A stretch of 35,489 nucleotides of DNA, from the NCBI GenBank assembly GCA_013205405.1, contig JABMMZ010000083.1, positions 1 through 35,489 on the forward strand. Direction: 5' to 3'. The stretch is from Bacteroidota bacterium. Its GTDB lineage: Bacteria; Bacteroidota; Bacteroidia; NS11-12g; UBA955. This document shows, piece by piece, positions 1 to 35,489 of the stretch. Under the pieces are notes generated by a model. The model made no database searches. It saw only the letters and a list, made by a program, of their open reading frames with translations, and was not told the origin of the DNA. Within the stretch, counting starts at the first letter, position 1, and the number at the start of each line of letters is the position of its first letter. A program made the position numbers and the translations under genes.

Positions 1-430
1 TGTATCGATAGTCTCTTTAAATTTGTAATTAATCTTTTCATATCTAAATTTTTAATATTTAATGTTCAATTATACTACTTATTTTGAAAATAAAAAATTA
101 TTGCCTTTTTTTTTTTTAAAATGTATCAAATTATAGTAAAAAATGACACAATTATTACAATTAGTGATATAAGAAGGTGACTTAGAAGACGAACGATACT
201 TTTCCAAAGAAAAGTATTTGAATTTAAAAACTGCTTATTTTTTATTGAAAATAAGAAATTTTTGGACTGTTTTAAAATGTTGATATTTTGCATATAATTT
301 AATATTTACAATTCGAAACTATAAAATAAAAAACTATTAATACTCTTTTTTAAAATATAATAAATGACAGAACTTATACCAATTCATGACATATACTTTT
401 AGAATATATGGTTTAAAGGAAAGAGACGGT
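1..430. other. AT-rich gene-free stretch at window start
   Basis: I see no convincing coding sequence here. The stretch is very AT-rich and has a run of twelve T at about 106-117 and two short perfect inverted repeats (196-217 and 234-255) that could fold into adjacent hairpins. The first gene on the minus strand ends at 431, so this is its downstream region. No typical GC-stem plus U-tract terminator for that gene is visible. A short ATG frame at about 121-180 encodes only about 19 residues and is not supported. Confidence 0.5.
196..255. repeat. Two adjacent short inverted repeats
   Basis: ATACTTTT/AAAAGTAT (196-203 and 210-217, 6-nt loop) is followed 16 nt later by CTTATTTT/AAAATAAG (234-241 and 248-255, 6-nt loop). 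Both have perfect 8-bp arms. They are AT-rich, so stability would be low. They could help end the minus-strand transcript finishing at 431 or be chance in AT-rich DNA. Confidence 0.3.
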
Positions 431-1720
431 CTATCCTTTTTGCAGTTTTAAAACCTGTCCTAAAGCAATTGAATCAGAAGTTAAATTATTGTATAATTTA
501 ATATCCTTGACACTTATATTGTATTTTTTTGATATTGAATAAAGCGTTTCGCCCGCTTTTACAGTATGTATTTTAAGAACTTCTTTTGGTGTTTCTAATA
601 GTTTGTCTAATAATTTAATAAAGAGTTTCTGTCCTTCTGCTACTGAATTGGATTGTAAATTATTAAGAGTCTTTAAGTTTTCTATAGTCATAACGTATAA
701 TTTAGAAATACTATATAAAGTTTCTCCTTGTTTTACAAAATGGTATTGCGCATTCGACAGAGTTGTATTTCTAGTATAAGTTGTATCTAGTAATTTATAT
801 GTAATCACTTTTTTAATGGTATCAGGTGCTGAATTCGCTTTTTTCTGCAATTGTAAAACACTTCCATCTGCAGCATCTGTTCCTTTAACCATTAAATTCT
901 TATGGTACAATGAATTCAATTTAATAGCATACTTCTGAGATATTAGCCACATGGTTTCGCCCTCTGTTACTGTATGTGTTGAAATACTTGCTTTTCTTTT
1001 CTTAGGCTTTAAATAAATAACGTCACCGGGTTGAATAGTATGGTAATCTAAATCATTGTACTTTTCTAGTTTTTTTTCTGATTTATGGAATTGTTCTGAC
1101 ACTTTTTCTATTGTTTCATTGGGCTGCAATACCGTATTTGGAATATTTTTAGGATTAACAATTTGAATATTTGCAGCCATTTTTAAATCATATGGATTGT
1201 ACCCATTTAATATGAGCGTATCATATTTTGCTAATTTATTTCTTTCGATACAACTTATTAATAAATCTGTATATTTTTGATTGGAAGCATACCCTGCTGC
1301 TAATAATACTGCAGCCCAGCCTTTATAATCTGAAATCGATAATAAAAATAAATTAGCATACCTTTTATTGTCTGTCAAGAATTTGGAATGGTCTTTATAC
1401 GACTCTTGGGCACTCGTATAACACCTGAAACATTCTTGCAATGCATCATCATCTTCGAAGATACTGCAACCTGTCCAATCTTTTTTACACTTTATTCCAA
1501 AGTGGTTATTTCCTTGTTTTGCTAATCTGCTATTTCCACTTCCACTTTCTAATAATCCTTGCGCTAGTGTAATACTTGCCGGTATTTTGTATTCAATCAT
1601 TTCGCGCATGGCTATGTTCTTAAAACTATCAATATATAGGGCTACTGTAGTATTTTGAGCTATACAAGAGGTACTAAATTGGAATAAAAAATATATAATA
1701 AAAGGCTTAAAATAGGACAT
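431..1720 (-). CDS. Secreted glucosaminidase with LysM repeats (peptidoglycan hydrolase)
   Basis: This 429-residue protein is predicted to cut glycan strands of peptidoglycan in the periplasm. A signal peptide ends near residue 22 (SCIAQ). A glucosaminidase (FlgJ/LytG-like) domain covers roughly residues 30-165; GLLESGSGNSRLA contains the likely catalytic Glu, followed by NNHFGIKC. At least three LysM modules follow (starting near HTVTEGETMW, YHFVKQGETLY and HTVKAGETLY), and the protein ends directly after the last. A degenerate extra LysM may lie around IQPGDVIYLK. This domain order is common in Bacteroidota. A -7-like element (TATCTTCG) lies 17 nt upstream, so it may be transcribed apart from ftsH and the small gene upstream. 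The family assignment is firm; exact bond specificity is inferred. Confidence 0.93.
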   Translation of the reverse strand: MSYFKPFIIYFLFQFSTSCIAQNTTVALYIDSFKNIAMREMIEYKIPASITLAQGLLESGSGNSRLAKQGNNHFGIKCKKDWTGCSIFEDDDALQECFRCYTSAQESYKDHSKFLTDNKRYANLFLLSISDYKGWAAVLLAAGYASNQKYTDLLISCIERNKLAKYDTLILNGYNPYDLKMAANIQIVNPKNIPNTVLQPNETIEKVSEQFHKSEKKLEKYNDLDYHTIQPGDVIYLKPKKRKASISTHTVTEGETMWLISQKYAIKLNSLYHKNLMVKGTDAADGSVLQLQKKANSAPDTIKKVITYKLLDTTYTRNTTLSNAQYHFVKQGETLYSISKLYVMTIENLKTLNNLQSNSVAEGQKLFIKLLDKLLETPKEVLKIHTVKAGETLYSISKKYNISVKDIKLYNNLTSDSIALGQVLKLQKG

Positions 1721-1736
1721 AACGTTAATTCAATAA

Positions 1737-1744
1737 CGAAGATA
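1737..1744 (-). promoter_or_regulatory. -7-like promoter element for the glucosaminidase gene
   Basis: On the minus strand the sequence reads TATCTTCG, one base from the Bacteroidetes TAnnTTTG consensus. It sits 17 nt before the ATG. The same variant precedes metH1. No exact -33 TTTG at the usual spacing is seen. Confidence 0.33.
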
Positions 1745-1777
1745 ATAGAAAGAATATTTTACAATTCAATTATTTTT

Positions 1778-2038
1778 TCAACAACCACAGGGCTTATACT
1801 TTCTGATAGTCCCTTTTTTATCTCTGGTTTCAATTATTTCTCCTTTAGCATTAAATACTATCCAAGATACTAAAAGGCCATGCTTAAAACGCTCTGTTTT
1901 GATTAACTTACTATTTACTTTGCATTTCCATAAACCTTGCTTTTGATTCTTTTTATCTAGTTTTCCAATGCAAGCAGTATCATTAGCTTTTAACAAATGA
2001 GCCATTGAAAAGCATATTATAAAAACGAAAAACTTCAA
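1778..2038 (-). CDS. Small secreted MORN/YwqK-like protein
   Basis: This is an 86-residue protein with a signal peptide (hydrophobic residues 3-17, cleavage probably near KAND). The mature part carries a pattern resembling MORN/YwqK-type repeats: QGLWKCKVN, then ERFKHGLLVSW, then FNAKGEIIETRDKKG. Three of its four cysteines lie in the mature ends (ACIG and a terminal CGC) and one in WKCK. It starts 8 nt after the ftsH stop on the same strand, so it is probably co-transcribed with ftsH. Function is unknown; MORN-like repeats in secreted Bacteroidota proteins are often of unknown role. The ORF is short but has a clear signal peptide and operon position. Confidence 0.65.
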   Translation of the reverse strand: MKFFVFIICFSMAHLLKANDTACIGKLDKKNQKQGLWKCKVNSKLIKTERFKHGLLVSWIVFNAKGEIIETRDKKGTIRKYKPCGC

Positions 2039-2046
2039 CTTTTATA

Positions 2047-4140
2047 TTAAATTGATTTTTCGTCATCAATTGGTGTAGTAGTATCTATAGAATTATCAGT
2101 AATTAATGTTTCAGTAATATTTGATTGATTTTCAATAGTTTCTTCAACATCACTTTTAAATTCTACTTTTTCACTCTCCATATAGTTTTCATAATTGGTT
2201 TTGTGTTCAAACGGTCTTTTTCCAATTAAAGCTTCTAAATCATATTGAAATAAAATTTCTTTTTTAAGTAACTCCTGAGCTAATTTTTCTACCTCATCTT
2301 TTTTACTTATCAATAAATTTTTAATTCTTTGGTAGGCACTGTCAATAATTTTGCGAACCTCTTCATCTATTATTTCACCAGTTTTTTCGCTATAGGGTTT
2401 GCTGTAAGCAAATTCTCCATTTTGATCGTTAAAACTAATATGTCCAACTTTTTCATTCATACCGTACAATGTTACCATCGCATAAGCCATTTTTGTAACC
2501 CGTTCTAAGTCATTTTGCGCACCGGTGCTTATTTTACCATACGTTATTTCTTCTGCTGCTCTACCTCCCAAAGTCATACACATTTCGTCAATTAATTGCT
2601 CTGTGCGGTAAATATATTGTTCTTTTGGTAGATATTGTGCATAGCCTAATGCCGCAACCCCACGTGGCACAATAGAAACTTTAACTAATGGATCGGCAAA
2701 TTGCAAAAACCAGCCTGCAACCGCATGCCCAGCTTCATGATAGGCTACGATATTTTTTTCTTCTGGAGAAATTATTTTATTCTTTTTTTCTAATCCACCA
2801 ATTACTCTATCAATGGCGGCTTCAAAATCGCCCATATCAATACTTTCTTTGTTATTTCTGGCTGCTATCAAGGCGGCTTCATTGCATACATTGGCAATTT
2901 CTGCACCAGCAAAACCAGGTGTTTGAGCGCTTAGTTTTTTAGCATCTATATCAGTTGCTAATTCTTTGCCTTTTAAGTGTACTTTAAAAATCTGCTCTCT
3001 ACCTATCAAATCTGGCTTATCTATTGATATTTGTCTATCAAATCTTCCTGGACGCAACAGGGCTGAATCCAATATATCTGGTCGGTTAGTAGCTGCTAAA
3101 ATAATAACGCCACTATCGGTTCCAAATCCATCCATTTCTGTTAATAATTGATTAAGGGTATTTTCTCTTTCATCGTTGCTTCCGCTCATTAAATTTTTGC
3201 CCCTGGCTCTTCCAATTGCATCTATCTCATCTATAAAAATAATGCATGGTGCTTTCTCTTTAGCCTGACGGAATAAATCTCTAACTCTGCTAGCACCTAC
3301 GCCCACAAACATTTCAACAAAGTCTGATCCTGAAAGTGAAAAGAAAGGCACATTGGCTTCGCCAGCTACAGCTTTTGCTAACAATGTTTTTCCAGTACCT
3401 GGAGAACCTATTAACAAAGCACCTTTAGGAATTTTTCCTCCTAATTTGGTATATTTTTTAGGGTTTTTTAGAAAATCTACGATTTCCATTACCTCTACTT
3501 TGGCTTCATCTAAACCAGCTACATCTTTAAAGGTAATATTTACTTTGGTATTTTTATCAAACAGAGTGGCCTTGCTTCTTCCAATATTAAATAATTGACC
3601 TGGGCCTCCTGCACCGCCTCCTGCACCGCCTCCCATTCTGCGCATCATAAAACTCCAAATGGCTATAAAAATAGCTATCATAATTATCCAATTAATAATT
3701 TGGCCAGTCCCTCCATTGTCATAAGTGTATTCTACAACCACATTTTCAGCCGCCTTATGCTCAGCTTTTAAATTGTCAAAATTTTTATTGAAAGCCTCTT
3801 TATTCATTTCGAAATAAAAATGTGCGGCCTCTTTTCCAAATCTGCCTTGCGCTTTTTTAATCTTTTTGAAAGTATCCCTATCCAAGGCATCTCTAGTTAA
3901 AAAAACTTTAATATTTCTGTCTTCAATAATTTCTAATTTGGCAACGTCATTGTTTTTAATAAGGGTGCGTACATAATTCCAATTGGTAAGTTCTCCAGAA
4001 TTTTTAGGCAGAAAAAATGAAATTACTATGAATCCTGCCAAAAGAATACCCCAAATCCAGTACATATTAAATTTTGGCGTATTGCTTTTTCTTTCGCCAA
4101 AAGGTTTTTCGTCTTTGTTACTTTTATCTTTATTGTCCAT
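2047..4140 (-). CDS. ftsH: ATP-dependent zinc metalloprotease FtsH
   Basis: This membrane-anchored AAA+ protease degrades misfolded and regulatory membrane and cytosolic proteins. In its 697 residues, TM1 is at about 27-45, the periplasmic FtsH_ext domain at about 50-145 and TM2 at about 149-166, followed by a Gly-rich linker. Walker A is GSPGTGKT (245-252; many family members have GPPGTGKT), Walker B is IIFIDEID (about 300), the second region of homology carries RPGRFDR, and the zinc site HEAGH is at 468-472. The acidic C-terminal tail after about residue 640 is typical of Bacteroidota FtsH. The start at 4140 gives the expected short cytosolic N-terminus before TM1. It is divergent from kbl. 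A TAGCTTTG element lies about 50 nt upstream. Confidence 0.98.
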
Positions 4141-4188
4141 TATAATTTGTTTTTGTAGGCACTTTTAAATTTATATTTTACTAAACGT

Positions 4189-4196
4189 CAAAGCTA
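4189..4196 (-). promoter_or_regulatory. -7 promoter element for ftsH
   Basis: The minus strand reads TAGCTTTG, an exact match to TAnnTTTG, about 49 nt upstream of the ftsH start codon. It forms a divergent pair with the kbl element at 4244-4251. Confidence 0.45.
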
Positions 4197-4243
4197 AATG
4201 AATTGTTCATTAATTTTCGATGAAATTTATCAATATACATTCT

Positions 4244-4251
4244 TATTTTTG
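4244..4251 (+). promoter_or_regulatory. -7 promoter element for kbl
   Basis: TATTTTTG matches TAnnTTTG and lies 21 nt before the ATG at 4273. A start there would fall downstream of the implied transcription start, whereas the longer ORF start at 4198 would lie upstream of it. This supports the shorter Kbl. Confidence 0.48.
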
Positions 4252-4272
4252 CAAAAAATATTCCAATTAATT

Positions 4273-5469
4273 ATGTACGGCAAATTACAACAACATTTAC
4301 AACAAGAATTAGAACAAATTCACCAAGCAGGGCTTTATAAAAAAGAACGTGTTATTACTTCGCCACAAGGCGCAGATATTAAGCTACAAGACGGTAAGGA
4401 AGTTATTAATTTTTGTGCTAATAATTATTTAGGCTTATCTAGCCATCCTAGGGTTATTGAGGCTGCCAAAAAGTCATTGGATACCCATGGGTTTGGAATG
4501 AGCAGTGTACGTTTTATTTGTGGTACTCAAGATATTCATAAGCAATTGGAAGCTAAAATTGCTGAGTTCTACGGTACAGAAGACACTATTTTATACGCAG
4601 CTGCATTTGATGCGAATGGTGGCGTATTCGAACCTTTATTTGGCGAAAATGATGCTATCATTTCTGATGCGCTTAACCATGCTTCAATTATAGATGGGGT
4701 AAGACTTTGCAAGGCTGCCCGATTTAGATATGCTAACAACGATATGGCAGATTTAGAAAAACAACTAATGGCGGCCAATGCTGCGGGTCATACGCATAAA
4801 ATAATTGTAACAGATGGTGTATTTAGTATGGATGGATATGTTGCTCAATTGGATAAGATAACCGCTTTGGCTAATCAATACGATGCATTGGTAATGGTAG
4901 ACGAATGTCATGCTGCAGGTTTTATAGGAAAAACAGGTAAAGGTACTCCAGAATTATGTGGTGTTCATGGTGAAATTGACATTGTAACTGGAACTTTAGG
5001 AAAAGCCTTAGGTGGAGCCATGGGCGGTTATACAACTGGTAAAAAAGAAATTATTGACCTTTTGCGCCAACGCTCTCGCCCTTATTTATTTTCAAATTCG
5101 TTGGCACCTGCCATTGTAGCAGCCAGTTTAGAGGTTTTTAATATTATTAGCGAAAGCACAGCTTTAAGAGATAAATTAGAATGGAATGTAAAATATTTTA
5201 AAGAAGGTATTAGAAATGCAGGCTTTGATTTTAAAGATGGTGAAAGTGCCATAGTTCCTATTATGCTTTACGATGCTAAATTGAGCCAAACAATGGCCGA
5301 TAAATTGTTAGATGAAGATATTTATGTTATTGGATTCTTTTTTCCTGTGGTAGCAAAAGACCAAGCCAGAATTCGTGTACAGTTATCTGCGGCTCACGAG
5401 CAACACCATTTAGACAAAGCCATTGCAGCATTTACTAAAGTTGGCAAAGCGCTTGGGGTTATCAAATAG
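4273..5469 (+). CDS. kbl: Glycine C-acetyltransferase (2-amino-3-ketobutyrate CoA ligase)
   Basis: This PLP enzyme converts 2-amino-3-ketobutyrate plus CoA to glycine and acetyl-CoA, the second step of threonine breakdown. I choose the ATG at 4273 (MYGKLQQHL), which gives 398 residues, the length of E. coli Kbl. The upstream in-frame extension ([10 protein letters not shown]...) has no family resemblance and overlaps the promoter. Visible motifs are the NYLGLSSHP entry, the VDECHAAG cofactor loop (D210, H213) and the Schiff-base lysine in [10 protein letters not shown] at residue 244. The partner threonine dehydrogenase is encoded at 21363-22328. A GT2 gene begins 1 nt after the kbl stop, so the two are probably co-transcribed. 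Confidence 0.96.
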
Positions 5470-5470
5470 T

Positions 5471-6340
5471 ATGTTTGTATCTGGCTTTACAATAGCACGC
5501 AATGCTGTAAAGGCTGATTATCCTTTGAAAGAGGCTATTTATTCTATTTTACCTCTTTGCGATGAACTTATTGTAGCAGTTGGAAAAAGTGAAGATAATA
5601 CATTGGCTTATGTTCGCAGTTTTAACGAACCTAAGATAAAAATAATAGAAACTACATGGGATGATAGCCTAAGAGAAGGTGGTAAAGTATTGGCCACAGA
5701 AACTAATAAAGCAATGGATGCTATTAGTCCACATGCTGATTGGTGTTTTTATATTCAAGCAGATGAATGTTTAAATGATAAAGATATAGATGCTTTAAGA
5801 TTGCAAATGGAGAAATATAAAGATGATGAGCGTGTAGAAGGCTTATTATTCAATTACACCCATTTTTATGGCAGTTATAATTATATTGCCGATAGCCGTT
5901 CGTGGTATAGACACGAAATAAGAATTATTAAAAACTTACCTTCTACTTACTCTTATAAAGATGCACAAGGTTTTAGAATAAACAATAGAAAACTGAACGT
6001 AAAAAAAGCCAATGCTTTTATATTTCACTATGGCTGGGTAAAAAATCCTGTATTACAATTAGAAAAACTAAAACAAGCCCGCAAACTTTGGCATTCAGAC
6101 GATTTTATAGCTAAGGAATACGAAAAAATACAAGCCTTTGATTATGCCAATGTAGATTCTTTAACACTTTTTAAAGGCCATCATCCTAAAGTAATGTTGC
6201 CTAGAATAAAAGACCAAAACTGGGCATTTGATTACAATATTAGTAAAAAAAATATGACCCTTAAAAAACACTTGTTATACTTAATTGAAAAGCTTACCGG
6301 TATTAGAATAGGTGAGTACAAAAACTATAAATTAATTTAA
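5471..6340 (+). CDS. Family 2 glycosyltransferase
   Basis: This 289-residue GT-A protein should transfer a sugar from a nucleotide donor to an unknown acceptor. I start at the ATG at 5471 (MFVSGFTIARNA), 1 nt after the kbl stop. The ORF-track start lies inside kbl and adds 16 residues in the wrong context. Features are the N-terminal FTIARNAV strand, a CDELIVAVGKSEDNT sugar-nucleotide-binding segment and the metal-binding-like YIQADE (about residue 96). A later WYRHEIRIIKN segment and an FHYGWVKNP motif recall LPS-core and surface-glycan GT2 members. No membrane segments are seen. It converges on the LYS1-like gene with a 2-nt gap. The substrate cannot be read from the sequence. Confidence 0.88.
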   Translation: MFVSGFTIARNAVKADYPLKEAIYSILPLCDELIVAVGKSEDNTLAYVRSFNEPKIKIIETTWDDSLREGGKVLATETNKAMDAISPHADWCFYIQADECLNDKDIDALRLQMEKYKDDERVEGLLFNYTHFYGSYNYIADSRSWYRHEIRIIKNLPSTYSYKDAQGFRINNRKLNVKKANAFIFHYGWVKNPVLQLEKLKQARKLWHSDDFIAKEYEKIQAFDYANVDSLTLFKGHHPKVMLPRIKDQNWAFDYNISKKNMTLKKHLLYLIEKLTGIRIGEYKNYKLI

Positions 6341-6342
6341 CA

Positions 6343-7542
6343 CTAATAAGCATAATCTGCCAAGTATTCATAATCTGTGGTAAGTTTACCATCTTTACAA
6401 ATAGTAGCCGCTTGAATTATAGCGCTATTGGGCTTTTGAAGTTCGGGTAGCACATATTCTACCAACATATTTCCAAAACCTTCGCTTGCGTCTTTTGGCA
6501 GTTCTGTAGGCAAATTGCTTACTGCCATAATATCTATACTTTCTGTTGTGTAGGGTTCACACTCCTTCATTGTGCTCGGATTATAACCAAATACTGGATT
6601 ATCTATTTGGGTATCTCTGATAGTAATTGGTACGCTACCATTCACATCGCAACTAATATCTGCTATTACTTTAATTTTAAAAGTTGGCTGACGGGTATCA
6701 TTCTCTGTAAATAATCTATCCATTTTAATATCCCAATAAATACCATTCATTAACAAATCGCAGTAAGGCAAATAATGGCGGAATACGCAGCGATAGCGTG
6801 TGGGGTCGTGGTGAAAATCGCTTCTATCGTAAGGTTTGCCATCTATGCGCTCATACAGGTTTTCAGTTAGTAAATCGGCAAATACTGGCTCTGCATACAG
6901 TTTGGTTAATATATCGGCTGCTGTTACTTGTTTTATACGCGCTTCTTTAAGTAATTCTAATGCACCTAAAGACACTCTGCCATTACCTGTTAAAATTATT
7001 TTTATGGTAGGCAAATCCATTTTTTTTAGTTCTGCTTTAACCTCGGCATAGTCATTGCATTTATAAGCTGGTTTCAAATTAAATATTTCATATTTCTTAC
7101 CCCAAGTAAGTAATCCATTATAGGCGCCTATAATACCAGCAAAACGGCCAAATCCTATTATTCTATCGCCACTTTTCCATCGCAAGGTTTCATAATCTAT
7201 TAGAGTAATATTTTTTTGAATTAAAGCCTGCATGAGTGATTTGTTATGCGCTTGTTTTTTTATAGTATGCGAAAAAAATAGGTAGGTCTTTCCTGCTATT
7301 AAATTCTCCTTAGGTACTTCTTTAATACCAAATAAATAATCGCAAGGGGTTATATCTTCTTGAATTGTTATACCTACTTTTTGATACAATTCATCAGCAA
7401 AACATCTATTTTCAGATGGTTGAATAAATATTTCTATTTCAGGATATTGTTTTTTAATAGCCGCACATTGGGCAGGTGTAAAAGGAACACGCTTATCTGC
7501 CGGTAGTTTTTCTTCTCGCAAAATGCCTATTTTCAAATTCAT
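6343..7542 (-). CDS. LYS1-like saccharopine dehydrogenase / alanine dehydrogenase-fold oxidoreductase
   Basis: This 399-residue protein has the AlaDH/PNT N-terminal fold of the NAD+-dependent, lysine-forming saccharopine dehydrogenases. The N-terminus is MNLKIGILREEK with KRVPFTPAQ. Lys74 (FGIKEVP) and His92 (FFSHT) sit where yeast Lys1 has its catalytic Lys77 and His96. A Rossmann-type ILTGNGRVSLGALELL segment at about residues 182-198 is the likely NAD site. If it acts as in yeast it interconverts saccharopine with lysine and 2-oxoglutarate. In Bacteroidota, where lysine is usually made through diaminopimelate, a role in lysine breakdown is more likely, but no second saccharopine enzyme is present here. 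The start is the only good ATG. No promoter is assigned. Confidence 0.85.
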   Translation of the reverse strand: MNLKIGILREEKLPADKRVPFTPAQCAAIKKQYPEIEIFIQPSENRCFADELYQKVGITIQEDITPCDYLFGIKEVPKENLIAGKTYLFFSHTIKKQAHNKSLMQALIQKNITLIDYETLRWKSGDRIIGFGRFAGIIGAYNGLLTWGKKYEIFNLKPAYKCNDYAEVKAELKKMDLPTIKIILTGNGRVSLGALELLKEARIKQVTAADILTKLYAEPVFADLLTENLYERIDGKPYDRSDFHHDPTRYRCVFRHYLPYCDLLMNGIYWDIKMDRLFTENDTRQPTFKIKVIADISCDVNGSVPITIRDTQIDNPVFGYNPSTMKECEPYTTESIDIMAVSNLPTELPKDASEGFGNMLVEYVLPELQKPNSAIIQAATICKDGKLTTDYEYLADYAY

Positions 7543-7618
7543 ATCAAATATGGAGGCAAAGGTAGGCAGCTCTATTCTATTTTTGGTATAGAAATTATCC
7601 TATATACACTCATATTTA

Positions 7619-7855
7619 GGCGTATCCCCTCTAAAGCGCAGGATCTGGCAACTGCGAAGCACTCATGAATGGCAAAGCCCACTTGAATACAAAAAAATAA
7701 AATTACTAAATGAGAAATACCAAATAAAATAATAAATAATGAATATTGCGCTTATAGTCCTCGCTGCGCTTTGGGCTAACGCTGCCATCCCTTTAACGGG
7801 CTAGTTACTGGTTATTATGTTATTTATTTTTGTGGTCATTGGGCTTGTCGAAATA
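7619..7855. repeat. Probable intergenic interspersed repeat remnant
   Basis: Two GC-richer blocks (GGCGTATCCCCTCTAAAGCG to AAAGCCCACTTG, and CTCGCTGCGCTTTGGGCTAA to CCATCCCTTTAACGGGCTAG) flank an AT-rich insert. They resemble the non-coding interspersed repeats often seen between Bacteroidota genes. The TCATTGGGCTTGTCGAAAT motif that follows resembles another common bacterial intergenic repeat. Identity as a repeat cannot be shown from one window because no second copy occurs here. Confidence 0.4.
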
Positions 7856-7908
7856 AACTTGTAGAAATGCTGCCTGAATAGCCATAAATTGGCGTTTACT
7901 TTGTGTTC

Positions 7909-7938
7909 GCTCTTCAAAGTAAATATACCTTGAAGAGC
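7909..7938. repeat. Perfect 9-bp inverted repeat (hairpin)
   Basis: GCTCTTCAA (7909-7917) and TTGAAGAGC (7930-7938) are perfect complements across a 12-nt loop. No U-tract follows, so it does not look like an intrinsic terminator. It could be a structured RNA element or an operator. Confidence 0.4.
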
Positions 7939-8023
7939 AACAGAATTTGCACATCACCTTTAAAGATTACTGCCATTTTTTAATTATAAATTAAAAACTA
8001 ATTAGAGAAATTAATTTAAATAC

Positions 8024-8060
8024 AGCACCTGAGTATTTTCCTTATGTTAGGTGCTATTTT
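8024..8060 (+). terminator. Terminator-like hairpin without an obvious upstream gene
   Basis: AGCACCT (8024-8030) pairs with AGGTGCT (8049-8055) across an 18-nt loop and is followed by ATTTTTATT. The polarity suits a plus-strand transcript, yet no plus-strand gene lies immediately upstream. It could end an unrecognised small RNA from the 7.55-8.05 kb gap, or be fortuitous. Confidence 0.33.
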
Positions 8061-8254
8061 TATTCTAAAAAGTATAAATTTGGAAATACACTTATCTATT
8101 CAAGTTTTAATGAAAACAGAGAAATAGAAAATAGCTGCAAAGCATTAAATTTTTGTAAATAAACTATGTTTTTTAAATTAATTAAAAATATTTGTTTAAC
8201 AGTTAATTTAAAGAAAAGTAATTTAAAAAATATATTTTATTAATATTCAATTTA

Positions 8255-8262
8255 TATTTTCG
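8255..8262 (+). promoter_or_regulatory. -7-like element for the T9SS cargo gene
   Basis: TATTTTCG is one mismatch from TAnnTTTG and lies 23 nt before the ATG at 8286. The C in place of T matches the variant seen before the glucosaminidase and metH1 genes. Confidence 0.33.
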
Positions 8263-8285
8263 TTGTATTATTAAATCTATACAAT

Positions 8286-11200
8286 ATGTACAACAATAAA
8301 TACAAATTTCTATTCGCTTTATTTTTAATCAGTAAACTGGGCATTTCTCAATCATTATTACATTACTGGAACTTTAATACTACCAGTTCATATTCGGTAC
8401 ATATTACACCAACTAGTTCTGTAATTAGTGGAGCTGCATTAGATACTTTAAAGTATGGGATTGGTAGTAGTTTAATTGATTTTGCAAATGGCACAGGACA
8501 AGGATTTGATGTAAACAATTACAATGCTAAAAACAGCGATGTAGCAGGCAATCATTTACGTTTTAACAATCCTATTTATGGAGCGTTAATATTTACTTTA
8601 CCAACTACAGGTTATAAAGATATCGTAGTAAAATACGCTTCATTGCGCTCTGGCTCAGGCGCATATATGCAAATAATACATTATACTACCGATGGTACAA
8701 ATTATACTTTATTTGATACCATTAGACCAACAACTACTGCCACGCTTTATACGTTAGATTTTACCAATAAAGCCAATGTAAAAGACAATTCAAATTTTAA
8801 AATTAGAATTACTTTTGCCCAAGGTGGTGGCGGCACAGCAGGTAATAATAGACTTGATAACTTTTCTTTAGAAGGTGTTTCAAATACGGGGAGCGATTTA
8901 ATAGCACCAACAGTTGTTTTTAATCCAGTAAAAAATGCAGATTTAATAGTTGTAACATTTAAACCAACCCTAACCTTTAATGAAGATATTCGTTTGAAAA
9001 ACAATACTTCAATTACCAATCCCGATTCATTAATTATTTTTAAATTAAATGATTCATTGGGTGCTAATGTGCCTTTTACATCATCAATATCTGGGAAAGT
9101 AATCACCATTACTCCTAGTAGTAATTTTATCAATAAGCAAGTGTATTACTTGGCTTTAAAATCAAATAGGGTAGAAGATTTAAGCGATAATGCTTTAGCT
9201 GGGTATCAGTTTACTAGTTTTAAAACTATTGCTATTCAAACACCATTAACAGCTGGCGATATAGTTCCTGTAGCTTACAGAATGAATGCAACTGGAGCAG
9301 ATGATGAAATTGCATTTTTAAGTTTTGTTAATATTTTAGAAGGCACTATTCTTAATTTAACAGATGCTAAATATACGGATAATGCACAGCCACAATGTGT
9401 TGGTGGCATTAGCTGGACAGCTCCTACAGGCGGCATAGCTGCTGGTACTGTTATTAACATCAATTTAACTACATTGGCAGCCAACAAAGGCACTGTAACA
9501 GGCTCAGGCTTTGGCTTAAGCAGTAGTGGCGACCAAGTAATATTTTATACCGGTACTGCTGCTGCGCCAACTTTTGTAACCGCTTTAAGCAGTAATGCAT
9601 GGATAAATAGCAACATTTCTTGCAGTGGTAGTTTATCTAAAATTCCTGCTACTCTAGCAGATGGTGTTTCTTCTATTAATTTAAGCACTGCCAATGGTAA
9701 TGTATCTGGTAATTCTGTAAATGGGTATTACAAAGGCATTCAAACATTGAGTAAAGCAACTTTGAAAGATTCTATCTTAAATCCATTAAATTGGCAAATA
9801 GCCGATGCTGGAACCAATCCTCAAACATGGCCAACATGGGCTTTTCCTGGCCCACCAAGTATTGTAAATGCCAAAGTAATAAATAATACAACACTACAAG
9901 TTGTTTTTAATAAAGATTTAGACAATACATCTGCTACAAATACTGCTAATTTTACAGGAATAGCTGGATTAACTAGTGTTACCAGAACAAATAATGTAAC
10001 AAAAGCAGATACTTTAACCTTAGTATATTCAACTCCTTTTTTAAATGCTACTACTTACACTTTAGTTGTAAGCAATGTAAAAGATGCAAACAATATAGCT
10101 TTATTTACCCCATATAACTATACATTTACCTACAATACAACCATTGCTTGGGAGAAAAACTTTATAGTAGTAAACGAAGCAGCCAATACCCTTACAGTTA
10201 ATTTAAATCTTACAAATCCATCTACAAGCAGTGTACTTGCCGAAATCCAAGGTGTAGGATTTAGCACTGCATCATCTGCCGATTATACTTTAAGCAATCA
10301 AACGCTTAATTTTATAGGTACTAGCAACAGCCTACAAACCATTACTATACCTATCAATAATGATAATTTAAGCGAACAGGACGAGTATTTTGTAATTACC
10401 TTAAAAAATTCAGTAGGCGCAACTATAACAGGTGATGCCAGTCTTACGATATACATAAGAGATAACGATAGAATAGCTCCAACCCCAACTAAATCTGTTG
10501 AATTAAACTATATTAGCAGTTTCGACCCAAGCCCTATTACTGGTAGTACTACCGAAATAGTAGTGCACGATTCGGCTACCAATAGATTATTTACCACTAG
10601 CGCCATTCAAGACCGTTTAGATATTGCAGATTTTTCAAATCCTGCGGCTATTACGCTTATTAAAAGCATTGATATGGCAATCTATGGCGGCATTACTAGT
10701 GTAGCTGTAAAAAATGGATTAGTAGCAGTAGCCAGTCCGAATGCAAATGAGCAACTAAATGGCCAAGTAGTATTTTTTAATACCAATGGCGATTATATTT
10801 CAAAAGTAACTGTGGGTGCATTGCCAGATAATATCTCATTTTCGCCAGATGGCACCAAAGTATTAACAGCCAACGAAGGACAGCCAAGCCTAGATTATTT
10901 AACCGATCCAGAAGGAACAGTATCCATTATAGATGTAACTAGTGGTGCTGCCAATATTACCCAAGCAAACGTAACTACATTAAATTTTACAAGCTTCAAT
11001 GCACAAGAAAGCACGTTAATAGCCAGCGGTATACGCAAAACAAAATCATCAAGCACCTTATCTCAAGATTTAGAGCCAGAGTATGTTACAACATCTGCCG
11101 ATAGCAAAAAAGCATGGGTAGTATTACAAGAAAACAATGCCATAGCCGAAATAGATTTATTGACCAAAACCATCACCACTATTTGGCCTTTAGGTACTAA

Positions 11201-12224
11201 AAATTGGAATACAGGCGCTAATGCCTTTGATGCAAGTGATAACAACAAAGAAATACTATTGAGCAATTGGCCAATAAAATCTTTCTTTATGCCCGATGGT
11301 ATAGCCAATTATACAATAGCAGGCACCACCTATATAGTAACTGCTAACGAGGGCGATGAAAAAGAATATAGCACCCTTAACGAAAGAGTAGCCCTAAACT
11401 CGCCATTGTATAAATTAGATTCTGCAAAATTCCCCAATGCTGCATTCTTAAAAAAGGACTATAATATGGGCCGCTTAAGAGTTACCAACCTAAATGGTGA
11501 TATCGATAAAGATGGTGATTTTGATGAAATATATATGGTGGGCTCTCGCTCTTTCTCTATATTCAATACAAGCACAAAAGCCCTGTCTTATGATAATGCA
11601 AGCGATTTTGAATTGATTACATCGCAAGATACAAGTATTAATAAACTATTTAATGCAGATAACGAAAGCAATACACTTAAAGGCCGAAGCAGAGCCAAAG
11701 GGCCAGAGCCTGAAGGTGTAACTATAGCCAATATTCAAGGTAAGTATTTTGCCTTTGTAAGCATAGAAAGAATAGGTGGTGTAATGGTGTATGATATTAC
11801 TAACCCAAATGTACCGGAATTTGTTCAATATGCCAATACTAGAAACAGATCTACCTTTGCAGGCGACAATGGTCCTGAAGGCATTACTTACATTCCTAAA
11901 AATCATACACCACAAGGAAAAGCTTACGTACTAGTAGCCAACGAAATAAGCGGAACCATAACCAGCTATGAATTAAAAAGCAATATTCCAACTACAAATA
12001 TTTCAACTATTGAAAACACATCAGAACTAATTGTGTTTCCAAATCCAGTCAATAGCAATATTGTTTATTTTAGTGAGACCATAAGTTTACAATTGTTAGA
12101 TATACAAGGTAAAGTAGTAGCCCAGTATGAGGATATAAACCACATCAATGTTCAAGGATTAGCCAAAGGCATTTATACCATTAGAACTGATAAAGGCATA
12201 GCTAAAAAACTAATTGTAGAATAA
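8286..12224 (+). CDS. Large multidomain T9SS-secreted protein with choice-of-anchor I domain
   Basis: This 1312-residue protein is exported through Sec and then T9SS to the cell surface or medium. A signal peptide ends near residue 21. In order I see a beta-rich N-terminal domain starting LLHYWNFNT (about 22-197), a Big_5/SbsA Ig-like domain (about 205-315), a lamin-tail-like region (about 320-525, IVPVAYRMNATGADDEIAFL), a second Big_5-like domain (about 527-618), a Calx-beta-like domain with DNLSEQDEYFVITL (about 620-730), and a long propeller-like choice-of-anchor I region (about 740-1235; GALPDNISFSPDGTKVLTANEG, ANEGDEKEY, GPEPEGV). The T9SS type A sorting domain follows (about 1245-1312, VFPNPVNSN ... 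GIYTIRTDKGIAKKLIVE). The choice-of-anchor I family has no firmly known function. The gene stands alone between two repeat-bearing gaps. Confidence 0.9.
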   Translation: MYNNKYKFLFALFLISKLGISQSLLHYWNFNTTSSYSVHITPTSSVISGAALDTLKYGIGSSLIDFANGTGQGFDVNNYNAKNSDVAGNHLRFNNPIYGALIFTLPTTGYKDIVVKYASLRSGSGAYMQIIHYTTDGTNYTLFDTIRPTTTATLYTLDFTNKANVKDNSNFKIRITFAQGGGGTAGNNRLDNFSLEGVSNTGSDLIAPTVVFNPVKNADLIVVTFKPTLTFNEDIRLKNNTSITNPDSLIIFKLNDSLGANVPFTSSISGKVITITPSSNFINKQVYYLALKSNRVEDLSDNALAGYQFTSFKTIAIQTPLTAGDIVPVAYRMNATGADDEIAFLSFVNILEGTILNLTDAKYTDNAQPQCVGGISWTAPTGGIAAGTVININLTTLAANKGTVTGSGFGLSSSGDQVIFYTGTAAAPTFVTALSSNAWINSNISCSGSLSKIPATLADGVSSINLSTANGNVSGNSVNGYYKGIQTLSKATLKDSILNPLNWQIADAGTNPQTWPTWAFPGPPSIVNAKVINNTTLQVVFNKDLDNTSATNTANFTGIAGLTSVTRTNNVTKADTLTLVYSTPFLNATTYTLVVSNVKDANNIALFTPYNYTFTYNTTIAWEKNFIVVNEAANTLTVNLNLTNPSTSSVLAEIQGVGFSTASSADYTLSNQTLNFIGTSNSLQTITIPINNDNLSEQDEYFVITLKNSVGATITGDASLTIYIRDNDRIAPTPTKSVELNYISSFDPSPITGSTTEIVVHDSATNRLFTTSAIQDRLDIADFSNPAAITLIKSIDMAIYGGITSVAVKNGLVAVASPNANEQLNGQVVFFNTNGDYISKVTVGALPDNISFSPDGTKVLTANEGQPSLDYLTDPEGTVSIIDVTSGAANITQANVTTLNFTSFNAQESTLIASGIRKTKSSSTLSQDLEPEYVTTSADSKKAWVVLQENNAIAEIDLLTKTITTIWPLGTKNWNTGANAFDASDNNKEILLSNWPIKSFFMPDGIANYTIAGTTYIVTANEGDEKEYSTLNERVALNSPLYKLDSAKFPNAAFLKKDYNMGRLRVTNLNGDIDKDGDFDEIYMVGSRSFSIFNTSTKALSYDNASDFELITSQDTSINKLFNADNESNTLKGRSRAKGPEPEGVTIANIQGKYFAFVSIERIGGVMVYDITNPNVPEFVQYANTRNRSTFAGDNGPEGITYIPKNHTPQGKAYVLVANEISGTITSYELKSNIPTTNISTIENTSELIVFPNPVNSNIVYFSETISLQLLDIQGKVVAQYEDINHINVQGLAKGIYTIRTDKGIAKKLIVE

Positions 12225-12245
12225 TATTTTATTATACTCCTCTTT

Positions 12246-12277
12246 AAAAAGCCCTGCATAAATGTGTGGAGCTTTTA
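12246..12277 (+). terminator. Candidate terminator of the T9SS cargo gene
   Basis: AAAAGC (12247-12252) pairs with GCTTTT (12271-12276) with partial inner pairing (GCA/TGT), 20-odd nt after the stop. The stem is imperfect and the U-run short. It looks like a degraded version of the AAAAAGCC...GGCTTTTT terminators usual in this phylum. Confidence 0.42.
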
Positions 12278-12282
12278 TACCA

Positions 12283-12307
12283 TTGGTTAGTCTTGGAGAC
12301 TAGCCAA
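12283..12307. repeat. 25-bp near-perfect palindrome at the edge of a transposase relic
   Basis: TTGGTTAGTCT, loop TGG, AGACTAGCCAA form an 11-bp stem with one G-T wobble. It lies exactly where the minus-strand transposase similarity stops (about 12303). No U-tract flanks it on either strand, so it is not a standard terminator. Confidence 0.5.
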
Positions 12308-12496
12308 GTGAAAAAAAATACAATTTCAAGAAAAATTTGGCATTATAGCTTAGGCGACCTTCGGTTTTTTCTTTGCCAATCTCAAATCCAAGTTCTTTCA
12401 GATCGATATGCTCCACAAAGGCTTCTATGACTATAACTGCATTGTCTTTTTATGGTCTCTTCTAGGCTTCCAAAGCTCATTTGATCTCGATGTACA
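12303..12496 (-). pseudogene. IS1182-type transposase N-terminal relic, frameshifted
   Basis: Not in the ORF track. Translating the minus strand gives RDQMSFGSLEETIKR in one frame and, after a shift, DNAVIVIEAFVEHIDLKELG followed by KTEGRLSYNAKFFLKLY. This matches from memory the start of IS1182-family transposases, where a SLE..I..DNPVR.I.AFV..LDL..LGF block is followed by TEGRP.Y.P...LKLY.YGYLN. The expected YGYLN segment is lost and the frame ends at a palindrome. Only about 60 codons of a protein of over 400 residues remain, so it is a dead insertion-sequence remnant. The plus-strand ORF at 12408-12695 is a shadow over it. Confidence 0.7.
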
Positions 12497-12573
12497 CTTA
12501 CTTTTATTTACTTTTGATGGTCATATATCACTTTTTTATTTCTGTATTTTGTATATTTTTAGACCCAAACTAA

Positions 12574-12615
12574 CAGTCTGTGTTGTGAATATAGGAAAGT
12601 TTTTTTCACAGACTG
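12574..12615. repeat. Inverted repeat beside the IS relic, possible IS end
   Basis: CAGTCTGTG (12574-12582) and CACAGACTG (12607-12615) are perfect 9-bp complements with a 24-nt spacer that includes TTTTTTT. It lies just upstream of the transposase relic on the minus strand, where a terminal inverted repeat would be expected. It could instead be a hairpin unrelated to the IS. Confidence 0.4.
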
Positions 12616-12701
12616 ACGTTAAAAATCACACCTTCTTTTTTTCAGATATTATAAAAATTAAATTCAGCATGAATCAAATTTATAGATTGCTATAAGTTTT
12701 G

Positions 12702-12709
12702 TATTTTTG
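12702..12709 (+). promoter_or_regulatory. -7 promoter element close to the start codon
   Basis: TATTTTTG matches TAnnTTTG; TTTA stands 19 nt upstream at 12679-12682 as a near -33 element. The ATG at 12719 is only 9 nt downstream, implying a very short or absent leader. Confidence 0.42.
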
Positions 12710-12718
12710 CGCCTTGTT

Positions 12719-13102
12719 ATGATGACCGAGGAACTGATAAAAACTTACTTGAATAGTTTGCGTTTAGATTTTAATTTATTTAAAGATTCTATTAAAGAGG
12801 TAAGTGATGATATAATGAATGAGGACTTCAGCCAATACCCTATTTTTGTTGCCCATCAGGCAGAAGTAGCACTTGGTGAAATAATATTGGATAGAGAAGA
12901 ATTGCAAACCAATTTTACCTATCAAGCTAGTATTTTAGAAGATTTTGTTTCTAAAAATATTATAAAACCCAATAATGTTAACAAATTTAAAGAGGCTTTT
13001 AAAGACCCAAAAAAGTTTTGTTGCATTTTTTTAGTTACAGAGTATGGTGCCCAATTTGTATTTGTACCATTTGAAATAACCGAGGAAAAACATACTGAAT
13101 GA
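12719..13102 (+). CDS. Conserved protein of unknown function coupled to a GT2 gene
   Basis: This is about 127 residues, starting at ATG 12719 or 12722 (MMTEELIKTYLNSL); the track's TTG start at 12707 overlaps the -7 element and is rejected. No signal peptide or membrane segment is seen. The N-terminal half looks helical (LRLDFNLFKDSIKEVSDDIM), then AHQAEVALGEIILDREEL, and a C-terminal beta-like CIFLVTEYGAQFVFVPFEI. I do not recognise a domain. The stop overlaps the next start (ATGA at 13099-13102), so translation is probably coupled to the following glycosyltransferase, hinting at a shared process. I recall similar small proteins ahead of GT2 genes in other Bacteroidota, but cannot check it here. 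Confidence 0.75.
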   Translation: MMTEELIKTYLNSLRLDFNLFKDSIKEVSDDIMNEDFSQYPIFVAHQAEVALGEIILDREELQTNFTYQASILEDFVSKNIIKPNNVNKFKEAFKDPKKFCCIFLVTEYGAQFVFVPFEITEEKHTE

Positions 13103-14115
13103 AAGAAGTAGCTATTGTTATATTAAATTTTAATACTCAAAAATTTTTAGCCGATTTTTTACCTTCTGTATGCGCTACCAATTACCAAAATTATAGAATA
13201 ATAGTAGCAGATAATGCCTCTACAGATAATTCTGTTGAATTTATAAAAACACACTATCCGCAAGTAGAATTAATTGTATTAGACCAAAATTATGGTTTTA
13301 CGGGTGGTTATAATAAGGCTTTGGCGCAAGTAAAATCAGATTATTATGTACTATTAAATAGCGATGTAAAGGTGGAACCTAATTGGCTAAACGCTATAGT
13401 AACATTAGCCGAAAGCAGTTCTAAAATTGCCGCTATTCAGCCTAAAATATTAAGTTATAATACACCTACTGAATTTGAATATGCAGGTGCAAGCGGTGGA
13501 TTTATAGATAAGTATGGTTTTCCTTATTGCAGAGGGCGTATTTTTGATACTATAGAAACCGATAATAGCCAATATAACAATGCCCAACCTGTTTTTTGGT
13601 GTACTGGTGCAGCTTTATTTATCATAGCTAATTTATACCACGAAGTGGGCGGTTTGGATGCTGATTTTTTTGCTCACATGGAAGAAATAGATTTATGTTG
13701 GCGTTTGCAAAATAGGGGTTATGAAGTTTGGGTATGCCCTAATAGCGTTGTTTACCATGTAGGTGGGGGTACCTTGCAAAAAGAAAATCCTAAAAAAACG
13801 TATTACAATTTTAGAAATGGTTTAATACTTTTATTAAAGAATTTACCAAAGCATAAATTGGTAGGTATTATTCTGATACGTTTGTTTTTAGACCACGTAG
13901 CTGCTTACCGTTTCTTATTTCAGGGAAAATTTGGCGATTTTAAGGCCATAGCCCGCGCACATATGCATTTTTTATTTAAGTTTGGGTATTGGAAAGCCAA
14001 AAGAAATAATAGCGGCAATTTTGATGCTTATACCAATTCATTGGTTTACAAGAAAAGTATTGTTTGGCAATATTTTAAAAACAAAAAGGATACTTTTACT
14101 AAATTACTTCAATAA
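13099..14115 (+). CDS. Family 2 glycosyltransferase (RfbF/WbbL-like)
   Basis: This 338-residue protein resembles rhamnosyltransferase-like GT2 enzymes of surface polysaccharide synthesis. It opens with EVAIVILNFNTQKFLADFL, then VADNASTDNS, NYGFTGGYNKAL and the metal-binding LLNSDVKVEPNWL (about residue 88-100). The acceptor-side FWCTGAALFI, a GGLDADFFAHMEEIDLCWRL motif (about 191-210) and YHVGGGT follow; this ED-x-DL-x-R-type motif is typical of the WbbL/RfbF group. The region around KHKLVGIILIRLFLDHV is amphipathic or membrane-associating. The 4-nt start/stop overlap with the upstream gene suggests coupling. The 3' end overlaps the convergent bestrophin gene by 12 nt. Donor and acceptor are unknown. 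Confidence 0.92.
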   Translation: MKEVAIVILNFNTQKFLADFLPSVCATNYQNYRIIVADNASTDNSVEFIKTHYPQVELIVLDQNYGFTGGYNKALAQVKSDYYVLLNSDVKVEPNWLNAIVTLAESSSKIAAIQPKILSYNTPTEFEYAGASGGFIDKYGFPYCRGRIFDTIETDNSQYNNAQPVFWCTGAALFIIANLYHEVGGLDADFFAHMEEIDLCWRLQNRGYEVWVCPNSVVYHVGGGTLQKENPKKTYYNFRNGLILLLKNLPKHKLVGIILIRLFLDHVAAYRFLFQGKFGDFKAIARAHMHFLFKFGYWKAKRNNSGNFDAYTNSLVYKKSIVWQYFKNKKDTFTKLLQ

Positions 14116-14988
14116 TATCTCTCTGATATTCTTTTTAATGTTTTCTGATATTTTTAATGTTGGAATATCGTTGGTATCATTATTAAAGGGGTCTTCTATT
14201 TCTTCGGCTATTAGCTCTAAACTTACCAATACATAAAATACAAATACCACAAATGGCACCATCCAATAGCCTAAATTGAAGGAGTATCCAAAGGGAATAG
14301 TCATAACATAAAAGAAAATAAACTTTTTAATAAATAAAGAATAAGAAAATGGTATAGGTGTATTTTTTATGCGCTCGCATCCTCCGCAAACATCAGTAAA
14401 AGTTTGCAGTTCAGTATTCAAAAACAAAAGTTCTTCATTGTTAATTAATCCTTTCTTTTTTAGTAAAAATACTTTGTTGTAAATTATACTGGCAACTCTA
14501 TTGGGTTGATGTAAAATACTTTCATTGGCCGTTAATTCTGGATGATCTATTTCATCTAGTTGAAGCCTGGTACTTTCTTGCGATAATTTTTCGGTTAAAA
14601 CAAATGCATAGTAGCTGATTGCTTTAGAAAAAAAATCCCGATTTGATTTATCTTCTAGTGGTAAAATAGCATTTAATTTCAATGCTAAATTCCGTGAACT
14701 ATTCACTAAGTTTCCCCACAATTTTCTGCCTTCCCACCATCTGTCGTAAGCTGTATTGGTTCTAAATACCAATAACATAGACAACACAAAACCTAACAGG
14801 GTATGTAAGTTTGTAATATTCTTTAATTTATTTTCTGCTCCTAGTTTAAAAATATTTATTTCCAAATAGGCTATAATCAAAGCATAAAAAGCTATGAAAA
14901 TCATTAATGGAATCAGCCGTTTAAAGGTATCCGCTTTATGTAATCTGAAAATAAAGGTAAACCAATCTTTGGGGTTGTAAGCAATCAT
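14104..14988 (-). CDS. Bestrophin family ion channel protein
   Basis: This 294-residue inner-membrane protein belongs to the bacterial bestrophin-like (formerly UPF0187) family of anion or cation channels. Hydrophobic spans appear at about 24-45, 62-78, 218-238 and 243-262. Family signatures are the RTNTAYDRWWEGRKLWGNLVN segment after TM2, the TPIPFSYSLFI segment before the third span, and the acidic EEIEDPF..NDTNDIPT motif near the end. Length is normal for bacterial members. It has a strong palindromic terminator upstream belonging to another transcript, and a TACATTTG element only 9 nt before the ATG. Ion selectivity cannot be read from sequence. Confidence 0.93.
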   Translation of the reverse strand: MIAYNPKDWFTFIFRLHKADTFKRLIPLMIFIAFYALIIAYLEINIFKLGAENKLKNITNLHTLLGFVLSMLLVFRTNTAYDRWWEGRKLWGNLVNSSRNLALKLNAILPLEDKSNRDFFSKAISYYAFVLTEKLSQESTRLQLDEIDHPELTANESILHQPNRVASIIYNKVFLLKKKGLINNEELLFLNTELQTFTDVCGGCERIKNTPIPFSYSLFIKKFIFFYVMTIPFGYSFNLGYWMVPFVVFVFYVLVSLELIAEEIEDPFNNDTNDIPTLKISENIKKNIREILLK

Positions 14989-14997
14989 ATTATTTTA

Positions 14998-15005
14998 CAA
15001 ATGTA
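14998..15005 (-). promoter_or_regulatory. -7 promoter element for the bestrophin gene
   Basis: The minus strand reads TACATTTG, an exact TAnnTTTG, 9 nt before the start codon. The implied transcription start is within a few nt of the ATG. Confidence 0.42.
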
Positions 15006-15028
15006 GCAGAAATAAGTTGTTTAAAAGT

Positions 15029-15067
15029 AAAAAAGGGGTCGATTACTTATGTAGTCGACCCTTTTTT
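15029..15067 (-). terminator. Strong rho-independent terminator
   Basis: AAAAAAG plus GGGTCGA (15036-15042) pairs with TCGACCC (15055-15061) plus TTTTTT across a 12-nt loop. The stem is 7 bp GC-rich and extends into A/T tracts on both sides. It lies 19 nt past the stop of the orphan T9SS tail on the minus strand, so it is probably that lost gene's terminator. It could work in both directions. Confidence 0.82.
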
Positions 15068-15085
15068 CTATTTGTCTTTTATTCT

Positions 15086-15205
15086 TTAATCTAGGATAAT
15101 TATTTTTTCAGTGTATTGAACATTTTGCGATTGTCGTTTAATTTGATAAATACCCGCAGCAAATGCTTTAACATTGATTATTTCATTGCCTTTAAAGTTA
15201 GCATA
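15086..15205 (-). pseudogene. Orphan C-terminal tail of a lost T9SS cargo protein
   Basis: Not in the ORF track. On the minus strand the frame ending at 15086 reads NFKGNEIINVKAFAAGIYQI and then a short run ending VQYTEKIIILD before TAA. This is the end of a T9SS type A sorting domain: the AAGIYQIK core followed by a terminal T.KIII stretch. Only about 40 codons are recognisable. Upstream the frame becomes low-complexity (IKKICISDHFF) with no start or body. Its terminator is still in place. It lies directly downstream of another T9SS gene in the same orientation, so a tandem cargo pair probably lost most of the second copy by deletion. Confidence 0.7.
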
Positions 15206-15320
15206 TTTATAATTTATGCAAAAAAAATGATCAGAAATACAAATTTTTTTAATGAGTGATTTAATAATAAAATACTTCTTATTTTAGTAAGACGTGTTTA
15301 GTTATTTTTATAAATCTGTA

Positions 15321-16321
15321 TTATTTTACCAATATAACTTTTTCTGTAATAAAGCTTTCTTTGCCTACTATTTGAATAAAGTAAATACCTTTCTGAAAAG
15401 CACTTAAATCTAATTGTATAGCATTATTGCCTTTTACTAAGTTACTAGCGTTTGAAATAATATGTTGTCCAAATATATTTACTACATTTACTTTTATTTC
15501 TGAATCGTCTTGTAAATTTAATGAAACTTTATAAACACCCGCACTTGGATTGGGCTTAATAGTTACATTAGATATAAATGAGGCTAGCTTAGTAACAAAT
15601 ACAATTCTAGAAATATTAACTTTAGCACTAAAATTTACTTCCTTGATTCTATAGTATATTTCTCCGGGCTCTAAATTACTAATATTATCTACATATTCAT
15701 ATTCGCTCATTTGTGCGGAGTTCTTACTTTTTACAGTTGCTATATCAGTAAACTTATAACCATCTATGCTTCTTTCTAAGATAAATTCCTTGGTCGTTTC
15801 TTCATGGCTAGTTTGCCATTTGATATGACTAAACGTATTATTTGAAAGTTTTGCAGCTACATTATTTAATTCTATTGGCAATGGAACAGAAGATATTGCA
15901 AAACACAAGTCGTTCCAAGTTGCACCTGCATTAACAGGAAGAAAAACTCTCACTACGCCAACTGATGCGTAATTGAATGAAGTTAAATCTATCCAACGGT
16001 CGTATAGCGATGTGCTTGTCGTGGAGTAGTCAAAAGGAGTTACTGCAGTTGTATTATCGAATACCGTTGTTCCTGCACAATAAGCAAAAATAAAATCTTC
16101 ATATTGTGCAGCATATCCAGCTCGGTCAAAGTTTCCGTAAACAGAATCAATTGTATATCCTGAAGGAACGATGTATTCTTTATAGCTCCAACCGCCTGAC
16201 CAAGTGTTATCAATAGTGTCTCGCGTATTAAAGCAAACGGTATCTACCTGTGCTGTGCATTTATCTTTGTAAAACTTAGTACGCTACTTACTAATAATAC
16301 CATCATAATTGTTTTTTTCAT
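15321..16321 (-). pseudogene. T9SS cargo gene broken by a 5-bp tandem duplication
   Basis: The ORF track shows only the C-terminal 210 residues. The true start is ATG at 16319-16321, giving MKKTIMMVLLVSSVLSFTKI then NAQ, a clear signal peptide, which runs to HR-stop. Removing one copy of the tandem CACAG (CTGTG on plus, 16248-16257) restores NAQVDTVCFNTRDTIDNTWSG and an open frame to 15321: 331 residues. The body has a sugar-binding-like beta region, then the usual LPIEL...WQTSHEETTKEFILERS pre-CTD domain, and a sorting domain (TIKPNPSAGVYKV ... GIYFIQIVGKESFITEKVILVK). As sequenced the gene is off; the slipped repeat might be reversible. The GTG at 15953 in the track is internal. Confidence 0.85.
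16248..16257. repeat. Tandem CTGTG duplication causing a frameshift
   Basis: Two adjacent CTGTG copies (CACAG on the coding strand) sit at the signal peptide cleavage site of the T9SS gene. One copy keeps the frame; two copies shift it. Confidence 0.8.
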
Positions 16322-16433
16322 AATTTAATTTTTAAAATAAATTGATTCGCATAATTTCATAGTTTACTTCTATAACTTTACCATAATTCAGCAAATATAA
16401 TTTAATTATTTGATTATTAATTAGACATTGGCA

Positions 16434-16461
16434 TAATTAATCAAATCGGTCTGATTAATTA
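16434..16461. repeat. Perfect 10-bp inverted repeat
   Basis: TAATTAATCA (16434-16443) and TGATTAATTA (16452-16461) are separated by 8 nt (AATCGGTC). The symmetric arrangement about 120 bp upstream of the broken T9SS gene suits an operator or hairpin. The sequence is AT-rich. Confidence 0.45.
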
Positions 16462-16472
16462 GACTCTGTCTG

Positions 16473-16493
16473 CTAAAATTATATTAATTTTAG
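16473..16493. repeat. Perfect 9-bp inverted repeat
   Basis: CTAAAATTA and TAATTTTAG with a 3-nt centre (TAT) form a 21-bp palindrome 11 nt from the previous one. It could be a dyad operator or a weak hairpin. Confidence 0.42.
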
Positions 16494-16666
16494 TACGCTT
16501 AAAGTACAAACTAAACCAATCAAAACTTTTTTCTTCTCAATAAATATTTAGTGACTGTAATTAGAAGAGCACATACTATATTCAAATTCACAATTATTAT
16601 ATTTAAAAGTTAAATGTAAAGTTTAAACTTTGGAAGAAAATTATGAAATACTAAACTAATATATTT

Positions 16667-19483
16667 CTACCTACTTAGGTACATGCTTTTTTTACTGTAA
16701 ATTTCTCTAAATTCACTGTCTTTAGTGTCTTTAACAAATAATATGGCTTCGCCTGTACTCTTCATTTCGGGGCCTAATTCTCTATTCACATTAGGAAACT
16801 TACTGAAAGAAAATACTGGTATTTTAATAGCATATCCTTTTGGTTTTTGTACGATAGTAAAATCTTTAAGTTTATTAACACCCAACATAATTTTAGTAGC
16901 AATATTTATATAAGGTACATCGTAGGCTTTGCATATAAAAGGAACAGTTCTACTAGCCCTTGGATTGGCTTCTATTACATAAACTTTTTCATCTTTTATA
17001 GCAAATTGTATATTTAATAAGCCTCTAATATTCATATTAAAAGCAAGTTTTTTGCTATACTCTTCCATTTGGTGTTTTACATTTTCGCTAAGACTAAAAG
17101 GAGGTAATACTGCATTGCTATCGCCACTGTGAATGCCGGCTGGTTCTATGTGTTCCATCATACCTATTACATGGCAATTTTCTCCATCGCATATTACATC
17201 ACATTCGGCCTCTTCTGCTCTGTCTAAAAAATGATCTATTAAAACTCTATTTCCAGGCAAATCTCCTAATAAACCTATAACTGCAGCTTCTAAATCTTCA
17301 TCGTTAATTACTATTTTCATACCCTGCCCGCCTAAAACATAACTAGGGCGAACCAATACTGGATAACCAACTTCGTGTGCAATATTCACCGCTTCTTCCG
17401 CTGTTTCGGTAACACCATAATTAGGATAAGGAATATCTAATTTTTTTAATAAATCACTAAATAAACCTCTGTCCTCACTCATGTCCATATCTGGAAAACT
17501 GGTGCCTATTATTTTAATTCCTTTTTCATGCAGCTTTTGTGCAATTTTTAGTGCTGTTTGTCCACCTAACTGTACAATTACTCCTTCAGGTTTTTCTAAT
17601 TCTATTATTTCAAATACATGTTCCCAATAGACTGGTTCAAAATATAGCTTACTTGCCATATCAAAATCAGTGCTTACGGTTTCGGGGTTACAGTTTATCA
17701 TTATGGCCTCGTAGCCACTCTCCTTAGCTGCTAATAAACCATGAACACAGCTATAATCAAACTCTATCCCTTGGCCAATTCTATTGGGTCCACTACCTAG
17801 CACTATTACTTTCTTTTTGTCTGTTACTACGCTTTCATTTTCACCTTCAAAACACGAGTAAAAATAATTGGTAGGCGAGGGAAACTCTGCAGCACAGGTA
17901 TCCACCATTTTATAGGTACGTGTTATACCTAGTTTTTTACGTTTAGCATACACATCATCTTCATCACAATTTTTAAGTAAGAAAGCAATTTGATAATCAC
18001 TGTACCCTTTTTGTTTAGCAGTACGAATTAAATTTTCAGGCAATGTATCTAATGTAAATCGTCTTATTTCTTTTTCAGTATTAACTAAATCTAAAATCTG
18101 CTCTAAATACCAACGGTCAATGCGTGTTATTTTTTGAATGGATGTAAGTGGTATGCCCAATTCTACAGCGTCTTTTAAGTGAAATAATCTATCCCAACTT
18201 GGGTTTTCCAAACTATGTGTAATTTCATCCAAATTTCTTGTTCCTGTACCATCAGCTCCCAGGCCAAATTTACGTATTTCTAAACTTTGACAAGCTTTTT
18301 GCAAAGCCTCTTGAAAACTTCTGCCTATGGCCATTACCTCACCTACCGATTTCATTTGTAAACCAAGTTGCTTATTAGCTCCTTTAAATTTATCAAAATT
18401 CCAACGTGGTATTTTTATAATAACATAATCTATAGCCGGTTCGAAAAATGCGGAGGTCGTTTTAGTTACAGGGTTTTTAAGTTCATCTAAGTTATAGCCA
18501 ATCGCTAATTTAGCTGCTATTTTAGCAATAGGATAACCCGTAGCTTTACTTGCTAAGGCAGAAGAGCGCGAAACTCTTGGATTTATTTCTATAGCGATTA
18601 TTTCTTCATCCTCTGGATTTACAGCAAACTGGACATTACATCCACCCGCAAAATTACCTATGCTGCGCATCATCAAAAATGCCATATCTCTCATTTTTTG
18701 AAAACAAGTATCACTTAATGTCATGGCTGGCGCAATGGTTATACTGTCGCCTGTATGTATGCCCATTGGGTCTAAGTTTTCAATCGTACATATTACAGCT
18801 ATATTTTGAGCATTATCGCGTAATACCTCTAACTCATATTCTTTCCAACCTAAAACAGCTTGTTCTACTAGAACTTCGTGCGAAGGAGAAGCTTCTAAGC
18901 CTACTTTTAATGCCTCGTCTAACTCACCTTTATTTTTTACAAAACCACCACCTGTGCCGCCCAATGTAAACGATGGGCGAATAACCAATGGATAGCCTAT
19001 TTCTCGTGCTATTTCTTTACCTTCTAAATAGGAGTTAGCGGATCTACTTCTAGCTACACCAATACCAATATCTATCATCAATTGGCGAAATAATTCTCTG
19101 TTTTCTGTTTTTTGAATAGCAGCAGTGTCTACCCCAATAATTTTAACATTATATTTTTCCCATAAGCCAATGTCTTCAGCTTCAATGCATAGATTCAAAG
19201 CAGTTTGACCTCCCATAGTTGGCAATACAGCATCTATTTGCCTTTCTTGTAAAATACTTTCAATAGATTTAACGGTAAGTGGTAACAAATATATATGGTC
19301 TGCAGTTACACTATCTGTCATAATAGTAGCAGGATTGCTATTAATTAACGATACTTCAATACCCTCTTCTCTGAGTGAACGAGAAGCTTGGCTACCTGCG
19401 TAATCAAACTCGCAAGCTTGACCTATAACGATAGGACCACTTCCGATTATTAAAACTGACTTAATGGAATTATCTCTTGGCAT
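16667..19483 (-). CDS. carB: Carbamoyl-phosphate synthase large subunit, short form
   Basis: This enzyme makes carbamoyl phosphate from bicarbonate, ammonia (from CarA) and two ATP for pyrimidine and arginine synthesis. It is 938 residues, against 1073 in E. coli. Both synthetase halves are present: the first ATP-grasp near IRPSFTLGGTGGG (about residue 170) with EINPRVSRSSALASKATGYP, the oligomerisation region in the middle, and the second near VRPSYVLGGQGM (about 690) with EANPRASRTVPF. The protein stops soon after EMKSTGEAILFVKDTKDS, where E. coli CarB enters its MGS-like allosteric domain, so that domain is absent. Short CarB forms are known in Bacteroidota. carA is not in the window. An exact TAATTTTG lies 17 nt upstream. 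Confidence 0.97.
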   Translation of the reverse strand: MPRDNSIKSVLIIGSGPIVIGQACEFDYAGSQASRSLREEGIEVSLINSNPATIMTDSVTADHIYLLPLTVKSIESILQERQIDAVLPTMGGQTALNLCIEAEDIGLWEKYNVKIIGVDTAAIQKTENRELFRQLMIDIGIGVARSRSANSYLEGKEIAREIGYPLVIRPSFTLGGTGGGFVKNKGELDEALKVGLEASPSHEVLVEQAVLGWKEYELEVLRDNAQNIAVICTIENLDPMGIHTGDSITIAPAMTLSDTCFQKMRDMAFLMMRSIGNFAGGCNVQFAVNPEDEEIIAIEINPRVSRSSALASKATGYPIAKIAAKLAIGYNLDELKNPVTKTTSAFFEPAIDYVIIKIPRWNFDKFKGANKQLGLQMKSVGEVMAIGRSFQEALQKACQSLEIRKFGLGADGTGTRNLDEITHSLENPSWDRLFHLKDAVELGIPLTSIQKITRIDRWYLEQILDLVNTEKEIRRFTLDTLPENLIRTAKQKGYSDYQIAFLLKNCDEDDVYAKRKKLGITRTYKMVDTCAAEFPSPTNYFYSCFEGENESVVTDKKKVIVLGSGPNRIGQGIEFDYSCVHGLLAAKESGYEAIMINCNPETVSTDFDMASKLYFEPVYWEHVFEIIELEKPEGVIVQLGGQTALKIAQKLHEKGIKIIGTSFPDMDMSEDRGLFSDLLKKLDIPYPNYGVTETAEEAVNIAHEVGYPVLVRPSYVLGGQGMKIVINDEDLEAAVIGLLGDLPGNRVLIDHFLDRAEEAECDVICDGENCHVIGMMEHIEPAGIHSGDSNAVLPPFSLSENVKHQMEEYSKKLAFNMNIRGLLNIQFAIKDEKVYVIEANPRASRTVPFICKAYDVPYINIATKIMLGVNKLKDFTIVQKPKGYAIKIPVFSFSKFPNVNRELGPEMKSTGEAILFVKDTKDSEFREIYSKKSMYLSR

Positions 19484-19500
19484 TTAAAATTAAAATTTGA

Positions 19501-19508
19501 CAAAATTA
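19501..19508 (-). promoter_or_regulatory. -7 promoter element for carB
   Basis: The minus strand reads TAATTTTG (exact TAnnTTTG) 17 nt before the carB ATG. A TTTG further upstream is at only 11-nt spacing, too close for a normal -33. Confidence 0.38.
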
Positions 19509-19569
19509 AGGTTTTATACCAAATTGAAATAACAATGTGGAGAAGTAGCTGAAATTAATATTTCTTTTT

Positions 19570-19929
19570 CTACCCTTCCCTTTTCACTAACATATATCTA
19601 TTTTCCTCTAGCTTTAAATAGCCATACTCATAGCAAAAACGATACAAAGTACCGGTTTTAGTAATATACTCGTTGGTATAAAAAGAAAAATTAAATTCAG
19701 CATCTTTCAGTTTTTTTTCCATAACGGTAATTTTGCCTTCTGTAGGTATTAATTCTTGCAGAATTTTTCTATTTTTCTTTAAAATACTATTGACCTTTTT
19801 TACATAAATGCTGTCATCGCTATTTAGTTTATTATTATGATTATTGCGACAGGCATCATCACAAAACTTTTTATCTTTTCGCCCATTTAAAGGCTTACCA
19901 CAATCTAAACAAACTCTTGATTCTGCCAT
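19570..19929 (-). CDS. Small zinc-ribbon protein
   Basis: This 119-residue protein begins with a four-cysteine zinc-binding motif, CLDCGKPLNGRKDKKFCDDAC (C-x2-C, then FC-x3-C), followed by RNNHNNK. The rest is a basic helical segment (YVKKVNSILKKNRKILQEL) and an aromatic-rich tail (FSFYTNEYITKTGTLYRFCYEYGYL). No signal peptide is seen. The N-terminal motif is like the zinc ribbons found in many small Bacteroidota proteins of unknown role; DNA or RNA binding is possible but unproven. It starts 4 nt after the stop of the GT2 upstream on the same strand, so the two are co-transcribed. carB follows 86 nt later with its own -7 element. Confidence 0.8.
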   Translation of the reverse strand: MAESRVCLDCGKPLNGRKDKKFCDDACRNNHNNKLNSDDSIYVKKVNSILKKNRKILQELIPTEGKITVMEKKLKDAEFNFSFYTNEYITKTGTLYRFCYEYGYLKLEENRYMLVKREG

Positions 19930-19933
19930 AATA

Positions 19934-20758
19934 TTATGCTTTTTTTGCTTTCAATTTACTTATCCAATAGGTTACTCCTTTGGAAGGCGTTTTTAATTCA
20001 CCTTGCCATTTACCACCCATTTTTAACATTGTTCTATAAAAATAGCCTGAGGTTAATTTCCATTTTTGCATAAATTGTTTGCGACCATCATTTTTTACTA
20101 TCTTGCCTGTAGATTTACTCATAAAATGATACACTTTACTTTCGCCAATTCCTTTAAAATAACGCACACCCTCTTGCCATAATTTCATACTAAAATCTGG
20201 ATCGCTATACATGCCAGGGCTAAACTCTTCACTATAGCCTCCCACCATGTCCCATAGTGCTTTTGGCACTAAATTAGGAGGCCAACTAGCCCCATTCCAA
20301 TCTTCCATTTTAAAAGATTTATAGCTATCCATCAGGGATTTTTCTTTAAAATTTTTTATGTCACCAAAATCTAAACCTTGCAATATATTAGCATCTTTAC
20401 CTTCTTTTGGTTCTATCATTGTGCTAGAAATAAAGAAGTTTTGATGCCCAATTGTTTCCATGTCTTTTACTAAAAAATAATCCCATCCAGGCAAGGCATA
20501 CATATCGTCATTAAAATAACAAATAAAATCGGTTTTAGCAAGTTTAGAAGCATAATTCAATGCTTTACAAATTCCAATATTTTGCTGACTGTGGGTATAT
20601 TCCATAGCTTCATCTTTAGCCCATTGCAAACTGCCATCGCTACCATCATTTATATGTAAAATAATTTGATGCGAAAAAGTAGAGTTTTTTTTTAGGCTCT
20701 CTACGCAGGTTTTTAAGTATGTTAAATTATTCCATGTAGGAATCAGAATGCTAAACAT
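19934..20758 (-). CDS. Family 2 glycosyltransferase
   Basis: This 274-residue GT-A enzyme has SILIPTWNNLTYLKTCVESL at the N-terminus, INDGSDGS (about 38), QNIGICKALNYASKLAKTDF, the metal-binding CYFNDDMYALPGWD (about 87-95), and later WNGASWPPNLVPKALWDMVGGY and EFSPGMYSDPDFSMKLW, which play the acceptor-loop and catalytic ED roles. A basic C-terminus (SKLKAKKA) lacks membrane helices. It is co-transcribed with the zinc-ribbon gene (4-nt gap). The bidirectional terminator just upstream separates it from the helical repeat protein, although no promoter was recognised in the short gap. The substrate is unknown; a surface glycan is likely. Confidence 0.9.
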   Translation of the reverse strand: MFSILIPTWNNLTYLKTCVESLKKNSTFSHQIILHINDGSDGSLQWAKDEAMEYTHSQQNIGICKALNYASKLAKTDFICYFNDDMYALPGWDYFLVKDMETIGHQNFFISSTMIEPKEGKDANILQGLDFGDIKNFKEKSLMDSYKSFKMEDWNGASWPPNLVPKALWDMVGGYSEEFSPGMYSDPDFSMKLWQEGVRYFKGIGESKVYHFMSKSTGKIVKNDGRKQFMQKWKLTSGYFYRTMLKMGGKWQGELKTPSKGVTYWISKLKAKKA

Positions 20759-20768
20759 TAAAGCAAAG

Positions 20769-20805
20769 AAAAAGCAATTAGATGGTTTTATCTAATTGCT
20801 TTTTT
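20769..20805 (-). terminator. Bidirectional terminator with 15-bp stem
   Basis: AAAAAGCAATTAGAT (20769-20783) and ATCTAATTGCTTTTT (20790-20804) are perfect complements with a 6-nt loop. On the minus strand it follows the stop at 20832 by 27 nt and ends that gene. It lies 10 nt from the start codon of the next gene. Confidence 0.85.
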
Positions 20806-20831
20806 AAAAAAATTATTTTTTATTCTTTAAT

Positions 20832-21236
20832 TTAAGCTTTTGGCTCTTCTGTAGGGGCTTTGTCATCATCACCATCAAATTTATCTTTGATGTTTTCGAT
20901 AGTATCAGATGCTTTGTGTTTTAATTCTTCAATTTTATCACTTGCTTGGTCGTTCAATTCTTCAATTTTGTTTTCAATTTTATCAATATAAGGTGCTGCA
21001 GTTTCTTTCAAATCGCCTAATTTATCTTCAGCTATTTCTTTCCATTCTTGTGCTTTATCACCAATTGCGTCTACAGCATCTTCTACTTTATCTTGTATAC
21101 TTTCAATAAAACTTTTGCTTTCTGTAGTTGCTGTTTTGACTGCGTTAGTTGCTTTAGTTGCAGTAGCAGTAGTAGCTGCTTTTAGTTCTTCAATTTTACC
21201 ACCAAAAAGTGATTTAATTTTGTTTAATATGCTCAT
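20832..21236 (-). CDS. Helical repeat protein (YtxH/LEA-like)
   Basis: I start at the ATG at 21234-21236 (MSILNKIKSLFGG), giving 134 residues; the 8-residue extension in the track (MQKLKNYK) is AT-driven and unlikely. The protein has an amphipathic N-terminus, an Ala/Thr-rich linker (about 18-42), then heptad- and 11-mer-like repeats such as DKVEDAVDAIGDKAQEW, KIENKIEELNDQASDKIEEL and HKASDTIENIKDKF, and an acidic tail. It is predicted to be all-helical and highly charged, like YtxH, apolipoprotein or LEA-type stress proteins. No signal peptide or certain TM helix is seen, though the first 12 residues could lie on a membrane. It is monocistronic with a strong terminator. Function is unknown; stress protection is only an analogy. 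Confidence 0.8.
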   Translation of the reverse strand: MSILNKIKSLFGGKIEELKAATTATATKATNAVKTATTESKSFIESIQDKVEDAVDAIGDKAQEWKEIAEDKLGDLKETAAPYIDKIENKIEELNDQASDKIEELKHKASDTIENIKDKFDGDDDKAPTEEPKA

Positions 21237-21337
21237 TTTGTAATTTTTTAATTTCTGCAAGTTTAGTTAAAAAATATTAAAACAATGTTTTTATTACGTT
21301 AATAAATTTTCGCTCTTAAAATATGATAATTTAATTT

Positions 21338-21345
21338 TACGTTTG
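21338..21345 (+). promoter_or_regulatory. -7 promoter element for tdh operon
   Basis: TACGTTTG matches TAnnTTTG and lies 17 nt before the tdh ATG at 21363. It would drive tdh and the genes downstream. Confidence 0.45.
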
Positions 21346-21362
21346 CAGTATAATTAATTTTT

Positions 21363-22328
21363 ATGTCAGAAAACATTTTGGTAATAGGTAGTTGCGGTCA
21401 GTTAGGTACCGAGCTGGTAGAATCTTTAAGAAAAATATATGGCGATGCAAATGTTATTGCTTCTGATATTAGACAAAGTGATGACGCCATATTTAAACAA
21501 GGACCATTTGAAACATTAGATATTTTAGATAAAAATAAACTATCAGAAATTTTAACACAATATAAACCTACCCAAGTATACCATTTAGCAGCATTATTAA
21601 GTGCTACAGCAGAAGCCAAACCTAAATTAGGATGGACACTGAATATGGATGGATTGTTTAATGTGTTAGATGCTGCTATAGATTTTAAAATAGGAAAAGT
21701 ATATTGGCCTAGTAGTATTGCTGTTTTTGGTCCGAATACCCCTGTTAATAATACACCTCAGAACTGCGTAATGGACCCTAATACTATTTATGGTATTAGC
21801 AAACAAGCTGGCGAACGCTATTGCGAATACTATTTTCAAAAACGCGGAGTAGATGTTAGAAGCATACGATACCCTGGTCTTATTGGGTACAAAAGTGCTC
21901 CTGGTGGAGGCACTACAGATTATGCTGTAAGTATATACCACGATGCCTTAACCGCTGGCAAGCACAATTGTTTTCTTTCTGAAAATACTGAATTGCCTAT
22001 GTTGTATATGCCCGATGCTTTAAAAGCTACCTTAGATATTATGCATGCACCGGCAGATAAAATAAAAATAAGAAGCAGTTATAATCTTTCAGGAATGAGT
22101 TTTGCGCCTAAAGAAATTACAAAAGCTATTCAAAAATATATACCTGAATTTACTACAGAATACAATCCAGACAAACGACAAGCTATAGCCGATAGCTGGC
22201 CTAATAGTATTGATGATGCTGAAGCAAGACAAGATTGGGGATGGCAGCCATCTTATAATTTAGATACTATGACCAAAGATATGTTAGTTAATTTGGCACC
22301 TACTTATGGCAAAACTTTAAGTCTTTAA
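21363..22328 (+). CDS. tdh: L-threonine 3-dehydrogenase, SDR type
   Basis: This enzyme oxidises L-threonine with NAD+ to 2-amino-3-ketobutyrate, which Kbl then cleaves. The 321-residue protein is an extended short-chain dehydrogenase, not the zinc alcohol-dehydrogenase type of E. coli. It has GSCGQLGTEL (9-18), ASDIRQSD at the end of the second strand, YHLAALLSATAE, the catalytic Ser in WPSSIAVFGP (117-118) and Tyr143/Lys147 in TIYGISK, then RYPGLIGYKSAPGGGTTDY, a stretch that fits the SDR-type Tdh group known from Flavobacterium and Cupriavidus. kbl is 16 kb away. It starts the plus-strand run tdh-trhO-DUF1761, with trhO 15 nt downstream. Confidence 0.93.
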   Translation: MSENILVIGSCGQLGTELVESLRKIYGDANVIASDIRQSDDAIFKQGPFETLDILDKNKLSEILTQYKPTQVYHLAALLSATAEAKPKLGWTLNMDGLFNVLDAAIDFKIGKVYWPSSIAVFGPNTPVNNTPQNCVMDPNTIYGISKQAGERYCEYYFQKRGVDVRSIRYPGLIGYKSAPGGGTTDYAVSIYHDALTAGKHNCFLSENTELPMLYMPDALKATLDIMHAPADKIKIRSSYNLSGMSFAPKEITKAIQKYIPEFTTEYNPDKRQAIADSWPNSIDDAEARQDWGWQPSYNLDTMTKDMLVNLAPTYGKTLSL

Positions 22329-22343
22329 TTTTTATTTAGAAAG

Positions 22344-23360
22344 ATGAAATTAGTTAATAAATTTAATGCTTTAGAGCTTAAAAAAAAACTAATTGAAAGT
22401 ACTGAATCGCGCACTACTGTCTCTTTTTATAAATATCATAAAATAGAAGATCCTCAAACTTTTCGAGATAATTTATTTATTGAGTGGCGTAAACTTAATG
22501 TTTTAGGCAGAATATATATTGCATCTGAAGGAATAAATGCCCAATTATCTGTTCCAACAGAGCTTTTTGAAAGCTTTAAAAAGGAACTTTACACTATCGA
22601 TTTTTTAAATAATATTCGTCTGAATATTGCAGTAGATGATAATGGAAAATCCTTTTTTAAACTAGCTATAAAAGTAAGGATAAAAATAGTAGCTGATGGT
22701 ATTTCTGACCCTACTTTTGATGTTTCAAAAATAGGAAAGCACCTAAAAGCTGAGGAATACAATGCTTTAACAGAACAGAAAGATATTACCATTATAGATA
22801 TGCGCAACCATTATGAAAGCGAGGTTGGTCATTTTGAAAATGCAGTATTGCCCGATGTAGATACTTTTAGACAACAATTGCCCTTTGTAGTTAATTTATT
22901 GGAAGATAAAAAAGACAAGCCAGTAGTAATGTATTGTACTGGTGGAATAAGATGTGAAAAAGCCAGTGCTTACTTATTGCATAAAGGATTTACAGAAGTT
23001 TACCAATTGGAAGGTGGTATTATAAAATATGCCCAAGAAGTAAAAGAAAAAGGCTTAGAAAATAAATTTCATGGTAAAAATTTTGTTTTTGATGAACGCT
23101 TAAGTGAAAGTATTTCAAATGAGATAATAGCCAAATGCCACCAATGTGTTAGTCCTTTTGATGTACACAGCAATTGTGCCAATGTAGCCTGTAATTTACT
23201 GTTTTTACAATGCACTAGTTGTAAGTTTAAATACAATCATTGTTGTAGCGAAGAATGTAAAACTATTTATGCCATGCCCGAAGAAGAACAAAAAGCACTA
23301 AGAAGAGGTAAGCAATATGGTCGTTTGGTATTTAAAAAGGGACGTAAAATAAAAACTTAA
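22344..23360 (+). CDS. trhO: tRNA uridine(34) 5-hydroxylase, rhodanese type (TrhO/YceA)
   Basis: This enzyme is known from E. coli TrhO and B. subtilis homologues to hydroxylate U34 of certain tRNAs using O2 and prephenate-independent chemistry. The 338-residue protein has an N-terminal ferredoxin-like region (VSFYKYHKIEDP, IYIASEGINAQLS), a rhodanese domain (DITIIDMRNHYESEVGHFENA) with active-site loop MYCTGGIRCEKA (Cys198), and a C-terminal Cys-rich part (CHQC, CANVACN, CTSCKFKYNHCCSEEC) likely to bind zinc. The whole length is as expected. It lies 15 nt after tdh, so co-transcription is likely although the functions are unrelated. Confidence 0.93.
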   Translation: MKLVNKFNALELKKKLIESTESRTTVSFYKYHKIEDPQTFRDNLFIEWRKLNVLGRIYIASEGINAQLSVPTELFESFKKELYTIDFLNNIRLNIAVDDNGKSFFKLAIKVRIKIVADGISDPTFDVSKIGKHLKAEEYNALTEQKDITIIDMRNHYESEVGHFENAVLPDVDTFRQQLPFVVNLLEDKKDKPVVMYCTGGIRCEKASAYLLHKGFTEVYQLEGGIIKYAQEVKEKGLENKFHGKNFVFDERLSESISNEIIAKCHQCVSPFDVHSNCANVACNLLFLQCTSCKFKYNHCCSEECKTIYAMPEEEQKALRRGKQYGRLVFKKGRKIKT

Positions 23361-23372
23361 CATTCTTATTAT

Positions 23373-23789
23373 TTGGTGATTAGAAAAATTCTTTTATATT
23401 TTCCTCAACCTCTAAAAAATATAAAACATTATGAATTTTTTTCAATTTTAGTGCCTGCCTTAGTAGCACTCCCAATTGGATTTATTTGGTATAATCCAAA
23501 AGTATTTGGCAATGCGTGGATGAAAACCATTGGTAAAACAGAACAAGAACTTAAAGATGGATTACCAAATATGGTTTTAGTTTTTGGTTTAATTTTTGCA
23601 TTTATGATTGCGCTTGTAGTAACCACAAATGTTATTCTCCAAATTGGTAATAATTGTTTAGATCATATATGGGATAGTTTAAAAGCTTTGGTGTTGATGA
23701 TTTACCATTGGTGCAATTTCACGCATCTCCTATTGATTGGTTTAGCAATTTTAGTGGTGCGTATCATAACTTTTAAAAATAATAATTAA
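23373..23789 (+). pseudogene. DUF1761-like membrane protein gene, apparently frameshifted
   Basis: The ORF contains FSILVPALVALPIGFIWYNP and KVFGNAWMKTIGKTEQELK, the conserved start of DUF1761 membrane proteins, but in this frame it lacks the usual MNF start. An ATG at 23431 begins ATG AAT TTT TTT in another frame; one extra T in the seven-T run would give MNFFSILVPALV, the expected family start. The track start (MVIRKILLYFPQ) lies in upstream DNA. The second half (NNCLDHIWDSLKALVLMIYHW) does not look like DUF1761. A different frame at 23678-23776 reads SFGVDDLPLVQFHASP-like protein, hinting at more damage. It is either a decayed gene or one with homopolymer errors. A terminator hairpin follows. 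Confidence 0.6.
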
Positions 23790-23792
23790 TTA

Positions 23793-23826
23793 TAAAAAAG
23801 AGAGGTTAATACAACCTCCTTTTTTA
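23793..23826 (+). terminator. Terminator hairpin directly before the next start codon
   Basis: GAGGTT (23802-23807) and AACCTC (23813-23818) with a 5-nt loop are flanked by AAAAAAG on the left and CTTTTTT on the right, so the stem extends with one bulge. The U-tract ends at 23825, right before the ATG at 23826. Confidence 0.72.
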
Positions 23827-24473
23827 TGTCTAAAAAATTAAACCTAAATTTGCCCTTCAGTATGAAATTTATTGCACCTACCTTATTAAAAGAAAAAACG
23901 ATTATAGACGTTAGAGTACCCGATATTTTTGAAAGAGGATTTATTCCCAATTCAATTAATGTAGGATTAAATGGTCCTTTTGAAGAACTTTTTCAACAAT
24001 TATTAAATAATTTAAATGAAGAATTAATTATTATAGCAGACAACAATGAAATAGCAGAAGAAAGAATTAATAAAATGGGCTATAACAATCTGTTATTTCT
24101 AGAAAATGGCTACACTACATACTTAGAAGCGGCATTGCCTATTGACCTTATCATTAGTATTACAACCGAAGAATTTGAATTAGACTTAAACTTTAAAGAA
24201 GAATATGTATTAGACGTTCGCCAACCCCATAAATATGAAGAAGGACATGTACAAGATGCTGTCAATATTCCAGCTAATACAATCTTAAATAGCACCGAAT
24301 TGCCCGATAAAAATACGGCCATTTATGTATATTGCAATGGTGGTTATAGAAGCATGATAACTTCTAGTTTATTGCGGAAAAAAGGTTATAGAAATATCCG
24401 CAATATCTATGGTGGTATTACAAAAATAAAAGAAACAAAAGTACCTATTGTTAGTTCCAAAGTTTCTAAATAA
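23826..24473 (+). CDS. Tandem rhodanese-like protein, first domain degenerate
   Basis: This is 215 residues with two rhodanese folds. The first (about 15-105: TIIDVRVPDIFERGFIPNSI) has ADNNEIAEER where the active-site loop should be and no Cys, so it is catalytically dead. The second (about 112-205: YVLDVRQPHKYEEGHVQDAV) keeps a full loop, YCNGGYRS with Cys170, and should move sulfane sulfur. The dead-plus-active pair resembles the tail of Bacteroidota MBL-fold sulfur dioxygenase/rhodanese fusions, without the MBL half. The start could be the ATG at 23826 or 23862 (MKFIAPTLL); a terminator hairpin abuts the first, which favours 23862 for transcripts beginning inside the gap. The next gene begins 5 nt after its stop. 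Confidence 0.82.
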   Translation: MSKKLNLNLPFSMKFIAPTLLKEKTIIDVRVPDIFERGFIPNSINVGLNGPFEELFQQLLNNLNEELIIIADNNEIAEERINKMGYNNLLFLENGYTTYLEAALPIDLIISITTEEFELDLNFKEEYVLDVRQPHKYEEGHVQDAVNIPANTILNSTELPDKNTAIYVYCNGGYRSMITSSLLRKKGYRNIRNIYGGITKIKETKVPIVSSKVSK

Positions 24474-24478
24474 AAAGA

Positions 24479-26004
24479 TTGAATACAAGAAATACCATAC
24501 CGTTTTTAAAGTTCCTTTCTCTGTGGCTGCTATTTCATTTTTTAATTGGTCATTTTAAAACTATTGATAAAGCGCCTATGGGAGTGCATCAAGGGGCACA
24601 ATGCGACAGAGCGAGCTTAGCACAAAATTACTATTATAATGGTTTAAGATTTTTTTATCCAGAGGTAAATGAAACCTTTTGTGGCGATGGTATAGTTTCT
24701 GTAGAAATGCCTTTACCGAGTTATTTCGCAGCCATTTTATACAAATTTTTCGGCTACAACGAACAATGGTTTCGCTTACTTACTTTTACTTTTTTTACTA
24801 TTGGAATGTACGCCCTTTTTCTATGGTTCAAATTGTATTTTAAAACATTGACTGCCTTTGCCTTATTATTAATTATAAATTCATCGCCCATTATTTTATT
24901 TTATAGTATTAGTTTTTTGCCTGATATAGTTTCTTTATCTTTGGTTTTAGTGGCTTGGTACTTATTTTTTAGACAACACATTTCACATCCATTTTTACCT
25001 CTAAAAAATCACAATGTTTATCAATACTTTTTATTATTACTTTAAGTCTTAGTTTAGCCATAAAAACAACTTCTGGTATACAGTGGTTTAGTATGTTAGG
25101 TCTTTTGTTTTTAAGTTATTTTAGATTCCTTAAAATTGAATTACTGCAAAGAAAAAAACTAATTATTTCACTTGCTATTGCTTCGCTAATGCCCATTGGT
25201 TGGCAATTATGGAGTAGGCATTTAGGCGAACATCACCGAAAAGAATACTTTATGATGCAAGTGCCCCTCTCCGAAAATTGGACTCATTTCAAAAATGCGT
25301 TTGACTGTTACTTTGCCAATTGGCCTGAACAAACTTTAGGAAATCCTATTATTTACTTGGCGCTTAGCTTATTAGTAATTATTATTTTCTTAAAAAAATG
25401 GATAAATCCCACCTTGTACTTTTTATCATTAATAAATACCATTGGCAGTGTTTTATTTTTTGGTTTAATGGTGCAACAGTTTAAATATCATGATTATTAT
25501 ATTATTTGTTTAATGCCAATGTTTTTTATCAATTGGATAGCTTTAGCGAGTGCCTTGCCCAAAATAAAATCTAAACACTGGTACTTTAAAGTGGCCATTT
25601 TCGGTTTAGTTATTTATGCGTTTTCATTTCAATATAAATTGGGTAAACGTAACTTTGAAGAGCGTTTTGAAAAAGGAAATTATTGGGAGCAATCTCAGCA
25701 AGATATAGAAGATTATAAACAGTTTAAAATTAAATTAAATGCCGTAGGCATTAATTATACTCATAAAGTGGCTGCTGGTTATGATGGTGCTCCTAATAAT
25801 ATGCTATATTTATTACATTTAAGAGGATTCAGAGTGCAGGCCAATGAACATTCCGATCGTAAAAATAAAATAGTAAAAGATTGTCAACCTCTTATTCTAA
25901 TTATAAATGATAGTAATATGCTTAATGAATACAAGGCCTTTGTTAAAAGTGTTAAACTAAAAGCCGAGTATAAATATTTAAAAGCTTATGAGGTTTTGTA
26001 TTAA
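24479..26004 (+). pseudogene. GT39-like membrane glycosyltransferase split by a frameshift
   Basis: The two ORFs 24479-25045 and 25093-26004 are halves of one multi-pass membrane glycosyltransferase. The first half has TM segments and a DKAPMGVHQGAQCDRASLAQ lumenal motif typical of the PMT/ArnT-like superfamily. It runs off frame after HISHPFLPLKNH. Adding one A in the A6 run (25003-25008) gives PLKKSQCLSILFIITLSLSL joined to AIKTTSGIQWFSMLGL and the second half, a restored frame of about 508 residues with a hydrophobic continuation. The first half begins with TTG 5 nt after the rhodanese stop, since no upstream ATG fits. The C-terminal region (YKHKVAAGYDGAP-like) is soluble. It is either a real break or a homopolymer error. 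Confidence 0.75.
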
Positions 26005-26078
26005 GCTGCTTAATTAAAAATAGCAAACTTAATACTTGAATAAATAGTAGCAAAAACAATGATAAAACCTACTAAATA

Positions 26079-26645
26079 TCAAAAATATGCTTGCTTTGTG
26101 GTATGGGCATTTAGCCAAAGGCGGCTGAAACCACTTAGTCCTGCTATAATTATACTAATAGGCAACCAATATACCAATGCCGAAATATTTTGAACAAACA
26201 CCATATAGCTCACCAGAGCTATAAAACCGCCTGCCGCTATCGTGTGGCTACTGATGCTAAATTTAAGGTTGATATGCAAATTAACTATCAAGCTTAAAAC
26301 ACATCCAATCATAAAATAAATAGGTAAACCACGCATATCATTTTTTAACAATTGATATACTGTTATGCTTAATAAAACAGATATAAAAGCATATGGAATG
26401 GTGCGTTGCTTATGATTAGATATTTGAAAATTATCTACAAATTTAAATTGTTTTAACAGTAAAATAGCTAAGGTTGGGATAACAATAGTGTTGATGGATA
26501 AATAAAGTACAAAAGAAAATAACTGATCTTCATAATACCTGCTATTGTAATATGGATGAAAGTATAAAATTATAAATATTCCAAAGTTTAATAAAATTAA
26601 TGGGTGCAGAATAATTGAGAAAAACCATGCTATTTTATTTATCAT
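26079..26645 (-). CDS. Integral membrane protein, PAP2-superfamily-like
   Basis: This 188-residue protein has about six hydrophobic segments (IAWFFSIILHPLILLNFGIF at the start). A conserved-looking loop, FKFVDNFQISNHKQRTIPY, and KFSISSHTIAAGGFIALVSY resemble the PAP2-related Bacteroidota membrane family, where an S-x-H motif is kept. The classic PAP2 triple signature (KX6RP, PSGH, SRX5HX3D) is incomplete, so phosphatase activity is doubtful. It starts 15 nt after the MetH1 stop on the same strand, so it is probably co-transcribed, with no clear functional link. The 3' end faces the broken GT39-like gene across a 74-bp gap. Confidence 0.75.
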   Translation of the reverse strand: MINKIAWFFSIILHPLILLNFGIFIILYFHPYYNSRYYEDQLFSFVLYLSINTIVIPTLAILLLKQFKFVDNFQISNHKQRTIPYAFISVLLSITVYQLLKNDMRGLPIYFMIGCVLSLIVNLHINLKFSISSHTIAAGGFIALVSYMVFVQNISALVYWLPISIIIAGLSGFSRLWLNAHTTKQAYF

Positions 26646-26660
26646 CAGTAGAATTATAAA

Positions 26661-27674
26661 TTAAGCTAAAACGGGCACTTGGCGTGGTGCATATTTAACC
26701 GCAATATCTGCAATAGCTTTAATATGTGCAGGTGAAGTACCACAACAACCGCCTACCATATTTACCCAGCCTTGTGCCATAAATTCTTCTACTACTTTGG
26801 CCATAGCCTCCGGACTTTCATCATACTGACCAAACTCGTTTGGTAAGCCTGCATTGGGATATGCGGTAGTATACGCCCAAGCCACTTTGCTTAGCTCACT
26901 AATATGGGGTATCATATCTTTAGCACCTAGCGCACAATTTAAACCAATGCTCAATAAATCTGCATGTGAAACAGAATACCAAAAAGCTTCAGGTGTTTGC
27001 CCGCTCAGGGTGCGTCCACTGTTATCTGTTATAGTTCCCGATACCATTACGGGAATATCTATACCTCTTTCTTCTTTTAATTTATTAATAGCAAATAAGC
27101 CTGCTTTTACATTCAAAGTATCAGTCACAGTTTCTAATAAAAGCATATCTACTCCCCCGTCTAATAAGCCTTTGGCTTGCTCCGTAAAAGCCTCTACAAG
27201 CTCATTAAAAGTTACCGACCTAAACCCAGGATTATTAACATCTGGAGACATGGAGCTTAATTTGGTAGTAGGCCCCATAGCACCTGCCACAAAACGAGTC
27301 TTTTGAGGGTTTAATGCTGAGTATTTGGCTGCTGCTGCTTTTGCTATTTTTGCAGCTTCTAAATTCATTTCATATACCAAATCAGTCATTTTATAATCTT
27401 CCATACTAATGGCTTGCGCATTAAAAGTATTGGTTTCTAAAATATCTGCTCCAGCCTCCAGAAATTGTTCATGAATAGCTGAAATTATTTGCGGTTGTGT
27501 AAGTACCAATAAATCGTTATTGCCTTTTACACTGTGTTCAAAATTCTTAAAACGCTCTCCTCTATAATCTTCTTCTGTTAATTTATAGGTTTGTATCATG
27601 GTGCCCATTGCGCCATCTATTAACATTATTCTTTTAGCAAGTATATCCTGAAGTTGTTGTTTTATGCTTGTCAT
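26661..27674 (-). CDS. metH: Homocysteine S-methyltransferase (MetH N-terminal half, separate protein)
   Basis: This 337-residue protein carries only the homocysteine/zinc module of cobalamin-dependent methionine synthase, roughly the first third of E. coli MetH. It opens IMLIDGAMGTMIQ, then DYRGERF, and has ETNTFNAQAIS. The three zinc-binding cysteines are Cys247 in GLNCALG and Cys310/Cys311 in MVGGCCGTSP. In Bacteroidota the rest of MetH (pterin, cobalamin and reactivation domains) is often a second protein, and none lies in this window, so this subunit presumably partners one encoded elsewhere. A weak -7-like TATCTTCG lies 10 nt upstream. The length and clean ends argue against truncation by damage. 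Confidence 0.93.
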   Translation of the reverse strand: MTSIKQQLQDILAKRIMLIDGAMGTMIQTYKLTEEDYRGERFKNFEHSVKGNNDLLVLTQPQIISAIHEQFLEAGADILETNTFNAQAISMEDYKMTDLVYEMNLEAAKIAKAAAAKYSALNPQKTRFVAGAMGPTTKLSSMSPDVNNPGFRSVTFNELVEAFTEQAKGLLDGGVDMLLLETVTDTLNVKAGLFAINKLKEERGIDIPVMVSGTITDNSGRTLSGQTPEAFWYSVSHADLLSIGLNCALGAKDMIPHISELSKVAWAYTTAYPNAGLPNEFGQYDESPEAMAKVVEEFMAQGWVNMVGGCCGTSPAHIKAIADIAVKYAPRQVPVLA

Positions 27675-27684
27675 AATTAGCCTA

Positions 27685-27692
27685 CGAAGATA
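27685..27692 (-). promoter_or_regulatory. -7-like element for metH1
   Basis: The minus strand reads TATCTTCG, one base from TAnnTTTG, 10 nt before the ATG. It is identical to the element before the glucosaminidase gene. Confidence 0.3.
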
Positions 27693-27762
27693 TAAATAAT
27701 ACAGTATATTTAGTGTCTAAATTCAATGAAAAATTAAGGTAAAATTTATCTGAAAAAATTTG

Positions 27763-27770
27763 TAGGTTTG
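27763..27770 (+). promoter_or_regulatory. -7 promoter element for the epimerase-GT2 pair
   Basis: TAGGTTTG matches TAnnTTTG and lies 17 nt before the epimerase ATG at 27788. Confidence 0.45.
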
Positions 27771-27787
27771 AAAATTCATAAAAAGTA

Positions 27788-28780
27788 ATGTTTGAGCAAT
27801 TAAAAAACGCAAGAGTTTTAGTAACAGGTGGTGCTGGTTTTATAGGCAATAATTTAGTGAGAAGACTTCTACAATGTGAGGTTTCGCAAATTGTTATAAT
27901 GGATAATCAATCATCAGGAATGGCGGTATTTCTGCCAAATGATGCGCGTATTATTTTTGTAGGAATGGATATTGATAAGATGGATAAATTAAATTTTATC
28001 ATCAATCAGCATACTTTCGATTATGTTTTTCATTTGGCAGCACATTTTGCCAATCAAAATTCTGTAGACCATCCTTTCAGCGATATTCAAACCAATATTG
28101 TGGGCACGGTGGGTCTTCTAGAAATTTTAAAATTCCATAAAAGCCTCAAAAAATTTATATATGCCAGCAGCAGTTGTGTATATGGTACTACCGAAAACAT
28201 GACAGAAGAAACCTATATTTATCCTTCCGAAACACCTTACAGTATTAATAAATATACAGCTGAATTATATACCCAATACTACGCCCATTTGTTTCATATA
28301 CCTACTTTAAGTATTCGTATTTTTAATACTTATGGGCCTTATGAAATGGCAGGAAAATACCGCAACGTTATTCCTAATTTTATTGAGAAAGCCATTAATG
28401 GTGAAGAATTAATTATAACAGGTACCGGTAAAGAAACACGCGATTTTACGTATGTTGAAGACTTAATAGACTTAATGCTTTTGGCCGCGTGTAGCGCATA
28501 CCACGATGGTGAAATATTTAATGGTGGCACAGGTGCTAAAACGGAAATATTAAAAATGGCGGAAATTATTAAACATGAAACTAATTCAATCTCTGCTATT
28601 ACCTTTAAACCTGCTCGTAATTGGGATAAAGTAAAGGATAGAATGAGTAATACCAGCAAAAGTGCCAATGCCTTAGGATATAGTCCTAAAGTGAGCATTG
28701 AAGAGGGTTTAAATAAAACCATTAAATGGTATCAAGACAATTACGATAAGGTAAAATCGCTTCAAAATTATTTTGAATAA
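27788..28780 (+). CDS. NAD-dependent sugar epimerase/dehydratase (extended SDR)
   Basis: This 330-residue protein is of the UDP-glucose 4-epimerase-like family. It has VTGGAGFIGNNLVRRLL (about 12-28), VFHLAAHFANQNSVDHPF, the catalytic Ser in YASSSCVYG and Tyr-x3-Lys in TPYSINKYTAELY, and RIFNTYGPYE, as in nucleotide-sugar epimerases, followed by GTGKETRDFTYVEDLIDLM, a typical substrate-side motif. It probably makes or modifies a nucleotide sugar used by the following glycosyltransferase, whose ATG comes 1 nt after its stop. The exact sugar (glucose/galactose, or a 4,6-dehydratase product) cannot be assigned. Confidence 0.92.
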   Translation: MFEQLKNARVLVTGGAGFIGNNLVRRLLQCEVSQIVIMDNQSSGMAVFLPNDARIIFVGMDIDKMDKLNFIINQHTFDYVFHLAAHFANQNSVDHPFSDIQTNIVGTVGLLEILKFHKSLKKFIYASSSCVYGTTENMTEETYIYPSETPYSINKYTAELYTQYYAHLFHIPTLSIRIFNTYGPYEMAGKYRNVIPNFIEKAINGEELIITGTGKETRDFTYVEDLIDLMLLAACSAYHDGEIFNGGTGAKTEILKMAEIIKHETNSISAITFKPARNWDKVKDRMSNTSKSANALGYSPKVSIEEGLNKTIKWYQDNYDKVKSLQNYFE

Positions 28781-28781
28781 A

Positions 28782-29537
28782 ATGAGTGACAATAAACGAA
28801 AAGTACTGGTAGTATTACCAGCTTATAATGAGGAGGAAAATATTGGTGAATTGTTAGACCAAATACAATTTGCGCTAGAAGAAGATAGCAAAACAGATTA
28901 CAAAGTTTTTGTAGTAAATGATGGAAGCGTAGATAATACCGCTGCTATAGTTTTAGAAAGATCTAAAACAATGCCCATAGATTTATTTACACATCCTGTA
29001 AACTTAGGTTTGGGTGCTACAATACGCGATGGTTTATACAGAGCGGTACAAGCCAGCAATCCTAAAGATATTATCATAACAATGGATGCAGATGCAACAC
29101 ACAATCCTGGGCTAATATTGCGATTGTTTAGAATGATAGTAGAAGGGCACGATGTGGTGATAGCCTCCCGTTTTCAACCGGGGGCTAGGGTTATAGGCTT
29201 GGCTTGGCATCGTAAATTATTAAGCTATACTGCCTCTATTATTTTTAGAATAACGTATCCTATAAAAGGGGTAAAGGATTATACCTGCGGATACCGTGCT
29301 TTTAGAGCAGATGTATTGCAAAGTGCTATGAAAGAATATGGCGATAAATTTGTAGACCAAGATGGTTTTCAATGCTTGGTAGATATTCTTTTAAAATTAA
29401 GAAGACGTAAGCTTTTATTTGGTGAAACCCCTTTTATACTGCGCTACGACCAAAAAGGTGGTATGAGTAAAATGAATGTTAGTAGAACCATCAAGAATAC
29501 TTTGATATTAATTGTGAAAAGGTTTTTTGTTAAGTAG
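28782..29537 (+). CDS. Dolichol-phosphate mannosyltransferase-like GT2
   Basis: I start at ATG 28782 (MSDNKRKVLVVLP), 1 nt past the epimerase stop, giving 251 residues; the track start is a TTG inside the epimerase. It has VVLPAYNEEENIGELLDQI, VVNDGSVDNT, NLGLGATIRDGL, the metal site TMDADATHNP and ASRFQPGARV, the profile of DPM1/GtrB enzymes that load a sugar onto a polyprenyl phosphate. There are no C-terminal membrane helices, like single-domain DPM1. The resulting lipid-linked sugar is the usual donor for GT39-type transferases, and one (31048-33078) lies downstream. It is coupled to the epimerase. The donor sugar is unknown. Confidence 0.92.
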   Translation: MSDNKRKVLVVLPAYNEEENIGELLDQIQFALEEDSKTDYKVFVVNDGSVDNTAAIVLERSKTMPIDLFTHPVNLGLGATIRDGLYRAVQASNPKDIIITMDADATHNPGLILRLFRMIVEGHDVVIASRFQPGARVIGLAWHRKLLSYTASIIFRITYPIKGVKDYTCGYRAFRADVLQSAMKEYGDKFVDQDGFQCLVDILLKLRRRKLLFGETPFILRYDQKGGMSKMNVSRTIKNTLILIVKRFFVK

Positions 29538-29663
29538 TTGATAGAATTTTCTACATTTTGAAGCATAAATTTTACAGAGCAATAAAATTAAAAATAGTTT
29601 TTTAAATTCGCAATTTCATTTTTCAAATGTAGCTTTTTAAAAAAATATTATGTTTCATTTAGT

Positions 29664-30959
29664 TTAAAAAAATTTTATTAACTTCTCAGCCATAATCTTC
29701 CCTTCTCTTACGGCATAATTAGTACCTCTATCTTCAGGATATATTTGTGCCATGGTATTGATGTATACATTAGGCAAAGGCGTTGTTTGAGGTGGTATTA
29801 TTTTACTGTAATGTAAGGTTACTAATGGCTGTGAGTAGGCATCTTTCCATACATGGTAGTCCATTACCCACGAGGTATCAAAGGCAGGAAACATTTTTTG
29901 AATATAGGGAATGGCATACTCATAAAATTCTTTTTCTGTCATATTATACAAAGCCTCATCGGTAGGTAAATACTTAGATAAATACACAATATGTCTGCCT
30001 TTGTATGTTTCTACAGGTTCAAAATTAGTGTGTTCAATGACGCCTACAAATGGAAAACCTGGGTCATTTACATTCAACCAATAAATTTTACTTAAACTTT
30101 GATTTAATTCTAATGTTAAACAAACATTGCCTATGTATTGTACTTGATGCAAACTATCATAATACGTTTTATCTACATGGCTTTTCATTATTTTAGCAAT
30201 AGCCGGAAATGGAATGGTTAATACTGTTTTATCTGCTTTATATTCCTCGCCTGTAGCAGTTTTTATGCTTTCATTACTTACCTCAGATATTTCCTTATTC
30301 AAATGGATAGTGCCTCCATTTTTGATGATTTCATTCACCATGCTTTCTGCAAGCGAGGCAAACCCACCCTTGTAATAGGCCAAACTTTCTTTTCCTTTTT
30401 CATCTCTGCTACTGCCTCTTAGTTTCAATTTATTCCAAAACCATACTGCCGAAACATCTTCTGCATATCTCCCAAATTTACCTTTTAAAAGGGGCTCCCA
30501 CACTACCTGATAACCTTGCTTGCCGCATATTTTTACCAACCAGTCTTTAGCCGTTATGCTTTCCAATTTCATCCAATCTTTTACCACTCTTACTTTTAGT
30601 ACTACAAAACCCAAACGAATACGGTTAATAAAGTTTAAGGGTTTAAATTTCAATAAATCTAAAGGCGAACTTAATTTAAAAAAATTGTTGGCATAATACA
30701 TTCCATTATTACTGGGGCGAATGATAATATTTTCCTCACAATTCAAATCCTTTATAAGATCCATAATAGACTTGTCACTAGTAAACCAATGGTGGTAAAA
30801 TTTCTCTAAATTTTGTCCATTTACTTTATAAGAGCCGGCTAATCCACCTACTTCGGCATCTTTTTCAAATACTGTAACCTTCCATCCAGCTTTTGAAAGA
30901 TAATACCCCATGGTTAAGCCTGTAAAACCACCGCCTACTATATTTATCGAGTTACTCAT
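29664..30959 (-). CDS. FAD-dependent amine-oxidase/PPOX-fold oxidoreductase
   Basis: This 431-residue flavoprotein has an N-terminal Rossmann dinucleotide motif GGGFTGLTMGYYLSKAG (about 8-24) ending in VFEKDAEVGGLAGS, and a C-terminal FAD segment IYPEDRGTNYAVREGKIMAEKL. The middle resembles the protoporphyrinogen-oxidase/UDP-galactopyranose-mutase-like superfamily (FYHHWFTSDKSIMDLIKDL). Similar proteins occur near polyprenyl-sugar glycan genes; it lies between the DPM-like GT2 and the GT39-like gene but on the opposite strand, so a role in that glycan is inferred only. The start at 30959 has a TACATTTG element 9 nt upstream with ATTG at 19-nt spacing, one of the best promoter matches in the window. 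Confidence 0.88.
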   Translation of the reverse strand: MSNSINIVGGGFTGLTMGYYLSKAGWKVTVFEKDAEVGGLAGSYKVNGQNLEKFYHHWFTSDKSIMDLIKDLNCEENIIIRPSNNGMYYANNFFKLSSPLDLLKFKPLNFINRIRLGFVVLKVRVVKDWMKLESITAKDWLVKICGKQGYQVVWEPLLKGKFGRYAEDVSAVWFWNKLKLRGSSRDEKGKESLAYYKGGFASLAESMVNEIIKNGGTIHLNKEISEVSNESIKTATGEEYKADKTVLTIPFPAIAKIMKSHVDKTYYDSLHQVQYIGNVCLTLELNQSLSKIYWLNVNDPGFPFVGVIEHTNFEPVETYKGRHIVYLSKYLPTDEALYNMTEKEFYEYAIPYIQKMFPAFDTSWVMDYHVWKDAYSQPLVTLHYSKIIPPQTTPLPNVYINTMAQIYPEDRGTNYAVREGKIMAEKLIKFF

Positions 30960-30967
30960 TATGACTG

Positions 30968-30998
30968 CAAATGTATTGAATTGACTTAAAATACCAAT
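30968..30998 (-). promoter_or_regulatory. -33/-7 promoter for the FAD oxidoreductase gene
   Basis: On the minus strand ATTG (30995-30998), a 19-nt spacer and TACATTTG (30968-30975) fit the Bacteroidetes TTTG/TAnnTTTG promoter with one mismatch. The ATG is 9 nt downstream, implying a nearly leaderless mRNA. Confidence 0.5.
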
Positions 30999-31047
30999 AT
31001 TGAAGTTTTTTTGTAATATTGCATTGCAATATATTTTTTAAAAAATA

Positions 31048-33078
31048 ATGTCTAAGAAAGTAATAACAAACACCAAAACGGCACCTAAAAAAATAATACT
31101 TAATAATTCCAGACCTAGTTTTATAGAAAGAAATGCCTTAAAAATAGCCATTGCATTAGCCGTAATAGCCCTTTGTATTCGATTATATAGAATTGGCTAC
31201 TTATCCCTTTGGGTAGATGAGTACATGCATGCTATTGCTGCTATTCATGGTAAATTTAAACATGGTGAAAATAATGGTATTTTGCTCACTTGGTTCAATA
31301 CCACCTTTGCATTTATTTTTGGTAATACTGAGTTTTCTATGCGTTTTCCTGTTGCCTTATTAGGTGCTTGTTTAATACCCGCAGTATATGTTTTAGGTAA
31401 AAATTTAATGAATTATAAAGTAGGTTTAATGGCTGCCATTCTAGCTACTTTTTCACTGTTTTTAATCTATTGGAGTCGGGTAGATAGGCCTTATGGGATG
31501 GTGGCTACATTTTATATACCACTTTTAGTTTGTTTTTGGTTAATGGTAGAAAAAATAGATAAAAATAGCAACACCTTTTTATCTAAAATAGGTGTCAATA
31601 AAAAATATTTTCTGTGGCTACCTTTGGCTTTATTATTGGCTATGTTAAGTCAATTAATCTGTTTCTTATTCTTATTTACTGCTGGTTTTTATGGCACTTT
31701 TGTAGCTATTGAAAGTTGGATAAAGAAAACCTCAACACCTTTTAAACTTAATATTTACAATATTTTATTTTACTTAAATGTATTGGCCATTATCTTAATG
31801 TTTACACCTTTAAGTAATGTCTTAATGCGACCTATTATTCAAATATTTTTACCTGGCAATATGGCTAATTTGATACTGCCAGATATGAGTGTAGCCTTAG
31901 CTAAATTTAGCAGTAAAGACATGAGTATGAGTTTTGATAAATACTTGAATGTAGCTACTGCTGATTATAAAATTATACCAATTTTAGGATGGTTAGGCTT
32001 TATCTTAGCATTAATAAAAAATAGAAAAGTAGGTTATTTCTTAATAGCATCTTATGTGGTTCCAATATTATTGATGGGTTTTATATTTAGAGAACCCGCC
32101 CATGCTAAATATTTAAGTTATATTTATCCTGTATTCTTAATAAGTGCAGCATATAGTTGCTATTTTATTGCTTTTTATGCTTTGCCATATCTGAATAACG
32201 GTATGAATACAAAAAGCAAATCTTTTGTATTAGCTTGTAATTTAAGCTTCATAGCTTTAGTATTTATTGGTATGAAAAGCAAAGAGATAAAAAGTATGCT
32301 AACCACTGAAAAGCACGGTAAAGTAGTATCCGATTCTATTTCCGAAATACCTTTTGTTAATTGGAACCAACCCTGTTTGTATGTTAAAGAACGCATGAAG
32401 TCGGGTGATTTGATAATGGCTACGGTACAAGATGCCCCTAAGTTTTATTTAAAGCAAGATTCGGTTATTTGGTTTAGGCAAATGCACATGGATGGAAAAA
32501 CAAAAACGTATGTTCCAAATAATCCAGAAAAAAAGAAAAACAGCGCCTATACTTTCGAGCAATTGGTAAAAACATATGAAAACAACCCTAGAGGTTGGCT
32601 TTTGGCAGATTATTATTTTGATGGACCACTTACTGACCCAAAGGCCAAACAATTTGTAGAACAAAACTTTACCTTTCATTTTGATGCTTGTAATGATGGT
32701 GCTGTAAAAGTATTTAGCTGGGATAAAGCTAAGCCTAAGAAAAACCCTACTGAATTTTTAATTGAACTGGGCAAAAACGACTACCAACAAGCCTCAGAAG
32801 AATTAACTTTCAATATGAATTTGGCCAGTATGCAGCCTAAAGTTACTTTGGTGTTTTTAGCTCAAGGAATAGATGTAGACGGTGAAGCCATAGTGGTGGT
32901 AAATGGAAAACAAGCCGTTATTCAGCCTAATAACAAGCCTGATGAAGAAGGTACTTGCATTGCTCAATTTGATGCTTCTGCATTTGTAAATGGTCCTAAT
33001 AAAATTCAATTTGGTTATAATCCAGATGCTGGAGATGCCATTAAAGGATTTGTGATAATGAACATGAACGTTCAATAA
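31048..33078 (+). CDS. GT39-like multi-pass membrane glycosyltransferase
   Basis: This 676-residue protein has a cytosolic N-terminus (basic, to about residue 30), then about nine to eleven hydrophobic segments to about residue 415, and a soluble C-terminal region of about 250 residues that is probably periplasmic. The first lumenal loop carries YLSLWVDEYMHA (about 53), matching the WvDE-type acid of PMT/ArnT-family transferases that use polyprenyl-phosphate sugars. FSMRFPVALLGACLIPAVY and YWSRVDRPYGMVATFY fit the same family. The upstream DPM-like GT2 could supply its donor. The C-terminal region ends in a beta-rich part (VNGKQAVIQP, GPNKIQFGYNPDAG). It ends 4 bp from the convergent SDR gene. 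Confidence 0.9.
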   Translation: MSKKVITNTKTAPKKIILNNSRPSFIERNALKIAIALAVIALCIRLYRIGYLSLWVDEYMHAIAAIHGKFKHGENNGILLTWFNTTFAFIFGNTEFSMRFPVALLGACLIPAVYVLGKNLMNYKVGLMAAILATFSLFLIYWSRVDRPYGMVATFYIPLLVCFWLMVEKIDKNSNTFLSKIGVNKKYFLWLPLALLLAMLSQLICFLFLFTAGFYGTFVAIESWIKKTSTPFKLNIYNILFYLNVLAIILMFTPLSNVLMRPIIQIFLPGNMANLILPDMSVALAKFSSKDMSMSFDKYLNVATADYKIIPILGWLGFILALIKNRKVGYFLIASYVVPILLMGFIFREPAHAKYLSYIYPVFLISAAYSCYFIAFYALPYLNNGMNTKSKSFVLACNLSFIALVFIGMKSKEIKSMLTTEKHGKVVSDSISEIPFVNWNQPCLYVKERMKSGDLIMATVQDAPKFYLKQDSVIWFRQMHMDGKTKTYVPNNPEKKKNSAYTFEQLVKTYENNPRGWLLADYYFDGPLTDPKAKQFVEQNFTFHFDACNDGAVKVFSWDKAKPKKNPTEFLIELGKNDYQQASEELTFNMNLASMQPKVTLVFLAQGIDVDGEAIVVVNGKQAVIQPNNKPDEEGTCIAQFDASAFVNGPNKIQFGYNPDAGDAIKGFVIMNMNVQ

Positions 33079-33082
33079 AAAA

Positions 33083-34090
33083 TTAATTTTCTAATAAATA
33101 CACCTTGCCTATTGTGTTTATACTTTCCTCAAAAGGTAAAAATTGAAAGTTGAGGGCATGTTTAATTTTAGTATTACTATACTCGTGAATACTGAGCGAA
33201 GTATTAACTGTTTCGGGGGTTATGGTACTATTGCTATTAAATATATTCACCCATTTCGTTACAACTATATATAACTTTCTATATTTTTTCTTAAGTTCAA
33301 TACTTGGTTCTTTTACATTCAAAACAGTAGCTATAGCATTAAATAAAGCTTGATAACTTTTATTTTCTCCTATCAATAAAAACCGTTCATTCTTAATTTC
33401 ACTATTCGCTAATAGCAGCATCGCTTTAGCTACATCTTTTACATCTACAAAACCATTTACACCGCGGGTATAAAACTTAAATCCATTGGCTACATTGGTA
33501 AATAATTTACATGAACCTTGCTGCCAATTGCCTGCACCTAGTATTATTCCAGGATTCACTATTACAGCATTTAAACCCTCTTCCATGCCTCGCCAAACTT
33601 CTAGCTCAGCTAAATATTTGCTAATGGCATATTGAGTATTATTATCACTTTCTTCCCATTGCGTATCTTCTGTTATCAGTTTATTATTTTCTGCTCTTCC
33701 TATGGCTGCTGTGCTGCTTACATGAATTAGTTTTTTAATTTTACATTGAATACATGCATTTACTACATTGGCAGTACCGTTGGTATTTATGGCCATCATT
33801 TGATGCTTGTCTTTTTTGTTAAAAGAAACCATAGCTGCACAATGAAAAACAAATTTTGAGTCTAAAAATATTTCATCTAATGTTAAGATGTCTAAAATAT
33901 CGGCCTCTACCCAAGTAAAATTTTTAATTAATGAGTCGTATTCATTAGCAAGCTCTTTTTTTAAAATTTTATCAAAAGTAATGCTATTGCTACCTTTGCG
34001 AATAGTTCCTTTTACTAAAAACCCATTTTTTAGCAAAGTAGCTACCACATAACTGCCTAAAAAACCATTTGCACCTGTTACTACCATCAT
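33083..34090 (-). CDS. NAD(P)-dependent reductase, dihydroflavonol-reductase-like SDR
   Basis: This 335-residue extended SDR has VTGANGFLGSYVVATLL (4-20), FHCAAMVSF, the catalytic Ser in IHVSSTAAIG and Tyr-x3-Lys in TQYAISKYLAELEVW, then NPGIILGAG and FVDVKDVAKAMLLL. The pattern is of the DFR/3-beta-HSD-like group of SDRs, common in Bacteroidota and acting on unknown carbonyl compounds. The start is MMVV, so either Met is possible (34085 or 34088). It is divergent from the arginase-fold gene across 50 bp with no exact TAnnTTTG on either strand. Its end meets the GT39-like gene tail to tail. The substrate cannot be assigned. Confidence 0.88.
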   Translation of the reverse strand: MMVVTGANGFLGSYVVATLLKNGFLVKGTIRKGSNSITFDKILKKELANEYDSLIKNFTWVEADILDILTLDEIFLDSKFVFHCAAMVSFNKKDKHQMMAINTNGTANVVNACIQCKIKKLIHVSSTAAIGRAENNKLITEDTQWEESDNNTQYAISKYLAELEVWRGMEEGLNAVIVNPGIILGAGNWQQGSCKLFTNVANGFKFYTRGVNGFVDVKDVAKAMLLLANSEIKNERFLLIGENKSYQALFNAIATVLNVKEPSIELKKKYRKLYIVVTKWVNIFNSNSTITPETVNTSLSIHEYSNTKIKHALNFQFLPFEESINTIGKVYLLEN

Positions 34091-34140
34091 GTTGAAAGAT
34101 TACTTTGGCAAAAGTCGGATATTTGTGCCAATATTGAACC

Positions 34141-35229
34141 ATGAAGATATTAGAAGCTTTTTTTGAACCTGTCAACAAGTCATTATTAAAAGGAATAGCC
34201 AAAAAAGAAACCGTTTTGGGAAACTCTATGAGCATTTATACCCAAAAATTTCCTGAAACCCGAACCATAGATGTTGCCATAATAGGATTAGGTGAAAATG
34301 CCAATTTAATGAGACCACATTTATATAAATACAGCAACAGGTTGAACGGTTTAAATGTTGCCGATTTTGGTAATTTAAAACACAATAATACCGAAAAAAA
34401 CCTGAATGCTGGCCTTACAGAATGTCTAATTGCGCTTAAAGAAGAAAGTATTATTCCTATTATTATTGGCGAAGCTAACAACTATATAGAAGGGCTTATT
34501 AAAGGCATTGATTTTAACAAAATAGATTATGCTTTAGTATCGCCACAAATAGCCTATGATACGCAAAACATTGCCTATTTATTAAACGCTAAAAACAGAT
34601 TATTTCACGCTTCATTTATAGCTATGCAAAGCTATTTTAATACCAATGATATGGTACAAGATAGTAGCGAAGTTTTTTCTGAACACTTGCGCCTTGGAGA
34701 TGTAAGAGCCAATACAGCCATAGTAGAGCCGCTATTGCGCCAAGCAGATATTTTTGATTTTGACTTATCGGCTATTAAATATTCGGAGTTTCAAAGTGCA
34801 ACACAGCAGCTCCCTAATGGACTAATGAACCACGAAGCTTGCGGTATTTGTCGGTATGCAGGTATTTCTAATACTTTAAGTTATTATTTATTGCGCAATT
34901 TTAAACTGACGGCAAATAATGCAGTAGACGCTTGCCAAATTGCACAAATGATATGGTACTTATTAGATGGCATAGATAACCGTTTTAACGATATGCCACA
35001 GCTTAATCACCGTAATTTTACTGTTTATAAATGCCATGCTTCAAGTGGTATCGATATGGTATTTTTAAATAGCAATTTAACAGGCCGTTGGTGGTTACAA
35101 ATACCGCCTAAAGGCAAAGGTAAAAAAACAGCTCCTAAATATATTGGTTGTCAAGAGAGTGATTTTGAAATAGCCCAAGAAGGCGATGTGCCTGAAAAAT
35201 GGTTTAGAGCCATGGGAAGTAATTTGTAG
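34141..35229 (+). CDS. Arginase/formimidoylglutamase-fold protein lacking most metal ligands
   Basis: This 362-residue protein has the ureohydrolase fold by segment order. Where arginases have GGDH the sequence reads IIPIIIGEANNYIEGL, and the DAHxD strand reads YALVSPQIAYD. The later SxDxDxxDP motif reads FDFDLSAIKYSEF, keeping two acids at best. At least three of the usual Mn ligands (the two His and the DAHxD Asp) are missing, so hydrolysis of arginine, agmatine or formimidoylglutamate is unlikely. It keeps a long C-terminal part (GRWWLQIPPKGKGKKTAPKYIGC). Bacteroidota genomes often carry such proteins annotated as formimidoylglutamase. A structural or binding role is likely. The start is the ATG giving MKILEAFFEPVNK. 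Confidence 0.82.
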   Translation: MKILEAFFEPVNKSLLKGIAKKETVLGNSMSIYTQKFPETRTIDVAIIGLGENANLMRPHLYKYSNRLNGLNVADFGNLKHNNTEKNLNAGLTECLIALKEESIIPIIIGEANNYIEGLIKGIDFNKIDYALVSPQIAYDTQNIAYLLNAKNRLFHASFIAMQSYFNTNDMVQDSSEVFSEHLRLGDVRANTAIVEPLLRQADIFDFDLSAIKYSEFQSATQQLPNGLMNHEACGICRYAGISNTLSYYLLRNFKLTANNAVDACQIAQMIWYLLDGIDNRFNDMPQLNHRNFTVYKCHASSGIDMVFLNSNLTGRWWLQIPPKGKGKKTAPKYIGCQESDFEIAQEGDVPEKWFRAMGSNL

Positions 35230-35437
35230 CAACAAGTATTGGTACCATGAAAAAACTAGTATTAGATGGCAAAACAAAACTTATAAAACCAATACAACTT
35301 ATAAAATAAACCAAGTAATTGGAGATAAATATTTACCTGAAACTAAAATTTTTTTAGAAAATGCTACTCAATCTTCCAATAGTTCTACCACTAGTTTTTA
35401 TGGCGAAGTAACTTTAAGATTTAAAACCATTTATTAA
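35230..35437 (+). other. Orphan reading-frame tail at the window end
   Basis: One frame is open from inside the arginase-fold gene through 35437 and reads, after that gene's stop, HEKTSIRWQNKTYKTNTTYK, then INQVIGDKYLPETKIFLEN and a Ser/Asn/Thr-rich stretch ending GEVTLRFKTIY. It has no suitable ATG of its own; the ATG at 35248 is in another frame and stops after 20 codons. It could be the C-terminal remnant of a lost gene, a gene start hit by a frameshift, or chance. Confidence 0.3.
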
Positions 35438-35489
35438 GACTCTATTTTAAAGAATACAAACCAAAAATATATTTATTTGAAGGACAAAA

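Follow-up and report, generated by a model that had tools for sequence, protein, structure and literature searches.

A probably recently inactivated gene for a type IX secretion cargo protein in a draft Bacteroidota genome, with a 5-bp tandem repeat at the frame break behind its signal peptide

The stretch of DNA that we analyzed (the window; 35,489 nucleotides) is one whole contig, C77, of a draft genome of 2.15 Mb that comprises 123 contigs, is estimated to be 84% complete, and is presumably metagenome assembled; its type IX secretion genes and its relatives point to the Bacteroidota. Two adjoining reading frames lie on its minus strand (Table 1). The signal-peptide frame starts with the ATG at position 16321 and encodes a product of 25 amino acids, MKKTIMMVLLVSSVLSFTKINAQHR*, whose stop codon comes two codons past the NAQ that ends the signal peptide. 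The second frame is open from position 16247 over 308 codons and ends with the TAA at 15321. Both frames are readable, and their junction falls exactly at a tandem pair of CACAG (CACAGCACAG, running from 16257 to 16248), a 10-mer found once in the window. Motifs of the same type as the promoter-like TATATTTG upstream of the start are frequent by chance, with 76 in the window versus 67 expected. The hairpin past the gene possibly acts in both directions, judging from its T-rich and A-rich sides. Large adjacent genes, such as carB, are intact.

Table 1. Features at the broken cargo gene and their positions in the window
Feature	Position	Strand	Evidence
Short ORF of 25 aa: whole signal peptide MKKTIMMVLLVSSVLSFTKINAQ followed by HR and a TAG stop	16244..16321	-	Sequence and translation
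Tandem CACAG pair at the frame break, directly past the signal peptide	16248..16257	-	Sequence
Out-of-frame rest of the gene, 308 open codons and TAA	15321..16247	-	ORF, start-codon, and codon log-odds analysis
N-terminal domain of about 124 aa without a Pfam family; one clear relative in the sampled genomes	15876..16247	-	Profile and relative searches
T9SS type A sorting domain (Por_Secre_tail, PF18962/TIGR04183), exceeding the curated cutoffs	15333..15554	-	Pfam, NCBIfam
Bacteroidota-type promoter-like motif TATATTTG, 71 bp upstream of the start	16392..16399	-	Motif search
Strong terminator-like hairpin past the gene, one side T-rich and the other A-rich	15030..15067		Hairpin search

Were the signal-peptide ORF and the 308-codon frame once a single gene? 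Three points suggest that they were, namely, the coding-level log-odds of the downstream frame, the lack of an early start codon in it, and the in-frame continuity of a relative. For the 308-codon frame, the codon log-odds were 0.46 per codon, compared to 0.30 to 0.59 for 19 intact genes of the window and to −0.11 and −0.39 for the two other frames over the same region. These log-odds were uniform along the frame, with no later decay visible. The first ATG, GTG, or TTG of the frame is the GTG at 15953, so that 98 codons without a start precede it and residue 99 is the earliest possible start. Because no start codon occurs before that position, the frame cannot start alone with its N-terminal domain, and the exported protein cannot be made from the sequence as assembled. 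Among the genomes searched, the N-terminal domain was clearly common to one relative only (L009; 45% identity over residues 16 to 119). In this relative, the signal peptide ends in ..LFAQ and continues in one frame into ..KTQVCFD.., the counterparts of ..INAQ and VDTVCFN here. The relative is itself broken, with a frame break further on and another in its subtilase part, and is a partial witness only. It occupies the first 2.4 kb of a contig of another genome (G058:C28), where the N-terminal domain is fused to a subtilase and at least two frame breaks occur. Two further candidate relatives of the domain (L081 and L082) were weak, with E values of about 1e-4, and were set aside.

Can the ribosome join the two frames, leaving the gene functional as it is? 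A programmed minus-one frameshift would be in keeping with a downstream frame that is open, coding, and undecayed and with a stop codon that sits at the junction. However, such a frameshift is unlikely because the junction, CAG CAC AGG TAG, lacks a slippery heptamer of the X XXY YYZ form. The P-site tRNA would also re-pair poorly on shifting from AGG to CAG, and we found no relative in which such a junction is conserved. We consider this explanation extremely improbable.

The 308-codon frame scored 45.5 bits against PF18962 (cutoff, 27) and 36.9 bits against TIGR04183 (cutoff, 23), and it ends in the C-terminal type A sorting domain of proteins exported by the type IX secretion system (T9SS). 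Its middle contains a weak, subthreshold fibronectin-like stretch. An AlphaFold model of the 308 amino acids had a mean pLDDT of 45, and no PDB match was found for it at an E value of ≤0.001; this low-confidence model was set aside. Like T9SS type A cargo proteins (PF18962/TIGR04183), the locus specifies a signal peptide and a C-terminal sorting domain; unlike in those proteins, the two are in separate frames in the assembly, and the signal-peptide frame stops after 25 amino acids. These data bear out the original prediction of a T9SS cargo gene thrown out of frame directly past its signal peptide, with a 5-bp unit present twice exactly at the break. They also agree with its statements that the two copies bring a stop within a few residues and that a single copy would give an open frame of 331 residues (23 + 308) with a sorting domain. 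Directly downstream of the gene, at positions 15100 to 15230 of the minus strand, we observed a remnant of a second sorting domain (..GNEIINVKAFAAGIYQIKRQ..TEKIIILD*; PF18962 E value of 0.00024 and 21.7 bits, under the cutoff of 27), which suggests an older lost cargo gene next to the present one.

How common are broken genes in this genome? The genome holds 65 T9SS type A sorting domains that exceed the cutoff, one of them being that of the present gene. All 65 cargo frames were read with their upstream sequence, and 61 were assessable, the other 4 reaching a contig end or the end of the fetched stretch. A signal peptide, called by a simple hydrophobicity rule rather than a trained predictor, was found in 56 of the 61 frames. 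The five frames without one were the present gene, a frame at C41:23167, a frame at C63:18779 that is preceded by an in-frame stop, and short remnants on contigs C22 and C36. The C41 locus (G000:C41:23167-23370 plus upstream sequence; L100 and L174) is a frame-broken, serine-hydrolase-like T9SS cargo gene and has no exact 5-bp repeat at its frame break. A 400-kb sample of the genome, taken together with the window, gave 349 strong coding segments, 8 of which opened 20 or more codons ahead of any start codon. The eight include the present gene as well as that on C41. The filter is rough, however, and some of these cases may be natural. Elsewhere in the genome (G000:C94, at about 25580 to 26193), the coding signal is spread over several frames, apparently that of a more degraded gene. 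Broken genes are nothing exceptional in this assembly.

We then asked how unusual the CACAG pair is. The exact CACAG CACAG 10-mer is rare, with 0.01 expected in the window. In contrast, 5-bp tandem pairs of any sequence are common (58 in the window versus 46.9 ± 7.2 in dinucleotide shuffles), and they occur at 1.3 per kb of coding sequence. Given this density, the pair could be a chance neighbor of some other small indel near the signal peptide that broke the frame, and a one-base change in length would leave no visible trace. However, the chance that a pair touches a given 12-bp break point is about 3%, falling to about 0.3% if at least three positions of the unit are G/C, and the frame change fits the length of the repeat unit exactly. 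A coincidence of this kind is improbable in our estimation. On the basis of these frequencies, the CACAG repeat is probably, though not certainly, the inactivating mutation.

Our searches covered 117 relatives together with 108 genomes from the order, 395 from the class, and 396 from the phylum. In none of these sets did we find a close orthologue or a relative with another CACAG copy number. Searches of genome contigs, viral contigs, and plasmids returned matches to the T9SS tail or no match at all. Within the genus, synteny past carB differs between species and offers no empty or intact site for comparison. Because this region varies among the species, the gene looks lineage specific. Lacking a close orthologue, we have no direct view of the ancestral sequence at the break. 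A two-copy pentamer may lie at a break by chance (about 3%), so that another small indel could be the true cause of the frame change.

The main rival to a genuine mutation is an error of assembly or consensus, in which case the gene would be intact in the living population and the extra CACAG would be a product of read assembly or a contribution of a minority strain. The draft state of the genome, the window being a single whole contig, and the undecayed remainder of the gene are all compatible with such an error. The closest relative, which comes from a different assembly, is likewise frame-broken, and assembly errors are known to yield many false pseudogene calls in bacteria (PMC11017572). 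On the other hand, a two-copy pentamer is not hard for short reads; in a study cited by PMC4235727, the accuracy of Illumina sequencing at pentanucleotide repeats is given as similar to that in nonrepetitive sequence. In addition, carB and the other large neighbors are intact. Overall, we regard an error as unlikely.

Can the repeat act as a reversible switch? According to this proposal, slipped-strand changes in the number of CACAG copies would toggle export of a surface protein, as changes in CTCTT do in the opa genes of Neisseria. The geometry is similar, since opa genes carry CTCTT pentamers in the region encoding the leader peptide (PMC5354566). In both cases, a surface-protein gene carries a 5-bp unit in its leader region, and each step changes the frame. 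However, the present locus differs from opa in having two copies, no observed allelic variation, and no multigene family that shares the repeat. The cutoff for calling a pentamer phase variable is five copies or more, and below it, at one to four copies, opa loci were scored as not phase variable (PMC5953494). A two-copy pentamer was present within the first 120 nucleotides in 15 of the 56 intact T9SS cargo genes, without a frame break in any, and none had the same arrangement. Because these genes carry such a pair harmlessly, its presence is uninformative on switching. No second pentamer at a signal-peptide break was found among the 65 cargo frames, and no variant allele was found in the genomes searched, which represent each species by one genome. 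One intact, sulfatase-like T9SS cargo gene (G000:C120:57559-57777) has three tandem copies of CTTTT in its signal-peptide codons; the unit has the size of the opa repeats, yet it is in frame and in few copies.

A second precedent is the pneumococcal capsule, for which Waite et al. reportedly recorded, in 2001 and 2003, phase variation caused by spontaneous tandem duplications in capsule genes. As in those genes, a tandem duplication within an ORF would here turn a gene off. The capsule switching was studied in culture, whereas the present case was studied in an assembled sequence. A minimal switch of this type, by which a Bacteroidota lineage would turn export of a surface protein on and off through a pentamer that arose spontaneously and stands twice in the leader of a T9SS cargo gene, seems to us highly improbable, and slipped-strand switching in general distinctly improbable. 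Nothing specific indicates a dedicated switch, and a search of a collection of papers for type IX secretion, phase variation, and frameshift together found none. The original prediction had left the choice between reversible phase variation and recent pseudogenization. The first is not supported, given two copies rather than five or more, no second cargo gene of the kind, and no relative with an alternative copy number, while the second fits one small event and an undecayed coding signal. The interpretation narrows to two readings, a single accessory gene that was recently inactivated or a slip of the assembly.

We favor, with moderate confidence, the explanation that a lineage-specific gene for a secreted protein lost its function in a single small and recent event. 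This event was most likely a 5-bp tandem duplication that arose spontaneously. The intact gene would have encoded a signal peptide, the uncharacterized N-terminal domain, the weak fibronectin-like middle, and the T9SS sorting tail, and the duplication would have arisen directly past the signal-peptide codons. Ribosomes would still initiate normally and complete the signal peptide but would terminate two codons on, leaving the mature protein with its sorting domain unmade. Loss of one CACAG would restore the frame only at the low rate of ordinary back mutation. The frames, the stop, the lack of another start, the undecayed coding signal, and the repeat are observed directly; we infer the role of the repeat as the mutation, its recent age, and its presence in the living population. 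Inactivation of this kind has a parallel in Salmonella, in which 346 of 378 pseudogenes had a single inactivating mutation; insertions accounted for 17% of the single-mutation pseudogenes, and all but two insertions were shorter than 10 bp (PMC2916853). The cases are alike in one small frame-changing event, an undecayed remainder, and an accessory gene. They differ in that the ancestral frame is here without proof from an orthologue and the genome is a Bacteroidota draft.

These results call for caution, as a short tandem repeat is easily taken for a switch when it lies at a frame break. However, A+T-rich genomes commonly contain pairs of pentamer size, and draft assemblies carry a steady load of broken genes. 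If switching were true at this locus, Opa-like phase variation would extend to proteins exported by the T9SS.
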